Part shown: piece after piece, positions 1 to 64,000 of the stretch | Layout of the letters: each line of letters begins with the position of its first letter | Position numbering within the stretch: the stretch's first letter is position 1 | Assembly (NCBI GenBank): GCA_029262235.1 | Contig: JAJCZU010000004.1 | Location: forward strand, 835,330 to 899,329 | Source of the DNA: Candidatus Eiseniibacteriota bacterium | Lineage (GTDB): Bacteria > Orphanbacterota > Orphanbacteria > Orphanbacterales > Orphanbacteraceae | Reading direction: 5' to 3' | DNA length: 64,000 nt | Notes under the pieces: generated by a model | Told to the model about the DNA's origin: nothing | Seen by the model: the letters and a program-made list of their open reading frames with translations, nothing else | Database searches by the model: none | Made by a program: the position numbers and the translations under genes

Positions 1-49
1 TTCCGTTTCGGGATTCGTTCGGCGGGGAGTGCGGGATGCGTACCTCACT

Positions 50-58
50 ATTATAGCA
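50..58 (-). promoter_or_regulatory. Extended -10 promoter reading out of the window
   Basis: On the minus strand this reads TGCTATAAT, a consensus extended -10. No good -35 lies 17 bases upstream. It would drive a gene left of position 1. The same nonamer precedes the M1 peptidase gene at 29493-29501. Bases 1-49 show nothing else that I can support. Confidence 0.45.
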
Positions 59-131
59 AGGAACTCCTCTACCTGAGCTAGACGTGTTGAAATCTCGAAT
101 GGACGCAAAAAACTGTGCTCCTGCGATAGAA

Positions 132-159
132 AGCCCCGATTCCATGCGGAACCGGGGCT
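132..159 (-). terminator. Intrinsic terminator of the LVIVD-repeat protein gene
   Basis: A 12-base stem with one A/C mismatch and a four-base loop lies just past the stop codon of the minus-strand gene. On that strand it is followed by TTTCT. Confidence 0.75.
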
Positions 160-195
160 CTGGTCGAAAAAAGAGAGCGAGAGCCGCCGGCGAAT

Positions 196-2583
196 CTAGC
201 GAATCAGGACCATCTTGCGTTCCTGCTTCGTCTTGCCCGACGTCAGCTTGTAGAAATAAATGCCGCTCGCGACTTCGTGATCCGAGTCGCTCCGGCCGTT
301 CCACGTGACCGTGTGCGAACCTTCGTCCATGCGGCCCTGCTCGAGCGTGCGTACGCGGCGCCCGGCGAGGTCGAATACGGCGAGTTCCACGTCGCCCGCG
401 GTCGGCAGGCTGAAACGAATGCTCGTTGTCGGGTTGAACGGGTTCGGGCTGTTCTGCTCGAGCACGATGCGCGTCGGCGCCGCATCGTCGCCCGTCGCGA
501 CGTCGGTCGACACCGTCACGTCGCCGCGGATGCCGAAGTCGTCGATGCCGGCTTCCACGATCGAGCCGGCGCCGTCATCGCGCGCCACGAAGCGCATCTT
601 GATGCCGTTCGACGGCGCGACGAAGTCCGCGATCAGGAAACGGATCTCTTTCCATGAGTAGTCGCTTGCGAGCGTGTTTTCGACTTCGGTCCAGGTCTGG
701 CCGCTGTCGTTCGAGATCGAAACGACCCACGGGTCGGTGCTCGGCGCGCCGCCCGCATCGTTCACGAACCAGCGGTAGTAGATGATTTCGGGATTTGTGA
801 GCCCCGTGACATCGTAGACACCCGTATAGAGCGAGGTCTTGCCGCCGTCGACGTCGTTGTCGCCCAGTCCGCCGTTGACGGGTGTCTGTCCCGTGATATA
901 GCACTGGGCGTTCGTTTCCGAGTGATCGTCTTCCGGCTGCGCCGCCGTACCGCGCGGGTTCACCTTTTCCCATATGCCGGTCGTGGCGTTGTCGGTGGCC
1001 TCGTCGTCCACCGTGAACGGCGCCGGGTCGCCCATGTCGAGCGCCAGGAACCACGCGTTCAGGCTGAAGTCGAGCGTTTCGGGAACGCCGGCCGTCACGT
1101 TGACCTGCACGGTGTCCGGATCGAAACCGAACGCCGTAACCGCAACGGTCCACGTTCCGCCGGGGACGGCCGTGAGCGCGTAGTCGCCGGCCGCGTCGGT
1201 CAGATCTTCACGCGGCTGTCCGATAATCTCCACCTTCGCGCTGGCGATGGCCGTGTCCGGGCCGGCCGATGTCACGGTGCCCGAGATCGTCGAGGTCGGC
1301 GCCGGAACGAGCACGAAGTCCTGCGTTACGGTCGAACCGGAAACGATGGCGACGGACGCGGTATCCGAAAGGAAACCGAAGCCGCGCGCGATGACGGATT
1401 TTACGCCTGTACCGGCCTGCACGGCGTAGTTGCCGCCGGCGTCGGTCGAGTCGTTCAAGCCTTCGCCGTCGAGAATGACGCGGCCCGGGACCGGGGCGCC
1501 CGACGTGTCGGTGACCGTGCCGGCGATTTCGCCCGCGCCCGGTTCAACGCGCCAGAGATAAAGGCCCGTTGCGAAGTCGCTGCCGATGATCGTGCCGGAC
1601 GGAAGGAACGGATACGCGCCCCAGAGTCCGTCGTAGAGGCCGCCGCCCGCCCACGTGTCCCAGTATCCGATTTCGGTCGGGGCGAGCGGGTTCGTGAAGT
1701 CGACGACGCGCAGGCCTTCCGTATAGTACGAAGCGTACATCGTGTCGTTCTTGACGAAGACGTTGTGCACCGAGATGCCGGCGCCGGTTCCTACGCGGTA
1801 ATCGGAAACCTGCGAGATGCTCGCGAGGTTCGAAATGTCCCACGTGCGAACCCACCCGCTGGCCTGCTCGTCCGCGGAAAGCATGTAACCCGGCGTGTTG
1901 TCGAGAAGCCAGGTCGCGTGGCTCGACTGCCCGTACGACTGCGTGGCGAGATTGACAACGCTCGCGGGATTCGAAACGTCGAGAATGCGGAATTCGTTAT
2001 TGCTGATGCAGCCGGCGTACGCCGTGTCGTTCCGGACGTACACATCGTGAATGTAGCGCGTTTCCCACGAACCGATTTCCGTCGGATTCACGGGATCGGT
2101 GCCGATGTCGAGAATGCGCATCCCGCCCGTCGCCAGGTTCGACCCCACGATGTACGCGCGGTCGGTCGCTTCTTCGATGTAGATGTTGTGCGCCGTGCTG
2201 AACCCGATGTACGTGTTCACGAGGGTCGGGTTGTCGGGGTCGGAGAGGTCCACGATCTGCAGTCCGCCCCCGGCACCTTCCGTAACGATGTAGCAGTAGG
2301 TGCCGTTCGTCTTCATGTCGCGCCACGTCGACCCGACACCGGAAATGTCGCCGACGAGCACCGGGTTGTTCGGATCGGTCACGCGATAGAAGAGCGTGCC
2401 CGTGTTGTAGCCGATGATGGCGTACTCTTCGCCGCCCGCGGCGTACCCCCAGCAGTCATTGTATGCGGGCTTGCCCTCATCGGCGTTCGCGAGCAGGATG
2501 ACGTTCGAATAGTTCTGAGCGAGCGCGCTGCCCGCCGATGCAAGGAACAGGGCGCAAACCGCCGCTGGTATCAATCGCTTCAC
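196..2583 (-). CDS. Secreted LVIVD-repeat (choice-of-anchor B type) protein with FlgD-like C-terminal domain
   Basis: This is a predicted secreted or surface protein of 795 residues; no enzymatic activity is apparent. A signal peptide ends near SALAQ. Residues of about 60-350 hold repeated 'D-(I/L)-S/T-x-P-x-x-P' strands (for example QIVDLSDPDNP and LRVVDFTNPLAP), typical of LVIVD beta-propeller repeats. Two carboxypeptidase-regulatory-like beta-sandwich domains follow (about 355-510), then a jelly-roll-like segment (about 515-700). A terminal domain contains SPNPFNPTTSIRF and ends KMVLIR, the FlgD-Ig type tail used as a secretion or anchoring signal in FCB-group bacteria. I chose GTG at 2583 because GGAGG lies about 8 bases upstream; the longer ATG frame at 2607 would put that ribosome binding site inside the gene. 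It stands alone, divergent from the glycosyltransferase. Confidence 0.85.
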   Translation of the reverse strand: MKRLIPAAVCALFLASAGSALAQNYSNVILLANADEGKPAYNDCWGYAAGGEEYAIIGYNTGTLFYRVTDPNNPVLVGDISGVGSTWRDMKTNGTYCYIVTEGAGGGLQIVDLSDPDNPTLVNTYIGFSTAHNIYIEEATDRAYIVGSNLATGGMRILDIGTDPVNPTEIGSWETRYIHDVYVRNDTAYAGCISNNEFRILDVSNPASVVNLATQSYGQSSHATWLLDNTPGYMLSADEQASGWVRTWDISNLASISQVSDYRVGTGAGISVHNVFVKNDTMYASYYTEGLRVVDFTNPLAPTEIGYWDTWAGGGLYDGLWGAYPFLPSGTIIGSDFATGLYLWRVEPGAGEIAGTVTDTSGAPVPGRVILDGEGLNDSTDAGGNYAVQAGTGVKSVIARGFGFLSDTASVAIVSGSTVTQDFVLVPAPTSTISGTVTSAGPDTAIASAKVEIIGQPREDLTDAAGDYALTAVPGGTWTVAVTAFGFDPDTVQVNVTAGVPETLDFSLNAWFLALDMGDPAPFTVDDEATDNATTGIWEKVNPRGTAAQPEDDHSETNAQCYITGQTPVNGGLGDNDVDGGKTSLYTGVYDVTGLTNPEIIYYRWFVNDAGGAPSTDPWVVSISNDSGQTWTEVENTLASDYSWKEIRFLIADFVAPSNGIKMRFVARDDGAGSIVEAGIDDFGIRGDVTVSTDVATGDDAAPTRIVLEQNSPNPFNPTTSIRFSLPTAGDVELAVFDLAGRRVRTLEQGRMDEGSHTVTWNGRSDSDHEVASGIYFYKLTSGKTKQERKMVLIR

Positions 2584-2668
2584 GTGGTACCCTCCAAAAC
2601 AGGTCACAGGACGTTGTTGTATTTTTCTAACCGGGAGATGGGCCGTGGGAGTTGCGGCTGTGCAACAG

Positions 2669-2677
2669 ATTGTAACA
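2669..2677 (-). promoter_or_regulatory. Extended -10 promoter for the LVIVD-repeat protein gene
   Basis: The minus strand reads TGTTACAAT about 85 bases upstream of the GTG start. No clear -35 is visible. The call rests on similarity to other TGnTAnnAT sites in this window. Confidence 0.4.
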
Positions 2678-2698
2678 CAAGCGTTTGGTGTCGCCTAG

Positions 2699-4687
2699 AT
2701 GGAATCTTCCAGGCAAACTCATGATGGCGTCAGAAAGGGCGGATTCGGGGCCCTGGCGCTCGTTTCCTTCGCTCTGGCCCTGCTCGTACGAATCGTCTAT
2801 CTCGTTCAAATTCAAGGGACTCCGGCGACGGAGCTGCTTCTGATCGATGCCGAGACCTATCACCGCTTCGCCGGAATGATTCTCGCGGGGACCTTCCGGG
2901 GCGAAGAAGTCTACTCGATGAATCTCCTCTACCCGTACTTTCTGGCCGGAATCTACGCTCTAGCCGGGCTGAAACCCGTCGCCGCGCTCGGCGCTCAGGT
3001 GCTGCTCGGCGCCGCCACCGTTTCCGTGCTCGCCGTGGCATCCGCGCGCACATGGGGAACGGCCGTCGGCTGGGTGGCGGGCGTGATTGCGGCGCTCTAC
3101 GCGCCGGACGTCTTCTATGCCGGCGCGCTGCTCACGCCTGTTGTCATTCAGCTCACGCTTGCGCTCACTCTGCTCTTCACGCTGCGCGCGCTCGATCGCC
3201 CGACGCGCGCGAACCTGCTGCTCACCGGACTCTTCGTCGCGCTCGCGGCGCTCGGGCGCGGGAACGCGGTGCTTTATCTCGTGTTTCTCCCCGTGCTGTT
3301 CGCGTGGCGGTTCGGCCTGCGCGGTGCGCGCCATGCGATCCTGCCCGCACTCGTGGTCGTGCTGGCGCTCGGCGGCGTCACGCTCCGCAACTGGCTCGTC
3401 GAAGGGGAGCTCGTGCCCGTTTCGGCGAACTACGCGGCGTTCTACATCGGCCATCATGAGCAGGCGAACGGGCTCTACACGCTGCCGCCGTTTCTCGCGA
3501 GCGCGAGTTTCGAAAGCGAAGTCTGGGGCACACGCGACGCGGTCGCGGAAAAGCTCGGGCGCCCGGTGACGCTCGGCGAGAGCGCCGCCTACCTGTTCGA
3601 CGAGGGACTCCGTTTCGCGCGCGAGAATCCGCGTGCGGACCTGGCGCTGCTGGCGCGCAAGTTCTTCTACTTCTGGAACCGGATCGAGAGCCCCACGAAT
3701 CTGAACTTCTATTTCGCGAGCGACTATGCCGGCATTCTGCGGGTGCTTCCGTTTCACATGGGGCTCATCGCGCCGCTTGCACTCGCCGGCCTGTTTCTGA
3801 CGCCGCTACGCGCGCGGCACGGCCCGTTTCTCGCGATGGGACTCGTTCCGCTCGTCACGTGCCTGCTCTTTTTCGTTTCGGCGGAATATCGCCTGCCGGT
3901 CGCGCTTTTCACGATTCCGTTCGGCGCGGTCGCCCTGGTAACCGCCGGCTCGCTCGTGCGCGGTGCCCGTGTTGCGCGCGCCCGCATCGGCATGGCGCTC
4001 GTCGTTTTCGCCCTGTCCGCGTGGTTCACGAACCGGACCGATCGTCTTCTCGAGGCGCAGACCTGGAAGCGGGTCGATTACCTGAACTTCGGTACTCTCT
4101 ATCTGAATCGCGGGAACCTTGACGAGGCGGAAGAAATGTTTCATCGCTCGCTCGCGATCGACCCGCAGTTTGCGCCGGCGTACGAGTCGCTCTCGCATCT
4201 GGCCCGGCAGCGCGGCAACGACCAGGAAGCGGCGCGCTGGATCACCAAGGCGCGCGAATTCGGCGCCGCCGGGCAGTACGACCGTGGCCGCGCTCAGTAC
4301 GACGACATCACCGAGGCCTTGATCGCGGCGGCGGCGATTTACAACGAGGGGCGGTTCGAGGACGCGCTCGTCGAGTTCCAGAAGCTGCGCACGTGGGCGA
4401 TGGCGACCGAGCGCGCGGATCTCGTCTCGACGATCAGCAACAACGTCGGGCTCTGTCTTTACAAGCTGGGGCGCTACGCGAACGCCGAAGATGAATTCAG
4501 AATGATTATGGATCGCGACCCTTACTATAAGAAGGCTCACTATAATATGGGGCGCGTCTTCGAGGCTACGGATCGCAGGAGTGCCGCGATGGCGGCTTAC
4601 GGGGCGGCTCTGGCGCTCGATCCCGGATACACGATGGCGGAGGAAGCGCTCGGGCGACTGCGCGCGGAAGAAGTGGAAAAGCAGTGA
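2699..4687 (+). CDS. Membrane glycosyltransferase (GT-C/GT39-like) with C-terminal TPR domain
   Basis: It probably moves a sugar from a polyprenyl-phosphate donor on the outer face of the inner membrane; the acceptor is unknown. The first membrane segment (residues 17-37) is followed by a loop with D50 and E52 (IDAETYHRFAG), the acidic motif position of dolichyl-phosphate-mannose-type GT-C enzymes. About ten more hydrophobic segments run to residue 445. From about residue 460 the protein becomes soluble with TPR helices (LNRGNLDEAEEMFHRSLAID near 470, and two more pairs near 580-655). No strong ribosome binding site precedes ATG 2699, so the start is less certain than the family. It converges on the MscS gene with a 13-base gap. 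Confidence 0.75.
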   Translation: MESSRQTHDGVRKGGFGALALVSFALALLVRIVYLVQIQGTPATELLLIDAETYHRFAGMILAGTFRGEEVYSMNLLYPYFLAGIYALAGLKPVAALGAQVLLGAATVSVLAVASARTWGTAVGWVAGVIAALYAPDVFYAGALLTPVVIQLTLALTLLFTLRALDRPTRANLLLTGLFVALAALGRGNAVLYLVFLPVLFAWRFGLRGARHAILPALVVVLALGGVTLRNWLVEGELVPVSANYAAFYIGHHEQANGLYTLPPFLASASFESEVWGTRDAVAEKLGRPVTLGESAAYLFDEGLRFARENPRADLALLARKFFYFWNRIESPTNLNFYFASDYAGILRVLPFHMGLIAPLALAGLFLTPLRARHGPFLAMGLVPLVTCLLFFVSAEYRLPVALFTIPFGAVALVTAGSLVRGARVARARIGMALVVFALSAWFTNRTDRLLEAQTWKRVDYLNFGTLYLNRGNLDEAEEMFHRSLAIDPQFAPAYESLSHLARQRGNDQEAARWITKAREFGAAGQYDRGRAQYDDITEALIAAAAIYNEGRFEDALVEFQKLRTWAMATERADLVSTISNNVGLCLYKLGRYANAEDEFRMIMDRDPYYKKAHYNMGRVFEATDRRSAAMAAYGAALALDPGYTMAEEALGRLRAEEVEKQ

Positions 4688-4700
4688 GCGGCGGAATGGC

Positions 4701-5780
4701 CTAGGGCGCCTGCTCCGGCGCGTTTCTGGCGTCCGGCGTCTCCTTCAGATAGAGATCGCGCTGCGGGAACGGGATTTCGATCCCCTCTTTCTGGAATGCC
4801 TTGAAGATCGCGCAGTGCAGCTGATGGACCGTAACGCCTTTGTCCACCGGATGGTTGATCCATCCGAGCAGTTCGAAATCGAGGCTCGAATCTCCGAACG
4901 CGCGGAAACGAACGCGTGCTTCGGGCTGTTTCGCGAGCTTCTCCTCGGCGTTGGCCACGCGCATCAGGATATCCTGCACCTTGTCGATGTCCGAGCTGTA
5001 CGAAACCCCGACCGGTACGCGGATCCGCGTCTTCACGTGCCGTCCGCCCGCTTCGTTGCTGATCTTCGAGCTTCCCATGACCGCGTTCGGGATCGTGACC
5101 TCGACATCGTCGCGCGTCAGGATGCGTGTGCTCCTGAGGCCGATGTCCGTCACCTGGCCGCGTTCCCCCGTGTCCAGCAGGATGTAGTCGCCGATCTTGT
5201 ACGGCGCGTCGGCGATGATGAAAATGCCTGAGAAGATATTCGACAGGGAATCGCGCGCCGCAAACCCGATCGCGATCCCGAGAATCCCGGCCGACGCGAG
5301 CCACGCCGTGATATCCACGTTCCATGCGACAAGGATCATGTAGCTCGACGCCGCGATGATCAGCATCATGTTCAGGTTTTCGAAGAGAGGCAGTGTACGG
5401 AGCTGGACGAGTCCGGTCTGGTGCCCGCGGTTCGCGAGGAATCGCAGGATCACGCGCGACATGCGCGCCAGCGCGAATCCCCAGATCAGGACGGAAATCG
5501 TAAACGCAATCGTACGAACGGTTTCGATCGCGCTGTCCTGCATGCCCAGCGGCTCAAGGGCATAGCTGACCCCGAACAGGATGCACGACCAGAAGACCGG
5601 CCCCTGCACGATGGCCCCGATCTGGTCGTCGAGGTCCGTGTCGGTGTGGGCCGCCAGCGCGCAGACACGCTTGATGATCCAGGCCGAAAGGAACGCCGCG
5701 ACGACCGAAAGCCCGATGATGGCTCCCGAGCGAATCCAGATGTTCGGAATGTAGTCTGCCAGTAGTTCGTTCAGTCCCAT
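4701..5780 (-). CDS. Small-conductance mechanosensitive channel (MscS family)
   Basis: It opens under membrane tension to release solutes during osmotic downshock. The 359 residues have an amphipathic start, hydrophobic segments near 16-38, 62-80, 88-108, 136-152 and 158-190, and then the soluble MscS beta domain. The pore-lining and beta-domain signature is clear: GFAARDSLSNIFSGIFI (about 172-188), followed by YKIGDYILLDTGERGQV and VEVTIPNAVMGSSKISN. The ATG at 5780 has no ribosome binding site. A promoter (TTGCAT, 17 bases, TACGTT) ends 8 bases before it, so translation is probably leaderless or nearly so. Confidence 0.92.
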   Translation of the reverse strand: MGLNELLADYIPNIWIRSGAIIGLSVVAAFLSAWIIKRVCALAAHTDTDLDDQIGAIVQGPVFWSCILFGVSYALEPLGMQDSAIETVRTIAFTISVLIWGFALARMSRVILRFLANRGHQTGLVQLRTLPLFENLNMMLIIAASSYMILVAWNVDITAWLASAGILGIAIGFAARDSLSNIFSGIFIIADAPYKIGDYILLDTGERGQVTDIGLRSTRILTRDDVEVTIPNAVMGSSKISNEAGGRHVKTRIRVPVGVSYSSDIDKVQDILMRVANAEEKLAKQPEARVRFRAFGDSSLDFELLGWINHPVDKGVTVHQLHCAIFKAFQKEGIEIPFPQRDLYLKETPDARNAPEQAP

Positions 5781-5788
5781 AGCGGATT

Positions 5789-5817
5789 AACGTACAGGAT
5801 CGTCCGTGCTGATGCAA
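5789..5817 (-). promoter_or_regulatory. Promoter of mscS-like gene, near-leaderless
   Basis: The minus strand has -35 TTGCAT (5812-5817), a 17-base spacer and -10 TACGTT (5789-5794). The ATG at 5780 is 8 bases beyond the -10, so the leader would be about 1-3 bases. Confidence 0.6.
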
Positions 5818-5945
5818 ACCGGTCGGTGCGCCGGAGGGCGCGCCCGTCAACGCGCGTCGAACGAAGTGCGTACGGTGCGGGAACCCTGATGCGCGTGACA
5901 TTCCGAGCCACCGGCAGTATTCTGAGGGCGGGAATCCACCCACCC

Positions 5946-5951
5946 TATAAT
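5946..5951 (+). promoter_or_regulatory. -10 box for the PA2779-like/C39-Omp85 operon
   Basis: A perfect TATAAT lies 15 bases before the start codon, with only a poor -35 match (TGAGGG) at 17-base spacing. The leader is short and holds GGAGG at the proper distance from ATG 5967. Confidence 0.45.
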
Positions 5952-5966
5952 TCTGGAGGATAATCG

Positions 5967-6350
5967 ATGAGAAGTGCCGGGAAGATTCTGGGAATTTTTT
6001 TGATCATTGCGTTCATGGCGTGTCCGCTGGCGAATGCTTCGGAAACGCAGGTGCTCAACAGTCAGGAACTTACTCTGAAGATGGTCGAGCGCGAAGCCGA
6101 TGACGACGCCCTGCGTGCCGGCATCCGTACGCTGCTCGAGCGACCCGAGGTCAGCGAAGCCGCTTCGCTGCTCGGTCATGATGCGAATCGCCTGGCCGAC
6201 CGTGTCGAAACCCTCGAAGGGGAAGCGCTGACGGATGCGGCCGCTCGCGCCGCCGCCGTGCAGGATGCGCTCGTCGGAAGCGACAGCGTCATCATTATCA
6301 GTTCGACGACGTTGATTATCATTCTGCTGCTTATTCTGATTCTTGCGTAG
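5967..6350 (+). CDS. PA2779-like small secreted or membrane protein
   Basis: The protein has 127 residues. It has an N-terminal signal or membrane segment (about 6-22), a helical acidic middle including 'RTLLERPEVSEAASLLG', and a strongly hydrophobic C-terminal helix of Ile and Leu (about 106-127). This layout (signal, short helical region with a '..V...L..LG' motif, terminal membrane helix) matches the PA2779 family of small proteins, which normally sits directly before a PA2778-type C39 peptidase, exactly as here. The function of the family is not established. GGAGG lies 8 bases before the ATG. The stop codon overlaps the next gene by 8 bases, so the two are one operon and probably translationally coupled. 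Confidence 0.7.
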   Translation: MRSAGKILGIFLIIAFMACPLANASETQVLNSQELTLKMVEREADDDALRAGIRTLLERPEVSEAASLLGHDANRLADRVETLEGEALTDAAARAAAVQDALVGSDSVIIISSTTLIIILLLILILA

Positions 6351-8544
6351 GCACCGGATCTCCGGTCAGGCCGGCTCACCGGCGGAAGTCGAACCTTTCG
6401 CCGGTGAGCGTCTTCCTTCCGTCCGCCGCCGCCCCTGTTTTTTCCTCTGCGGTATCCTGGTCTCCCTGCTGACGCTGCTTCTGCCGGGGCCGACCCGCGC
6501 GTTCGGCGCGGCCGATCGCGCCGCGGTTCACGACGTCCCGTATTTCGCCCAGACTCCGCGCCTCTGTGGTGGAGCGGCGGCGGCGATGCTGCTTCGTTAC
6601 CACGGGGACCGCGCCGCCCGTCCGCTCGGCTTCACTTACCTGCTCGATGCCAGTCGTCGCGGGATTGCGACGACGGCTCTCGCGGACGGTGTCCGCAGTC
6701 GCTCGTTCGTCGTCGATGCCGGTGACGGCCGCACGATGCGCCAGTTGCAGGAACGGCTGCGTACGCGACCGGTCGTCGTTCTCGTCGCCGCGGGCGGAAA
6801 GGATCAGTATCACTATGTAGTCGTACTCGGGGTTCGGGACGATCACGTGATCGTGCACGACCCTGCCGTCGGGCCCGGGCTGTCGCTCGCCGGGGATGAG
6901 TTCCGCGCGCGATGGGAGAAAGCGCGACACTGGATGCTCGATGTCCGGCCCGCGGCGGCGGAGAGTACGCAAACCACGGAAACCACGGAAACGGCGCACC
7001 CCCGATCCCCGGAGACCCCGCAAGCCCCGCAAGCCCCGCGAACCCCGCGAACTACCGATCGCACGCTTCAACCCGACGATCAGAAGACGCCTGCGCCCGA
7101 TTCCTGCGAGATCGAAGCGGTACGCGCGGTCGCACTCGCCCGCGCCGGACATCTCGATGCTGCCGGGGATCTGCTGAGCGCCCTTGCGGATCGCGGCTGT
7201 GCCGGGGCGTGGCGCGAACTCGCTTCGGTAAGGATTCTGGCTGACCGGTACGAAGATGCCGTTGCCGCCGCTGAGAATGCGGTCGCCGTCCGTGCGGACG
7301 ACGATCACGCCCGGGACGTTCTCGGAACGGCGCACTACCTGCGCGGAGACACGCCCGCCGCGCTCCGCGCCTGGAATCGGATGGGGCGACCGCTCGTGTA
7401 CTCGTTTTCTGTGAGCGGGGGCAGCCCCCGCACGCGCCGCACGGTTCACACGGGCACGCCCATCGCCCGCGACTCGATGTTGACGGCGTCCTCGCTCCGT
7501 CATGCGGTCCGCCGGGCGCGGGCGCTTCCGTCCGTTGAAACCGCTTCGGTCCGCATCTCCGCCGCCGCGCCGGGGGAGGTTCACGTGCGGGCCGTGATCG
7601 TCGAGCGGGCGCCCGCCCGTTCGGAGTTGTTGCGAACGGCGCTGCGTGCAACGGCGGACCGGGAAGTGCGGCTCGTGTTCCCGAGCGGTCTCGGGCGTGC
7701 CGATGTCTGGGAAGCGCGTGCCCGCTGGTGGGCGCGTGCGCCGAGTTTCGAACTGTTTCTTCATGTGCCGGACGCCCCGAAGCGCGGGTGGGTTCTTGAA
7801 GCGGGGGGAGGACGGGATCGCCAGTGGTACCGCACGGCGGGCGCGGGCGTCGTCGAAGAGCGGACCCGGACCGCCGGTATCGCGGCTTCGTCCTGGATCG
7901 CGTCCGATCATCATCTGCAAGTGGGGCTTCGTCATTTCGAAAGTGAATCGCGCGCGCGCGGCGGCAGGCGTTCCCGCGATTTCGTTTCCGTCGAACTCGG
8001 ATGGCGGGCATCGGCGCTGCACGACCGGCTCCGGTTCGGCGCCCGAGTCGCGCCCTGGTTCGTACCGGGTGACGGCCGTACGCTTGTCCGCGCTTCGCTG
8101 TCCGGTTCGTTTCGGCTCGAAAAGTCGCGGCGGGCCGATCTTGCGATCCGGGCCGGCGGCGACTGGGTCGACGCGAACTCTCCCCGCTACCTGTGGACGG
8201 GCGCGGGTACCGGGCTCGGAAGACCCCACCTGTTTCGCGCGCACCCCCTGATCGAGGACGGCACGCTCGATGGGCGCGCGTTCGGGCGTTCGCTGTTGTT
8301 CGCCGGGCTCGAGGCGACGTTCTGGCGATCGTTCCCGGGGTTTCCGGTCGGGGTGGCGACGTTCGCGGACGGCGTCTCGTCCGCCTCCGAACCCGGCGCG
8401 GCCCCGTTTCGATGGGATGCCGGGGCCGGCGGGCGCATCGCCGTTCCCGGGACGACCGCGGTTCTCGCAGTCGACTGGGCGCGCGGGCTGAACGACGGCC
8501 AGGAAGCCGTCTCGGCCCGTCTTTATTCGATCTCACAATTCTAG
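6343..8544 (+). CDS. C39-type (PA2778-like) peptidase fused to TPR, POTRA-like and Omp85-like outer-membrane barrel
   Basis: This is a 733-residue multidomain protein. Residues 31-55 look like a signal peptide. Residues 60-200 form a C39 cysteine-peptidase domain with the expected residues present: Q70, C75 (QTPRLCGGAAAAM), H157 (QYHYVVVLG) and D173. A Thr/Pro-rich linker with short tandem repeats follows (about 205-250). Two TPR-like helix pairs lie at about 255-345. A POTRA-like beta-alpha unit lies at about 380-425 (SVETASVRISAAAPGEVHVR). From about 430 on there is beta-barrel pattern, with a VRGF-like segment (GRAFGRSLLFAGLEATF) and a final strand ending in Phe (ARLYSISQF). Known PA2778 proteins have only the peptidase and TPR parts. 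The only start in this frame is TTG 6343, because TGA lies 6 bases before it; translation is presumably coupled to the upstream gene. The barrel assignment is from pattern and is less certain than the peptidase. Confidence 0.75.
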   Translation: MRRHRISGQAGSPAEVEPFAGERLPSVRRRPCFFLCGILVSLLTLLLPGPTRAFGAADRAAVHDVPYFAQTPRLCGGAAAAMLLRYHGDRAARPLGFTYLLDASRRGIATTALADGVRSRSFVVDAGDGRTMRQLQERLRTRPVVVLVAAGGKDQYHYVVVLGVRDDHVIVHDPAVGPGLSLAGDEFRARWEKARHWMLDVRPAAAESTQTTETTETAHPRSPETPQAPQAPRTPRTTDRTLQPDDQKTPAPDSCEIEAVRAVALARAGHLDAAGDLLSALADRGCAGAWRELASVRILADRYEDAVAAAENAVAVRADDDHARDVLGTAHYLRGDTPAALRAWNRMGRPLVYSFSVSGGSPRTRRTVHTGTPIARDSMLTASSLRHAVRRARALPSVETASVRISAAAPGEVHVRAVIVERAPARSELLRTALRATADREVRLVFPSGLGRADVWEARARWWARAPSFELFLHVPDAPKRGWVLEAGGGRDRQWYRTAGAGVVEERTRTAGIAASSWIASDHHLQVGLRHFESESRARGGRRSRDFVSVELGWRASALHDRLRFGARVAPWFVPGDGRTLVRASLSGSFRLEKSRRADLAIRAGGDWVDANSPRYLWTGAGTGLGRPHLFRAHPLIEDGTLDGRAFGRSLLFAGLEATFWRSFPGFPVGVATFADGVSSASEPGAAPFRWDAGAGGRIAVPGTTAVLAVDWARGLNDGQEAVSARLYSISQF
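6374..6409. repeat. Perfect 11-bp inverted repeat at the start of the C39 gene
   Basis: Arms GCTCACCGGCG and CGCCGGTGAGC are separated by 14 bases and lie 24 bases after the stop of the PA2779-like gene. Followed by CTTCC rather than a T-run, it is a poor terminator. It might attenuate or stabilise the downstream message. Confidence 0.5.
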
Positions 8545-8642
8545 ACAAACCGGCCCCGAATCGAATATCTTCTACCCTACTCGAATCCAGGGTTCAACCA
8601 TTCAGTGATCGGTTACTGATGATTACAAAAAGGAGCCTCCTT

Positions 8643-9755
8643 ATGAATTGGAAGCATTGGTGCGTAGCAGTCGCATGCGCCGGTTTTATGGCCGTCGGAT
8701 GCGGCGACGACAATCCCTCGGATCCCGGCGATGGTGACGGTGGCGGGGGCAGCAACACCCCGACCACGACCCCGCCGCGGGAATGGCAGGGTACGTGGGC
8801 CGGAACAACGACCACGATCGATATCGAAGTTGCCAAGGGATCGGCTGTTGCCGACACGACCGTGGATACGGATACTCTCACGATTTGTGACAAGGGGATC
8901 ACGGGCGGCGAAGTGCCCTTCGGCTGTGTCTGGTTCATTGGCGAGGACAGCATCGACGTCGACTGCGACACGATGATCGTATTCGTCGATAACGGCGATA
9001 CGTGCACGTTTGACGCCAGCATCGTGGCAACGGGCAAGCGCACGGGGACGAGCTTCTCGATCTCGGGGCGCCAGACGACGATGGGAACGGGCCAGTGTGG
9101 TGAGGACACCAACGAAGATGTGCTGCTTACGGCTACGTATACGCGCATCAATTCGACGGTGCCGGAATGCGGCGACGACATTCCCGAAGACACGACCGAG
9201 GTGGATACCACGGACACGGGCGGCGGCAATACCGGCGACTTCGTCGGTACCGGCGAATACGAAACGCGCGTGCGCGTCTGGTTCTGCGGTGCCGGCAGCC
9301 CGGTCTCCGATACACGCGACACGTCGAGCATCTGCCCGGGTGACAGCGCGAGCGATTTCGACGACGACTTCGAACAGAACGGCATCGAATGCGATATCGA
9401 CATCGGTGAGAGCACGATCAGCGTGACCTGCAGCGGCGAGATCAACGACGTCGAGACCGGCTGCACGATTACGACGAGTAACTCTTACAACGGCACATTC
9501 GATGATGACTCGTACGACATGACCGGAGGCGGTACGATCTCGGCGTCGGGAAGCGGCGAGTTCTGCGACCTGATCCCCGATCAGTGTTTCGAGTTCGAAG
9601 TCAACGGACGTCGACTCTCTACGACGCCATCGGACTGCCCCGACGCCAAAGTTTCGCCCGAAGCGGCGACCGGACTCGATCCGGAAGTCATTGCGGCGAT
9701 CGTGAAATCGAAGGTGGAAGCGGCCCTGCGGAGTGCGGCAGACCAAAGCCGTTAA
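8643..9755 (+). CDS. Cysteine-rich lipoprotein with two repeated beta domains, function unknown
   Basis: The 370-residue product starts with a lipoprotein signal peptide ending FMAVGC (lipobox; lipidated Cys about residue 20). A flexible Asp/Gly/Asn/Pro linker (CGDDNPSDPGDGDGGGGS) follows. The body seems to be two copies of one beta-rich unit, about residues 40-165 and 195-340. Both have a 'GTW/GTGEY' opening, a cysteine after a strand, a 'DVDCD' or 'SVTCS' strand, 'DTCTF' or 'GCTIT', and a glycine/serine strand before the last Cys. I do not recognise the family. ATG 8643 was chosen for the AAGGAG sequence just upstream; an earlier ATG at 8619 is less likely. The linker resembles that of the lipoprotein at 33970. 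Confidence 0.75.
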   Translation: MNWKHWCVAVACAGFMAVGCGDDNPSDPGDGDGGGGSNTPTTTPPREWQGTWAGTTTTIDIEVAKGSAVADTTVDTDTLTICDKGITGGEVPFGCVWFIGEDSIDVDCDTMIVFVDNGDTCTFDASIVATGKRTGTSFSISGRQTTMGTGQCGEDTNEDVLLTATYTRINSTVPECGDDIPEDTTEVDTTDTGGGNTGDFVGTGEYETRVRVWFCGAGSPVSDTRDTSSICPGDSASDFDDDFEQNGIECDIDIGESTISVTCSGEINDVETGCTITTSNSYNGTFDDDSYDMTGGGTISASGSGEFCDLIPDQCFEFEVNGRRLSTTPSDCPDAKVSPEAATGLDPEVIAAIVKSKVEAALRSAADQSR

Positions 9756-9782
9756 AGTAGAATAGCTTAGCGGGGAGATACG

Positions 9783-9835
9783 GCCCCTGTTTCGGATGAG
9801 GTTTTCTCGCAAATTCATCCTTGACAGGGGCTTTC
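9783..9835 (+). terminator. Weak terminator of the lipoprotein gene overlapping the next promoter
   Basis: Arms GCCCCTGT (9783-9790) and ACAGGGGC (9824-9831) enclose a 33-base loop, followed by TTTCCC. The 3' arm shares bases with the -35 TTGACA at 9821-9826. The long loop makes termination uncertain. Confidence 0.3.
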
Positions 9836-9848
9836 CCGCGCGTAATAC
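9821..9848 (+). promoter_or_regulatory. Sigma-70 promoter P1 of the small barrel protein gene
   Basis: TTGACA (9821-9826), a 16-base spacer and TAATAC (9843-9848) lie about 120 bases before the start codon. Confidence 0.6.
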
Positions 9849-9887
9849 TGCGCACGGTTTCTAAAGCTGGCAAGTTGTAGTTTGTTC

Positions 9888-9916
9888 TTGACTTGTAATT
9901 TTTGGCTCGCCATATT
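9888..9916 (+). promoter_or_regulatory. Promoter P2 of the small barrel protein gene
   Basis: TTGACT (9888-9893), a 17-base spacer and CATATT (9911-9916) lie 50 bases before the start codon. This gene may therefore have tandem promoters. Confidence 0.5.
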
Positions 9917-9966
9917 GGCGACCGGCAGGTGACTTTCTGTCAAACCAGAAGGAGGGTTGCTCAGAA

Positions 9967-10485
9967 ATGCGTAAGTTTTTTGTGATTGCAGCGGCGACGG
10001 CGCTCATGGCTAGCTCCGCGATGGCACTCGAACCCGGTCAGTACGGTCTCGGGTTCACCAGTTCCGACGCTCCGGTCGGCGGCTACTACCAGGCGACTGA
10101 CGTGCTCGGTATTACGGCCGGACTCGGTCTCGAGAGCTTCGACATGGGGAATACGAACTTCTACCTCGAAATCGGTCTCCCGATTGCCATGCATCATGGT
10201 GATCGCAGCTGGTTCGGGATTCGCCCCGGTATCATGTTCGCGAGTTTCTCGCCCGACGACAGCAGCAGCAAGACGAACTTCCATCGTGGACTCGATGACG
10301 GTACGGCTCTGCAGTTCCAGGCGTGGCTCTACTACATGTGGATGGCGACGGACAACGTAGGAATCAATTTCTACCACGGCCTCAACATCAACACGATCAG
10401 CCCCGAAGAAGGCGACAGCGTCACCGACTTCACGACCGTGGGCGCAAATGCCACGGGCGCGGGCGTCTACTACTTCTTCGAGTAG
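9967..10485 (+). CDS. Small outer-membrane beta-barrel protein
   Basis: The 172-residue product has a clear signal peptide (MRKFFVIAAATALMASSAMA, cleaved near residue 20). It continues with alternating hydrophobic/polar, Gly- and aromatic-rich strands and ends in YYFFE. This suits an eight-strand porin-like or structural barrel in the outer membrane. No catalytic motif is seen. GGAGG lies about 10 bases before the ATG. Two upstream promoters and a strong terminator directly after the gene suggest a well-expressed single-gene unit. Confidence 0.75.
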   Translation: MRKFFVIAAATALMASSAMALEPGQYGLGFTSSDAPVGGYYQATDVLGITAGLGLESFDMGNTNFYLEIGLPIAMHHGDRSWFGIRPGIMFASFSPDDSSSKTNFHRGLDDGTALQFQAWLYYMWMATDNVGINFYHGLNINTISPEEGDSVTDFTTVGANATGAGVYYFFE

Positions 10486-10520
10486 TCGATACCGACCGTT
10501 TTGATTGTTTGATTGGGAAG

Positions 10521-10549
10521 CCCCCTGCACGAAAGTGCGGGGGGTTTTT
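10521..10549 (+). terminator. Strong intrinsic terminator
   Basis: A GC-rich stem with arms CCCCCTGCAC and GTGCGGGGGG around GAAA is followed by TTTTT. It ends the barrel-protein transcript. Confidence 0.9.
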
Positions 10550-10625
10550 CTGTTGGGGGGAGGAGTTGGAGGGGAGGAAGCGGGCGGAAGGAGACTTCGC
10601 TTCTCGCCTGTCTGAGCCAGTCTGC

Positions 10626-11177
10626 CTATTGATCCAGCCAGGCGATGAAGTCTTCAAGTTCCAGGATGAGAGATTCTGAGAGTACTCGCCGTAGGGTCTG
10701 ACTGCCTTTACGCCACCGCCATATGTAACAAGTCTCGGCGATCAGGATTTCAACCGGCGGCTCTCCATCTGCGATGAGAATCCGGTATCTCGGTCTGAAC
10801 AGGCATCGATTCTTGAAATATACGGTGTCTGCGGCAGCGGCCGTGAGAATGTCGGAGAAGTACTCTTTGGCCAGGGGGCCCAGTTCCGTACTCCAGGCGA
10901 CGTCGTACCGATCGGCCGCTTCAAATCCATATCCACCGAATTCGTTCGGGTCGTTCCAGGCCAATGACTCGAACAGAACCCTGCCGGAAAGCCCTCGTTC
11001 CGCTTCAGACAGCCATTGCAGCGTCCGTTGGTGGCGGAGTGAGTCGCTGTGACGCTCCATCAGGTCTTGATAATCGCGGATCTTCAATTCGGGCGGCTGT
11101 GCGATAGCATGACCCATCAACAGGAGGAGAAGCAGGGAGGTGGCAAGCAGTCGAACATCCGAATTCCAACGGTTCAT
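10626..11177 (-). CDS. Hypothetical secreted protein
   Basis: The 183-residue product has a strong signal peptide (LLATSLLLLLLMGHAIA, cleavage near residue 26) and a mixed helix/strand mature part with a conserved-looking 'CYIWRWRKGSQ' strand. I do not recognise the family. It lies 13 bases downstream of the SSS transporter on the same strand and could be the last gene of that unit, although no good ribosome binding site precedes its ATG. It converges with the barrel-protein gene, and the terminator of that gene lies between them. Confidence 0.6.
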   Translation of the reverse strand: MNRWNSDVRLLATSLLLLLLMGHAIAQPPELKIRDYQDLMERHSDSLRHQRTLQWLSEAERGLSGRVLFESLAWNDPNEFGGYGFEAADRYDVAWSTELGPLAKEYFSDILTAAAADTVYFKNRCLFRPRYRILIADGEPPVEILIAETCYIWRWRKGSQTLRRVLSESLILELEDFIAWLDQ

Positions 11178-11190
11178 GCCGCAACTGTAC

Positions 11191-12636
11191 TCATGTCTTC
11201 TTCGGCTGTGTCAGCAGGCTGACAAGAACCGTGGCGGCGAGGGCGATGACGAATGTCGAGAACTTGAGGTCGATCATCGCGTTCAGGGCGTCGTTGCTGT
11301 TCCAGTAGATGTTCGAGATCGTGCCTCCGAGCATCCCGGCCAGCGCTCCCTGGCATGTGATCCGCTTCCAGTAGATCGAAAGGAGCAGTGGCGGCCCGAA
11401 CGACGAACCGAGGCCGGCCCAGGCGTACGAGACCATGTCGTAGATGAGATCCTGGCTTCGAAACGCGAAGAAGAGTGAGACGCCGGCGATGGCGAGCGTT
11501 GCCACGCGACTGATGAGCAGCAGCTTGCGCGGGGCGGCGTCGCGGTTGCCGAGCAGGCGCACGTAGATGTCTTCGACTACGGCCGATGTGGCGACGAGAA
11601 GCTGGGAGTCTGCGGTCGACATCATGGCCGCCACGGCGCCGGCGATGAAGATGCCGGCGAGCCAGCCGGGAAGCAGCACTTTGGCGACAAGGGGCATGAC
11701 GGTTTCGGGGTCGGCGAGGTCGGGCCCGAGGATGCCGATGCCGACCATGCCGATCAGGGGCGCGGACCAGTACGCGACGAGCACCCACGAAATGGCGACG
11801 ACCGAACCCTTCTTGAGTTCACGCGGACTGCGCGCTGCCATATAGCGCGTCAATAGATGAGGCTGTCCGAGATAGCCGAAACCCCACGCAAGCGACCCGA
11901 GCATGACACCGAATACGAACGACGCCCCCACTTTCCCCCCCGTCATCGTCGTGAGTTCCGGCCCCTTTGCGACGAGAGAGGCCGTAAACGCCTCGAAACC
12001 GCCGAGATGCGCGATTCCGAGTATGGGCAGCAGGACCGCCACGAATGCCATCAGGAGCCCTTGAATGACGTCTGTCCAGACCACGGCCAGCAGTCCGCCC
12101 ATCAACGTATAGAACGAGACGACAACAGCCCCGAGCAGCAGGCCGTATTTCAGTTCCAGGCCGAACGTAGCGGCCAGAATCTTACCACCGCCAATAAACT
12201 GAGCAGCGACGTACGCCGTGTAGAAGACGAGAATGATCGCGGTCGAAACCGTGCGCAGCAGCTTCGTCTTGTCTTTGAAACGCATCTCGAAATAGTCGGG
12301 GATCGTAAGAGCGCCGAGTCTTTCCGTCATCCTCCGGAGCGGGATCGCGATGAAAAGCCACGAGGCGATGATTCCCGATGCGCTCCCGATCACGGTCCAG
12401 TACTCGGTGAAGCCGACCGCGTACGCAGCGCCCGGAAGCCCGAGCAGAAACCACGAGCTCTCGCCTGAGGCCCGTTCGGAAATCGCCGTCGCGAATCCCC
12501 CGATCTTGCGGCCGGCAAGCAGAAAATCGTCCAGCTTTTTCATGAGCCGGCTCGCGACGATACCGAGCACGAGCACGATGACAAGGTAGAAGATCAGTCC
12601 GAACACGAGGGAGGTGTCGACGCTCGTTTCGTTCAT
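11191..12636 (-). CDS. Sodium:solute symporter (SSS family, proline/pantothenate type)
   Basis: It is an inner-membrane sodium-coupled importer of 481 residues; the substrate is not certain. Thirteen or so hydrophobic segments are visible. Family features include FLLAGRKIGGFATAIS near residue 38, ASGESSWFLLGLPGAAYAVG (the proline-permease-like pattern) and TADSQLLVATSAVVEDIY near residue 330. These resemble PutP-type sodium/proline symporters. ATG 12636 was chosen because it overlaps the stop of a 34-residue membrane protein (ATGA) and removes an Arg-rich extension with no membrane character. It is co-transcribed with that small protein from a good promoter. Confidence 0.88.
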   Translation of the reverse strand: MNETSVDTSLVFGLIFYLVIVLVLGIVASRLMKKLDDFLLAGRKIGGFATAISERASGESSWFLLGLPGAAYAVGFTEYWTVIGSASGIIASWLFIAIPLRRMTERLGALTIPDYFEMRFKDKTKLLRTVSTAIILVFYTAYVAAQFIGGGKILAATFGLELKYGLLLGAVVVSFYTLMGGLLAVVWTDVIQGLLMAFVAVLLPILGIAHLGGFEAFTASLVAKGPELTTMTGGKVGASFVFGVMLGSLAWGFGYLGQPHLLTRYMAARSPRELKKGSVVAISWVLVAYWSAPLIGMVGIGILGPDLADPETVMPLVAKVLLPGWLAGIFIAGAVAAMMSTADSQLLVATSAVVEDIYVRLLGNRDAAPRKLLLISRVATLAIAGVSLFFAFRSQDLIYDMVSYAWAGLGSSFGPPLLLSIYWKRITCQGALAGMLGGTISNIYWNSNDALNAMIDLKFSTFVIALAATVLVSLLTQPKKT

Positions 12637-12737
12637 TCGTCGTCCCCGTCGTCGTACGGCCTGCGCGCGTGAATCACGAGCAGAACCACGACTGCGAGCC
12701 ACGAACCGATTACGATGACGAGAGTCGAAAGCGGCAT
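12633..12737 (-). CDS. 34-residue single-helix membrane protein, probable symporter accessory subunit
   Basis: The short gene encodes one membrane helix (STLVIVIGSWLAVVVLLVIH, residues 4-23) and an acidic tail (DDGDDE). Its TGA overlaps the ATG of the SSS transporter as ATGA, so the two must be translated together. A consensus promoter (TTGACA, 17 bases, TAGGAT) places the expected transcription start on the ATG itself, which supports the reading frame and implies a leaderless message. Tiny one-helix partners are known for several NSS and SSS transporters; that this one is such a partner is inferred from position and topology. Confidence 0.7.
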   Translation of the reverse strand: MPLSTLVIVIGSWLAVVVLLVIHARRPYDDGDDE

Positions 12738-12743
12738 GGTCCG

Positions 12744-12772
12744 ATCCTAGGCGTGTGGAATGGGAGTGTCAA
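12744..12772 (-). promoter_or_regulatory. Promoter of the small membrane protein-SSS transporter operon
   Basis: The minus strand has TTGACA (12767-12772), a 17-base spacer and TAGGAT (12744-12749). Six bases separate the -10 from ATG 12737, so the mRNA should start at the start codon. Confidence 0.8.
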
Positions 12773-12782
12773 CCGCGGGGGA

Positions 12783-13000
<218 letters not shown>

Positions 13001-13152
13001 TTCGAGCGCGAGGTCGATGCCGGACGAAACGCGAGACAAGCCTCGGCGAGAAGGAGATTCCGTGGAAAACTCTCCAGGAGACGAGAGCTGGTGAACGTGG
13101 AAGAATAGACTGAGAAGCATTGTGGACACGTCCGCGCAGGTGAGGACACACG

Positions 13153-14127
13153 TTGGAATGGATGACTCTCATAATCTCGCTTGGTGTGGTCACCCTTGGC
13201 GCGGAAGCTCTCGTTCGTGGGGCTTCGTTTCTCGCGCTGCGCATGGGCGTGTCGCCACTCTTCGTCGGTTTGACCATTGTCGGGTTCGGGACGTCGAGTC
13301 CTGAGCTTGCTGCCAGTGTTACCGCGACTCTGGCGGGTTCCACGGATGTGAGTGTTGGCAACGCCATCGGTTCCAACATTTTCAACGTCGGGGTAATCGT
13401 CGGTATCACCGCGCTGATTCATCCGATACGGGCTCAGATTCGTGCAGTGCGTCGCGACTTACTCGTCGCGATTCTCGCAGCGGCCGCCCCCTGGTTGGGC
13501 CTTGCGTTCGGCGGTACCCTGCCGAGAGTTGCGGGTGTGCTGCTGGTGTCATCGCTCGTCACGTATCTGCTGTTTGCTTACCGGTCGAGTCGGCGTGCGC
13601 GCCTCGAAGACGTCGAACTTGCCAAAGACGAACTTCTGGACACAGTCGCAGTTCCGCACCTTCGTTTGCTGGACCGAACGTGGGTCAATGTACTTCTGGT
13701 CGCCGGGGGACTGGCTCTTCTTGTTGCGGGGTCGAGGGTATTCGTCACGGCCGCGTTGACGTTGGCCAGGGCAGCCGGCATGTCCGAGCTGTTGATTGGC
13801 CTGACGATTGTCTCGGTGGGGACGTCTCTGCCGGAACTTGTGACCTCCGTCGTCGCCGCCGCGCGCCGCAATGCGGATATGGCCGTGGGCAACATCATTG
13901 GCTCGAACATCTTTAACATGCTCGGAGTGCTCGGGATATCGGCTGTGATTCGTCCACAAGCGCTGAGCACGCAGGTTCTCGCCCTCGATGTGCCGGTCAT
14001 GATGTTGGGAATCCTTGCTCTCGTTCCCATGATTCGGTCTGGAGGACAAATCTCACGCATAGAAGGCATCCTGTTGCTGCTCGGCTATGGCGGGTACGTG
14101 GCAATCCTACTGCTCCGCCAACCATGA
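13153..14127 (+). CDS. Calcium/sodium antiporter (CaCA family, YrbG-like)
   Basis: It probably exchanges Ca2+ for Na+ or H+ across the inner membrane. The 324 residues carry the two inverted alpha repeats of the family: GFGTSSPELAASV followed by VGNAIGSNIFNVGVIVG in the first half, and SVGTSLPELVTSV followed by VGNIIGSNIFNMLGVLG in the second. The acidic residue of each G-T-S-x-P-E motif is present. About ten membrane segments flank a cytosolic loop near 140-170 (RRARLEDVELAKDE). The start is TTG 13153 or ATG 13162; GAGG upstream slightly favours TTG. It is divergent from the SSS operon across the poly-G region. Confidence 0.93.
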   Translation: MEWMTLIISLGVVTLGAEALVRGASFLALRMGVSPLFVGLTIVGFGTSSPELAASVTATLAGSTDVSVGNAIGSNIFNVGVIVGITALIHPIRAQIRAVRRDLLVAILAAAAPWLGLAFGGTLPRVAGVLLVSSLVTYLLFAYRSSRRARLEDVELAKDELLDTVAVPHLRLLDRTWVNVLLVAGGLALLVAGSRVFVTAALTLARAAGMSELLIGLTIVSVGTSLPELVTSVVAAARRNADMAVGNIIGSNIFNMLGVLGISAVIRPQALSTQVLALDVPVMMLGILALVPMIRSGGQISRIEGILLLLGYGGYVAILLLRQP

Positions 14128-14206
14128 TTAGGCGCCGCGAACAGGGCTCGTCGGAAGCGTCCAGCGCGCGCTTCAAGTAGTTCTCGCGACTGATGGCGGA
14201 GGCGAG

Positions 14207-14266
14207 CTTCTCTTCTCTTCTCTTCTCTTCTCTTCTCCTTTCCTCTCTTTTTCCCCTTTCTTTCCG
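14207..14266. repeat. Polypyrimidine (CTTCT)n tract
   Basis: About 60 bases of nearly pure C/T with CTTCT repeats lie directly before the palindrome at 14277-14479. Together with that palindrome it fills most of the gap 14128-14543, which holds no gene before the NSS transporter. Confidence 0.85.
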
Positions 14267-14276
14267 CCCCCAAAAG

Positions 14277-14479
14277 GAAGTGTCGGCACGGAGAGTGAAG
14301 GGGGGCGTGTGCGACGAAGCCGGTCCCATTGAGCCGGCCGGCTTCGGCGCACCGACAGATCCCGTCTCCCGGCAACAGAAGTGAGCAACCATTTCACCCG
14401 CCATCAGAAACCATCAAAGGCGGCCGGCCAGGACCGGCAAGGAGCACATGCCCCCCTCACTCTCCGAGGCTGCACTTTC
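14277..14479. repeat. Large imperfect palindrome upstream of the NSS transporter
   Basis: A 36-base arm (14277-14312) is complementary with few mismatches to 14444-14479; both share CGGAGAGTGA followed by a G-run. The 130 bases between contain a second hairpin built on GAAGCCGG/CCGGCTTC and a CGGCCGGCCAGGACCGG stretch. Confidence 0.7.
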
Positions 14480-14480
14480 A

Positions 14481-14509
14481 TTGACACCCTCACCCCTATC
14501 TCGTACTCT
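14481..14509 (+). promoter_or_regulatory. Promoter of the NSS transporter operon
   Basis: TTGACA (14481-14486), a 17-base spacer and TACTCT (14504-14509) start two bases past the end of the palindrome and lie 35 bases before the chosen ATG. Confidence 0.55.
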
Positions 14510-14543
14510 GCCCGTGTCTTACACCACCGACCGGGGAGGGCGG

Positions 14544-16103
14544 ATGTCGCAGTCGCGCGGCGAATGGAAATCGAAACTCGGCTTCATTCTCGCCGCGTCG
14601 GGGTCGGCGATCGGCCTCGGCAACATCGTCTTCTTCAGCGCCAACGCGTACCGTTTCGGCGCGGGCGCCTTCTACGTCCCGTATCTCATCGCACTCTTCG
14701 CACTCGGCATTCCGATCATGATTCTGGAACTCGGGGTGGGGCATCGCGCCCGCAAGGCATTCCCCGAGGCGCTGCACGACATCGCGGGCGTCAAAGGGGA
14801 GTGGGTCGGCTGGTTCGGGCTTCTGAATGCGGCGGTCATCACGATGTACTACATCACGATCCTGGGCTGGGTCTTCGGCATGTGGATCGGGGCATTCGGG
14901 TCACTCTGGGAACCGAAATCGGTGCCGGCATTCGGCCTCGAGTCGGGAACGCTCTCGAACTCGATGTCGTACTTCTTCGATATGATTTCGAAGTACGACG
15001 CGATCGGCTACGTGATCCTGGTCTGGTTCCTGAACGGGCTGATCGTATGGTGGGGGACGAAGTCGATCGAGCGGGCCGTGAAGATCTTCGTGCCGCTCAT
15101 GTGGCTCTTCATGATCGTGCTGATCCTGCGCGGACTCACGCTGCCGCACGGAACGAACGGTCTTCTGCTGCTGTTCACGCCTGACTTCGAGGTCATGAAG
15201 AGCCCGCTGGTCTGGCAGGGCGCGTTCTCGCAGATCTTCTTCACGCTCTCGCTCGGGTTCGGCATCATGGCGACGTACGCGTCCTATCTGCCGAAGAAGT
15301 CCGACCAGACATCGAACGCGCTCACGATCTCGTTCCTGAACTGTTCGTTCGAATTCATCGCGGGGCTCGCGATCTTCTCGCTGCTGTTCTGTTTCGCCGT
15401 GGTCCCGAGCGCGTCCACGCTCAGCATGACGTTTTTCGTGATTCCCGAAGGGATCGGTTCGTTCCCCGTGGGCGTCAAACTGTTCGGCATTCTGTTCTAC
15501 ACGCTGCTGCTGACGGCGGGGCTCACGTCATCGGTTTCGCTCGTCGAAGGCATCGGCGCGGGCGTCATCGACAAATTCGGCATCGGCCGCCGGCCGGTCG
15601 TTTTCACGATCTGCGTAATCGGGGCTATCGGTTCGATCGCCTTCGCCCTCCCCAAGGTGATCGATCCCGGCCTTGCCAACGACGGCACGCTCGGCCTCAC
15701 GCTGCTCGACCTGTTCGACCACTGGGCCTTCAGTTACGGGCTCCTGATCTGCGGATTCCTGGAATGCGTCCTGGTGGGCTGGGTGCTCGGGGCGGACAAG
15801 CTGCGCGCCTGGGTGAACGAGACGGCGGCGATCAAGCTGCCCCCGTTCTTCGACGTCATGATCAAGTGGGTGATCCCGATCACGATTCTGGTAATCATTA
15901 TCGCCTCGATCCGGGGCGAATACGCAGCGGGCGGCGTGTACGGCTTCAACTATGTGGTCGGCGAAAGCAGGAACCTTCACATTTTCGTGCTGGCGACCTG
16001 GATCGTGTTCACGGTGTTCGGCGCGATGATCCTGACCGGCGCCGGAGGGTTCCGGCCGAAGAAGAAGACGAGCAAGCTGCTCGACGCGGAGGACACGAAA
16101 TGA
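14544..16103 (+). CDS. Sodium-dependent transporter (NSS/neurotransmitter:sodium symporter family)
   Basis: It imports an amino acid or related solute with sodium. The N-terminus carries the family signature: 'WKSKLGFILAASGSAIGLGN' leading into 'RFGAGAFYVPYLIALFALGIP' and 'ILELGVGHRARK'. About twelve hydrophobic segments span the 519 residues. The usual 'NIWRFP' is changed to NIVFFSANAYRF, so the first unwound helix is atypical. ATG 14544 has GGGAGG six bases upstream; the longer frame from 14448 would extend into the palindrome and promoter. The stop overlaps the ATG of the next gene (ATGA). Confidence 0.88.
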   Translation: MSQSRGEWKSKLGFILAASGSAIGLGNIVFFSANAYRFGAGAFYVPYLIALFALGIPIMILELGVGHRARKAFPEALHDIAGVKGEWVGWFGLLNAAVITMYYITILGWVFGMWIGAFGSLWEPKSVPAFGLESGTLSNSMSYFFDMISKYDAIGYVILVWFLNGLIVWWGTKSIERAVKIFVPLMWLFMIVLILRGLTLPHGTNGLLLLFTPDFEVMKSPLVWQGAFSQIFFTLSLGFGIMATYASYLPKKSDQTSNALTISFLNCSFEFIAGLAIFSLLFCFAVVPSASTLSMTFFVIPEGIGSFPVGVKLFGILFYTLLLTAGLTSSVSLVEGIGAGVIDKFGIGRRPVVFTICVIGAIGSIAFALPKVIDPGLANDGTLGLTLLDLFDHWAFSYGLLICGFLECVLVGWVLGADKLRAWVNETAAIKLPPFFDVMIKWVIPITILVIIIASIRGEYAAGGVYGFNYVVGESRNLHIFVLATWIVFTVFGAMILTGAGGFRPKKKTSKLLDAEDTK

Positions 16104-16585
16104 GCGCCCGTCAGGCATCATGCGGCGGGCGTGCGACCGGAACTGGCGCCGCCATTGCGGGCACGATCGCCGTCGCTCTGCTGGTCGCGTGCGGGGTCGC
16201 CGGGCCGGCGGCGGCGGACGTTACGATGACGGTCGCCGAGGAATTCCCGCTCAGGAACGCGCCGGTCACGATCACGGTGGACGGACGCGACCCGGGCACG
16301 AGCTACGATCTGCATGTGACCTACCGCCCGAACAGCGAGACTGCGAAAGAGGAAAAGATCGGCACGATCGCCGCGGGCGCCGCGTCGGGCTCGATTCAGT
16401 GGACGCCTCAGGACGCGGGCATCACTTCGGTCCGGGTCATGAGCGGTGAGGAGCAGCTGGCCTCGAAGAACATCGCGGTCCGCTTCGACAAAGCCCCGAT
16501 TTCCGGGATCCTGGTGTTTCTCGGGGCCGGATTTCTGCTCTTCGGCGGCGCCACCACCGCCATGCGCCGGGCTCTCGGCGGCTGA
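16100..16585 (+). CDS. Hypothetical membrane-anchored exported protein coupled to the NSS transporter
   Basis: The 161-residue product has an N-terminal export segment (about 15-40, ending GPAAADV), an all-beta Ig-like middle ('VTITVDGRDPGTSYDLHVTY') and a C-terminal membrane helix (about 136-155) with a short basic tail. The middle should therefore be outside the cytoplasm. The ATGA overlap with the transporter gene strongly suggests a partner of the transporter, but no function is known to me. Confidence 0.7.
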   Translation: MSARQASCGGRATGTGAAIAGTIAVALLVACGVAGPAAADVTMTVAEEFPLRNAPVTITVDGRDPGTSYDLHVTYRPNSETAKEEKIGTIAAGAASGSIQWTPQDAGITSVRVMSGEEQLASKNIAVRFDKAPISGILVFLGAGFLLFGGATTAMRRALGG

Positions 16586-16594
16586 TCCCGTGGG

Positions 16595-16623
16595 TTGCCT
16601 CTCCCGTCCGGGCGGCCTATACT
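16595..16623 (+). promoter_or_regulatory. Promoter of fdxA
   Basis: TTGCCT (16595-16600), a 17-base spacer and TATACT (16618-16623) lie 43 bases before the start codon. Confidence 0.65.
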
Positions 16624-16666
16624 ATGAACCGAGTCACGTGAATACCGACGGGTAAGGAGTACATTC

Positions 16667-16972
16667 ATGACCTATGTCGTTACCGATAACTGCAAATCAT
16701 GTCGCTTTACCGACTGTGTAGCGGTCTGTCCTGTCGACTGCTTCAAAGCGGATGCGGACATGCTCTACATCGATCCGGAAGAGTGCATCGACTGCGGGGC
16801 GTGCGTGCCGGAATGTCCGGTCGAAGCGATTTACGCGGAAGAGGATCTGCCGGCCGAGAAGGAAGAGTGGATCGCCATCAACGCGGAAAAATCCCCCGAC
16901 CTTCCGACGATTTCCGAAACGGAAGATCCGTTGCCGACTGCGGAAGAGCGAAAGAAAGAACTCGGGTTCTAG
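16667..16972 (+). CDS. fdxA: Seven-iron ferredoxin FdxA
   Basis: It is a small cytosolic electron carrier. The 101 residues hold cysteines at 9, 17, 21, 25 and 40, 43, 46, 50, the spacing of Azotobacter-type 7Fe ferredoxins. By family knowledge C9, C17 and C50 hold a [3Fe-4S] cluster and C21, C40, C43 and C46 a [4Fe-4S] cluster. The opening MTYVVTDNC and the CPVDCF and ECIDCGACVPECP motifs are diagnostic. The acidic C-terminal tail is also typical. TAAGGAG lies about 10 bases before the ATG. The gene stands alone with its own promoter and converges on glgC. Confidence 0.96.
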   Translation: MTYVVTDNCKSCRFTDCVAVCPVDCFKADADMLYIDPEECIDCGACVPECPVEAIYAEEDLPAEKEEWIAINAEKSPDLPTISETEDPLPTAEERKKELGF

Positions 16973-16999
16973 ACGGGTTTTTGAAATCGAAATGTTCGG

Positions 17000-18262
17000 T
17001 CAGGAGTTTCTGCGGATCGTGCTTCCGGGCGGAATGCGTGAGGCCTCGAAGTCAGATTCCGTTGCGTGCGGTTCGACGATCGTGTTTCGTCCGAGGTCCG
17101 CGCCGGCCGGGATACGCGCTCCCTTTCCGATGACGGTCAAACCGGTATACAGATGATCGGGCGATGCTTCGTTTGCATGGGAAGCGTCGCCCGTTCCTAT
17201 TTGTGCGCCTTCGCCGATCACGCCGTCCTTGTCCACGATCACGTCACGCAGCACGGCGCCGCGCCCCACGCGCACATTGTGCATGAGCACGCTCCCCTGC
17301 ACGTCCGCGCCTTCCGCGATCTGCACGCCGGGCGAAAGAATCGAACGCTGCACGCGCCCTGCGATGTGGCAGCCCGGACTCACGACGCACGTTTTCGCGT
17401 CGGCCCCGCGCGCGGCAAGTGAAGGCGGGCGATCGCCCACGCGCCCGTCCAGTTCATGATTCGTGCGGACGCGCCAGTTCCGGATGTCGAGCCCCGACGC
17501 GGGGTCGAGCATGTCCATGTTCGCGGCCCAGTACGCCTGCAGCGTCCCGACGTCGCGCCAGTAGCCTTCGAACGGATACGCGAATACTTCGTCGTTCGCG
17601 AGCGCGGCCGGAATGATGTTCTTGCCGAAGTCGTGTTCTGCGGTCGCGCGGAGCGCGCCCTTCAAATACTTTGCGTCAAAACAATAAATGCCGAGCGAGG
17701 CGAGGTTGCTCTTCGGCTCCGTGGGCTTTTCTTCCCAGTCGACGATGCGACCCAGGTCGTCCGTTGAAGCGATGCCGAAGTGCCTCGTGTCTTCCCACGG
17801 CACGCGCATCATCGCGATCGTGAGATCCGCCTGCGCTTCTTTGTGGAACTCGATCATCGGGCCGTAATCCATGTGATAAATGTGGTCGCCCGACAGAATC
17901 ATGATGCGGTCGGGATCGACGAATTCGATGTAGTCGAGGTTCTGGCGAATGGCGTCGGCGGTGCCGCGATACCAGTCGGACTCGGCGTAGCCTGTTCGTG
18001 GCGGCAGAATTTTCGCGCCGCGCCTGCGCCCGTAGAGATCCCACGCTTCCCCCCCGCCCACGTGCTCGTTCAGCGAGAGCGGCTTGTACTGCGTAAGGAC
18101 GGCCACGCGGTCGATGCCCGAGTTCATGACGTTCGACATCGCGAAGTCGATGATCCGGTAGAGCCCGCCGAACGGGACGGCCGGTTTCGCGCGCGCGTTC
18201 GCGAGAATGTTGAGGCGCGTGCCGCCGCCGCCCGCGAGAAGCAGGACAAGGGTCTTTTTCAT
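17000..18262 (-). CDS. glgC: Glucose-1-phosphate adenylyltransferase GlgC
   Basis: It makes ADP-glucose from glucose-1-phosphate and ATP, the committed step to glycogen. The 420-residue length is standard. The nucleotide-binding motif (LLAGGGGTRLNILANARAKP, residues about 8-27) and AVPFGGLYRIIDFAMSN are intact. The catalytic region has ILSGDHIYHMDY, then GYWRDVGTL with the expected Asp. The C-terminal third is a left-handed beta-helix domain. ATG 18262 overlaps the TGA of the upstream GlgD-like gene (ATGA), so both enzymes are made together and probably form a mixed oligomer. Confidence 0.93.
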   Translation of the reverse strand: MKKTLVLLLAGGGGTRLNILANARAKPAVPFGGLYRIIDFAMSNVMNSGIDRVAVLTQYKPLSLNEHVGGGEAWDLYGRRRGAKILPPRTGYAESDWYRGTADAIRQNLDYIEFVDPDRIMILSGDHIYHMDYGPMIEFHKEAQADLTIAMMRVPWEDTRHFGIASTDDLGRIVDWEEKPTEPKSNLASLGIYCFDAKYLKGALRATAEHDFGKNIIPAALANDEVFAYPFEGYWRDVGTLQAYWAANMDMLDPASGLDIRNWRVRTNHELDGRVGDRPPSLAARGADAKTCVVSPGCHIAGRVQRSILSPGVQIAEGADVQGSVLMHNVRVGRGAVLRDVIVDKDGVIGEGAQIGTGDASHANEASPDHLYTGLTVIGKGARIPAGADLGRNTIVEPHATESDFEASRIPPGSTIRRNS

Positions 18263-19536
18263 GTGACCAGCACTCCCGCGGGATACGAAGATTCGGTGAA
18301 CTGTTCCTCGTCGAGAAACGGGGGCACGATGCAGTTCTTGCCCATCGCGACCGTGCCGGGAATGCGCGTGGCTTTCCCGATCAGCGTGATGCCGGAGCGG
18401 AGAAGGTCGGGGTGCACGCTGTTCGCGCGCGTGTCGTTGCCGATGCCGATGCGGGCGCCGGGGCCGATCGACACTTTTTCGTCGGCGATCACCTTCGTCA
18501 CCTCGGCGCCGGCCGCAACGTGCGCGTCGGGGAACAGGATCGAGTCGCGGACGACCGCACCCGCTTCGACCACAACACCGGGGAACAGAATCGATCGCTC
18601 CACCGTCCCCGCGATGTGGCAGCCGAACGTGAAGCGCGAATCGGTGACGTGCGATTCGCTCGTGAGGATCGCGGGCGACCGTTCGCGCAGCCGCTTGTCG
18701 TCGAGGTTCGTGCGCAGCCGCCACTTCTCGAAGCCGAGCTTGCCGTCGCCGTCGAGGAAGTCCATGTTCGCGCGCCAGTACTCGTCGATCGTGCGGCTGT
18801 AGGCCCAGTATCCCCTGTGCCGCCAGCCGAACACCTTGAACCGCGGGATGAGTGCCGGAAGCACGTCGCGCCCGAATTCGAACGTACCGGTCGGCGGAGC
18901 GAAGTTCCGCAGAATCTCGCTCAGCACGCTGCGCTTGAAGAGATAAATCGTCATCGACGCCCATTTGTAGAGCGGGCGGCTCGGCTTTTCCACATAGTCG
19001 ACGAGAGGGCCGCCCGGCTCGGAGTCGTCGCCCTCGATATCGCCGAGGCCGAATCGCCCCGCGCCTTCCGCGGGGACCGGCACGAACGCGGCCGTGACGT
19101 CGGCGTCGTTCTCTTCGTGGAAGCGCACGAGTTCCTGGTAATCCATGTTGTAGATGTGGTCGCCCGAGAGGATCAGCACGTGCTCGTGCGGGTATTCTTC
19201 GAGGAATTCGCGGTTCTGGGCGACGGCGTCGGCCGTGCCGCGATACCAGTCGGTGTGCGAGCTCCCCTGCTGGGGCGGGAGCAGCGAGACGCCCCGCTCG
19301 CGACCGGCGAAGTCCCAGGACGTGCCGACACCCACGTGATTGATCAGCGACGTGGAGCGGTATTGCGACAGTATCCCGACGCGCTCGATGCCGGAGTTCA
19401 TGAGGTTGCTGAGGGGGAAGTCGATCACGCGGTACATGCCGCCGAAAAAGACGGCCGATTTCGGCCTGTGGAGGGTGAGCACGCTGAGTTCGTCGACTCG
19501 GCCGCCCGCCAATATGAGGGAAACGACTTTGTGCAT
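18259..19536 (-). CDS. GlgC-like (GlgD-type) subunit with altered nucleotide-binding motif
   Basis: This 425-residue paralogue of GlgC keeps the overall fold, including YRVIDFPLSNLMNSGI, DWYRGTADAV, ILSGDHIYNMDY, a GYW segment and the C-terminal beta-helix. The glycine-rich phosphate loop is changed: GGxGTRL becomes GGRVDEL and RAKPAVPF becomes RPKSAVFF. In Firmicutes, GlgD subunits with comparable changes have little catalysis of their own and activate GlgC; a similar regulatory role is inferred here. ATG 19536 starts at the natural MHKVVSLILAGG; a GTG at 19599 would add 21 residues. It is the first gene of the glg pair and divergent from the lysine catabolic genes. Confidence 0.82.
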   Translation of the reverse strand: MHKVVSLILAGGRVDELSVLTLHRPKSAVFFGGMYRVIDFPLSNLMNSGIERVGILSQYRSTSLINHVGVGTSWDFAGRERGVSLLPPQQGSSHTDWYRGTADAVAQNREFLEEYPHEHVLILSGDHIYNMDYQELVRFHEENDADVTAAFVPVPAEGAGRFGLGDIEGDDSEPGGPLVDYVEKPSRPLYKWASMTIYLFKRSVLSEILRNFAPPTGTFEFGRDVLPALIPRFKVFGWRHRGYWAYSRTIDEYWRANMDFLDGDGKLGFEKWRLRTNLDDKRLRERSPAILTSESHVTDSRFTFGCHIAGTVERSILFPGVVVEAGAVVRDSILFPDAHVAAGAEVTKVIADEKVSIGPGARIGIGNDTRANSVHPDLLRSGITLIGKATRIPGTVAMGKNCIVPPFLDEEQFTESSYPAGVLVT

Positions 19537-19571
19537 GGTTCCGTTTCTCGTTCTGGCCTCTCGAGATTCCG

Positions 19572-19580
19572 ATAGTAACA
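19572..19580 (-). promoter_or_regulatory. Extended -10 promoter of the glg pair
   Basis: The minus strand reads TGTTACTAT 36 bases before the GlgD-like start codon. No clear -35 is visible. Confidence 0.45.
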
Positions 19581-19619
19581 CGTTTCGCCCGTTTGACACC
19601 CCTGCGCGCGGGTGAGAAA

Positions 19620-20942
19620 ATGGAGCTTCCCTTTACCGGAGAAACCAACTTGATCGGCATTCGCAGCGAAGACAAAAGCAAGTGGGAGAGGCGCGTTCCC
19701 ATCACGCCATCGACCGTCCGCAAACTGATCGCCGACGGCATCGAAGTGCGGATCCAGCCGTCGAAGCGGCGCGTGGTCCCCGACGACGAGTACCGCGACG
19801 CCGGGGCCACGGTCACCGACGACCTTTCCCCGTGTTCGATCGTGTTCGGCGTGAAGGAGATGCCGGGCGACTTCTTTCAGAAGGGGCAGGCGTATGTCTT
19901 CTTCTCGCACACGATCAAAGGCCAGCCTTACAACATGGGCATGCTGCGCGCGCTGCGGGCCGCCGGTTCCCATCTCATCGACTACGAGCGCATCGTCGAC
20001 GACAAGGGACGGCGCCTTGTGCTGTTCGGGCGTTTTGCCGGGCTTGCCGGCATGGTCGACGCGCTTCACTTCTATGGCAAGCGCCTGGCGCACGAAGGAA
20101 CCGACACGCCTCTTCTCACGATGAAGCCGTGCCACGAGTACGATGACCTGGACGAAGCGAAGGCCGCCGTGACTGCCGTCCGCGACGCGATTCAGGCGGG
20201 CGGCTGGCCGCGCGAAGCCGGGCCGCTCGTTACAGGGTTTGCCGGCTACGGAAATGTGTCGCGCGGGGCGCAGGAGATCTTCGACCTGCTCGAGCCGCAG
20301 GAGATCATGCCTTCGGCGCTCGCGACCGCCACGTTCACGTCTTCGATCGTAAAAGTCGTGTTTGCAGAAAGCGACATGGTGCGCCGGATCGACTCCGCGC
20401 ACCCGTTCGCGCTTCAGGACTATTACGATCATCCCGAAAAATATCGATCGCGGTTCGCGGATTACGTGCCGCACATCGACCTGCTCGTGAACGCGATTTA
20501 CTGGGAAGAACGATACCCCCGGCTCATCACGAAGGAAGAGCTCGCGAAGAAGTGGGGGCGGACGAAACGCCCGCGCTTCGTGGCCGATATCAGCTGCGAC
20601 GTGAACGGGGCTGTCGAGTTTCTCGAAAAGACCACCGATCCCGGAACGCCCACGTTCGTATACGAGCCGGCCACCGGGCGCGTGATTGACGGCGTCGAAG
20701 GGGACGGCCCCGTGATGCTCGCCGTCGACATTCTGCCGTGCGAACTCCCGCGCGAAAGTTCGCGTGCGTTCAGCGAACTGCTCGAGCCGTTTCTCCGCGC
20801 GATGGACAAGGCCGATTTCTCGAAGCCGCCGGACGAAATCGGACTTCCCGATCCCATTCGCGTCGCGCTCATCGTGAAAGACGGACGCTTCACGCCCGAG
20901 TACCGCTTCATGCGTCCGTTTCTCGAAACCGAAGGATCGTAA
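19620..20942 (+). CDS. Lysine-ketoglutarate reductase-like protein (AlaDh/PNT fold)
   Basis: It probably condenses lysine and 2-oxoglutarate to saccharopine with NADPH. The 440 residues begin with an alanine-dehydrogenase/PNT-type N-terminal domain (IGIRSEDKSKWERRVPITP) and have a dinucleotide-binding glycine pattern (GFAGYGNVSRGAQEI) near residue 205. The C-terminal part contains VADISCDVNGAVEF, as in the LKR half of bifunctional LKR/SDH. It is encoded separately from the SDH half, which follows with an overlapping TAATG. ATG 19620 starts at MELPFTGE; the TTG 27 bases earlier is less likely. Confidence 0.85.
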   Translation: MELPFTGETNLIGIRSEDKSKWERRVPITPSTVRKLIADGIEVRIQPSKRRVVPDDEYRDAGATVTDDLSPCSIVFGVKEMPGDFFQKGQAYVFFSHTIKGQPYNMGMLRALRAAGSHLIDYERIVDDKGRRLVLFGRFAGLAGMVDALHFYGKRLAHEGTDTPLLTMKPCHEYDDLDEAKAAVTAVRDAIQAGGWPREAGPLVTGFAGYGNVSRGAQEIFDLLEPQEIMPSALATATFTSSIVKVVFAESDMVRRIDSAHPFALQDYYDHPEKYRSRFADYVPHIDLLVNAIYWEERYPRLITKEELAKKWGRTKRPRFVADISCDVNGAVEFLEKTTDPGTPTFVYEPATGRVIDGVEGDGPVMLAVDILPCELPRESSRAFSELLEPFLRAMDKADFSKPPDEIGLPDPIRVALIVKDGRFTPEYRFMRPFLETEGS

Positions 20943-22309
20943 TGCAGAAACGTATACTCGTGGTCGGTTCCGGCCGCGTGGCAGGTCCCCTCATCGACTA
21001 TCTGCTCGTGCGCGGGCACATCGTGACGATCGCCACGCTCGAGGCCGAGCGCGCCATCGAACTCGTGGCCGGCCGCCCGAACGGCACCGTCGTCCATCTC
21101 GATCTCGAGGACGAGGCCGGACTCGCGAAGCTCATGCAGGGTCAGGACGGCGCCGTCAGTCTCGCGCCGTTTCCTTTTCATATCAATGTTGCGCGCGCGT
21201 GTCTGGCCGCCGGCGTGCACCTCGTCACGACCTCGTACGTCAGCGACGAAATGGCCGCGCTTCACGATGAGGCCACCGCGAAGGACCTGCTCTTTCTGAA
21301 CGAATGCGGCCTCGACCCCGGCCTCGATCACATGTCCGCGATGGAGCTGTTCCGCGCCGTGAAAGACGCCGGCGCCGAAGTCGTTTCGTACAAATCACAT
21401 TGCGGCGGTATTCCCGCGCCCGAAGCGAACGACAATCCGTTCGGCTACAAGTTTTCGTGGAGCCCGAAGGGTGTGCTCGTGGCCGCGAAGTCGTCCGCGC
21501 GCTACTGCGAGGACGGCAAGGAGATCGTGCGAAGCGAAGACGAAGTGCATCGCCACACCTGGACGATCGACGTCGACGGCATCGGCACGCTCGAAGCGTA
21601 TCCCAATCGTGATTCGATGAAGTATGAAGAATTGTACGGGCTCGGTCACGTACCTACGATCATTCGCGCCACGCTTCGTTACGACGGCTGGTCACGCACT
21701 GTGGCCGCGCTCCGCACGCTCGGCCTGCTCGACGAAGAGCCCGTGCTCGGCGAAGGGGAGACATGGGCGGAACTCACGGCGCGCAAGGCCGGGGGCGGCG
21801 GCGCGGGCGAGGGCGCAGCGCAGGAAGAGGGCGCTGGTGCGGCGGGAACGGATGAAGTGCGCAACAGAGCTGCGAAATTCCTCGCCATCCCCGCGGACGA
21901 TACCGTGCTCGACCGTCTCGCCTGGCTCGGCCTCTTCGGGCGCGATGTCGCCGGCGACACCGGCAAGCCTCCGATCGACGCGCTCGTCAATCGCATGATC
22001 GAACGCATGGCGTATACCGACGACGAACCCGACATGGTCGTTCTGCAGGACGAAGTGATCGCGAAGTTCCCCGACGGCCATCGCGAGCGCTTTCTCTCGA
22101 CCCTGATCTGCAAGGGCGAGCCCGGCGGCGAGTCAGCCATGGCGCGCACAGTCGGCCTCCCGGCCGCCGTCGCCACGAGCATGATCGTCGAGGGCAAGAT
22201 CGTCGAACGCGGCGTCCGCATTCCGATCGAGGCCGAGATCTACGAGCCGATCCTCACCGCACTCGACCACGCCGGCATCCGATTCGAAGAAAAACGCGAA
22301 AAGATTTAG
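20942..22309 (+). CDS. Saccharopine dehydrogenase family protein
   Basis: It should oxidise saccharopine to glutamate and aminoadipate semialdehyde, completing the pathway with the upstream LKR. The 455 residues start with a Rossmann fingerprint (ILVVGSGRVAGPLIDYLL, residues 4-21). They continue with the catalytic-domain pattern NECGLDPGLDHMSAMELF and HCGGIPAPEANDNPFGYKF. A Gly/Ala/Glu-rich insert (about residues 281-303) looks like a flexible linker not needed for the fold. The start overlaps the LKR stop (TAATG). An intergenic palindrome begins 11 bases after the stop. Confidence 0.9.
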   Translation: MQKRILVVGSGRVAGPLIDYLLVRGHIVTIATLEAERAIELVAGRPNGTVVHLDLEDEAGLAKLMQGQDGAVSLAPFPFHINVARACLAAGVHLVTTSYVSDEMAALHDEATAKDLLFLNECGLDPGLDHMSAMELFRAVKDAGAEVVSYKSHCGGIPAPEANDNPFGYKFSWSPKGVLVAAKSSARYCEDGKEIVRSEDEVHRHTWTIDVDGIGTLEAYPNRDSMKYEELYGLGHVPTIIRATLRYDGWSRTVAALRTLGLLDEEPVLGEGETWAELTARKAGGGGAGEGAAQEEGAGAAGTDEVRNRAAKFLAIPADDTVLDRLAWLGLFGRDVAGDTGKPPIDALVNRMIERMAYTDDEPDMVVLQDEVIAKFPDGHRERFLSTLICKGEPGGESAMARTVGLPAAVATSMIVEGKIVERGVRIPIEAEIYEPILTALDHAGIRFEEKREKI

Positions 22310-22319
22310 ACGCGAATGA

Positions 22320-22420
22320 GTGGAAACGCTGCGGGCCGGATTCCCTTCGCCCCTCGACCTGGCCAGACTGGCCACCACGGAGGCCTCGGGGTTCAGGGAG
22401 CCGGCCCTCAGCGCTTCCTC
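22320..22420. repeat. Palindromic intergenic element, copy A
   Basis: The 101-bp imperfect inverted repeat has outer arms GTGGAAACGCTGCGGGCCGG and its near complement ending AGCGCTTCCTC. The tip reads TGGCCAGACTGGCCA. It lies just beyond the saccharopine dehydrogenase stop codon. The segment ACGGAGGCCTCG next to the tip is shared with copies B and C. Confidence 0.8.
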
Positions 22421-23005
22421 TCTCCCGTGTCATTGTGAGTGTGGGGGAGTGTGGCGGCGGAAGAGAAAAGACGGTTCGCGGCTGACCCCATTCGAGCGTG
22501 TACGAAATGAAGAACCGAGCGATCGGAGTGGGAAGCGAGGCGGTTCTCGATAAGTAACCCGCTTGAGTCCTGCCGGAGTGTCGAGACCTCGCAGTGATGC
22601 GGGGTCTCTTGTTTTGTGCTGAGCTGAATCGAGGCGGAATGAGGGGCACATGCTGACTGGCCAGTTTTCGACCGCCATTTCGGCGGTCAGAAAATAGCCA
22701 GCGTTGATTTCTTGTACTGATCAAGACAAGCTCAGGCTGACCGCGTTGCCTCTCGCGTGGTAACGAGTTCGAGTCCTGCCTTGGGAGCGAAGTGGAGAGA
22801 CCCGAGGTTGCCCGAAAACTCGATCGAATCTGAGACGGCGAAATTTACGGGCGCGCGGGCAGAATCTTCGGATAGACTCCACCGGCCAGGTTCAAAGGCA
22901 TCGTCCTCAATGAAAAGCCTGTAACACAAGTGCGGAGGTCCCAAGGCACCAAGACTCTCGGCCGCTCATCGATTCATTACCAACCATTTGATGAAGGGGA
23001 TGACA
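22421..23005. other. Gene-poor stretch with two hairpins
   Basis: No convincing coding frame runs here. It holds a terminator-like hairpin (22583-22608), a 45-base hairpin (22657-22701) with GACCGCC/GGCGGTC at its tip and an ACTGGCCAGT palindrome at its base, and unassigned DNA up to the ribosome binding site of the next gene. A 16-codon frame at about 22510 ends before the terminator but lacks a ribosome binding site. Confidence 0.6.
22583..22615 (+). terminator. Intrinsic terminator, copy 1 of a repeated module
   Basis: The hairpin GAGACCTCGCA-GTGA-TGCGGGGTCTC is followed by TTGTTTTG. The same 26 bases recur at 23349-23374. It may close the lysine catabolic transcript or an unseen short RNA. 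Confidence 0.7.
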
Positions 23006-23311
23006 ATGCGATTCATGATGACCGCACGCTTTCCACTCGAGCCTTTCAACTCACTCGTTCGCGACGGATCTGCAGGCAAGATCCTCGGCAGTATCGTGGA
23101 GGACCTGAAACCGGAGGCGATTTACTTTGTTGAGAACGACGGTTGCCGGTGTGCGGTCATGATCATAGACATGCCCACGCCGTCCGACCTTCCGCGCCAC
23201 TCCGAACCTTTCTTTCTCAAGTTCAATGCAAGTTGCGAGTTCCGGATCGCGATGACGCCCGAGGATCTCGGGCGCGCCAGCCTGGAAGATCTTGGAAAGA
23301 AATGGGGGTAA
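23006..23311 (+). CDS. Conserved hypothetical small protein
   Basis: The 101-residue soluble product has the beta-alpha-beta pattern of small dimeric alpha/beta-barrel proteins. It opens with MRFMMTARFPLEPFNSLVRD, then 'LKPEAIYFVENDGCRCAVMI', a 'LPRHSEPFFLKFNA' segment and 'AMTPEDLGRA'. I recall similar uncharacterised proteins of about 100 residues in many bacteria, but no function. ATG 23006 has AAGGGG at the right distance; the frame upstream has further weak starts. A strong terminator follows 37 bases after the stop, so it is probably a single-gene unit. Confidence 0.7.
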   Translation: MRFMMTARFPLEPFNSLVRDGSAGKILGSIVEDLKPEAIYFVENDGCRCAVMIIDMPTPSDLPRHSEPFFLKFNASCEFRIAMTPEDLGRASLEDLGKKWG

Positions 23312-23348
23312 CCTGCCCGCTTTCGCTTGCTCTGTGAACTGAAGTGGA

Positions 23349-23377
23349 GAGACCTCGCAGTGATGCGGGGTCTCTTT
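23349..23377 (+). terminator. Intrinsic terminator, copy 2 of a repeated module
   Basis: The hairpin is identical to that at 22583-22608 and is followed by TTTCTC. It ends the small conserved protein gene. Confidence 0.85.
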
Positions 23378-23416
23378 CTCGTGGGGGCCTGGCGTACGGT
23401 TCCTTCCTCGCTGTGC

Positions 23417-24424
23417 TTACGGTGCGGACTGCGCGAGTTCTTCCGCCCGGGCCCGCAGTTCCCTCGCAAACCCCATGGCGCGCGTTGCCTTGAGGTCCCG
23501 TCGGGAGAGGGTCCGATAGAATACATACTTCTGCGCACCTGGAATCGTGGAGTCGTACATGATCGTCAGGAAACGTTCCTGGTCTTCAGGCTCGATGCCG
23601 GCTTTGCCCCAGGCATCGATCGCGAGCGCGATGGCTTCATATTCTTCCGAATCGGGAAGAAGCACACGCGATCCCTCGGTTCTCCAGTACGTGGCTCCGC
23701 AATACAGATGGCCGGGTTCGATGGCAGGCACAAACGGGTCCGGAGGTTCGGCTCTCATGGTGCCGTCTCTGCAGAAGAGAACTTCGCTCCCCCAGGCACC
23801 CGCCAGTCGACCGCCGACTGAGCCGCCATCCTCGTAGGTGTAGAACTCGGCCAGAACCCATGGGTACTTGAGGCCGATCTGCTTCGCTACGAATCGGCGC
23901 GCGTCCCTGTCGACTCCCGCGGGGGCACGATCACCCAGTGAAGGGTTGCACCACAACAAAGCGTCCGGGACGAGCGTAACGCTGACAGTGGCGATCGTGA
24001 GTCCGATCAGGAAGAGACGAAACTCTTTGCTCATGACAACGCGCGGAATGCCCGCAAGAAAGTCCGCGACGGCCATCAGCACGAGAAGGCACGAGGCCGT
24101 GAGAAGAGCGAATCCCGCCGCGTGAGTACGCGCTGCCATTGTGCGCGGATCCCAGAAAGTGAGCAACACGAGCGCAAACAGAATTGTAGCGGTTGCGTGC
24201 GGAAGTGCGGTCAGGTAGCTGAACCTGCTGCGAGCGCTGAAGTAGATTCCGAGCAGGGCGACGAGTGGCATGCTCCAGACCGCGATACGAATTGCAATCG
24301 GCATCGACGCGAACAGGTCGGCGCTCATTCCGAGCGGAGTCTCGCCGATCGAATTCGAATACCAGGGCAGAAATGATGAGATGAGCATGGCGGCGAGGGA
24401 GAAAATTGTCAGGCGTCGCTTCAT
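23417..24424 (-). CDS. Hypothetical multi-pass membrane protein
   Basis: The 335-residue product has about five hydrophobic segments in its first half (near 5-20, 45-62, 75-95, 105-125 and 140-160). A periplasmic or cytosolic C-terminal domain of about 175 residues follows. That domain has 'LAEFYTYEDGGSVGGRLAG', aromatic strands and a helical Arg/Glu/Ala-rich end. I do not recognise the family. AAGGAAG lies before the ATG, and a TTGACA -35 (24478-24483) lies about 55 bases upstream but has a poor -10. It stands alone, divergent from the beta-lactamase-like hydrolase. Confidence 0.6.
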   Translation of the reverse strand: MKRRLTIFSLAAMLISSFLPWYSNSIGETPLGMSADLFASMPIAIRIAVWSMPLVALLGIYFSARSRFSYLTALPHATATILFALVLLTFWDPRTMAARTHAAGFALLTASCLLVLMAVADFLAGIPRVVMSKEFRLFLIGLTIATVSVTLVPDALLWCNPSLGDRAPAGVDRDARRFVAKQIGLKYPWVLAEFYTYEDGGSVGGRLAGAWGSEVLFCRDGTMRAEPPDPFVPAIEPGHLYCGATYWRTEGSRVLLPDSEEYEAIALAIDAWGKAGIEPEDQERFLTIMYDSTIPGAQKYVFYRTLSRRDLKATRAMGFARELRARAEELAQSAP

Positions 24425-24658
24425 ACGGAATCTTCCTTCGGAAGGACTCCAGTCACTCTCCTCTCAGAGCGCGCGAGTGTCAAGACGCGGCGTAAAGGGG
24501 GGGCAACACTGGCGAAACTGACCGGCGCCGCGGTGGCCCCTGACCCGATCCGCCGAAACCGACTCCTCGGTTTGCGCGTACGGTAGAGTACGCTGTCCCC
24601 GGGATCCTTCCCGTACGATGCGTTACCGTTTCTGTCACACTCCGATCGGAGAGAGCTG

Positions 24659-26275
24659 ATGACTCCACGACCCCGTTTCCTCCGCGTGATAGCGGGCATT
24701 GCGCTCATCACTGCAGTCGCGGTGCTGCTGGGTTTTTTCGCGATGCGGTCACGGCGCTCCGTTCCCGAGTCTACGCCTGCGCTCGTTGGATTCTGTGCGA
24801 ACACTGCGAATGAGACCGTTGCATTGCCGGTGCGGGACACGGAACTGCTGGGAGTGATCGAGCGCGTAAGAAGCGAATTCTCCGATCAGAGCGGCATGTC
24901 CTTCGTGCTCTTCGACCGTGACGGTATTCTGTTCGAGCACTATGCGGGGAGTGTGCAGTCGGCGTCCGGCATAGCCGTCGATGCGGAAACGGCGTTCTAT
25001 ATCGCTTCCAGTACGAAGAGTCTGATCGCCACGACCGTCCTGATGCTATGTGAGCGCGGCACGCTGGCCCTCGATGTCCCCCTCGATCGCTACTTGCCTG
25101 CACTTCATTTCAAGCACCCGTTGCTTTCCGAGAAGAAGATGACGCTGCGGCATCTCCTTTGTCATGACACGGGAATCAGCAGCAAGGCGCTTGAGATTCG
25201 AACCAGCATGTCGGGAGAGTGGGACACGCAAACCCTCGTCGATCTATTCGGGGAGGCGGGCTACACCTTCACCCGCCCGCAGTACAGCAATCTCAACTAT
25301 ATTCTTGCAGGGCTCGTGCTGGAGCAGGTGACCGGGGAGACATGGCAGTCACTGTTGAAAAAGAACCTGTTCGCGCCCCTCGGCATGAACCGCTCTTTCT
25401 CGAAATGGAAATCACCGAGCGAGAATATTGCCGCTCCGCATATGCTGGGCGCGGATCGCGCTCTCTATGCAGTCCCGTCCCGGCACAATCTTCTCCAGTC
25501 GAACACACTGTTTCCCTCCGGCGGCGTGATCGCATCGGCCCGTGATCTCTCTCGCTACGTTCGTCTGTTTCTGAACTGCGGCGAGGTTGGCGGCAAGCGC
25601 CTTCTTTCGATCGACGCGCTTCGCGAAGCGATCACGCCGCAGGCAAGGAACAGTGGCGGAGGATTGCACGAATACTTCGGCTTCGGGCTCGGCTGGGAAC
25701 TTGCCCTGCACGACAGCCTGACGCTCATCACACACGGCGGCAGTAACAGGGTGGGGGCAAGGGCTTATATGGCATTCAGCCCCGAACTCGGGGTGGGACT
25801 CGTCATTCTCTCGAACGAAAACGTCGTAACGCCCTATGTGCAAGGTGCACTTGCGCAGTACGTTTGGGATCGACTGCGAAGCGCGGATACCGCGACGGCG
25901 AAACTCGACGAGAATCTGGAGCGCTGGAAAGAGAAAGTGGAGGCTCGGATGGCCGGGCGGCTCGAGGCTCATATGTCGTTCGTGTTTGATTACCCCGACG
26001 AGCCTGAGCATCGAACGCCCCTGCACGCGTTTGCGGGAACATACCGCGATCACGCCTATGGAACGGTGGTCGTATCAACCACGCCGGACAGCCTCATGGT
26101 CGAGTACGGCAATCTCGTGAGCGCCAGGACGAAACGAATCACGAACGAGTCGTTCGTCACCGACTTCGGGATTCAATCGGAGCCGATTGACTTCAAAATG
26201 AGTGGAGACAATGTCGTGCGCATGAAGTTCCCGTCAATCGGGATCGGTTTTGAAAAGGTGGAAGCGGGAAAGTAG
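24659..26275 (+). CDS. Serine hydrolase of the beta-lactamase (class C/PBP) family
   Basis: This is a membrane-anchored, extracytoplasmic serine hydrolase or peptidase of 538 residues. An N-terminal membrane helix spans about residues 8-28. The catalytic set of the family is complete: S117-S-T-K120 (SxxK), Y209-S-N211 (YxN) and H359-G-G361. The domain runs from about residue 60 to 405. The last 120 residues form a beta-rich extension (FAGTYRDHAYGTVVVSTTPD), like the lipocalin-like tails of other members. Targets could be D-amino-acid peptides or esters; I cannot decide. GGAGAG precedes the ATG. Confidence 0.9.
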   Translation: MTPRPRFLRVIAGIALITAVAVLLGFFAMRSRRSVPESTPALVGFCANTANETVALPVRDTELLGVIERVRSEFSDQSGMSFVLFDRDGILFEHYAGSVQSASGIAVDAETAFYIASSTKSLIATTVLMLCERGTLALDVPLDRYLPALHFKHPLLSEKKMTLRHLLCHDTGISSKALEIRTSMSGEWDTQTLVDLFGEAGYTFTRPQYSNLNYILAGLVLEQVTGETWQSLLKKNLFAPLGMNRSFSKWKSPSENIAAPHMLGADRALYAVPSRHNLLQSNTLFPSGGVIASARDLSRYVRLFLNCGEVGGKRLLSIDALREAITPQARNSGGGLHEYFGFGLGWELALHDSLTLITHGGSNRVGARAYMAFSPELGVGLVILSNENVVTPYVQGALAQYVWDRLRSADTATAKLDENLERWKEKVEARMAGRLEAHMSFVFDYPDEPEHRTPLHAFAGTYRDHAYGTVVVSTTPDSLMVEYGNLVSARTKRITNESFVTDFGIQSEPIDFKMSGDNVVRMKFPSIGIGFEKVEAGK

Positions 26276-26362
26276 AGAGAACAGGCAAAGCGTCAGTGGT
26301 GTGATTCTGCCGCGTGCCAGCCCAGGTGGTTTTCTTCTCGCCCTCACCCCAGGTCACGTGAA

Positions 26363-26460
26363 AGCCTGCGCGCAAGGCCGATTCCCGTAGCCCCGAGGCC
26401 TCCGTGGTGGCCATTGGGCCAGGCCCTGGGCCGGAGGGAATCCGGTCTTGCGCGCAGGCT
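26363..26460. repeat. Palindromic intergenic element, copy B
   Basis: The 98-bp imperfect palindrome has a perfect 14-base outer stem (AGCCTGCGCGCAAG and its complement), a second block around ATTCCC/GGGAAT, and a tip reading TGGCCATTGGGCCA. It sits between two convergent genes, 13 bases beyond the stop of the PhnD-type gene. Inverted, its left half matches copy A closely, sharing CACCACGGAGGCCTCGGGG. Confidence 0.85.
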
Positions 26461-26473
26461 GTTGCGCGACTCC

Positions 26474-27349
26474 CTAATTCCTGTTCGGAAAGATCTCGGC
26501 CGCTTCGCGCACGGAGTCGTAGTCCTCTTTCTCCGCGTCGACCAGATAGTCCACCTGATACAGGTCGCCGAGAACTTTGCGGCCGATTTCGCTGTCGCCC
26601 ATCTCGAGCAGGGCGCGTACGACGCTGCTCGACACCTTCGGATTCGCGGCGATGTACTTTTTGGAACCGGTAATCGTGTCGCCCGGGATCGCCTTCGTGT
26701 AGAAGATCGGGGTCAGTTTGGCGCGGTCGGACTCGGGCAGGTACTGGGTCCAGGCGCCGCGCGTCCCCTTCGTATTATTGGCGAAGCAGGCGCCGCCGTC
26801 GACGGTGCCGTCGAGTACGGCTTTCACGAGTTCGTCGTAGCCGCCCAGAAACAGGTTCTCGCTGAAGAAGCGATCGGAGTCGATGCCGGCCACTTCGAGC
26901 CCGGCTTTCGTGAAGATGTATCCCGCGGTGCTGCTCGGATAGGTCCAGCCCATCTTCTTGCCTTCGAGGTCGTGCACGGAATCGAGTGAGCGATCTTTCC
27001 GCACGACGATCGCGCCCCAGTAGAACGGGTTCGTACCGCGCACGGATTTGAGGAGCACGCGCGCGTTCCCTTTTTTCTCGGCGCGCACGAACGAAAGCGG
27101 GGACATCCACGCGAACTGCAGTTCGTCGTTCGTGATCGACTCGACGAGCGTTTCATAGTCGACGGAGACGAGCGGTTCGACCTGGTGGCCGGTCTCTTCC
27201 GAAAGGTAGTTGCAGAACTCGGTCGCAAGGATCGTGAGCTGCTCGCGGTTATGCGAAGGGTAGAAACCGAAAATGATCTTCTCGGCCGATACGGCAAGGG
27301 GGGTGAGTCCCAGCAGTAGAACGAAAGCGATGAATGCGCGAATTCTCAT
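26474..27349 (-). CDS. PhnD-type phosphate/phosphonate-family ABC transporter substrate-binding protein
   Basis: The 291-residue periplasmic protein has a signal peptide ending PLAVSA. The fold features of the PhnD/PtxB family are present: an opening strand 'IIFGFYPSHN', FAWMSPLSFVRA, 'DLEGKKMGWTYPSSTAGYIF' and a 'VDGGACFANN' strand. In the family such proteins deliver phosphonate, phosphite or other anions to an ABC importer. No permease or ATPase gene is adjacent, so it may serve a remote importer or act as a sensor. AAGGAGG lies before the ATG, with an extended -10 upstream. Confidence 0.88.
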   Translation of the reverse strand: MRIRAFIAFVLLLGLTPLAVSAEKIIFGFYPSHNREQLTILATEFCNYLSEETGHQVEPLVSVDYETLVESITNDELQFAWMSPLSFVRAEKKGNARVLLKSVRGTNPFYWGAIVVRKDRSLDSVHDLEGKKMGWTYPSSTAGYIFTKAGLEVAGIDSDRFFSENLFLGGYDELVKAVLDGTVDGGACFANNTKGTRGAWTQYLPESDRAKLTPIFYTKAIPGDTITGSKKYIAANPKVSSSVVRALLEMGDSEIGRKVLGDLYQVDYLVDAEKEDYDSVREAAEIFPNRN

Positions 27350-27370
27350 GACGACCTCCTTGTTGCCGGG

Positions 27371-27379
27371 ATCATACCA
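27371..27379 (-). promoter_or_regulatory. Extended -10 promoter of the PhnD-type gene
   Basis: The minus strand reads TGGTATGAT about 22 bases before the start codon. No -35 match is seen. The short leader contains AAGGAGG. Confidence 0.5.
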
Positions 27380-27385
27380 GATCCG

Positions 27386-29446
27386 TCAGCGGACGAGATG
27401 CATCTTCCTGGTTTCGATCGTTTCCCCGGCCAGCATGCGGTAAAAGTATACACCGCTCGCGACATCTTCTCCGCGATCGGAGACGCCGTCCCACGGTACG
27501 AGGTGACTCCCCGACGCGACCTGCTCGGCGTCGAGAAGCGTGCGCACGAGACGCCCGGCCGGGTCGTGAATCGTGATCGATACGCGCGCGGGCGCACGCA
27601 GATGGAACGGGATCGCGGTCAGCGGATTGAACGGGTTCGGGCGGTTGCTTTCGAGCGACGCGGGCACAGTCGGCGCGCCGTCCGCGACTCCGGTCGGAAC
27701 GAACGCGGCTTCGTCGAGCAGCCAGTTGAGCGGATCGAACTCGACGGATGTCGGCTCGAACGAAACGGTAACCGGGAATGACTGCGTGGCCGCGTTCATC
27801 CAGACGGTCACAGTCGTGTCGGTGCCCGCGCCCACGATCTTGAAGTCGACGGGCATTTCATACACCGCGGGCCCGACCGCCTGCGACTGCACGATCCCGA
27901 GCGATACGTCCCAGTTCGGACCGCTCGGCGTCGATTCCCACGTCCAGTCGATCACCGGGTGCCCGCCCTGATAAATCCATTCGTTGAAGAACCACGCAAG
28001 CGACGAGCCGTATTCCGTTTCGCAAGCGGCCTGGAAATCGCCGGTCACGGCGCTCGAGAATGCGTGTGTGGTCAAGTACCCGTTCATCGCCGCGAAGAAC
28101 GCCGTGTCGCCCATCACCTTGCGCAGCATGTGCAGCACTACGCCGCCCTTTTCGTAAACGACGGTCCCCCATTTGAAAGTGGGGTCGTAAATCGGGTACG
28201 TCAGCGAGCCGGCGTTCCCGAGGTACGGGGCCATCAGCTGGTTCGTCACGTAATTGCGGTACCCCGCGGCCCCGCTCTGCGATTCGACAAACAGCGCTTC
28301 GCCGTAAGTCGCGAACCCTTCGCTGAGCCACACTTCGCGCCAGTCGTCATACGTTACGAGATCGCCGAACCACTGATGCATGAGTTCGTGCGCGAGAATG
28401 TCGTCGTTCGCCGTCGTCCCGCTCATGAGCGCGGTCGAATGCGAAACACACGTCTGGTGTTCCATGTCGCCGATGGGCGTCGTGACGTACGAGAACTTGT
28501 CGTACGGGTACGGCCCGAAGAGCGACTCGAAATGCGCCATCATCGCCGGCACGTTCGCGAACGTTCCCGCCGCCTGCGGAACGAGATCGTTATGCACGTA
28601 GTACGTGATGAGCGGGTTCGCGGTATCGGGAATCGCCGTGTACTTCGCGACCGAAATCGACATCAGATACGTCGCGATCTGATGCGTTTCCTGCCAGTGA
28701 TGGGTTTTCCGGCCGGTCGAGTCGGTCGTCACGCTGATCAGAGCGCCGTTCGATACGGCGGTTTTCGGTCCGTTCGTTTCGACATAGATATCGCACGTGG
28801 CTTTGTCGCAGGGAGCATCGACTCCCGGGAACCAGTAGCGTCCCATCGATGGCGGATTCGCGTTCAGCCCGACGCCCATGCTGAAGTCCGTGACCGGGAA
28901 CGGGAAGAACCAGAACCCGCCGAACCCGCCGCTCTCCGTATCGGGCGTGCCCGAGTAGACGATTTCGATTGCGAACGTGCCGCCCGTGTCGTACGTCGTG
29001 TCGAGGTCGATCGTCATGACGTCGCCGATCTGGGCGAACGTGAGCGCGTTTCCGGCCCGCGAGACGGAACTCGCGACGAGATCGCGTAGGTCGAGCTGCA
29101 CGCCCGTGAGCCCGTCGATCGAGCTTTCGATCGTGAGGATCGCGGTCCCTTCGAGCGTGGACGTGGAGCGCACCGGATTCAGGTGCAGTTCGTAATGCTG
29201 CACGTCGAACGAGTCGGGGCAAACGGTGGGGGCCGAGAGCGCCTCGGGGAGATCGCCGCCGCCGCGCATTTCGATCACGCGCGCCGGGATCCGGATGACG
29301 TCGCCGCTTTCGCCGACACGGAAGCGCTCCGAGGGGCGGATCACGTCGGCTTGGGCGTCCGCGGGCGCCCCCATGGACACGAGCAGGAGCGCGAGAATCG
29401 CGAACAGGGCGAAAGGTGCGTGGTGCGGGCGGTTCGTTCGTTTCAT
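27386..29446 (-). CDS. Secreted M1-family aminopeptidase with FlgD-like C-terminal domain
   Basis: This is a secreted zinc aminopeptidase of 686 residues. The signal peptide ends near GAPADAQA. The M1 beta-saddle domain comes first, followed by the catalytic domain with a GAMEN-like GDMEH motif, the zinc motif H353-E-L-M-H357 and the third ligand Glu in WLSEGFATY about 19 residues later. The C-terminal 85 residues contain RPNPFNPLTAI and end in KMHLVR, the same FlgD-Ig secretion tail as the LVIVD protein at 196. ATG 29446 follows GAGAGG; the longer frame runs into the promoter. It is divergent from pepF. Confidence 0.93.
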   Translation of the reverse strand: MKRTNRPHHAPFALFAILALLLVSMGAPADAQADVIRPSERFRVGESGDVIRIPARVIEMRGGGDLPEALSAPTVCPDSFDVQHYELHLNPVRSTSTLEGTAILTIESSIDGLTGVQLDLRDLVASSVSRAGNALTFAQIGDVMTIDLDTTYDTGGTFAIEIVYSGTPDTESGGFGGFWFFPFPVTDFSMGVGLNANPPSMGRYWFPGVDAPCDKATCDIYVETNGPKTAVSNGALISVTTDSTGRKTHHWQETHQIATYLMSISVAKYTAIPDTANPLITYYVHNDLVPQAAGTFANVPAMMAHFESLFGPYPYDKFSYVTTPIGDMEHQTCVSHSTALMSGTTANDDILAHELMHQWFGDLVTYDDWREVWLSEGFATYGEALFVESQSGAAGYRNYVTNQLMAPYLGNAGSLTYPIYDPTFKWGTVVYEKGGVVLHMLRKVMGDTAFFAAMNGYLTTHAFSSAVTGDFQAACETEYGSSLAWFFNEWIYQGGHPVIDWTWESTPSGPNWDVSLGIVQSQAVGPAVYEMPVDFKIVGAGTDTTVTVWMNAATQSFPVTVSFEPTSVEFDPLNWLLDEAAFVPTGVADGAPTVPASLESNRPNPFNPLTAIPFHLRAPARVSITIHDPAGRLVRTLLDAEQVASGSHLVPWDGVSDRGEDVASGVYFYRMLAGETIETRKMHLVR

Positions 29447-29492
29447 GGGCCTCTCTCGGTGGTCGGGACATGGGAATCGGGCATTTCGTATC

Positions 29493-29501
29493 ATTATAGC
29501 A
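29493..29501 (-). promoter_or_regulatory. Extended -10 promoter of the M1 peptidase gene
   Basis: The minus strand reads TGCTATAAT 46 bases before the start codon, with no good -35. Confidence 0.6.
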
Positions 29502-29538
29502 GACGGACCGGAGCCCACCGGCAGACTGACCAAAGCGC

Positions 29539-29567
29539 TTGCATGGATCGGGCCTCTGGCCTACGAT
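29539..29567 (+). promoter_or_regulatory. Promoter of pepF, near-leaderless
   Basis: TTGCAT (29539-29544), a 17-base spacer and TACGAT (29562-29567) end 9 bases before ATG 29577, leaving a leader of about 2-3 bases. Confidence 0.6.
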
Positions 29568-29576
29568 TGGCCCGTT

Positions 29577-31415
29577 ATGCACCAGCCCCTTTTTCAGAAA
29601 ATGGATACGAAGTCGCCACAGGGTCGCCTCCCGAAACGGCACGAAGCCGACCCGAAAAATACCTGGCGGCTGGAAGATATCTTCGCCTCCACCGACGACT
29701 GGAACGCCAGTTTCGATCGCGTGCAGAAGCTGATCGACGAAGTCTCGTCGTACAAGGGCCGCCTGGCCGAATCCCCCGAAACGCTCTATTCGTGTCTGCA
29801 GGCGAGTGACGATCTCGGCCGCATCTTCGATTCCCTCTATGTATACGCGCACCTCTGGCGCGACCAGGACACGAGCAAGCCCGAGGCGCAGGCGCTCGCC
29901 GACAAGATCACGATCCTTGCCACGAAAGTGCGGAAGGCCGAGTCGTTTCTGTCGCCCGAAATCCTGAGCCTGGGCGCGAAGAAGATCGACCGGTATCTCG
30001 CCGGACACGAAGGCCTCGTGCTCTACCGCATGTTCCTCGACAACATTCTGCGCACGGCCGCCCACACACTGACGCCGTCGGAGGAAGAGCTGCTCGCGAG
30101 CGCCGCCAACGTGTCGCAGGGCCCGCGCAATATCTTCAATATGTTGAACAACGCCGATATGAAGTTCCCCGAGATCAAAGATGAGAAGGGGAACATGGTC
30201 GAAGTGACCAAGGGGCGGTACGCGCAGTTCATGGAATCGCGCGATCGGCGCGTCCGCAAAGACGCTTACGATGCGCTGCTCGGCACGTACGGCCGGTACC
30301 AGAACACGCTCGCAGCGACGCTCAGCGCCAACGTGAACCGCGACATTTTCTACGCGCGCGCCCGCAGGTACGACAGTTGTCTCGAGGGCGCGCTCGACGC
30401 GTACAACATTCCGGTCGGCGTCTACGACAACGTGGTGCGAGTCGTGAGCGAAAACCTCGAGCCGCTGCACCGCTACATGACGCTTCGGAAGAAGATGCTC
30501 GGGCTCGACGAACTGCGACCGTACGATCTCTTCGTGCCGATCTTCCCCGACGTCGACGAAAAGATGAAGTACGAAGAGTGCGTCGAAACGATCGTGCGCG
30601 GCCTCGCCCCGATGGGCGAAGAGTACACGGGCCTGCTTCGCAAGGGGTTCGACTCGGGCTGGGTTGACGTCTACGAGAACGAAGGGAAGCGGAGCGGCGC
30701 GTATTCGTGGGGCGCCTACGGCACCCATCCCTACATTCTGCTGAATTTCCAGGGGCGTCTCGACGACATGTTCACGATCGCTCACGAAATGGGCCACGCC
30801 CTGCACACGTACTTCACGTACTCCACGCAGCCCTATGTCTACGGCAACTATTCGATTTTCACGGCCGAGGTCGCTTCCACGACGAACGAAGCGATTCTGA
30901 TGGACCATCTGCTGAAGAACACGAACGACCCGAAGCGCAAGCTGTTCCTGCTGAATCACTATCTCGATCAGATCCGGAGCACGGTGTATACGCAGGTTCT
31001 GTTCGCGGAGTTCGAGAAGGCGACGCACGAGCGCGTCGAGTCGGGGCAGCCGCTCACGTCTGATGAAATGGGCACGCTGTTCGAAGGGCTCTACAAGAAG
31101 TACAACGGGCCGGAAGTGATCGCGGACCCGTCGACCCGGATCTACTGGTCGCGCGTGCCGCATTTCTACAGCGCGTTCTACGTGTATCAGTACGCTACGG
31201 GGTACTCTGCCGCCACGATGCTCTCGCAGCAGATTCTGCGCGGGGAAGAGGGCGCGCTCGAACGCTACGTGAACTTCCTGCGCTCGGGAAGCTCCCAGTA
31301 TCCCATCGACCTGCTGCAGGGCGCCGGCGTCGATATGCTGAGCCCTACGCCGATCGAAGAAACGGTGGCGCTCTTCGCCCGCCTGCTTGACGAAGTGGAA
31401 GACCTCATCGGCTGA
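29577..31415 (+). CDS. pepF: Oligoendopeptidase F (M3B family)
   Basis: This cytosolic zinc endopeptidase cleaves oligopeptides. The 612 residues match the family length. The opening 'WRLEDIFASTDDWNASFDRV' is typical, and the zinc site H403-E-M-G-H407 lies in FTIAHEMGHALHTY with the downstream Glu in FTAEVASTTNEA. The GAY/SWGAYGTHPYILLN segment lies just before it. There is no signal peptide. ATG 29577 was chosen because the promoter ends 9 bases before it; the next ATG at 29601 also lacks a ribosome binding site. The mRNA is probably leaderless. Confidence 0.95.
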   Translation: MHQPLFQKMDTKSPQGRLPKRHEADPKNTWRLEDIFASTDDWNASFDRVQKLIDEVSSYKGRLAESPETLYSCLQASDDLGRIFDSLYVYAHLWRDQDTSKPEAQALADKITILATKVRKAESFLSPEILSLGAKKIDRYLAGHEGLVLYRMFLDNILRTAAHTLTPSEEELLASAANVSQGPRNIFNMLNNADMKFPEIKDEKGNMVEVTKGRYAQFMESRDRRVRKDAYDALLGTYGRYQNTLAATLSANVNRDIFYARARRYDSCLEGALDAYNIPVGVYDNVVRVVSENLEPLHRYMTLRKKMLGLDELRPYDLFVPIFPDVDEKMKYEECVETIVRGLAPMGEEYTGLLRKGFDSGWVDVYENEGKRSGAYSWGAYGTHPYILLNFQGRLDDMFTIAHEMGHALHTYFTYSTQPYVYGNYSIFTAEVASTTNEAILMDHLLKNTNDPKRKLFLLNHYLDQIRSTVYTQVLFAEFEKATHERVESGQPLTSDEMGTLFEGLYKKYNGPEVIADPSTRIYWSRVPHFYSAFYVYQYATGYSAATMLSQQILRGEEGALERYVNFLRSGSSQYPIDLLQGAGVDMLSPTPIEETVALFARLLDEVEDLIG

Positions 31416-31488
31416 TCCGGTCGGCGGCTCCCAGCTATCACCTGCCAGGCCGGCCTTTTCTATTCACCGCAATCGAAAACAAGCGCAC

Positions 31489-31525
31489 AAAAAAAGAGGG
31501 AAGCGATGAATCGCCTCCCCCTTTT
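31489..31525. terminator. Bidirectional terminator between pepF and the secreted protein gene
   Basis: A stem built on GAGGG..GCGAT and ATCGC..TCCCC has seven A on its left and TTTT on its right. It can therefore end both convergent transcripts. Confidence 0.8.
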
Positions 31526-31559
31526 CATTTCTGCTCGAGTGCGCCGTTCGGCGCGCATG

Positions 31560-32279
31560 CTAGCGGAAGAGCTGTTTGATGTCGCCCCAGCTTGCATTCT
31601 CCGTTGCCGTCGTGACGCCGTAGACGAGCTGCGCAACCGCGCCGCTGCTCGAGAACGTCACGCGAATGCAGGCGACTCCGCCGTTACCGGAAAGGTCGAT
31701 GTCCTGCTTCGAGTTGTCCCCCGCGTCGGCGGCGTTCACGACCACGTTCAGCGTGTCGCCGTCCAGCGCGACGCTGGCCGTTTCGTTATCGATGTCGATC
31801 AGCGTGATGCTGGTCGGATCGACCGGCGAGTCGAACAGGAAGTCGATGACGCTGCCGCCCGCTTCGTCGTCCGGGTCGTCGTAGATGTCGTTATTATCGG
31901 CGTCGACGTTGTTTTCCTGCACGATCAGCAGGTTGTTGTGCGCGACGTCGTTCGGATACGGAGCGCCGATTTCACCGCCCACGCCGACGCCCGGTCCCGC
32001 GAAGTCCTGATTCGGCGTTCCGAGGTCGAGATCGTGGCTCGGCGGGTTATTCGAATCGAAGATGATGACCGAGTGCGGTCCGCCGCCGTTGTTCGAGCCG
32101 AACACCGTGATCCCGGGGAAATACGTGCCCGGTGCCGATCCGCCCTGCGGCAGTGCGCCGGCGATTACGGTGCCCGCGACCGGTCCCGCGAAATCCTGTG
32201 TGACGGCCTGTGCCCCGCCGGCGGTGATGCCGACCAGAGCGATAGCCATCGCGTACTGCATGCAATAGCGAGCTTTCAT
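31560..32279 (-). CDS. Hypothetical secreted Asp/Asn-rich beta protein
   Basis: The 239-residue product has a signal peptide (AMAIALVGITAGGAQA) and a mature beta-sandwich-like sequence rich in Asp and Asn, including 'NNVDADNNDIYDDPDDEAGG', which may bind calcium. The pattern 'SPVDPTSITLIDIDNETASV' resembles PEP-CTERM or surface jelly-roll proteins, but there is no sorting tail. I do not recognise a precise family. ATG 32279 (MKARYCMQ) follows AGGGGAG; an ATG 33 bases upstream is less likely. It has a consensus promoter and a strong terminator. Confidence 0.65.
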   Translation of the reverse strand: MKARYCMQYAMAIALVGITAGGAQAVTQDFAGPVAGTVIAGALPQGGSAPGTYFPGITVFGSNNGGGPHSVIIFDSNNPPSHDLDLGTPNQDFAGPGVGVGGEIGAPYPNDVAHNNLLIVQENNVDADNNDIYDDPDDEAGGSVIDFLFDSPVDPTSITLIDIDNETASVALDGDTLNVVVNAADAGDNSKQDIDLSGNGGVACIRVTFSSSGAVAQLVYGVTTATENASWGDIKQLFR

Positions 32280-32351
32280 TCGTGTAAGTCTCCCCTGTGC
32301 CTTGCAAGGCATTAGATAAATCCGTCAATATTCCAGGCAGGAATTGACCGG

Positions 32352-32380
32352 ATTCTAGCAGGAAAGACGCCATTTGTCAA
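32352..32380 (-). promoter_or_regulatory. Consensus promoter of the secreted Asp/Asn-rich protein gene
   Basis: The minus strand has TTGACA (32375-32380), a 17-base spacer and TAGAAT (32352-32357) with TGC before it, so it combines a full -35 with an extended -10. Confidence 0.75.
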
Positions 32381-32444
32381 CAGGTTACAGAAGCCTGTAG
32401 GGATGGCCTTACGGGCTTTCAGAAGCCGTAAAGAGGGTGACAGG

Positions 32445-33470
32445 CTATGCCGTGCCGTAACGGGCCTTCATATCCGCGAGACCTGTTTTCGGCACCTTGT
32501 CGGCCTGGCCCGCCTGCCCGAACGCGATCATGCGCTCCTTGACGAGCTCCGCCATGGCTTCCCGCGCCGGCCCGAGATAGTAGCGCGGATCGAATTCGCC
32601 GAGCTTCTGGCTCAGCACCCGGCGCACCGCGCCCGTCATGGCCAGGCGGTTGTCGGTGTCGACGTTGATCTTGCGCACGCCGTGGCGGATCCCTTCCTGG
32701 ATCTCCTTCACGGGGACGCCCCACGTAGGTTTCATTTCGCCGCCGAACTCGTTGATGATGTCGATCAGATGCTTCGGCACCGAGCTCGATCCGTGCATGA
32801 CGATGTGCGTGTTCGGAAGGCGTTCGTGGATCTCGCGGATGATGTCCATGCGCAGCACTTCGCCGGTGGGTTCGCGCGTAAACTTGTACGCGCCGTGGCT
32901 CGTCCCGATCGCGACGGCAAGCGCATCGCAGCCTGTTTTCGCAACGAAGTCTTCGGCCTGTTCGGGATCGGTCAGATGCTGCAGCGCTTCATCGCCGGAG
33001 AGTCCCGCGCCGTGTCCGTCTTCGATGCCGCCGAGGCAGCCGAGTTCGCCTTCGACCGTAACGCCGGCCGCGTGCGCTTTTTCGACGACCTTGCGCGTCA
33101 CGTCCACATTGTACTCGTAGGTCGCGGGCGACTTGCCGTCTTCCATCAGCGAGCCGTCCATCATGACCGACGTGAAGCCCTGCGCGATCGCGCTGTAGCA
33201 CGTTGCGGGGCTGTTGCCGTGATCCTGATGCATCGCGATCGGAATCCCGGGGTTCAGTTCGACCGCCGCCAGCATCAGATGGCGCAGATAATTGTCGTTG
33301 CTGTAGCTGCGCGCGCCGCGGCTCGCCTGCACGATCACGGGCGAGTTCGTCTCCGTCGCGGCGATCATGATCGCCTGAATCTGTTCCATATTGTTGACGT
33401 TGAAAGCGCCGACGCCGTATCCGTTCTCCGCTGCGTGATCGAGGAGCACACGCATGGGTACCAAAGGCAT
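32445..33470 (-). CDS. fba: Class II fructose-1,6-bisphosphate aldolase
   Basis: This cytosolic zinc aldolase of glycolysis and gluconeogenesis interconverts fructose-1,6-bisphosphate with glyceraldehyde-3-phosphate and dihydroxyacetone phosphate. The 341 residues carry the Calvin-cycle-type signature [15 protein letters not shown], the zinc and catalytic motif [22 protein letters not shown], and '[14 protein letters not shown]'. The phosphate-binding strands KFTREPTG and VMHGSSSVP are present. ATG 33470 matches the usual [17 protein letters not shown] start and has GGAGG 8-9 bases upstream; ATG 33485 also has AAGGA and cannot be excluded. An extended -10 lies upstream. Confidence 0.95.
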
Positions 33471-33519
33471 TCCAGAATCCTCCATTGTTGGGTTCCTTGC
33501 ATCGTAACCGTATTGCTTT

Positions 33520-33528
33520 ATTGTAGCA
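33520..33528 (-). promoter_or_regulatory. Extended -10 promoter of fba
   Basis: The minus strand reads TGCTACAAT 49 bases before the fba start codon. No clear -35 is seen. Confidence 0.5.
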
Positions 33529-33553
33529 GAGCACAGGAAACGGGAGGTAAGGG

Positions 33554-33973
33554 ATGTCCGCAACTCCGGGCGAAGGCTGGGGCGCCTTCTGGAAGAGACT
33601 GTTCGGCATCGGCGGGGCGGCGCCCGAACCGGGGCGCGCGGGGGGGACCGACCCCGAGGACGAGTACGCGCCCGACCCGGACTTCGAGCCCTACGTCGTA
33701 ACCGACGAGCTCGACCTGCACGGCTTCTACCCCGAGCAGGTGCCGGAAGTGGTTGACGAATTCATTCGGAATGCCGTTCGATTGAAAATCGAAGAAGTGC
33801 GCATCGCCCACGGCAAAGGGCGTAGCGTCATGAAGCGTGAAGTATGGAAAGTGCTCGAGGCGAGCCCGCTCGTGCGTGAGTTTCGCGAGGCGCCCCCGCA
33901 GCGGGGCGGCTGGGGCGCGACGCTGGCGTGGCTCGACAGCAGTGACAGCAGTGAACAAGGAGAAGAATCGTGA
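33554..33973 (+). CDS. Smr-domain protein
   Basis: The 139-residue cytosolic protein has an acidic, Pro/Gly-rich N-terminal half and a C-terminal Smr domain (about 50-130). The domain is marked by [17 protein letters not shown] and [20 protein letters not shown], matching the LDLHG and HGxG motifs of Smr endonucleases (MutS2 C-terminal type). Stand-alone Smr proteins nick branched or damaged nucleic acid, or act on stalled ribosomes in some bacteria; the role here is inferred. GGGAGG precedes the ATG. The stop overlaps the next start as GTGA, forming an operon with the lipoprotein and mutM genes. Confidence 0.87.
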
Positions 33974-34821
33974 ACTGGTTTCGCAATCAAGGTTTTTTCA
34001 GTCTCGTGCTCATCGCTTCCCTCGCTCTCTGGGGATGTGGCGATGACGATAACCCGTCGAATCCCGGAGACGGCGGCGGCAGCAGTGAAACGGCGCCCGA
34101 ACTTCCCTCGACGGCGTCCTTCACGTTCGACGCGTCGGATGTCGCATTCTTCGACACGTCGGCAAAAACGGCCACGAACTTCCACTGGTTCAATGCCGCC
34201 ACCCGCGTCGCGATCGTATGGGGCATCTCCTCGCTTTCGGTCGCCATTCCCGCGGTGCTCTTCGCCGGCGTCGTAAACGCCGACCCGGAGCCCACGCGCC
34301 AGAACGACGGTACGTGGGTCTGGGCGCACACGACGTCGAACGGCGGACTCCAGTCTCAGGTGATCGGTGACCCGGGCGAGGGCTTCGTAAACTGGACCTT
34401 CCAGACCATCGCGAATCCGACTTCCGAGAGTGCCGAGACGAGAATGTGGTTTTACGGTACGACATCGAACGGGGGAGAGTCGGCAACCTGGACATTCATC
34501 GCAGCCGACAGGGAAGGCGCGCCGACCGTTGCCCGGGTCGACTACGAAGAAACGGCGAACGGCAGGACCCTGAGTTTCACGGATCTCTATAATGAGCCGG
34601 GCGCGGACGAAACGCTCGGCGACGCGCTCACGTTCACGGTCGACGGCGACGCGCGTTCGATCGATTTCGTGGACGGCCAGTCGAACGACATCTGGTTCAT
34701 CGAATGGAACGAAAGCACTGCGATCGGGAGCATTCAGGTGCCGGAATACAACGGCGGCGAAAAGGGCTGCTGGGACGAAACGCTCGAAGACGTCGACTGT
34801 CCGGTCGCGCTGACGCAGTAG
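33970..34821 (+). CDS. Lipoprotein of unknown function
   Basis: The 283-residue product starts at GTG with a lipoprotein signal ([13 protein letters not shown], lipidated Cys about residue 22). The linker [17 protein letters not shown] closely resembles that of the lipoprotein at 8643. The rest is beta-rich with many Trp and Asp residues ('[13 protein letters not shown]', '[12 protein letters not shown]', '[10 protein letters not shown]'), which suggests a lipocalin- or sandwich-like outer-membrane domain. I do not know its role. It overlaps the smr stop codon by four bases and is 28 bases from mutM. Confidence 0.75.
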
Positions 34822-34849
34822 CCAACGGCCTCGCCGAAGGGAACCTGAC

Positions 34850-35749
34850 GTGCCCGAGTATCCGGACATCGTCGTGTATGTCGAAAGGCTCGAGGCGCAC
34901 GCCGCGGGGAAGATCCTCGAAGGCGTGCGTCTCGTTTCGCCGTTCGTGCTTCGCACCGCCGAGCCGCCGATTCAATCCATCATGAAACAGAAGGTGCTCG
35001 GCTTTCGCCGCATCGGGAAGCGGATCGTGTGGGAGTTTCCCGATGATCTGTTCCTCGTGATGCATCTCATGATCGCGGGGCGGCTGCGCTGGAAAGCAAA
35101 GGGCGTCAAGGTGCCGCGGCGCTACGGCCTGGCGGCGTTCGACTTCGAAGACGGTTCGCTGCTGTTCACGGAAGCGGGTTCGAAGAAGCGCGCGTCGATG
35201 CATGTCGTGCGGGGGGAGGCCGCGCTCGCGGCTCATGACCCGGGCGGGCTCGAAGTGCTCGATGCCTCGCGGGACGCGTTTCGCGAGCGACTCACGCTTC
35301 GGAATCACACCGTGAAGCGGGCGCTGACCGACCCGCGGCTCTTCAGCGGCATCGGGAACGCGTACTCCGACGAGATCCTGCATCGCGCGCGGCTCACGCC
35401 CCTCAAATGGACCACTCGCCTGACGGGCGACGAGATCGCGCGCCTCTACGACGCGATTCGGGAGACGCTGCTCGCGTGGGCCGAGGACCTGCGCCGCGAA
35501 GTGGGCGACGGCTTTCCCGACAAGGTGACGGCGTTTCGAAAGGGGATGGCCGTGCACGGCCGCTACGGAGAACCGTGCCCCGTATGCGAAACGAAAGTGC
35601 AGCGGATCAAGTACGCGTCGAACGAGTGCAATTACTGCCCCCGCTGCCAGACCGGGGGCAAGCTCCTCGCCGACCGTTCGCTCTCGCGGCTTCTCAAAGG
35701 CGACTGGCCGAAGACGATCGAAGAGCTCGAGGAGGGGCGCTTTCCGTAG
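34850..35749 (+). CDS. mutM: Formamidopyrimidine-DNA glycosylase family protein (MutM/Nei-like)
   Basis: It removes oxidised bases (such as 8-oxoguanine or formamidopyrimidines) and cuts the abasic site. The GTG start gives the required Met-Pro-Glu N-terminus; Pro2 and Glu3 are the catalytic residues of the family. The body has the H2TH pattern '[19 protein letters not shown]' near residues 160-180 and a C-terminal zinc finger (CPVC ... CNYC/CPRC). At 299 residues it is slightly longer than typical MutM, with the extra residues after the finger. AAGGGA lies before the GTG. It is the third gene of the smr-lipoprotein operon. Confidence 0.9.
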
Positions 35750-35812
35750 TCGTGTTTCGCGCCCTCGTCGGTGCTTCACCACACACGCACTGCGGCTTTT
35801 TCGAATCGTCCC

Positions 35813-36364
35813 CTACTTCAGCCGCCATGCCATCACGGCGCCCACGAGCCCGAACGAAATCACGTGATCGGCCGCGTTCACGAGCGTGAAGCCGGTCGGA
35901 TGAAACCACCAGTTCCAGTTCATGAAGTCGACCGCGAGCGCGATGAAGACTCCGACGAGCAGCCCGAACCGGATCTTGGCGCCCGCGCCCGGAAGGTTCG
36001 GAAGCGCGAGCGTCATGAGGTACGCGAGAATCATCGCGGAGAAGATGTTGAAAACGATCGACCGGATGAACGTGGCCGGCGCCATCGGATCGTAGCCGTC
36101 GGGCCTATAGATCATGAACGGGATCGCGGGCCCCGTGCGGGCCTTGTTCATCCACTCTTCGCTCATCTCCTTCGAAGGGGGGAGGCCGGGAAAGTGGTAG
36201 ACGCCGGCTTCGCGCATTTCGCTGAACGGCGCGCCCGCGGGCACGACCGCATCCGGCACGTTGTGCATGTCGATCGCGTGCCACGGGAGCGCCATCCACG
36301 ACACGCTGTTCCATACGAAAAGAACGATTCCGCCGAGAATGCCTGCAATGAGAATGCGCCTCAT
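35813..36364 (-). CDS. Hypothetical four-helix membrane protein
   Basis: The 183-residue protein has membrane segments near residues 3-24, 104-124, 132-150 and 160-180. A soluble loop between the first two contains 'WHAIDMHNVPDAVVPAGAPF' and 'FPGLPPS'. The loop should lie outside the cytoplasm. Similar proteins annotated as hypothetical exist in several phyla, but no function is known to me. AGGGGA precedes ATG 36364; the upstream ATG at 36379 is less likely. It is 33 bases downstream of the barrel-protein gene on the same strand, so they may be co-transcribed. Confidence 0.65.
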   Translation of the reverse strand: MRRILIAGILGGIVLFVWNSVSWMALPWHAIDMHNVPDAVVPAGAPFSEMREAGVYHFPGLPPSKEMSEEWMNKARTGPAIPFMIYRPDGYDPMAPATFIRSIVFNIFSAMILAYLMTLALPNLPGAGAKIRFGLLVGVFIALAVDFMNWNWWFHPTGFTLVNAADHVISFGLVGAVMAWRLK

Positions 36365-36397
36365 GAGATTCCCCTTCATGAATGAGTGCAGTGCGAA

Positions 36398-37036
36398 CTA
36401 CGAGAGGTCGATCCACCAGCTCGCCGCGACGCGAATTTCCGCCGCGGTCCCTTCCTCGCTGATCGGAAGGGCGACTTCAGCCGACGAATTGTCCGGGAAC
36501 GTCAGCGTGGCCTTCGCCGTTTCCCACTGGATGAAGTCGAGGCGCAGGTTCACGTCGAGCGCGAAGAGATCCGAGAAGAAGTAGTAGAAGCCGCCGCCCC
36601 CGATCAGCCCGCCGCCTGTCGTTTCGAAATCGAACGCGCCCTCGCTCGTCTTCAGCGAGAAGTAGCCCACCCCGCCCATGAGATAAGGCCGGAACGTTTC
36701 GAGGTCACGGAACACGCCGAGGAACTCGAGCCCGAAGTTTCCGAAATTGACGGCGTCGCCGTCGCGCTCGGTTTCGTGCCGCGTGCCGCCGACCGATGCC
36801 CGCATCGCGAAGACAGGGCCGAAGCCGTAGCCTGCCACGAGGTTACCGCCGACGCCGGTTTCCTTGATGCGCGCGCCCTCTTCACTGCCCGGGTCTTCTT
36901 CCGTGCCGAGATGACTCGTGCCGAGACCGACCCCCACGAGCCACTTCTCTTCGATGTCCGTGGCGAGTGCGGCCGATGGCAGCAGCAGCCCGGCGATCAA
37001 TCCGGTGATCAGCAACGTCAGGAAACTCTTTTTCAT
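36398..37036 (-). CDS. Outer-membrane beta-barrel protein (OmpA-like barrel type)
   Basis: The 212-residue product has a signal peptide (LLITGLIAGLLLPSAALA) and alternating strands, including WLVGVGLGTSHLG, 'VGGNLVAGYGFGPVFAMRAS', 'YLMGGVGYFS' and a last strand ending in AASWWIDLS. This fits an eight-strand outer-membrane barrel of the generic outer-membrane-protein type; no enzymatic motif is seen. It begins at ATG 37036 with GAGGGGG upstream. It is the first gene of a possible two-gene unit with the membrane protein downstream. Confidence 0.78.
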   Translation of the reverse strand: MKKSFLTLLITGLIAGLLLPSAALATDIEEKWLVGVGLGTSHLGTEEDPGSEEGARIKETGVGGNLVAGYGFGPVFAMRASVGGTRHETERDGDAVNFGNFGLEFLGVFRDLETFRPYLMGGVGYFSLKTSEGAFDFETTGGGLIGGGGFYYFFSDLFALDVNLRLDFIQWETAKATLTFPDNSSAEVALPISEEGTAAEIRVAASWWIDLS

Positions 37037-37110
37037 GCGGCCCCCTCAGGTAAGATGTCGAGGTCGAAAACTGGCGGATCAACAATGCGAACAGAGTAAA
37101 CAGTGAAACG

Positions 37111-38700
37111 ATGATTGGGAAGAAAATCCGGCAGAGGCGCAGTGGGCGAGAGCACGGGCCGAAGCGGGCACGGGTTCGGGCACGGGCCGGGACGCGCTAT
37201 CAGGTGGTGCGCTACCGGGCATTAACGTGCGCGCTTGCGATTTCGTTCGCCCTCTCCGCCTTCATCGGCTTCTCCAGCTTCACCGGCTGCGCCCGCGATG
37301 CGGTGCCGCGCGCCGATCGAGCCCCGAATGTCGTGCTGATCGTGCTCGAGTCGCTGCGCGCCGATCACCTCGCGTGCTACGGATACGAACGCGCAACATC
37401 GCCTGTACTCGACGCGTTCGCAGCGCGCGCCGTCCGCTACGCGAACGCGCATTCCGTGACGAGCTGGACGCTCCCTTCGCATGCGTCGATTCTGACCGGC
37501 GAGTACCCGGCCGTGCATGGCGTCACCGAACCGGACCACAGCCTCGCGGACGGATTCGAAACTCTCGCCGAGCGGCTGGCCGGAGTCGGGGGGGCGCCTG
37601 AGGATCGAGACCAGTCGTACGATCGTGCGCAGTCGTACGATCGTGCGCCGCCTTACGAAACCGCGGCCTTCGTCGGGGCGCCGTTTCTGCGTCGTCCGTA
37701 CAATCTGCACCAGGGCTTCGCGATTTACGACGACGAGGCCGCGTCACCTACGAATGTCGAAGGGCATGCGGACGTCACGAATCCCGCGATCGAAGCGAAG
37801 GTCATGCGCTACCTCGAGGGCCGGCACGACGATCCCTTCTTCTTATATGTGCATTTGTGGGACATCCACTTCGACTACATTCCGCCTCCCCCGTACGACA
37901 CGATGTTCGTCGACGAAGCGTGCGAGCCGTTTCCGATCACCGCGATGCCGTTCAACGAGGCGGTGCGGCCGAACATGAGCGCTGCGCGGCTACGCTACCT
38001 GATTTCGCAGTACGACGGCGAAATTCGCTGCACCGACGCGCTCGTCGGGCGCATCTTCGATCGTCTGAAAGAACGCGGCGACTGGGACCGCACGGTCGTT
38101 GTCGTGACTTCGGATCATGGCGAAGAGTTCTTCGAACACGGGGAGAGCGGGCACAAGAAGAACCTGCACGGCACTTCGCTCCGGGTGCCCCTGATGATCA
38201 AGCCCGCGGGTGCGTTCGAACCGCGCGTGATCGACGAACCGTTCAGCCTTGCCGACCTGGCCGGCCGGATTCTCACGCTCGCGGGGGACGACGGCCGCCC
38301 GGGCACCGAAAGCACTGCCGACACCGATCGTTTCGAGGGCGACAGACCCGACCAGGCGCCCGTGTTCGCCGAACTCGACCTCAACCTGCATGCGCTCGTT
38401 GACGGCGAGATCGTCGCGAGCCGGGTCGACCACCACGAGTCGATCGAGGCGGACGGCTGGAAGCTGATCCGGCTGCCCCGGAAAGGGGGCGTGCTGCTGT
38501 TCCACATCGCGGGAGGCGATCGCGGCGAGAAGCGCGATCTGGCGGCCGCCCAACCCGAGCGCGTGCATACATTGCTGGCAGCTCTCGACGCCCGGAACGC
38601 GGCGGCCGAGGCCAGAATGGCGGCCACGCCGGCAGGTCGCATCGTGCTCGACGAAGACGAAAAAGACCGTCTCAGAGGGCTCGGCTATCTCGGCCGCTGA
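37111..38700 (+). CDS. Alkaline-phosphatase-superfamily (sulfatase-like) hydrolase, lipoprotein
   Basis: This is an exported metal-dependent hydrolase of 529 residues. A basic N-terminus and membrane segment end in FSSFTGC, a likely lipobox. Metal-binding motifs of the sulfatase fold are present: VLIVLESLRADHLACYGY (with an acidic residue and Asp) and VVTSDHGEEFFEHGESGHKK. The nucleophile motif is T120-L-P-S-H124 instead of (C/S)-x-P-x-R. A true formylglycine sulfatase needs Cys or Ser, so this is more likely a phosphodiesterase, phosphatase or transferase using Thr. An in-frame 18-bp tandem duplication (37612-37647) gives repeated QSYDRA. The start lacks a ribosome binding site. Confidence 0.82.
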   Translation: MIGKKIRQRRSGREHGPKRARVRARAGTRYQVVRYRALTCALAISFALSAFIGFSSFTGCARDAVPRADRAPNVVLIVLESLRADHLACYGYERATSPVLDAFAARAVRYANAHSVTSWTLPSHASILTGEYPAVHGVTEPDHSLADGFETLAERLAGVGGAPEDRDQSYDRAQSYDRAPPYETAAFVGAPFLRRPYNLHQGFAIYDDEAASPTNVEGHADVTNPAIEAKVMRYLEGRHDDPFFLYVHLWDIHFDYIPPPPYDTMFVDEACEPFPITAMPFNEAVRPNMSAARLRYLISQYDGEIRCTDALVGRIFDRLKERGDWDRTVVVVTSDHGEEFFEHGESGHKKNLHGTSLRVPLMIKPAGAFEPRVIDEPFSLADLAGRILTLAGDDGRPGTESTADTDRFEGDRPDQAPVFAELDLNLHALVDGEIVASRVDHHESIEADGWKLIRLPRKGGVLLFHIAGGDRGEKRDLAAAQPERVHTLLAALDARNAAAEARMAATPAGRIVLDEDEKDRLRGLGYLGR

Positions 38701-38702
38701 TC

Positions 38703-38731
38703 TTGACGAGGGCCATGCCGGGCCGTAAACT
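38703..38731 (+). promoter_or_regulatory. Promoter of the SurA-like foldase gene
   Basis: TTGACG (38703-38708), a 17-base spacer and TAAACT (38726-38731) begin two bases after the upstream stop codon. The leader is about 80 bases. Confidence 0.65.
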
Positions 38732-38820
38732 GAATGGAGATCCATAACCCCTTTTTTGATCCGGATGATCAACCTCCTGATCCTGAACTACTAATGGAAA
38801 GCCTTGGAAAGGACCGTTTT

Positions 38821-39855
38821 ATGTCTCGAATCATGCTGGTTGGCCTTGTTGCGGCGCTCGCGCTCTACGGATGCGCGAAGAACGAGGTCGACTTCTCCGA
38901 AGCGCAGTCGGGAGCTCCGGCGGCCCAGGCTGCGGCCAACGATGCCTTCGCCCCGTCCGGCGAGGCAGGCGCCGTTTTCGCCTCCGTCAACGGCACCCCG
39001 ATCACGACCGCCGACGTCGACAACGAAGTCGCCCGCATTTTTCGCCAGATGGGAGGCGGCAGCCCGTTCCAGGCCGAGCAGATGAAAGAGCAGATCTTCG
39101 CGCAGGCCCAGGAAAATCTCATCAACAAGATCGTGCTCTACGACGCCGTGAAAGAGCAGCGGATCGAAGTGGCCGAGGAAGAACTGGCCGCGCGGTTCAA
39201 CGACTACCGCGCCCAGTTCCCGTCCCAGGAAGTCTTCGAAGAGCAGATTCGCCGCATGGGCTTCACCGAGCAGGAGCTCAAAGAAGAGATGGCGATGAAC
39301 ATTCAGATCCAGAAGCTGCTCGAATCGAATACCAAGGCCGTTTCGCTCCCGTCCACGGATGATTGCCGCGCCTTCTATGACGCCAATGTCGAGGCGTTCT
39401 CGAGCGGTGAGGAAGTGCACGCGAGCCACATCCTGCTTCGCCTCGACCAGACCGCTGACGAAGCCGCCAAGAGCGCGGCCCAGGCCAGCCTGACCGACCT
39501 TCGCAAGCAGATCGTGGCCGGCGCCGACTTCGCCGAACTCGCCACCGCGCACTCGGACTGCCCGAGCAAAGCGCAGGGCGGCGATCTCGGATGGTTCGAA
39601 CGCGGCCGCATGGTCGAACCGTTCGATGAGGCTGCCTTCGGCCTGAAGCCCGGCGAGATCAGCCCCGTGATCGAGACGCAGTTCGGCTATCACATCATCA
39701 AGTGCGCCGAGCGGAAAGCCGCCGAGACGAAAGCGTTCGAAGAGGTCTTGAACGACATTCAGAACGGGCTTCAGGAAGAGCGTCGCAACGAGCAGTACTC
39801 GAATTACATCGAAGAGCTGCGTGGCAAAGCCGACGTCAAAATGGAAAACGGATAG
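38821..39855 (+). CDS. Parvulin-type peptidyl-prolyl isomerase lipoprotein (SurA/PrsA-like)
   Basis: It assists folding of exported proteins. The 344 residues start with a lipoprotein signal ending ALALYGC. A SurA_N-like helical chaperone segment covers about 50-175 ('[19 protein letters not shown]'). The parvulin domain covers about 195-300, with [20 protein letters not shown] and '[20 protein letters not shown]'. The helical tail is Lys/Glu-rich. ATG 38821 follows AAAGGA; the longer frame from 38734 would begin only just past the promoter and add an acidic segment before the signal. A 160-bp palindrome begins 11 bases after the stop. Confidence 0.93.
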
Positions 39856-39865
39856 GGGGCTCGCG

Positions 39866-40026
39866 AACGGAGTTCCGGAAGCCCGCGAGTCTGGAGAAAG
39901 AGACGCGAGATCGTCGCTTTCCTCGGCGCGCTCGTCCTGGCCAAATGGCCAATGCAAGAAGCCTCGCGCGCTCCGGAAAGCAACTCCTCGCGTCTCGTGC
40001 AGAGTCTCGCGGGTTCCGAAACCCGT
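39866..40026. repeat. Palindromic intergenic element, copy D (160 bp)
   Basis: The longest member is an imperfect inverted repeat with matched blocks at CCCGCGAG/CTCGCGGG, AGACGCGAG/CTCGCGTCT, GCTTTCC/GGAAAGC and CGCGC/GCGCG. The tip reads TGGCCAAATGGCCA. With the terminator-like hairpin that follows it fills most of the gap 39856-40188, which has no gene. Confidence 0.85.
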
Positions 40027-40060
40027 CCGCTCGCCGCGAGTATTGGACTAAACAGCGAAT

Positions 40061-40090
40061 GCCCCTTGCACCGAATGTGCGCGGGGCATT
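40061..40090 (+). terminator. Terminator-like hairpin downstream of the foldase gene
   Basis: GCCCCTTGCAC and GTGCGCGGGGC pair around CGAAT, followed by ATTTA. The stem may extend through ACAGC/GCTGT. The bases ACAGCGAATGCCC and GCACCGAATGTGCGCGGGGC recur at 40616-40650. Confidence 0.65.
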
Positions 40091-40188
40091 TAGCTGTCGG
40101 GGGACTGTTTTGCTTCTGCCCGTGTGAGCTTCTGGGATCGTGATACGCTGATTGCTCACGCATACGTTTCATCGAAACGGGAGATACC

Positions 40189-40596
40189 TTGAAGCGAAAA
40201 CGGACTCGCGCACTGTCGACAGGGATGAAGATCATGTTGATCTGTTGTCAGGTGATGCTCCTGCAGAGTTCCTGTGCATCGCGGCTCATCGAAAGCAGGC
40301 CGATGACATCGCCGTCATCCGTTCTCGTGCCCGGGGACATTGGTACTCGTGTCAAGGTGCGCGTTTCTGACAATACCGTCTCCGGTTTCTTGACCGCCTA
40401 TACGGACTCCTCTTTGTCTGTGGCGAATGATGCATCGAGGGAAGGTCGGGAGATACCAGCAAGCGAGATTGAATCCATCGAACTCGTCAAGGTCAACGCC
40501 CCAAAGGCAATTGTTATGGGGAGCTTCGTAGTCTTATTCCTGACCTTCGGGTTCGTGCTCCTCTTCGGATCGAATTACTTCAACTACATCAGCTGA
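40189..40596 (+). CDS. Small lipoprotein-like membrane protein, function unknown
   Basis: The 135-residue product has a hydrophobic N-terminal export segment ending near LLQSSCAS (possible lipobox). A short beta domain follows with an SH3- or LSm-like pattern ('DIGTRVKVRVSDNTVSGFLT'), then a C-terminal membrane helix (about 110-130). TTG 40189 is the proposed start because GGGAG lies 7-8 bases upstream; ATG 40225 is an alternative that shortens the basic N-region. The gene stands alone and is followed by a strong terminator. Confidence 0.6.
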   Translation: MKRKRTRALSTGMKIMLICCQVMLLQSSCASRLIESRPMTSPSSVLVPGDIGTRVKVRVSDNTVSGFLTAYTDSSLSVANDASREGREIPASEIESIELVKVNAPKAIVMGSFVVLFLTFGFVLLFGSNYFNYIS

Positions 40597-40624
40597 TTGC
40601 CGCCGCTAGCCCTGGACAGCGAAT

Positions 40625-40654
40625 GCCCGCGCACCGAATGTGCGCGGGGCTTTT
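40625..40654 (+). terminator. Intrinsic terminator of the small membrane protein gene
   Basis: GCCCGCGCAC and GTGCGCGGGGC pair around CGAAT and are followed by TTTTCTC. Confidence 0.85.
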
Positions 40655-40676
40655 CTCGTGAACTGCTATCCGTCAA

Positions 40677-40740
40677 CTTCTTCTCTCTCTGTCTCTCTCT
40701 CTGTCTCTCTCTGTCTCTCTGTGTCTTCCCTGTCCTCTCC
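40677..40740. repeat. TC/TCTG microsatellite tract
   Basis: Repeated TCTCTCTGTC units run for about 60 bases after the terminator. With copy C and a second pyrimidine tract (41007-41046) it occupies the gap 40597-41045, where no gene is visible. Confidence 0.85.
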
Positions 40741-40903
40741 GTGTTCCCCCCTGATTCCTCTCGCTTCAAAAGCCGATCGCGACGCACATCGGCCAGGCGT
40801 TGGAGATATGCGAAGTATCGACGAGTAGAACGGAAGTAGACGAGCCAGGTGCCGAGCGACGAGATGAGCAGTAAGCCGTGCGAAGTGAAGTGACGAATGC
40901 TCC

Positions 40904-41000
40904 GGGGGCGAGGAGTCGTTCTACGGATCCCGCGAGGCCTCCGTACTTGGCCATTTGGCCAGGTCGAGCGGGATCCGGAGTGACGACGACTTCGCCCTCA
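40904..41000. repeat. Palindromic intergenic element, copy C
   Basis: The 97-bp imperfect palindrome is paired through GGGGGCGA/TCGCCCTC, GTCGT/ACGAC and CGGATCCCGC/GCGGGATCCG. The tip reads TGGCCATTTGGCCA, the inverse of copy D. It lies at the 3' end of the large minus-strand fusion gene, with a polypyrimidine tract between. Confidence 0.8.
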
Positions 41001-41045
41001 GATCTTCGCTCTTCTCTTCTCTTCTTCTTTCTCTTCTTCTTTCTC

Positions 41046-44000
41046 TTACCCCGGCGTATTGCGGATCAGCTTCAACTCAGCCCGAATGTCGTCACGATTC
41101 GGCGCCAGTTCTGTGGCGATCACAAACTCCCGCTCGGCTTCGGCGTTCATGCCGCGGACGGCGTAGCAGCGGGCGAGTTCGAGGCGCGCTTCGACGTTCG
41201 AGGGATCGATGCCGACGGCGAGCCGGAACTCGATCGACGCGCGTTCGAACTGGCGCGCTTCGAGAAGGCGTCGTCCCATGTCGGTGCGGAAGCCGGAATC
41301 GGCGGGGTCGATGGCGATCGTGCCGCCGCGGGCGCCGGGAATCGTGCGGGCGCCGTGCGGCGCTTCACGCAGTGAAATCTGAATGGCGATGCGATCGACG
41401 GAACGCTGCAGGAAGCTACGCATGTCCTGTCTTTCGATCGGAAGCGCAAGCGCGGTCTGGAACTCGCCGAGGGACTCGTCGAGGCGGCGCGAAGCTTCGA
41501 GCGCACGCGCGTAGCGGAAATGGGGCATCGCCTGGTCCGGTGCTGCGGCAAGCGCTTCGTGAAAGAGCGCTTCGCCATGCTCGCGCATACCGACCACCCA
41601 GTAACGATCGGCCAGGTCGCAGAGGCCTTCGATGCCGAGGCCGCTTTCGGCGCGCGCCAGTTCGGCGTCGATGATCGCGTTGAACTGCTGGCCCACGTGC
41701 TGGAGAACGGGGGAGGCTTCCTGGTTGAGCCGGTTCGCGAACGGCCGGGCCTCGGCCCACTCGCCGGCGCGCACGCTCAGCATGACGCGCGCGAGCGCGC
41801 TCGCCCCGGTTTCCGGGCCGCGAATCTTCGTGAGTGTCTCGGCAACCTTGTCCCATTCGCCGCGCACCCGATACAGGCGAAACAGATTCCACTGCACCAC
41901 GGCGTTGTCGGGCGCCTGACGAAGCGCATCGAGAAAACGCGTCTCGTCTTCGGGGCGGGAACCGCCGATCGCGTGCAGGTTCGGGTCGTCGGGGGTTTCG
42001 CGGAACGCTTCGCCGAGATGAATGTCGGTCCGCCAGATGCGGCCGAATTCGTCGGGCAGGTTCGCTTCGATCCACCGAATCGTCTGCGCTTCAAGCAGAT
42101 GATACGCCGACGCTTCGTACCGCCTGAGTTCGTCGATGACTTCAGCCGAATCTTCGGGCGCAATCGTGAGATACGGCGCGATGCTCGAGCGGTGAAAGCG
42201 CATCGCGTCGATGATTTCGGGGCGCGTGCGCAGTTCGCGCGAATACTCGAGATACGGTTTGGAGTCGCTGTTGATCGGGACGCCCTTCGTGTAGATCGAT
42301 AGGTCGTTTTCGTCCATCAGATGATACGCGAGCAACTGATACGGGTCGTTCATCGTGTAGTTCTCGAGTTCGGTCCGCACCGGCTCCTGCGCTGCGCGCG
42401 CGACGAACTCGTCCCAGTCGACCGCGAGCTCGTCGAGAGTCCCGATCACGACGAGGTGATTGGGGTTCACGTACCACATGGACGAATGCGGGAACACGGA
42501 AACGAACGTCTTCAGCAGAATCTGAAACTGCTGTTCGGTGAAGCTGTTGTTCGGCACCCACGCGCAGACGGCGCCGCCTGGCGCGAGCTTCTTCTTGCAC
42601 TCTTCGTAGAACTCCACGGTGTAAAGCGCGGGGCTGTGGCTCGGGTGAATGGCGTTGAACGAAATGAGATCGTACCGGGCGTCGGTCCGGAACACGTAGC
42701 TGCGCCCGTCGTCGATCGTGAGCTTGAACTTGGGATCCTGCATGACGCCGTGGTTCACCGATTTGAAGTACTCGGCCGTTTCGACTTCGTTCGGGACGAG
42801 TTCGATGCAGTGGACCTCCTCGACGGTCGGGTGAAGCGTGGCGCCGTACGACGTCGAGCCGAGACCGAAGCCGATCACGAGCACTTTTTCGGGATCGTCG
42901 ATCAGGAAGAGCGGCACATGCGAGAGCATCAGGTGAACCTGCATGTCGGTGTACGTCGTGTATGCGGTCGACTCACCGTTGATATTGAGTTCGAGGTGGT
43001 CGGAGTTCACGTCGCGCAGCACGGCGAGCGAGGCCGTGGCCCCTTCGTTCGCGTACAGCAGTTCCATCGGCCGGTTCGGGTTTTTGAAATGGCGGCTCTG
43101 GAGCACCATCGGCCGGTCGCTCGACATCGCGAAGTTGACGACGCCGGCAAAGATCAGAACCAGCGCGGCCGAGAGCGCGAATGTCATGCCCGTGCGTCGG
43201 CCGCGCGCCCGCGCGAGCAGGATACACGCGCCGAGCACGAGGTTGATCGCCGCGATCAGGGCCATGCTGCGCGTGAGTCCCATGAGCGGCAGCAGGAAGA
43301 AGCCGGCCGTGGCCGCTCCGAGAATGGAACCGATCGTATTCGATGCGTAGACGTCGCCGATCGTGGCCCCGAAGCCTTTGCCCGCGCGCACGTAGAGCGC
43401 GCTCGCCAGCGGAAACGCGAGCCCCATCAGGAACGTGGGAATGAGCATGATCGCGAAGCTGCCGCCGGCGCGCGCCATGATGTACTGCCACCAGTTGTCG
43501 CTCGGGAGCGACTGCTCGAGTGTGCGAATGATCTCGAACAGATTGCCGAAGACGGAGATCGAAAGCGCGCCGAACACGCCGATCGCGATTTCGATCACCG
43601 CGAAAGCGATCAGCAGGTTGCGTCCCTTGCGAAAGAAGAGGGGGTAGGCGGCGCTGCCGAGCGCGAGCCCGAACAGAAACGTCGTAAGAATAATCGTGAA
43701 CGCGTACACTGCGAACCAGCCGAGGAAGAACAGCAGCGAACGCGTCCAGAGCACTTCGTAGGCGAGCGACGTGAAGCCGGCGATCGCGAACAGCACGAGT
43801 ACGAGCTTCGGCGATACGCCGTCTTCGGTCGGGGCGCTGGCCGAGGCGCGCGCGGCGCTGGCGTGCGCGGCGGTCTCGGTCTCGGTGCGCGGGGTCTCCC
43901 AGCGCGCCACGAAGAAGGCGCCGAGCGCGGCCGCGATGTTGAGCGCCATCGCAAGCGCCACCGTGCCGTCGATACCGAGGCTCGGGATCAGGAAGAAGCC

Positions 44001-44507
44001 GGCGGTGAAGCACCCGATCATGGCGCCGAACGTGTTCAGCGCGTAAAGAAGGCTGACGCTGCCCCCGAACTTCGTGCGTTCCTTGACGAAAAAGCGTGTC
44101 ATGGCCGGCAGCGTCCCGCCCATCATCGTGGTCGGAAGCAGCAGCGCGACGAAGCAGAGCAGAAAGCGCCCGAGCGGAAACAGCAGATACGATCCCGAGA
44201 GGGAGCGGCTGAGTTCCAGAAACGCCGGCGTCAGAAGCTTTAACAGGAAAGGGAACATGATCGCGAAAACGGCGATGCCGACTTCGAGCCACGCGTAGAG
44301 CGGCAGCGCTTTCCGCATGCGGTCGGCGCGTTTCCCGAAGAGCCAGCTCCCGAGGCCGAGGCCGGCCATGAACGCGGTGACCACGGTGCTGACGGCCAGC
44401 GTGGTCGACCCGAAGAGAAGCGTGAGCGAACGGCTCCAGACAACCTGGTATATCAGCCCCGCCGCGCCCGAAAGCGTGAACAGGATGGCAACGATCAATC
44501 GATTCAA
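41046..44507 (-). CDS. MFS-like membrane domain fused to spermidine-synthase-like domain and TPR tail
   Basis: The 1153-residue inner-membrane protein has about 12 hydrophobic segments in two halves, each opening with a GLIYQVVW or SLAYEVLW motif typical of fused MFS/spermidine synthases. A spermidine-synthase-like Rossmann domain follows (about 470-710): VLVIGFGLGSTSYGA, then 'VHCIELVPNEVE' and LTIDDGRSYVF. The last 400 residues are alpha-helical TPR-type repeats. Whether it transfers an aminopropyl group is not known; such fusions are widespread and mostly uncharacterised. I chose TTG 44507 because AAGGGG precedes it and a good promoter lies inside the longer frame from ATG 44585. Confidence 0.82.
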   Translation of the reverse strand: MNRLIVAILFTLSGAAGLIYQVVWSRSLTLLFGSTTLAVSTVVTAFMAGLGLGSWLFGKRADRMRKALPLYAWLEVGIAVFAIMFPFLLKLLTPAFLELSRSLSGSYLLFPLGRFLLCFVALLLPTTMMGGTLPAMTRFFVKERTKFGGSVSLLYALNTFGAMIGCFTAGFFLIPSLGIDGTVALAMALNIAAALGAFFVARWETPRTETETAAHASAARASASAPTEDGVSPKLVLVLFAIAGFTSLAYEVLWTRSLLFFLGWFAVYAFTIILTTFLFGLALGSAAYPLFFRKGRNLLIAFAVIEIAIGVFGALSISVFGNLFEIIRTLEQSLPSDNWWQYIMARAGGSFAIMLIPTFLMGLAFPLASALYVRAGKGFGATIGDVYASNTIGSILGAATAGFFLLPLMGLTRSMALIAAINLVLGACILLARARGRRTGMTFALSAALVLIFAGVVNFAMSSDRPMVLQSRHFKNPNRPMELLYANEGATASLAVLRDVNSDHLELNINGESTAYTTYTDMQVHLMLSHVPLFLIDDPEKVLVIGFGLGSTSYGATLHPTVEEVHCIELVPNEVETAEYFKSVNHGVMQDPKFKLTIDDGRSYVFRTDARYDLISFNAIHPSHSPALYTVEFYEECKKKLAPGGAVCAWVPNNSFTEQQFQILLKTFVSVFPHSSMWYVNPNHLVVIGTLDELAVDWDEFVARAAQEPVRTELENYTMNDPYQLLAYHLMDENDLSIYTKGVPINSDSKPYLEYSRELRTRPEIIDAMRFHRSSIAPYLTIAPEDSAEVIDELRRYEASAYHLLEAQTIRWIEANLPDEFGRIWRTDIHLGEAFRETPDDPNLHAIGGSRPEDETRFLDALRQAPDNAVVQWNLFRLYRVRGEWDKVAETLTKIRGPETGASALARVMLSVRAGEWAEARPFANRLNQEASPVLQHVGQQFNAIIDAELARAESGLGIEGLCDLADRYWVVGMREHGEALFHEALAAAPDQAMPHFRYARALEASRRLDESLGEFQTALALPIERQDMRSFLQRSVDRIAIQISLREAPHGARTIPGARGGTIAIDPADSGFRTDMGRRLLEARQFERASIEFRLAVGIDPSNVEARLELARCYAVRGMNAEAEREFVIATELAPNRDDIRAELKLIRNTPG

Positions 44508-44535
44508 TTGTAACCCCTTGAATTCGTAAGCCCTT

Positions 44536-44564
44536 ATCGTACTGAATCGGCTCATTCGTAACAA
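44536..44564 (-). promoter_or_regulatory. Promoter of the MFS/spermidine-synthase fusion gene
   Basis: The minus strand has TTGTTA (44559-44564), a 17-base spacer and TACGAT (44536-44541), 28 bases before TTG 44507. It contradicts a start at either upstream ATG. Confidence 0.6.
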
Positions 44565-44698
44565 CCGATAGAGGAAACCGGCCATTGTCTTTTTTTCGAC
44601 CGCGTGTCCTGCCCTCGTACCACAAGGGGCTCAAACTGACGGGGCAAAGTGCCGAAACCGTGTAGGTAACGGTCGATCCTTGAGCAGGAGCCTGCCCC

Positions 44699-46417
44699 AT
44701 GAGCCTTTCGCATCAGACGACCCCCCGGGAGACGAGCGCCCCCGCCGCTCCCGTGAAGGTCGACGCGCCCGTTCTCGGCGTCTATCCGAAGGCCGCCTGG
44801 GAAGAACGCCGACGGCTTTTCGAAGCGATCGAGAGAGTGTATCCGGTCCGCATCATGGGATTCGACGACTCTCCGGAAGCGGATCTGGCCGCTGCGGTGC
44901 ACTTCCGGGACGACGATGTGCTGGCGTGGGACGGGCGGTCGATTCCGACGCTCTCGATCCCCGCGGGGCTCGCACGGCTCGATGCGCCCGTCGACCATAC
45001 GATCGATCTCGAATTTCACCCCCAGGTAGACGACCTCTTTCACGGCCGCGCGATCCGCGAACGGACCGGGCTTCACTGGAGCCCGATCGACGTGCGCCCC
45101 GGCGACCAGATTCTGGCGCGCTCCGAAGCGGATCCGGTATGGGTATGGCGCCTTGAGGAAAAATGGAACGTCTTCATATCCGCCGCGCCGCTCCCCGAGC
45201 TGGAAGAGGGCGAACGCCTCGTGGATCGCTTCCGGGCCGGCTGCTTTCTGGGGCTGCTTCCGCTGCTTCAACTCGTAAAGGCCGTTCTGCTCCGGAGCGG
45301 CTGGCAGGAGAGTCCCCTCCGTGCCGCGATGGTCGTCGACGGCCCGAATCTGCAGAGCGAGCGCTACGGCCGGCTGTCGCTGGCCGACCTCGCGCAGAAC
45401 GCGGATCAATACGATTTTCACGTGTCGATCGGCATGCACCCGGTCGATTCGTGGCGCGTCGACAGCGGCGCGGTCGATCTCTTTCGCACGAAGCGAAAAC
45501 AGCTCTCGCTCCACTTCTGCGGGCCGGACAAACCGCCGAAAGGCGACGGGCACACAGCGCTCGCGCCCACACCGGACATTCTGGGTGAGCCGCAGGACGT
45601 GCTGAACGAAGCGGCGTGCGCGGCGCGGCTCGCGCTCGCGTGGAAACGGATCGATCGCTTCGAAGCGAAGTCCCTGATCCCCGTTTCGCGGGTGATGAGT
45701 CCCGAATCCGGGATCAATACGATCGCCGAGGCACGCATGATGCGCCGTCTCGGCTTCGAAGCGGTCTGCTACGACCAGCCGGCGCAATGGATGGATGACG
45801 ACCGCGACCACTGGACGACCGTCGGCGCGCTCCCCGCGGACCTCGTGGCGGGCGGCCTTCCGGCGCTCGGCACCACCGACGCTTCGGCGGACAAGAAGGA
45901 GCTACTTTTTCGCGCGTTCTGGGGACAGCCTCTGCTCGTCCGGCACAGAATGACGGACCTCGCTAGCGGTTTCGAGAATCTGTCGCAATGGGCCACGTTC
46001 ATCAATTCGCTGGGCGAAGTGCGCTGGATGCCGATCGAAGACCTGTCGCAGGCGAACTACCAGCGCGGGATCCGGCGCGATACGCTTCTGATTCGCATGT
46101 TCGGACGGAAAGCGCGCGTGCACGTTCCCACGATGACGTCGCACCTCGATCTGCATCTGCCGCTCGCGCAGGGCGGATGGCGGGCCGCGTCGATTCAGGC
46201 GGGCAATGAAACGCTCGATCTCACGAGCGGCGGCGACCGCGGCCTTGTCGCACACGGCCCGATTACGAAGGGGAGCGAACTGACGCTTGTCCCGTGCGAC
46301 GACGAAGCGCTCGATCCTTCGGCCGTCACGACGCCGAAGCAGGACCCTCTCGGCGTGGCGCGCGCCCTCTGGCGATCGTTCTGCGAGCGCATGCGACTCT
46401 TTTTGCCCTTCCCGTAG
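44699..46417 (+). CDS. Hypothetical protein opening a surface-glycan gene cluster
   Basis: The 572-residue soluble protein has no signal peptide or membrane helix. An N-terminal alpha/beta part (about 20-150) is followed by a region with 'LRAAMVVDGPNLQSERYGRL', 'YDFHVSIGMHPVDSW' and QLSLHFCGPD. These look like strands of a polysaccharide-deacetylase or glycosidase barrel, followed by a C-terminal beta domain. The similarity is by eye and weak. AGGAG precedes the ATG. Four genes in the same direction follow, three of them clear glycan or amidotransferase genes, which suggests a role in carbohydrate modification. Confidence 0.6.
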   Translation: MSLSHQTTPRETSAPAAPVKVDAPVLGVYPKAAWEERRRLFEAIERVYPVRIMGFDDSPEADLAAAVHFRDDDVLAWDGRSIPTLSIPAGLARLDAPVDHTIDLEFHPQVDDLFHGRAIRERTGLHWSPIDVRPGDQILARSEADPVWVWRLEEKWNVFISAAPLPELEEGERLVDRFRAGCFLGLLPLLQLVKAVLLRSGWQESPLRAAMVVDGPNLQSERYGRLSLADLAQNADQYDFHVSIGMHPVDSWRVDSGAVDLFRTKRKQLSLHFCGPDKPPKGDGHTALAPTPDILGEPQDVLNEAACAARLALAWKRIDRFEAKSLIPVSRVMSPESGINTIAEARMMRRLGFEAVCYDQPAQWMDDDRDHWTTVGALPADLVAGGLPALGTTDASADKKELLFRAFWGQPLLVRHRMTDLASGFENLSQWATFINSLGEVRWMPIEDLSQANYQRGIRRDTLLIRMFGRKARVHVPTMTSHLDLHLPLAQGGWRAASIQAGNETLDLTSGGDRGLVAHGPITKGSELTLVPCDDEALDPSAVTTPKQDPLGVARALWRSFCERMRLFLPFP

Positions 46418-46502
46418 GCATTTCTTTCCACTACGCTTTTGAAAGCACCCTGATTGTTCGATCTGCCGCGGCGCAGCGCCGGGAAGCCGAGTCCTGATCT
46501 CC

Positions 46503-47648
46503 ATGCGCATTCTCTTTCTTCGCAATTCGTTCGAGGCCGGCGGGTATGAAACGCTGATCCTCGCGGTTTTTCGCGCGCTGCAGGTTGAGGGTGCCGCAGT
46601 CGAAACCGTCTGTCTCAAGGAACCGGGCACGCTTGCGCTGGCGCTCGAAGAGATCGGCATTCCGGTGCACGTGTGTCCGTTCAAGGGCGCGCTGGATTTC
46701 TGGGCCGCCGGGCGCATCAGGAAGAAGCTCCGCGCCGGCCCGTTTGATCTCGTATTTCTCGAGGCCGGGCGCAACGTGCTGCTCGCCGGGGAATATCTGC
46801 ACGGCGCGCTCGGAAAGCCGATGCGCATCGCGTCGATCGAAGCGTCGACCGATCCGTCCGCGGGGGAAGAGGGCCTCTTTCACGCGCGCGGGCATCGCCG
46901 GCTCCTGAAGCGAGTCGACCTCATGATCGCGTGCGCCGAAACGCAGGCGCGCGATCTGGTGCGGCGCGAGAAGCTGAACCCGAACCAGTTGAAGACGATC
47001 GTGAACGGCGTCGATCACGAGAAGTATCGGCCTGTGCCGCGCGATCAGATTACGCCGTTCCCGAACGGGCCGCAGCCGGGCGAGCGTTCGATCTGCATGG
47101 TCGGGTCGCTTTACGAAGAGAAGGGACATCGCTACTTCGTGGATGCGGCCCGCCAGACATTGCGCGAAGTGCCGGACGCGCGCTTCTATATCATCGGCGA
47201 AGGCCCGGAGCGCGAAGCGATTCTCGCACAGATTCGTGACGCCGGGCTCGAAGAGCGCATCGTGCTGCTCGGCGTGCGCGACGACCTGGCCGATATTCTG
47301 CCGCACTTCAACGCGATCGCGCTTACGTCGCTTCGCGAAACGCTCCCGGTCGCGCCGATCGAGGGGATGGCGTGCGGGCTGCCCGCCGTGTGCACGGATG
47401 TCGGAAGCGTGCGTGATCTCGTGGTAGACGGCGAAACGGGGTACGTCGTGCCGCCGGCCGACGTGAACGCCATCGCCGGCGCGTTCTCACGCCTGCTCTC
47501 GAACGTCGAACTGCGCGCGCGCATGGCCGCGGCCTCGCGCCGGCGCGTGGAGGCGAAGTTCACCCTGGAGCGGGCCGTGCAACAGTACGGCTCCACGTTC
47601 CGGCGCTATGCCGGGGAACCTGACCCCGCAATCGAGGGTGCTGGCTGA
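46503..47648 (+). CDS. Glycosyltransferase family 4
   Basis: This cytosolic or peripheral enzyme probably builds a surface glycan from a nucleotide sugar. The 381 residues have a GT-B fold: N-terminal 'RILFLRNSFEAGGYETLIL', the central strand SICMVGSLYEEKGHRYFVDA at the domain junction, and the donor-site motif E-x7-E in LRETLPVAPIEGMACG. C-terminal segments VCTDVGSVRDLV and GETGYVVPP are typical of GT4. It ends one base before the asnB start, so it is co-transcribed with asnB. Confidence 0.9.
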   Translation: MRILFLRNSFEAGGYETLILAVFRALQVEGAAVETVCLKEPGTLALALEEIGIPVHVCPFKGALDFWAAGRIRKKLRAGPFDLVFLEAGRNVLLAGEYLHGALGKPMRIASIEASTDPSAGEEGLFHARGHRRLLKRVDLMIACAETQARDLVRREKLNPNQLKTIVNGVDHEKYRPVPRDQITPFPNGPQPGERSICMVGSLYEEKGHRYFVDAARQTLREVPDARFYIIGEGPEREAILAQIRDAGLEERIVLLGVRDDLADILPHFNAIALTSLRETLPVAPIEGMACGLPAVCTDVGSVRDLVVDGETGYVVPPADVNAIAGAFSRLLSNVELRARMAAASRRRVEAKFTLERAVQQYGSTFRRYAGEPDPAIEGAG

Positions 47649-47649
47649 G

Positions 47650-49518
47650 ATGTGCGGACTCACCGGAATCTACCATTATAAGGATACGGAACGCGGGATC
47701 GACGAAGCCGTCCTTCGCGCCGCCACGTCCGTCGTGAGCCACCGCGGCCCCGACGACTCCGGCTATTTCGTCGCGGGCCCCGTCGGGCTCGGCCATCGCA
47801 GGCTCTCGATCATCGACCTCAGCACGGGCGACCAGCCCATCCGCGACGAGCGCGGCAACACGCTGATCTTCAATGGCGAAATCTACAACTACATCGAACT
47901 GCGCGAAGTGCTTCGCACGCTCGGCCACACGTTCCGAACCGAGAGCGACACCGAAGTGGTGCTCGCCGCGTACCGCCAGTGGGGCACTGACTGCCAGAAG
48001 CACCTGAACGGCATGTGGGCGTTCGCGATCTGGGATCCGAAGGAACGCGCCCTCTTCCTGTCGCGCGATCGCATTGGTGAAAAACCGCTTTACTACAGCA
48101 CGCACGGCGACCGCTTCGTCTTCGGGAGCGAGATCAAATGCCTGCTCGAAGCGGGCGTTCCGGGCGACGCAGACCTTTCGTTCCTCGAAGTGTATCTCTG
48201 TCTCAGCTACGTGCCCGCGCCGCACACGTTCTTCAAGCACGTGCGCTCGCTTCTTCCCGGGCATTGCCTCGTGGTGCGGCCCGGCGAAATCCGCGAGGAA
48301 AAATACTGGGATCTCCCCGAACTCGACGAAGGCGCCATGCGCCAGGACCGGGACGCGATCTACGAAGAGTTCACGTCGCTGCTCACGGACTCCGTTCGCA
48401 TTCGGATGCGAAGCGACGTGCCGTTCGGCGCGTTTCTGTCGGGCGGGCTCGATTCTTCGTGCGTCGTCGCGCTCATGTCCGAGATTTCGGCGCACCCGGT
48501 CGAAACGTTCACGATCGGGTTTGACGACAAGGATTTCGACGAACGTCCGCTTGCCGAGCAGGTCGCGAAGAAGTTCGGCGCGAACCATCACGAAGCGACC
48601 GTGCAACCTGACTCGTTCGAAGAATCGCTCGCGCGCGTTGTTCATCACTACGACGACCCGTTCGGTGACTCGTCCGCGATCCCCACGGGCTATGTCTCCG
48701 CGTACGCGAGGAAGCACGTCAAGATGGTGCTGACGGGCGACGGCGGCGACGAAGTACTTTCGGGCTACACGATGTACCAGGGCGAGAAGTTCACCGGGCG
48801 CTATCAGAAGCTTCCGGGCTTCATGCAGAAGGCGATCCCGGCCGCGCTCTCCGGACCGGCGGCGCTCCTTCGCGGCGGCCTGCGCTACAAGATGAACCGC
48901 GCGATCAAGGTAACGCGCGCGAGTTCGCTCGATTTCGAGTCGCGCCTTATCGCGAAGATCGCATGGGGGAACGAAGCGCTCGTGAAGGAGATCGTGGCGC
49001 CCGTCGCGCACGATCTCGTGCCGATCGAGGATTTCGTGCGCGATCTCATGACTCCGTGCACGTATCGCGATCCGTTCTATCGTCTCATGTACTACAACCT
49101 GAAGAACTCGCTTCCGAACGACATGCTCGTCAAGGTCGATCGCATGTCGATGGCGCACTCACTCGAAACGCGCGTGCCGTTTCTCGACCATCGCCTGATC
49201 GAACTCATGGCCGGCGTGCACAAAGACATCAAGATGGAGGGGTACGAACGCAAGAGCGTGCTCCGCAACACCATCGGGAAACGCCTTCCGCCCGACCTCC
49301 TGAAGGCGCCGAAGAAAGGGTTCGGCGTGCCGCTTCGCGAGTGGTTCAAAGGGCGCGATTTCGAGCAGAGGCTCGATCGCCTGCGCTCGTGGGACGGGCC
49401 TGTCGACGGCAGCGTGCTCGGGCGCCTGATCGACGAGACGACCACGGGACGCAAGGACTACGGCAACCTGATCTGGATGCTGTTCGTAGCCGAACGCTGG
49501 CTGAGCCCGGCCGAATGA
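47650..49518 (+). CDS. asnB: Asparagine synthase (glutamine-hydrolysing) family amidotransferase
   Basis: It transfers ammonia from glutamine to a carboxyl group, using ATP. ATG 47650 gives Met-Cys-Gly, so Cys2 becomes the N-terminal nucleophile of the glutaminase domain; SHRGPDDSG and 'LIFNGEIYNYIELRE' follow. The synthetase domain has the PP-loop FLSGGLDSSCVVALM near residue 260 and LTGDGGDEVLSGY. Length is 622 residues, normal for the family. Homologues inside glycan clusters often amidate uronic-acid sugars rather than aspartate, which is possible here between two glycosyltransferases. The stop overlaps the next ATG (ATGA). Confidence 0.93.
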   Translation: MCGLTGIYHYKDTERGIDEAVLRAATSVVSHRGPDDSGYFVAGPVGLGHRRLSIIDLSTGDQPIRDERGNTLIFNGEIYNYIELREVLRTLGHTFRTESDTEVVLAAYRQWGTDCQKHLNGMWAFAIWDPKERALFLSRDRIGEKPLYYSTHGDRFVFGSEIKCLLEAGVPGDADLSFLEVYLCLSYVPAPHTFFKHVRSLLPGHCLVVRPGEIREEKYWDLPELDEGAMRQDRDAIYEEFTSLLTDSVRIRMRSDVPFGAFLSGGLDSSCVVALMSEISAHPVETFTIGFDDKDFDERPLAEQVAKKFGANHHEATVQPDSFEESLARVVHHYDDPFGDSSAIPTGYVSAYARKHVKMVLTGDGGDEVLSGYTMYQGEKFTGRYQKLPGFMQKAIPAALSGPAALLRGGLRYKMNRAIKVTRASSLDFESRLIAKIAWGNEALVKEIVAPVAHDLVPIEDFVRDLMTPCTYRDPFYRLMYYNLKNSLPNDMLVKVDRMSMAHSLETRVPFLDHRLIELMAGVHKDIKMEGYERKSVLRNTIGKRLPPDLLKAPKKGFGVPLREWFKGRDFEQRLDRLRSWDGPVDGSVLGRLIDETTTGRKDYGNLIWMLFVAERWLSPAE

Positions 49519-50561
49519 GTGCCCCGGGCACGAGACGAAGCCATCGCGCATCGGGCGAAGGTGGCGCATCGGGCGCGCCCCGTAAACCACGCGTGCTTCA
49601 TGTAACGCCGATGTACCCGACTCCCGGGAAACCGTCGCGCGGCGCGTTCGTCGCGTCGCAGATCAAGTCGCTCGCTCCGTACGCGGACATCGATCTCTAC
49701 GTGCTTCCCGGCGGCGGTGGCATCGGGCCGTATCTCACGCACATCGGCGAACTGCGCCGGCGCATTCGCGGCGATCACGACATCGTGCACGCGCACTACG
49801 GCAACCTCGGCACGCTCGTCAAAATGATCGGCACGAACGGAAAGCCGGTCGTCACGTCTTACTGTGGCACCGACCTGAACGGCGTTCGCAGCCTCAAAGA
49901 CCGCCTGTTTGCGGGGCTGAACCGGAAGTATGCGGCGAAAGACGCGCACGCGATCGCGAAGTCCGAAGGGCTCGCCGCGCACATTCGCGGCATCGCGCCC
50001 GCGCTCTCGATCATCCCGAACGGCGTCGACCTCGGCCGCTTCGCGCCGACTTCGCGCGAAGAAGCGCGTGCCCGCATCAAGGTCCCGAGCGGCAAGCCCG
50101 TGATTCTCTTTCCCGCGAACCCCGACGATACCAATAAGAACTTCGCCCTGATCGAGCGCGCTCTCGGCGCCGCCCGCAAAGAGGTGCTGCTCGTCACGTT
50201 TCCCGGCGGCAAAATCCCCCACGAGCGCATCCCCGACTATATGAACGCGGCGGATCTCGTCGTGCTCGCGTCGCTCCAGGAAGGTTCGCCGAACGTCGTA
50301 AAAGAGGCGATGGCGTGCAACCGTCCCGTGCTCTCGACCGACTGCGGCGACGTGCGCTGGCTGCTCGAAGGCGTCACGAAATCCGCCGTGCTCTCGTACG
50401 ACCCCGCTGACTGGGCGCCCCGTTTCGCCGCGATCGCGGCGGGCGATCTCCCCGGCGACTCGAACGGCCGCGAAGCACTGGAGCAGAAGGGCCTCGGGGA
50501 AGACGCCGTTGCCCGCCGGATTCTGGCTGTCTACGAAAGCCTGATTTCACCCCAGCCGTAA
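49515..50561 (+). CDS. Glycosyltransferase family 4
   Basis: The 348-residue protein has a disordered basic, Ser/Gly-rich start (1-24), then a GT-B fold beginning 'RVLHVTPMYPTPGKPSRGAF'. Donor-site features include the interdomain strand VILFPANPDDTNKNF and the E-x7-E motif in LQEGSPNVVKEAMAC. It overlaps the asnB stop by four bases, so it belongs to the same operon and probably adds another sugar to the same glycan. Confidence 0.88.
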   Translation: MSAPGTRRSHRASGEGGASGAPRKPRVLHVTPMYPTPGKPSRGAFVASQIKSLAPYADIDLYVLPGGGGIGPYLTHIGELRRRIRGDHDIVHAHYGNLGTLVKMIGTNGKPVVTSYCGTDLNGVRSLKDRLFAGLNRKYAAKDAHAIAKSEGLAAHIRGIAPALSIIPNGVDLGRFAPTSREEARARIKVPSGKPVILFPANPDDTNKNFALIERALGAARKEVLLVTFPGGKIPHERIPDYMNAADLVVLASLQEGSPNVVKEAMACNRPVLSTDCGDVRWLLEGVTKSAVLSYDPADWAPRFAAIAAGDLPGDSNGREALEQKGLGEDAVARRILAVYESLISPQP

Positions 50562-50671
50562 ACTTGCTTCCCGCATCGCTGCTTGCGTATTCCTGCCCAT
50601 CAACCTCGGCGAAAGCTTCCCCCGCAGACGAATCTGTTCGTTACCCCCGTGAACCATGTTTACGCTCTTCC

Positions 50672-50699
50672 TTGCCGCGCCGCTCCCGTTCGCGATATC
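50672..50699 (+). promoter_or_regulatory. Possible promoter of the SGNH hydrolase gene
   Basis: TTGCCG (50672-50677), a 16-base spacer and GATATC (50694-50699) lie 19 bases before the start codon, leaving room for GGGAG. Confidence 0.4.
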
Positions 50700-50718
50700 C
50701 TGAACGCGGAGGGAGATC

Positions 50719-52035
50719 ATGGAGTCGAACGAACGCGCTTCTTCGCGCTTGCGCGCGGAGCCGCGCATGCGCACCGGCTCGTTCTGGCCGAAGCTGTTTC
50801 TGGTGCTGGCGCCGATCCTCGTGCTCGAGGGGGCGCTGGCGCTCACGGAACCGCTCTGGAACCAGGCGAGCGAATACGCGCCCGACTTCGTACTGGAGCG
50901 CCAGGGGGGGCTGCTCGAGATTCAGAGCCGCCTGCTCGAGCGCGCCGGTACGGAAGAGGGGATTCTGGCGTCGGAGCGCATGTACGCGTGGGACTCCCGG
51001 CTCTTCTGGAAACTGCGCCCGCATCTCTCGATCGCCGCACGCAATTATCTCGTCCCCGAAGAGTGGGGCATCTCGACGCCGTTTCATATCAATACGGACG
51101 AAACCGGATTGCGCGCGGGGCAGGAGGGCGACGAACGGCATCGCGATGGCGGACGCGACGGTGGTGAGGATGGCCGTCCTGCCAAGACTTCGCCCGCTGA
51201 TGCGCCCACGATCGTGTGTATGGGCAACTCGTGCACATTCGGATGGGGCGTCGAGGCAAACGAAACGTATGCTTCGCACTTGGAAGAGATCATGCGGTCG
51301 CGTTCCGGGCGCCGTGACATTCGCGTAGTGAACGCCGGAACGCCGGGATACACGACATTTCAGGGACTGCGTTTTCTGGAAGAGCGGCTCCCGGTCGCCG
51401 GTGATGCCCGGGGCGCGCGCGGCGCCGGGTATGCACACGGTGCGCACGAACTTCACGGCGCGGGCCGGATCGACTACGCGGTCTTCTCGTATGGCTTCAA
51501 CGACAGTCGCAAGGCCACACGGAGCGACGCGTCGCTGGCCGAGTCGCAGCGCACACTCCTTCACCGCACGACAAAACTGCTCGAACGCCTCCACACATAC
51601 CGGTTTCTGCGCAATGTGCTTCCCGAAAACGCCGTGCCACGCAATCGTGAGCGCGCAACGCCGCGCGTCTCACCGGAGGAGTACGGCGCGAATCTGCGGG
51701 CCCTGATCACGGCCGCCCGCGCGCGCGACATCGTGCCGGTCGTGCTTACGCTCGTGATGCCGCGCGAATACAACGATGCGGCCCGCGCCGCGGCTGCGAG
51801 CGAAGGCGCGCTGCTCGTCGACCCGGTGCCGATGCTCGTGTCATTGCAGTCGAATGTGGCCGAGGAAGCGGTGCCGGCGCCGTTTCGCACGTATCACGAG
51901 CGGGCGCGCGGAAACGATCCGCGCATGCTCTTCTTCGCGGATCCCGTGCATCTGAACAGCTTCGGGAACTGGATCGTGGCGACGCGTCTTGCAGAGGCGC
52001 TCGGGTCGGTCGACCCGTCGCTCATGGCGCAGTAA
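50719..52035 (+). CDS. Membrane-anchored SGNH/GDSL hydrolase
   Basis: This is a probable extracytoplasmic esterase or acyl-transfer enzyme acting on glycans. The 438 residues start with a membrane helix (about 24-42). SGNH block I is MGNSCTFGWGVEANETY, with Ser where GDSL enzymes have the nucleophile. An Asn block (YGFNDSR) and a C-terminal FFADPVHLNSFGN giving the Asp-x-x-His pair are also seen. A low-complexity Gly/Ala/His stretch (near 228-245) is an insertion. GGGAG precedes the ATG. The gene converges on a GT4 gene with a 14-base overlap. Confidence 0.83.
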   Translation: MESNERASSRLRAEPRMRTGSFWPKLFLVLAPILVLEGALALTEPLWNQASEYAPDFVLERQGGLLEIQSRLLERAGTEEGILASERMYAWDSRLFWKLRPHLSIAARNYLVPEEWGISTPFHINTDETGLRAGQEGDERHRDGGRDGGEDGRPAKTSPADAPTIVCMGNSCTFGWGVEANETYASHLEEIMRSRSGRRDIRVVNAGTPGYTTFQGLRFLEERLPVAGDARGARGAGYAHGAHELHGAGRIDYAVFSYGFNDSRKATRSDASLAESQRTLLHRTTKLLERLHTYRFLRNVLPENAVPRNRERATPRVSPEEYGANLRALITAARARDIVPVVLTLVMPREYNDAARAAAASEGALLVDPVPMLVSLQSNVAEEAVPAPFRTYHERARGNDPRMLFFADPVHLNSFGNWIVATRLAEALGSVDPSLMAQ

Positions 52036-53245
52036 GTTTTTCGAAGATACGAAGCATCGCCTTCGTGTGCGCTTCTGTCGTGTAGATCGTTTCCATCGCC
52101 CGCCGCCCGGCCCGCCCCCGCTCCGCAGCTTCCGCGCGCGCCTCGCTCACGTTTTCCATGACGCGCGCCCAGGCGTCGATATCGCCCGCGGGCTCGATCC
52201 AGCCGGTATCGCCCGGCTTCACCATTTCGGGAATGCCGCCGCGACTGGATCCGATCACGGGCTTGCCGAGCGCGAACGCTTCGTAGATCGCAAACGGCGC
52301 ATTCTCGTACCACTGTGACGGGAGCAGCACCGCGCGCGATCCTCGGATCGCGTCATGCAGCGACGGCGTGTCGAGGTAGCCCGCATACCGCACACGATTC
52401 CCGAGATCCGCGAACTCGCGCGCCAGCCATTCGCGCTCCGGCCCTTCGCCGGCAACGACAATGTGCACGCCGTGCGCACGGCGCGCGGCTTCGAGCACGA
52501 CCCGCAGACCCTTCTCGCGCGAAAGGCGCCCGGCGTAAAGGAAGTATCCCTGGTCTTCGTCGTCGCGGGCGGCCCGATAACGCGTGAGATCGAGCCCGTA
52601 GGGCACGTAGTCGACCGTTTTCCCGTCGATTCCCCACTCCATCAGCTTGTGCCGCATGAAGTGCGAAGGGGCGTGCAGCCTGTCGATCTTCTCGTGGAGC
52701 CCGGTCATGGCGTACCACGCGGCCTCGAGCGCCGCCACCGTGCTCGCGGCCCGGCTTCCCATCAGGCAGTTGTGGATGACGGGGTTCCAGTAGCGCCGCT
52801 TTTTGCACCGCTCGCACACCTTGCCGCCTTGAAAGAGAGTGTACGCGGGGCAGATGCGCTTGTAGTCGTGCATGGTCTGCACCATCGGCACGCCCTCATC
52901 GCGAAGCGCCGCGACGACCGAGCCCGAGAGCTGGTGGGCGATATTGTGGAGATGGGCGACATCGGGGCGCTCCCGCTTCACGAGCGCTTTCGTCTTCGCA
53001 TACGCCTCGCGGTTCCAGAGAACGCGGGCGGCCTCGCGGAGCTTCTGCCCGAGCGGCCTGTCGGCCCGATAATCGATTTCGTCCAGAAAGCCGCTCGCGA
53101 ACGGCGTGGGGCGGTTTCGCTCATGCTTCATCGAGAACGGAACGACTTCGTGACCCGCCTGCTGGAGCAGCGCGGTGATGTCGAACAGGTAGCGCTCGGA
53201 CCCGCCGCGCAGGTAGTAGTACTTGTTGACCTCGAGAATCTTCAT
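52022..53245 (-). CDS. Glycosyltransferase family 4 with Cys-rich insert
   Basis: The 407-residue GT-B enzyme opens with KILEVNKYYYLRGGSERYLF and has the acceptor-side 'MHDYKRICPAYTL' followed by a Cys cluster (VCERC..., then HNC near residue 150). This Cys pattern is seen in a subset of GT4 enzymes. The donor site has YFLYAGRLSREKGL and the E-x7-E motif in YENAPFAIYEAFALG. ATG 53245 was chosen over 53266 because the natural start MKILEV follows GAGGCGGG. Its promoter shares an operator-like palindrome with the divergent EIIA-like gene. Confidence 0.9.
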   Translation of the reverse strand: MKILEVNKYYYLRGGSERYLFDITALLQQAGHEVVPFSMKHERNRPTPFASGFLDEIDYRADRPLGQKLREAARVLWNREAYAKTKALVKRERPDVAHLHNIAHQLSGSVVAALRDEGVPMVQTMHDYKRICPAYTLFQGGKVCERCKKRRYWNPVIHNCLMGSRAASTVAALEAAWYAMTGLHEKIDRLHAPSHFMRHKLMEWGIDGKTVDYVPYGLDLTRYRAARDDEDQGYFLYAGRLSREKGLRVVLEAARRAHGVHIVVAGEGPEREWLAREFADLGNRVRYAGYLDTPSLHDAIRGSRAVLLPSQWYENAPFAIYEAFALGKPVIGSSRGGIPEMVKPGDTGWIEPAGDIDAWARVMENVSEARAEAAERGRAGRRAMETIYTTEAHTKAMLRIFEKLTAP

Positions 53246-53264
53246 GAATGCCCGCCTCGGGGTC

Positions 53265-53293
53265 ATACTAACGTTGCGGGCCGTTCTTGAGAA
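53265..53293 (-). promoter_or_regulatory. Promoter of the Cys-rich GT4 gene
   Basis: The minus strand has TTCTCA (53288-53293), a 17-base spacer and TAGTAT (53265-53270). Its -35 lies inside the palindrome at 53281-53299. Confidence 0.45.
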
Positions 53294-53299
53294 GAACGG
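53281..53299. promoter_or_regulatory. Perfect palindromic operator between divergent genes
   Basis: CCGTTCTTGAGAAGAACGG has 8-base perfect arms around GAG. It covers the -35 hexamers of both divergent promoters, a position where a dimeric repressor would shut off the GT4 and EIIA-like genes together. Confidence 0.55.
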
Positions 53300-53315
53300 A
53301 CTCGGCCCGTATCAT
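53287..53315 (+). promoter_or_regulatory. Promoter of the EIIA-like gene, leaderless
   Basis: TTGAGA (53287-53292), a 17-base spacer and TATCAT (53310-53315) end six bases before ATG 53322. There is no ribosome binding site. Confidence 0.65.
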
Positions 53316-53321
53316 TGTGCC

Positions 53322-53831
53322 ATGCGTATGTCCTCTTACCTGCGTGACGGCTTCGTCCGTCTGGAACTCGAAACGGACCTCCCCCTGCCCGAGGGCGAGG
53401 GCGAGGACTTCGACCGCGAGCGCCATGTCCGCGAGGTGAAGCAGGCCGTGCTCGAGGAGATCACAGGGCTCTTCGACGCGACGGGGAACGTCGATAACCG
53501 CAAACGGCTGTTCGAGGATCTCTGGAATCGCGAGAAGAAGGCGGGGACGGCGATCGGAAACGGCATCGCGATCCCGCACGTGCGCTCGAAGAAAGTGCGA
53601 ACCACCATGCTCGGGTTCGCGCGGTCGAGCGTGGGATACGACTGGGACGCGCCCGACGGGAAACCCGTGCGGAGCTTCATCGTGATCGTGGGCCCGAGCT
53701 TCGATTCTGATCTATACCTGCGCCTCTACAAGGAGATCGCAGCGATGTTCAAGTTCGACGCCGTGCGCGAGCAGCTTGAAGAGACATGGAACGAGCACGA
53801 GGTGTATCAGCTCTTCGACGGGAATTACTAG
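53322..53831 (+). CDS. Orphan PTS EIIA-like (fructose/Ntr type) protein
   Basis: In the family this domain accepts phosphate from HPr on a histidine. The 169-residue protein carries the active-site motif GIAIPHVRSKKV with H86. The flanking helices and strands LFEDLWNREKKAGTAIGNG and LYLRLYKEIAAMF are also present. No other PTS gene is near, so it is more likely regulatory (EIIA-Ntr-like) than a sugar carrier. The extra acidic segment at about 20-35 is unusual. The promoter ends six bases before ATG 53322, so the mRNA should be leaderless. It converges on a PEP/pyruvate-binding-domain protein with a 4-base overlap. Confidence 0.82.
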   Translation: MRMSSYLRDGFVRLELETDLPLPEGEGEDFDRERHVREVKQAVLEEITGLFDATGNVDNRKRLFEDLWNREKKAGTAIGNGIAIPHVRSKKVRTTMLGFARSSVGYDWDAPDGKPVRSFIVIVGPSFDSDLYLRLYKEIAAMFKFDAVREQLEETWNEHEVYQLFDGNY

Positions 53832-56146
53832 CGCACGTCATGGTCACTCTGTTCGCGTCCCAGAAACGCGAGCGCCCGATCTTTCTCACCATCCATATAA
53901 AGATGAAGCAGATCGCCGTCCGCAATCGCCGGAACGTGCAGCACACGCACGACCGCATCGAATCGCGCGTCTTCGGGGAGCATCTCACCGAGCAGGTTCG
54001 AAGACTCGCGGAAGAACGTTTCGCTGAAAGTGACGCCGGGCTCGTCGGGGAAGAGCGGCATGTAGTGAATGTTCGCTTCCATGAGATCCTGGAAGAAGTG
54101 CGTGCCGAATGAAACTTCGGGTGTGTGGTCGCCGCGGCTTCGCGCCATCTCGAGAAGCGCAAGCGTTCGATTGATGTCGCCGTAGCGCACGCGCACGCCG
54201 AGCCTGATGTCGTCCGAGCCCCAGCGCCCCGGCCCGATCAGTATGAAGCGCTTCTTTTCCAGCTTGTGATTCAGGCGGCTCACGATCTGACCGATCCGCA
54301 CGAGATCGTCGTAGTTCTCGATCTTTTCGTAGTCGAGCGGGTCGATGTACACGACGTATTCGATGTTTTCGATCTTGCCCGCCGAGACGTACTTGCGCGC
54401 CGTAAATACGCGTTTCGTTTCGGGAACCGCCGCCGGAATCCGGACGCGCGCGCTCGCGTTCCGCTGCCCCTGCGGGCGGCACTGCAGTACGTGGAACGTT
54501 TTCCCGTCGAACGCGAACTCGACGTCCATCGGCCAGCCGTAGGCCTTCTCGAGCGCCTGCAGGATGTCGCGCATGACCTGAGGGAACGAGCCCTGTAAAA
54601 GCCCGTCGAACGTAACGAGAAGCTCCGACGGGTCCTGATCGATAATGCGCGTGTGCGGCTTGTGCACCATGCCGTCGGCCACGATCGAAACGATGCGCTG
54701 AATGTCGGGGAAATGCTCGATTTCGAGAATATTGTGGATCGGGACCGACTCGAAGCGATTGGATTCGAGGTCGATGACGTCCGCGAAATGCTGCGAGTAG
54801 CGGGCGATATCGCGCGGCGAAACTTCGGGCCGCAGGTCGGGCATTCCGAGCGGCACCATGCGCGGATAGTCGTGGCCGACGCGGTCGACCGCGCGCGTGC
54901 CGAGGCCGAGCACGATCCGCGCGAGCCCGTCTTCGCGCTTGATGCGCGGCGTCCAGCGCCATTCGTTGCGCGAGAACGCGACTCCCGACCACGCGGGCAG
55001 GAAGTAGCGCCCGTGCCGGAAGCCCACGACTTTCTGAATCATGATCCCCATCTGTTCGTCGTAATCGATCAGACCGCGGTCGGCCCGGTACTGGATCGGG
55101 TCGGGATGCAGCGTCGACGCATACACTTCCGCAATCGCGCCCACGAGTTCGTCGAGCCGGTGATCGAGGTCGCCCTGGTTCGCGACATAGATCGACTGGT
55201 ACTTGCCCGAGAACGCGGACCCGAAGTTGTCTTCGAGCAGCGATGACGAACGCACGATCAGCGGGTGTTTCCCGATCTCCTTCAGCAGCGCCCGCAGGCG
55301 CCCCATGATGTACGTCGAAAAGTGCCCGTTCTTGAAGACCTGCAGCAGCATCGGGTAGCCCTCGCGCACTTCTTCGCGCGGGCCGTATTTGAGATCGTTC
55401 GCGTGCGTCAGATTGTTCTGGTCGATGAAATCGAGAAAGAGGTCCGATCGCAGAAACCACGTTTCGGGAAGCCCGATCTCGAACCCCTTCGGCGGCGGGT
55501 GCTGCTCGTAGTGCAGGTTCACGACTTTCTGCGCCAGCACGATCCCCGCGGCTTTCCCGCCGATGCGTCCCATGCTGTTCCGCGGGCCGATCGTGCGATC
55601 CATGATCGGGAGCAGATCGCTGATGCCGAGGTAGTGACGTGCGACGCCGATGTACTCGAGCTGGTCGCTCACGAACCGGTGGATGAGTCGCACGCGAACG
55701 CTCATCGGTTCGTCGGGCGGCGTTTCCCCGGCGTTGATCTTCTCCTGACGCTCCCTCGTGTGCTCGCGCAGTTTCTGATGGATCAACTCGAAGCTGACGC
55801 GCGACTCTTTCGACAGATCTTCGACCGTGCGGATTCGCTCGGTCGTCACGGCCGATTCCACGATGGTGTCGATTTCGTCGATCGTGAAGTGCTTCGCGGC
55901 GTACTTGCGCACGAGGAGATGCACGGCGTCCCGTTCGTCCGAGCCCCAGCGCTTCGCGAGTCCGCGGTTCGGATCGCCCCCGGCCACCGCGTGCTGCGCC
56001 TTTTCGAGAATGTCCTTGAGATTGATGTGCCCCTGCATCGCGAGGGCGACCAGCAGCCCCTGATGAATGCGGCTCGTGAGCCCCGAGTAGCGCTTCAGGA
56101 GCTCCTTCAGTTTCTCTTCGGCCCGGCGTTGTTCTTCTGACTTCAT
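53828..56146 (-). CDS. PEP/pyruvate-binding (PPDK N-terminal) domain protein
   Basis: The 772-residue cytosolic protein has a helical N-terminal region (about 1-200) followed by a domain like the ATP-grasp nucleotide- and pyruvate-binding part of PEP synthase and pyruvate phosphate dikinase. Visible motifs are GRIGGKAAGIVLAQKVV, 'HPLIVRSSSLLEDNFGSAFS' and 'MGIMIQKVVG' (residues about 195-380), then VEFAFDGKTFHVLQCRPQG. The central phosphohistidine and PEP-utilising domains are missing; instead there is a unique C-terminal domain of about 190 residues (FILIGPGRWGSDDIRLGV). Such proteins are common but of unknown role. The neighbouring EIIA-like gene hints at a phosphotransfer link, but the orientation is convergent. 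Confidence 0.83.
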   Translation of the reverse strand: MKSEEQRRAEEKLKELLKRYSGLTSRIHQGLLVALAMQGHINLKDILEKAQHAVAGGDPNRGLAKRWGSDERDAVHLLVRKYAAKHFTIDEIDTIVESAVTTERIRTVEDLSKESRVSFELIHQKLREHTRERQEKINAGETPPDEPMSVRVRLIHRFVSDQLEYIGVARHYLGISDLLPIMDRTIGPRNSMGRIGGKAAGIVLAQKVVNLHYEQHPPPKGFEIGLPETWFLRSDLFLDFIDQNNLTHANDLKYGPREEVREGYPMLLQVFKNGHFSTYIMGRLRALLKEIGKHPLIVRSSSLLEDNFGSAFSGKYQSIYVANQGDLDHRLDELVGAIAEVYASTLHPDPIQYRADRGLIDYDEQMGIMIQKVVGFRHGRYFLPAWSGVAFSRNEWRWTPRIKREDGLARIVLGLGTRAVDRVGHDYPRMVPLGMPDLRPEVSPRDIARYSQHFADVIDLESNRFESVPIHNILEIEHFPDIQRIVSIVADGMVHKPHTRIIDQDPSELLVTFDGLLQGSFPQVMRDILQALEKAYGWPMDVEFAFDGKTFHVLQCRPQGQRNASARVRIPAAVPETKRVFTARKYVSAGKIENIEYVVYIDPLDYEKIENYDDLVRIGQIVSRLNHKLEKKRFILIGPGRWGSDDIRLGVRVRYGDINRTLALLEMARSRGDHTPEVSFGTHFFQDLMEANIHYMPLFPDEPGVTFSETFFRESSNLLGEMLPEDARFDAVVRVLHVPAIADGDLLHLYMDGEKDRALAFLGREQSDHDVR

Positions 56147-56163
56147 GGTATCCGGCTTCGTGA

Positions 56164-56197
56164 TAAAAAAAGGCGAGCCCCTTTTCCGGGCCCGCCT
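56164..56197 (-). terminator. Strong intrinsic terminator of gdhA
   Basis: On the minus strand GGCGGGCCC and GGGGCTCGCC pair around GGAAAA and are followed by seven T. It lies 33 bases after the glutamate dehydrogenase stop. Confidence 0.9.
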
Positions 56198-56229
56198 CTC
56201 CGTGTCTACTGTTGTTTCGTGTTGCGCAT

Positions 56230-57483
56230 CTAGACCCAGCCGCGCAGCTTGGCCGCGTCGGCGACCCGGCGTACGGCCACCATGTAGGCGGCGAGACGCG
56301 GATGAACTTTCTCTTTCCTATACATGTCGTACACGTCGTGAAACGCCTTCGTCATCTTTTCGTCGAGACGTTCGTGCACAAGTTCGAGCGGCCAGTAGTA
56401 GTTGTACCTGTTCTGCACCATCTCGAAGTAGGAAACCGTGACGCCTCCCGCGTTCGCGAGGAAGTCCGGAATCACGAAGCGTTTGTTCTTCGCGAGAATT
56501 TCATCGGCGGCAGGCGTGGTCGGTCCGTTCGCGAGCTCGCAGATGATGTCGGCTTTCACGTTCCCGGCGTTGTTGCTGCGAATCACGTTTTCGAGCGCCG
56601 ACGGGAACAGCACCGTGCAGTCGAGCTCGAGCAGATCCTCGTTGGAAATCGGCTCCGTGTTCGGGAATCCCGCCAGGCTGCCCGTTTCGAGTTTGTGCTT
56701 CACGAGCGCTTTCGCGTCCATGCCGGCCGGGTTGATGACGCCGCCGCGCGAATCCGAGGCCGCGATGATCTTGAGCCCGAGAATCTCTTCGCCAAGGAGC
56801 GCCGCGTACTGGCCCGCGTTGCCGAAACCCTGCACCGCCGCGGTGGCGCCCTTCAGCTCGATGCCGAGCTTCTTCGCCGCTTCCCGCGTCGTGTACATGC
56901 CGCCGCGCGCCGTCGCGTCGCCGCGACCCTGCGAGCCTCCGAGCGGGATCGGCTTCCCGGTGATGACGCCGGGATGGGACTGTTCCTGAATCGCTTCGAA
57001 CTCGTCCATCATCCACGCCATGATCTGGGGCGTCGTGTACACGTCGGGCGCGGGCACGTCTTTCGTTACGCCGAGAATGCGCCCCACCTGGCGGATGTAA
57101 CCGCGCGCGAGCCGTTCCTGTTCGCCCTGCGACATCTCCTTCGGATTACATGTCACGCCGCCCTTGCCGCCGCCGAGCGGAATGTCCACGACCGCCGTCT
57201 TCCACGTCATCCACGCCGCGAGCGCGCGCACCGTATCGATCGTTTCGTCGGGATGCCAGCGAAGGCCGCCTTTCGTCGGACCGCGCGCCGAGTTGTACTG
57301 CACGCGGTAACCACGAAAGACTTTTACTTTGCCGTCGTCCATGCGGACCGGCAGCGTAACGACGAACTCGCGCATCGGCCAGCGCAGGAATTCGCGCGTC
57401 CCCTTGTCGAGTCCCAGTTTTCCCGCAGCTTCATCGAGCTGCTGTTGTGCTGTTGTGAATGGATTGTATTCTGCAGATGACAT
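56230..57483 (-). CDS. gdhA: Glutamate dehydrogenase (Glu/Leu/Phe/Val dehydrogenase family)
   Basis: It interconverts glutamate with 2-oxoglutarate and ammonia, using NAD(P). The 417-residue length matches hexameric GDH of the short type. The substrate site is clear: KGGLRWHPDE and 'VDIPLGGGKGGVTCNPKEMS' with the catalytic Lys. The dinucleotide-binding motif is VQGFGNAGQYAA. The end of the protein has 'FLANAGGVTVSYFEMVQNR', the typical GDH signature. ATG 57483 has GGAGG six bases upstream. It is divergent from the marR-yceI operon and has a strong terminator. Confidence 0.95.
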   Translation of the reverse strand: MSSAEYNPFTTAQQQLDEAAGKLGLDKGTREFLRWPMREFVVTLPVRMDDGKVKVFRGYRVQYNSARGPTKGGLRWHPDETIDTVRALAAWMTWKTAVVDIPLGGGKGGVTCNPKEMSQGEQERLARGYIRQVGRILGVTKDVPAPDVYTTPQIMAWMMDEFEAIQEQSHPGVITGKPIPLGGSQGRGDATARGGMYTTREAAKKLGIELKGATAAVQGFGNAGQYAALLGEEILGLKIIAASDSRGGVINPAGMDAKALVKHKLETGSLAGFPNTEPISNEDLLELDCTVLFPSALENVIRSNNAGNVKADIICELANGPTTPAADEILAKNKRFVIPDFLANAGGVTVSYFEMVQNRYNYYWPLELVHERLDEKMTKAFHDVYDMYRKEKVHPRLAAYMVAVRRVADAAKLRGWV

Positions 57484-57526
57484 GATGACCTCCGAAGGTG
57501 ATCGGTTCAGTACATGTTGCATCCTG

Positions 57527-57555
57527 AGTAAGCCCCGGTTCGCCTCTTGTGTCAA
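57527..57555 (-). promoter_or_regulatory. Promoter of gdhA
   Basis: The minus strand has TTGACA (57550-57555), a 17-base spacer and CTTACT (57527-57532). The -10 is weak. Confidence 0.45.
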
Positions 57556-57592
57556 GGTCCTGTAACCCTCATTTATGTGCGTAATTACCGAA

Positions 57593-57621
57593 GTGACAGA
57601 AGGGCGGGATCCTTTTATCTT
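57593..57621 (+). promoter_or_regulatory. Promoter of the marR-yceI operon
   Basis: GTGACA (57593-57598), a 17-base spacer and TATCTT (57616-57621). The expected transcription start lies within the first of two palindromic boxes. Confidence 0.6.
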
Positions 57622-57644
57622 CCATGGAAGATATTTCCATGGAA
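57620..57644. promoter_or_regulatory. Twin palindromic operator before the marR gene
   Basis: Two perfect copies of TTCCATGGAA (57620-57629 and 57635-57644) are separated by GATAT, so their centres are 15 bases apart. They overlap the -10 and transcription start, the usual place for MarR autorepression. Downstream, CCGGT/ACCGG inverted repeats (57676-57707) could fold in the 120-base leader. Confidence 0.65.
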
Positions 57645-57747
57645 CTAATTGACGGGACCGGCGGTTTCATGAACATGCCGGTCACCGGCACCGGCGGTTC
57701 CGGTGCCATGAAGCCGGACGGCTGCCGGGCAGCAGAGGGGGGGAGCA

Positions 57748-58257
57748 GTGGCTGAGTCTTTGTTCGCGTCACAGATCAAACAGACGAAATCCTGGGGGAC
57801 GAAGCATCAGGAAGCCCTTATCGCGCTTATGTTTACGCTCGATCGCGTGAAGGAGAAGGTCCATGCGCCGCTCGGTGAGCACGGACTCTCGATGGAGCAG
57901 TACAACCTGCTCCGCATTCTGCGCGGCGCCGGAACCGAGGGCCTGCGCACGAACGAAGCGGTCTCGCGCATGGTCTCGCGGTCGCCGAATATCACACGAC
58001 TCGTGGACAAACTGGAGAAACGCGGCTGGATCAAACGGGCCTCGTGCCCGACCGACCGCCGCGTCGTCTATTTACAGATACGAGAGGCGGGAATCGCCAT
58101 TCTCGATGAGCTCGATCTCCCGATCCGCGCGTCCGTCAAACGGACGCTCCGGGGGCTCGACACGAAAGAACTGGGAGAACTGGTGCGGCTGCTCGAAAAG
58201 CTGAGCCTGCCGCTGGTCGAATCGGAGGAGACTCCGGAAAGTAGGAGAGAAACATGA
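57748..58257 (+). CDS. MarR-family transcriptional regulator
   Basis: It is a dimeric DNA-binding repressor that usually responds to a small ligand or oxidant. The 169 residues have the winged helix-turn-helix core: SMEQYNLLRILRGAG, then 'VSRMVSRSPNITRLVDKLEK' (recognition helix) and the wing IKRASCPTDRRVVYLQI. The wing Cys in 'ASCPTDRR' might sense oxidation, but that is speculation. The start is GTG 57748 with GGGGGGAG upstream. The stop overlaps the yceI start (ATGA). A twin palindrome at its promoter suggests autoregulation. Confidence 0.93.
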   Translation: MAESLFASQIKQTKSWGTKHQEALIALMFTLDRVKEKVHAPLGEHGLSMEQYNLLRILRGAGTEGLRTNEAVSRMVSRSPNITRLVDKLEKRGWIKRASCPTDRRVVYLQIREAGIAILDELDLPIRASVKRTLRGLDTKELGELVRLLEKLSLPLVESEETPESRRET

Positions 58258-58847
58258 AAGTATTCGCTTATGCGGCGCTGATCGCGCTCGTGCTGCCGGT
58301 TGCCGGCGAAGCAAAGCAATGGGATATCGATACGGGGCATTCCACGGTGTCATTCGAAGTGATGCATCACGGCATCGCGAAATCCACCGGCCGCTTCAAC
58401 GACTTCGACGGCGTCCTGCACTTCGACCCGGCGAAGCCGGACGCGGCGTCGGTCGAGGTTACGATTCAGGCGGGCAGCGTCGACACGGGCAATGAAAAAA
58501 GAGACGGGCATCTCGCGAGCCCCGACTTTTTCAACGTGGAAGCGAATCCCGTGATCACGTTCAAGAGCACTTCGGTAGCGAAGTCGGACGACGGCATCGT
58601 TGCGAAGGGCATGCTGAACTTCAACGGGGTCGAAAGGGAAGTTTCGTTCCCGTTCGTCTTCATGGGTACCGCCCAGGACCCGTGGGGCGGCACGCGCGCC
58701 GGTTTCAGCGGCGAGACGAAGCTTTCGCGCAAGGCGTTCGGCGAGTTCGGTGCGAAGTACCCGGAGCCGACGCTCGGCGACGAGGTCACGGTCGTAATGA
58801 ATCTCGAAGTCGTGCTCGCGGAAGAAGCGGCCGCCACCACGGAGTAA
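58254..58847 (+). CDS. yceI: Periplasmic YceI-family lipid-binding protein
   Basis: In the family it is a secreted lipocalin-like barrel that binds isoprenoids or other amphiphiles. The 197 residues have a signal peptide (YAALIALVLPVAGEA), then the classic opening WDIDTGHSTVSFEVMHHGIA. Further family motifs are 'GRFNDFDGVLHFD', 'NEKRDGHLASPDFFNVE' and GMLNFNGVEREVSFPF. The C-terminal Ala/Glu tail is short. GTAGGAG precedes the ATG. It is the second gene of the marR operon and presumably the regulator's main target. A bidirectional terminator follows. Confidence 0.95.
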   Translation: MKVFAYAALIALVLPVAGEAKQWDIDTGHSTVSFEVMHHGIAKSTGRFNDFDGVLHFDPAKPDAASVEVTIQAGSVDTGNEKRDGHLASPDFFNVEANPVITFKSTSVAKSDDGIVAKGMLNFNGVEREVSFPFVFMGTAQDPWGGTRAGFSGETKLSRKAFGEFGAKYPEPTLGDEVTVVMNLEVVLAEEAAATTE

Positions 58848-58874
58848 TCCGGGCGGTCCACCCAGGGTAAGCGA

Positions 58875-58907
58875 AAGCCCCGCTCGACATTGCGTCGGGC
58901 GGGGCTT
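58875..58907. terminator. Bidirectional terminator between yceI and the cyclophilin gene
   Basis: AAGCCCCGC pairs with GCGGGGCTT, extended by TCGAC/GTCGG around ATTGC. The right side continues CGTGTTTTC; the left flank on the minus strand is TCGCTTA. Best for the yceI transcript. Confidence 0.75.
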
Positions 58908-58978
58908 CGTGTTTTCTGCGATGTCCGGCGCAGTCCCTGCGTCAGTGCCGCCTGGTCTTCCGAGCTGCGCCGCCGGCG

Positions 58979-59590
58979 CTATTTGACACGCTTCACCGAA
59001 GTGATCACGACGTCTTCGAGCGGGACGTCGGAAGGAAGCGGAGCGCGCCGCCCTGTGCGCACGGCCTTGATCTTGTCGACCACGTCGAGCCCGGACGTCA
59101 CTTCGCCGAACACGCAGTAGCCCGGCTTGTCTTCGTCGAAGTAATCGAGAAACGCGTTGTCGATCACGTTCACGAAGAACTGGCTCGACGCGCTGTGCGG
59201 GGCGTTCATGCGTGCCATCGCGAGCGTGCCGCGTTTGTTGCTGAGGCCGTTGTTCGACTCGTTCTGGATCGGCTCGTGCGGCGTTTTGCGCTCGAGTTCC
59301 TGCGTGAAGCCGCCGCCCTGGATCATGAAGCCGTCGATCACGCGATGGAATATCGTGCCGTCATAGAAGCCTTCGTCAACGTAGCGAAGGAAATTCTTGA
59401 CCGAAATCGGGGCTTTGTCGGCGAACAGCGTCGCCGTGATGTCACCCATGGAGGTCGCAATCACGACCTTCGGGTTCTCGCTCGATCCTTCCACCGCCTT
59501 CTCCTTCGTTTTCTCAACAGCCTGGCCCTGGGCGAACGCCATACCGCTGATCAAGAGACCGGCGATCGCAAACAGTAGCGTTTTCTTCAT
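58979..59590 (-). CDS. Secreted cyclophilin-type peptidyl-prolyl isomerase
   Basis: It speeds proline isomerisation in exported proteins. The 203 residues carry a signal peptide ([17 protein letters not shown]), then the cyclophilin domain. Motifs are '[20 protein letters not shown]', [21 protein letters not shown] with the catalytic Arg, and [24 protein letters not shown] 59590 follows AGGAG; the longer frame from 59656 would add a non-signal segment. Together with the SurA-like lipoprotein at 38821 it gives this region two extracytoplasmic proline isomerases of different folds. Confidence 0.95.
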
Positions 59591-59716
59591 GATCTGAACT
59601 TCTCCTTGTGCACGACAGATTCGGATAGATTGGAATGGTTGTCGTAGGGTAAACACGATAACAGGTCGTCATGTTCCGATCAATCGCACCAGACCCGGGG
59701 CGGGGGAGCGCTGATT

Positions 59717-61117
59717 TTGACTGTTTTCCTCTGGATTTCGCTGCTTTATCTGACGGCCCTGATCGGGGTTGGCGCCTGGAAGGCCCGCTCGATCCGCACC
59801 CAGGAGGATTTCTCCCTCGCGGGGCGCAAACTGACCCCGATCGTGCTTTTCGGAACGCTGCTCGCGACGTGGATCGGCACCGGGTCCGTCTTCGGGAACG
59901 CCGAGGAGACGTTCCGCGTGGGCGTGGCGGCGTTCCTGCTGCCGATCGGGGGCGTGCTCGGCGTGGCGGCGCTGGCGTTTCTGGCGGGCAGGGCGCGCGC
60001 AACAGGGGCAATGACGGTCCAGGACGTGCTGGAAGCCCGTTTCGGCCCCGTGGCGCGCGTTCTGGGGACCGTGACGCTGCTCTGCGCCTATCTCATCATC
60101 GTTTCGTACCAGTACCGGGCGGGGGCCGCCGTCGTCGAGCGGATCCTGCCGATGGGCGATGCCGGGGGGGCCGCGGCCATCGTATTCGTGGCGCTCTTCG
60201 TCATTCTCTATACGGCGCTCGCGGGGCTCTATTCCGTGGCCTACACCGATGTGGCGAACGGCATCGTCATGACGCTCGGGATCTTCGCCGGCCTCTGGTT
60301 CGTCGTGGCGCGGGGCGGGGGTGTGGGTGAGACCTGGGCGATGCTGCCCGACGATCTGAAGAGCGTGCGGGGCGTGTACGGGGCGAAGGAGATGATCGGA
60401 ATTCTGCTGCCGCCGTTTCTGCTGCTGCTCGGCGACGCCAACATGTATCAGCGCTTTTTCGGCGCGAAAGAAGCGGGGGGTGCCCGGCGCGCGACCTGGA
60501 TGCTGCTACTGGGGATCGCGGTGCTCGAAACGGCGATCATCGCGCTGGCGCTTGCTGCCCGTGCGCATCTCCCCGGCGTCGAAAACCCCGCGCACGTCAT
60601 CGTGGCCGCGGCTTTCGAACTCATGCCGCCCGCGCTCGGCGCCATTCTCGTGGCCGCGATCCTCGCCGTCATCATATCGACGGCCGACTCGTATCTGCTG
60701 GCGCCCGCGACCGCGCTCGTGCGCGACATCTATCATCGCTTCGTGCGCCCCGACGCATCACCCGCGTCGCTCGTACTCGCGGGCCGGATCGCGGTGGTCG
60801 CGCTCGGGGGGATCGCGCTGCTGCTGGCTTTCCAGTCGCAGGCGTTCTTCCGGATCGCGCTCTACGCATACACACTATATGGGGTGGGGATCACGCCGGC
60901 GCTCGTGGCCGCGCTCACATGGAAAGGGGCGACGCCGGCCGGTGCCGTCGCGAGCATGGCCACGGGACTCGGGCTGGCGATGGGCTGGCGCGCGTTCGAT
61001 CTGGCTGCGACGACGGGATGGGACGCCGTGCTCCCCTGCATCACAGCGGCAACCGCGGTCTTGATCGTCGTGAGCCTCGCTACTCGATCGAAAATGACGC
61101 GTGCGCCACGGCCCTGA
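59717..61117 (+). CDS. Sodium:solute symporter (SSS family)
   Basis: This inner-membrane sodium-coupled importer has 466 residues and an unknown substrate. About 12-13 hydrophobic segments are visible. Family motifs include FSLAGRKLTPIVLFGTLLAT near residue 35, 'IGTGSVFGNAEETFRVG', 'YTALAGLYSVAYTDVANGIV' and ISTADSYLLAPATALVRDIY near residue 320. It resembles the pantothenate or proline subgroup more than sugar transporters. TTG 59717 follows GGGGGAG. Unlike the SSS at 11191, I see no small overlapping partner gene. Its 3' end overlaps the convergent SIMPL gene by 38 bases. Confidence 0.88.
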   Translation: MTVFLWISLLYLTALIGVGAWKARSIRTQEDFSLAGRKLTPIVLFGTLLATWIGTGSVFGNAEETFRVGVAAFLLPIGGVLGVAALAFLAGRARATGAMTVQDVLEARFGPVARVLGTVTLLCAYLIIVSYQYRAGAAVVERILPMGDAGGAAAIVFVALFVILYTALAGLYSVAYTDVANGIVMTLGIFAGLWFVVARGGGVGETWAMLPDDLKSVRGVYGAKEMIGILLPPFLLLLGDANMYQRFFGAKEAGGARRATWMLLLGIAVLETAIIALALAARAHLPGVENPAHVIVAAAFELMPPALGAILVAAILAVIISTADSYLLAPATALVRDIYHRFVRPDASPASLVLAGRIAVVALGGIALLLAFQSQAFFRIALYAYTLYGVGITPALVAALTWKGATPAGAVASMATGLGLAMGWRAFDLAATTGWDAVLPCITAATAVLIVVSLATRSKMTRAPRP

Positions 61118-61811
61118 TCTCTTTTTCGATCGAAGAGAGGTCGTTCATGCCGTAGCTCGAAATCTCGTTGCCGAGCAAGGGAGTGATCTGAAGCACGCCC
61201 ATGCGCGCGCGCCGAATCGGGCCGAGCTTCGAGTGCGACGCTTCGGCGATCCGTTCCGCCCGCATGCGCGCGTCCTCCGCGGCCAGCGCCTGCACGTCCA
61301 TCTTGATATCCGCGAGTTTCGTAAAATGATATTCGGGCATCTCGAGGTTCAGTGAAACGCCGCTCTCGACGAGCTCCGCGATCGTGCCCGACACGTTCTC
61401 GACGAGCCGTACATCCGGCGAAGTGGCCTCGAATCGCTGTGAGTACATGTGGGAAAGCGCCCGGCCCGTCTGATGGCCGTTCGTATCGTATTCCCAGACC
61501 GCGTAAGTGGTGGGCGGAGACATGTGAATCGCGTCCGGCGCGAATCCACCCTGCTGAAGATAGCCCGTGAGGGCCGGCTTCTGCGATTCGAGCGCCCTGT
61601 ACGCCTCGGCCGCAGTGCGCGCGGACGCCGAAATCGTGCCGCGCAGAATGCCGAAGTCCGATTCGATCGTGATCTTCGCCGAACCCGTGACGTCGAGCGT
61701 CTGGCGTGTCGTCTTGAGATGCGTCATCCACGCGTTCGAAAATACGAGCGCGGAGACAATGAGGCCGGCCGCCAGGATGAAAGCGGGCACGACGAGTCTT
61801 TGCTGCTGCAT
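61080..61811 (-). CDS. SIMPL-domain (DUF541) protein
   Basis: It is a membrane-anchored extracytoplasmic protein of 243 residues, with an N-terminal helix at about 8-28 and a SIMPL domain after it. Typical strands are 'TLDVTGSAKITIESDFGILR', a helix 'AAEAYRALESQKPALTGYLQ' and 'QALAAEDARMRAERIAEA'. SIMPL proteins are common in bacterial envelopes; proposed roles include stress protection, but the function here is not known. AAGGAG precedes the ATG. It is convergent with and overlaps the SSS gene. Confidence 0.88.
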   Translation of the reverse strand: MQQQRLVVPAFILAAGLIVSALVFSNAWMTHLKTTRQTLDVTGSAKITIESDFGILRGTISASARTAAEAYRALESQKPALTGYLQQGGFAPDAIHMSPPTTYAVWEYDTNGHQTGRALSHMYSQRFEATSPDVRLVENVSGTIAELVESGVSLNLEMPEYHFTKLADIKMDVQALAAEDARMRAERIAEASHSKLGPIRRARMGVLQITPLLGNEISSYGMNDLSSIEKEIRAVAHASFSIE

Positions 61812-61883
61812 GAAATCTCCTTCCGGGTATGGAAGGGCCGGATCACGCGCCGGATCCGGATTCGGAACCGGCGTCTGGGGGCC

Positions 61884-62345
61884 TTAGCGCACGCGGACGC
61901 CGCTCGGAAAGTCGCCGTCGATCGTCACGAGCTTGAGCGCGTCGTCGGTCGAGGCGGCGAGAAGCATGCCATTGGACTTCACACCCCGGATCTTGGCGGG
62001 TTTCAAATTGTAGACCATCACGATCGATTTCCCGGCGAGGTCTTCGGGCTCGTAGTGCTCGGCGATGCCCGCCACGATCTGGCGCTCCTCGTCGCCCACT
62101 TCGAGCTCGAGCCGGAGCAGGCGGTCGGCGCCTTCGACTTTCTCGGCAAGCTTGATCTTCGCGGTGCGGAGCTCGACCTTCGCGAAATCGTCGTATTTGA
62201 TGCGCTTGATCTCGACCACGCCTTCGGCAGCACCCTCGGCCGCGCCCGCCTCAGCCGCTTTCGCTTCGCCAGCCGCCTCTTTGGGTACCGTCCCGGGGCT
62301 CTCCGCGCCCTCTTTCCCGGCCCTGCTGTCCGTTTCCTCGTTCAT
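61884..62345 (-). CDS. tRNA-binding (OB-fold) protein, MetG C-terminal/CsaA-like
   Basis: The 153-residue protein has an Ala/Glu-rich disordered N-terminus (1-45) followed by an OB-fold tRNA-binding domain. Motifs match the methionyl-tRNA synthetase beta-type domain: DDFAKVELRTAKIKLAEKVE, 'GADRLLRLELEVGDEERQIV', GIAEHYEPEDLAGKSIVMVY and NLKPAKIRGVKSNGMLLAAS. It could serve as a trans-acting domain for a methionyl-tRNA synthetase lacking this part, or act as a CsaA-like chaperone. GGGAGG lies about 11 bases before the ATG. It is divergent from the S9 peptidase. Confidence 0.9.
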   Translation of the reverse strand: MNEETDSRAGKEGAESPGTVPKEAAGEAKAAEAGAAEGAAEGVVEIKRIKYDDFAKVELRTAKIKLAEKVEGADRLLRLELEVGDEERQIVAGIAEHYEPEDLAGKSIVMVYNLKPAKIRGVKSNGMLLAASTDDALKLVTIDGDFPSGVRVR

Positions 62346-62476
62346 TCCCGATGCCTCCCGGGGGCGCTCCGGCGCCCTGTTCGTGTGACGGAAAAGTGTA
62401 GCATGCCGCCTACTGTACCCCCGGACCGATTTTGGGGTAACCTAGTCGCGTGACAGGACTGAAGGAAGGAGCCTCG

Positions 62477-64000
62477 ATGGCAAAGAGACGAAAAATGATC
62501 GCGGAAGATCTGTTCCGCATTCAGGTGCCGCAGACCGTAGACGTTTCCCCGGACGGCGAACAGATCGTCTACACGGTAAAGAAGACGCACGGCGCGAAGA
62601 ATACTTACTCCCACGACATTTATCGTGCGAAGCGCACGGGCGGCAGCCGGCGCGCGATGACGCACGGCAAGTCGAACGATACGGACCCGATCTGGTCTCC
62701 CGATGGCAAGCGCGTGGCGTTTCTTTCGGACCGCACGGACGACATTACGAACATCTGGACGATCCCGGTCGACGGCGGCGAGCCGAAGCAGCTCACGAAG
62801 CTGAAGGGCGGACCCGTGATGGGTCTCTCATGGTCGCCCGACGGCAAGTCGCTGCTGTTTCTGCATCGCGACGTGCCGAAGAAGGATCCGAAAAAGGCGA
62901 AGCGTGAAGCCAGCTTCAAACACATCACGCGTCTTTATCACAAGCTCGACGGCATGGGCTGGTACGGCGAAGCGCGCTGGAACCTGTATGTCGCGTCGTT
63001 CCCTTCAGGCAAAGTGTCGGCTCTTACGACCGGCGACCGCGACGTGACGGAAGCGTGCTGGGCGCCCGACGGCAAACGTATCGCGTTTCTGCAGAACGGC
63101 CACGACGATCCCGATCGCCATATTTTCCATGCCGACATTTACGTGTGCGGCCGCGACGGCAAGCGCGCGAAGAAGATCACGAGCAAAACGGGGCTTCGCC
63201 AGTCGCTGGCCTGGTCGCTCGACGGGAAGCAGCTCTACTTCTGCGGCAACTATATGAAAGCCGGCGAGTGGATTCAGCACACGGTGCCCGTGCGCAAGAT
63301 CGCGGCTTCGGGGGGCGCGGAGAAACTCATTACGCCTGGCGTCAAGAACTGGACGATGAACATGGTCGTTACCGACACGATCAGCGGCTTCGGCGGCCCC
63401 ACGCTCGTCTATCGCGACGGAAGCGAAGAGCGCATCGCATACTTCCAGGACGAAGAAGGCGCGTGCCGGATCTACAGCGCGTCGGGTAACGGCGGCGACG
63501 AACGGCTCGAGTTCGGCGGCAACGTAAACATTGCCGCGTTTCACGGATCGCAGGACGGGCGCGCGGCGGCAATCGCGGCCGAGATCATGACCGCCGGCGA
63601 CCTCTATTCGTTTACGCTCGACGGCTCGGGCGAAACGAAGCGCAATACGAAGCTGAACGACGCTCTTTTCCAGTCGCTCGATCTCGTCGAGCCCGAAGAG
63701 ATCCGCGTCAAAAACGGCAGCACGAAAGTACAGGCGTGGATTTACAAGCCACCGCGTATGCGGAAGGGCGCGAAGTATCCGTGCGTAATCGAAGTGCACG
63801 GCGGCCCGATGTGCCAGTACGGCTACACGTTCTTTCACGAGATGCATCTTCTCGCGGCGCAGGGCTATGTGGTGATCGCCACGAACCCGCGCGGCTCGAG
63901 CGGCCAGGGCCTCAAGTACATGAACTGCATCGAAGGGAACTGGGGCAAGCTCGACTACGCGGACTGCATGGCGGCGGTCGATACGATGGTGCGCAAACCG
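62477..64000 (+). CDS. S9-family prolyl oligopeptidase-like peptidase, truncated by the window end
   Basis: This is a serine peptidase of the dipeptidyl/acylaminoacyl-peptidase type; 508 codons are visible with no stop. No signal peptide is seen, so it is probably cytosolic. An N-terminal WD-like beta-propeller (about 1-400) shows repeated (S/A)PDGK motifs such as IWSPDGKRVAFLSDR, LSWSPDGKSLLF and CWAPDGKRIAFL. The alpha/beta-hydrolase domain then begins with CVIEVHGGPMCQYGY and 'VVIATNPRGSSGQGLKYMNC'. The catalytic Ser, Asp and His lie beyond position 64000. GGAGG lies just before ATG 62477. Confidence 0.92.
   Translation, partial: MAKRRKMIAEDLFRIQVPQTVDVSPDGEQIVYTVKKTHGAKNTYSHDIYRAKRTGGSRRAMTHGKSNDTDPIWSPDGKRVAFLSDRTDDITNIWTIPVDGGEPKQLTKLKGGPVMGLSWSPDGKSLLFLHRDVPKKDPKKAKREASFKHITRLYHKLDGMGWYGEARWNLYVASFPSGKVSALTTGDRDVTEACWAPDGKRIAFLQNGHDDPDRHIFHADIYVCGRDGKRAKKITSKTGLRQSLAWSLDGKQLYFCGNYMKAGEWIQHTVPVRKIAASGGAEKLITPGVKNWTMNMVVTDTISGFGGPTLVYRDGSEERIAYFQDEEGACRIYSASGNGGDERLEFGGNVNIAAFHGSQDGRAAAIAAEIMTAGDLYSFTLDGSGETKRNTKLNDALFQSLDLVEPEEIRVKNGSTKVQAWIYKPPRMRKGAKYPCVIEVHGGPMCQYGYTFFHEMHLLAAQGYVVIATNPRGSSGQGLKYMNCIEGNWGKLDYADCMAAVDTMVRKP

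Follow-up and report, generated by a model that had tools for sequence, protein, structure and literature searches.

Organization of the locus

We analyzed a 64,000-nucleotide stretch of DNA (the window) from a Candidatus Eiseniibacteriota bacterium, for which an initial annotation, made without database searches, had proposed a C39-type peptidase fused to TPR, POTRA-like and Omp85-like barrel parts and coupled to a PA2779-like protein. Both open reading frames were found where that annotation had placed them (Table 1), and the two genes overlap by 8 bases. The ATG of the partner gene is preceded by GGAGG, and the TTG at 6343 is the only usual start codon ahead of the signal peptide of the large protein. 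The signal peptides of both proteins were read from the sequence by eye, without a predictor. Fold, profile and Pfam data support the proposed arrangement, including its PA2779-like partner: the large protein is a C39 peptidase followed by about three TPR repeats, one weak POTRA domain and an Omp85 barrel.

Table 1. Features of the gene pair (positions within the window)
Feature	Position	Strand	Details
Partner, PA2779-like, 127 aa	5967..6350	+	ATG start; signal peptide ~residues 1-24, helical middle, C-terminal hydrophobic tail
Gly104-Ser105 of partner, double-glycine-type, proposed C39 cut site	6276..6281	+	Aligned G[GAS]; no cleavage data
Partner hydrophobic tail after the site, DSVIIISSTTLIIILLLILILA	6282..6347	+	Uncharged after leading Asp
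C39-TPR-POTRA-Omp85 fusion protein, 733 aa	6343..8544	+	TTG start
Probable signal peptide of fusion protein, ~residues 28-53	6424..6501	+	Hydrophobic stretch, by eye
C39 peptidase domain, residues 62-193	6526..6921	+	Pfam PF03412 and PF13529 above cut-off
TPR region, ~residues 252-345, six helices	7096..7377	+	Weak Pfam TPR; helices in model
Single POTRA-like domain, ~residues 350-425	7390..7617	+	Collinear profile alignment; low model confidence
Omp85-type beta-barrel, ~residues 441-729	7663..8529	+	Foldseek PDB matches TamA/BamA/FhaC; hhalign
R632, lid-lock Arg of loop L6 (FRAH)	8236..8238	+	Invariant in 24/24
D676, lid-lock Asp of FxD	8368..8370	+	Invariant in 24/24

The peptidase and TPR half

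The C39 domain was matched by Pfam at 1.4e-9. The peptidase residues that had been read from the sequence, Q70, C75, H157 and D173, are all present, and these positions are kept in each of the 10 C39-bearing proteins checked. Pfam TPR matches were weak in the window protein and stronger in its homologs. Nearly the whole NF033920 (PA2778) model aligned, end to end, with residues 62-315, scoring 47.3 bits, which is under its curated cut-off of 150 bits. In its N-terminal half the large protein looks like a whole PA2778-like protein, which is followed by about 390 further residues. Classic PA2778 members have no barrel and extend for only 138-269 residues past the active-site region, in agreement with the earlier description of the established pair. 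A sequence search of solved structures returned only weak C39 and TPR matches for the fusion protein.

The POTRA and Omp85 half

The window protein and a Latescibacterota relative (L015) were modeled with AlphaFold from six sequences each, with mean pLDDT values of 68 and 72. In Foldseek searches, all of the 50 best PDB matches listed for either model were Omp85 proteins (TamA, BamA, FhaC and CdiB), with TM-scores of up to 0.68 over the TamA barrel. Fifteen barrel strands, rather than 16, were assigned in the models, 10 before loop L6 and 5 after it as is usual in Omp85 proteins; confidence was low for the N-terminal half of the barrel and for the POTRA domain, which is degenerate and was modeled with a beta-alpha-beta-beta topology. 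In hhalign, a profile of seven fusion C-terminal parts matched the aligned Omp85 proteins of the window's genome with 98.1% probability (E 8e-14) over 361 collinear columns spanning POTRA and barrel, whereas the controls (an alignment of TonB barrels, five shuffled versions and the profile in reverse) reached at most 0.3%. When the fusion profile was run over other genomes, 9 of the 10 proteins tested carried Pfam Omp85/POTRA, and the profile aligned either at the last POTRA domain of BamA-like proteins or at L6 and the last strands. The C-terminal part is an Omp85 protein with one POTRA domain, and the earlier reading of a POTRA-like unit and a barrel was borne out both by the fold, in two models, and by the profile comparison.

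The details on which that reading had been based fared unevenly. Its VRGF-like segment does contain the lid-lock Arg of L6, but the motif is FRAH and not VRGF, and the C-terminal Phe, which had been offered as evidence for a barrel, is not conserved among the homologs. None of the 24 aligned homologs departs from the lid-lock Arg (L6) and Asp (strand 13); relative to the patterns (V/I)RG(F/Y) and (F/G)xDxG, RA is found in place of RG and, in most cases, FxD(G/A/V) in place of FxDxG. Pfam PF01103 (gathering score 24 bits) did not match the window protein and gave weak matches (E 0.005-0.012) in 2 of 7 family members, so that ordinary annotation would probably overlook this protein. No ShlB/POTRA_2 Pfam match was found in the window protein or the homologs checked, and the motif is of the FxD type rather than the GxDxG of TpsB proteins. 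A viral fold library yielded nothing relevant. Besides the two fusion copies described below, the window's genome has eleven PF01103 Omp85 matches.

Occurrence of the fusion in other genomes

The C39 fusion was observed at at least 19 loci in three bacterial groups. They include a second copy elsewhere in the window's genome, and further fusions occur in G031, in G006 and in Gemmatimonadetes and Candidatus Latescibacterota records. The fusion was present in 5 of 80 genomes of the phylum of G031; in the phylum of G513, the barrel part was detected in 20 of 395 genomes, with further fusions among these 20. It should be noted that the surveys cover available genome sets only and that the two largest scored few candidates per genome. 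Some fusion loci are cut by contig ends, and the G006 fusion is split over two contigs.

A PA2779-like open reading frame lies directly upstream at all 19 fusion loci and, when the 10 loci without C39 are included (see below), at all 29 related loci. Other neighbors vary among the loci read (an MscS-like gene, a small outer membrane protein, a GGDEF-like protein, a sugar transferase-like protein), and inspection of the immediate neighbors by eye revealed no other shared one in these loci. The suggestion of a self-contained device is thus supported in the form of a two-gene module. The 8-base overlap, which is real in the window, is not conserved among loci; for example, L015 has a gap of about 11 bases.

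The second pair in the window's genome (G000:C3:539437-541910; L002, L089) groups with the G006 and Latescibacterota copies (100/97), and the window copy forms a long deep branch in the tree. Transfer or an old duplication are both possible explanations for these separate placements. In G006, a 584-aa POTRA-plus-barrel-like gene (L013, 1322-3076, minus strand) converges on the fusion gene.

The partner protein and its double-glycine-type site

The window partner scored 28.1 bits against NF033919, under the curated cut-off of 40 that was met by the second-copy partner of the same genome (42.7) and by the G031 partner (41.2). In an alignment of 37 PA2779-type proteins, compiled before the Gemmatimonadota survey, the aligned dipeptide immediately before the hydrophobic tail was G[GAS] in 31 (GG in 27, GA in 3 and GS in one, the window partner), compared with a background of 1.1% for such dipeptides at other positions of these proteins. 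Both site columns are among the five most conserved in the alignment. Partners of C39-bearing proteins have the site in 19 of 19 cases (18 GG and the GS of the window). C39 peptidases are known to cut after GG, GA or GS (PMC10885120), and the GS of the window is therefore an allowed variant. The hydrophobic residues near the site fit the classical -4/-7/-12 C39 pattern only at -4, with -8 in place of -7.

The tail that follows the site is 22-25 residues long in ten fused loci, with an uncharged part of about 20 residues. Tails of classic PA2779 proteins usually continue into, and end in, basic residues; in contrast, the tails of Omp85-linked partners reach no more than 1-2 residues beyond the hydrophobic stretch, and a basic C-terminus is mostly missing. 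Tandem or repeated PA2779-type genes, some of them short-tailed, were seen in several genomes (L032/L051, L043, L076-L084).

A clade without the C39 domain

Ten Gemmatimonadota loci encode a TPR-POTRA-Omp85 protein without C39 and retain the partner. In a tree that took in the nine of these loci that were complete enough, the C39-less proteins formed one clade (100/100) nested among C39-bearing ones, and a single loss of C39 is accordingly the simplest reading of these sequences. Other relatives of this C39 domain were absent from 8 of 9 C39-less genomes; one genome of this clade has such a relative in a 773-aa frame elsewhere (G730:C80:37269-37622, L136).

The C39-less partners keep the tail (e.g., TITISVYTVIIILLLLILLT), and the site becomes QNR, QRN, LSR, SLG, SAG, QGG, RGG or SGG. 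A hydrophobic-x-G[GAS] arrangement was found at 0 of 10 C39-less loci versus 17 of 19 C39-bearing loci, and any G[GAS] near the tail at 4 of 10 versus 19 of 19. Thus, the site follows the peptidase, and the type of tail follows the barrel. This co-loss amounts to one evolutionary event and one comparison, not ten, and Fisher tests on the site were set aside for that reason.

Comparison with known systems

The PA2778/PA2779 pair (NF033920, NF033919), whose function is unknown, likewise consists of a C39-TPR protein beside a small exported protein with a G[GAS] site and tail; our literature searches found no functional study of it. Since C39 occurs in these classic pairs in the absence of a barrel, the basic reaction does not depend on one. 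The closest known design is that of the patatin-like Omp85 proteins PlpD/FplA (type Vd), in which an enzyme domain is likewise followed by one POTRA domain and an Omp85 barrel (PMC4104836, PMC11116518). PlpD is a phospholipase and lacks TPR, whereas the fusion is a peptidase with TPR; C39 stands in the place of patatin, for which Pfam gave no match in the window protein. No dedicated small partner of PlpD is described in the sources consulted, in contrast to the neighbor-encoded partner of the fusion.

A barrel of the Omp85 type with a neighbor-encoded partner is also found in two-partner secretion (TpsB proteins such as FhaC and CdiB). These have two POTRA domains, a plug helix and a large beta-helical partner, whereas the fusion has one POTRA domain, a peptidase and a partner of about 127 residues, and its beta-13 motif is of the FxD type, as in BamA and TamA, and not the GxD of FhaC. 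BamA and TamA share with the fusion the barrel fold, the lid-lock Arg-Asp and the last POTRA domain, but they have several POTRA domains and no enzyme. Finally, in the Fap amyloid system a periplasmic C39 peptidase, FapD, works with an outer-membrane export barrel, FapF. FapD is required for export through this barrel and its target is unsettled (PMC5557850). The two are separate proteins, unlike the fusion, and FapF is a trimeric 12-strand autotransporter-like barrel.

Proposed mechanism and alternatives

We propose that a double-glycine peptidase, held in the outer membrane and facing the periplasm, cuts the partner encoded next to it, and that the barrel anchors the enzyme and perhaps receives the tail; in our judgment, the arguments for and against this model are about evenly balanced. 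POTRA domains lie in the periplasm, and this rule, together with the periplasmic enzyme domain of PlpD and the periplasmic action of FapD, is what leads us to infer a barrel-held periplasmic peptidase. The large protein would sit in the outer membrane through its single-POTRA Omp85 barrel, with the C39 peptidase and the TPR arm on the periplasmic side. The small partner would be exported by Sec and held by the TPR and POTRA parts, and the peptidase would most likely cut it after GG/GS, parting the helical part from the uncharged hydrophobic tail. The barrel would anchor the enzyme and would probably receive, insert or export this tail, whose fate, like the cleavage itself, is inferred. That the partner is the substrate of its own peptidase is inferred because the site is conserved and is lost in the peptidase-less clade. 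It should be noted, however, that there are no cleavage data and that a simple hinge ahead of a membrane helix could also account for the GG. An extended form of the model, which we regard as rather unlikely, is a miniature two-partner pathway, in which the barrel of the same chain inserts or exports the freed, uncharged tail of about 20 residues, possibly a surface-forming peptide. Within such a pathway, the C39-less clade would represent a simplified version that handles an uncut partner.

The main rival explanation, rather doubtful in our opinion, casts the partner as an adaptor or activator in the inner membrane: its tail stays there, its helical part binds the TPR arm, the barrel-held peptidase cuts other envelope proteins, and the GG serves as the hinge leading into the membrane helix. 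The tail has sufficient length for such a helix, the basic ends of classic PA2779 tails are typical of an inner-membrane anchor, the partner and the Omp85 protein stay paired even without C39, and the recognition pattern at the site is non-canonical. However, a hinge leaves unexplained both the preference for GG, GA and GS and the loss of the site with retention of the tail in the C39-less clade, and the partners of the Omp85 class mostly lack the basic C-terminus. C39-like domains that lack activity are known from type I secretion (cited in PMC5557850), and it is conceivable, if improbable, that the C39 domain here does not cut and instead binds the partner and presents it to the barrel; the retention of Q, C, H and D in every protein checked, together with a cut-type site in the partner, speaks against this.

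It is still harder to credit that the barrel serves to deliver C39-TPR to the cell surface, where it would act outside the cell. This would correspond to the layout of enzyme, POTRA and barrel as first proposed for type Vd PlpD, but the enzyme domain of PlpD was later shown to remain in the periplasm (PMC11116518), and the likely substrate of the fusion is encoded next door and exported. We give practically no weight to the idea that there is no true fusion or that the C-terminal part is some other barrel, for which only the failure of PF01103 on the window protein and its marginal values in relatives could be cited. A frameshift or mis-assembly joining two neighboring genes, which the initial annotation had named as a possible refutation, is rejected by the same fusion at 19 loci, and an unrelated, non-Omp85 barrel is refuted by the fold matches and by hhalign, in which the controls were clear. 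Neither of the two outcomes that the initial annotation had listed as refuting it was obtained.

Relation to the Omp85 superfamily

Members of the Omp85 superfamily serve to build outer membranes and to export proteins, and to our knowledge few enzyme-bearing kinds are known. Among the ten subfamilies set out in a survey of the superfamily are patatin-like and metallo forms; neither "peptidase" nor "TPR" appears in the text of that survey (PMC4104836). Our full-text searches, whose coverage was partial, found no paper describing C39 with Omp85, and the lack of a hit is not proof. The present proteins constitute an Omp85 subfamily that bears a peptidase and is joined to the PA2778/PA2779 module, for which we found no earlier description; also new is the double-glycine-type site that is kept, right before an uncharged tail of about 20 residues, in the partners of C39-bearing proteins. 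With a peptidase on the barrel and a candidate substrate dedicated to it, these proteins extend the Omp85 group by a new branch and give the unexplained PA2778/PA2779 pair a testable role, with the clade that lost both peptidase and site as a natural control. They also bear on the targets of periplasmic C39 enzymes such as FapD. A promoter of the PA2779 family was listed among candidate strong constitutive promoters in Pseudomonas stutzeri (PMC10155442), which would fit an abundant substrate.

Two other features of the window were observed. A secreted repeat protein is encoded at 196-2607 on the minus strand, and its C-terminal NPFNPTTSIRFSLP...SGIYFYKL segment resembles, on reading of the sequence only, a type IX-like sorting domain. 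At 12800-12980, a run of about 70 bases, almost all G, is followed by a GGAAG-rich tract; this low-complexity region is possibly an assembly or sequencing feature.
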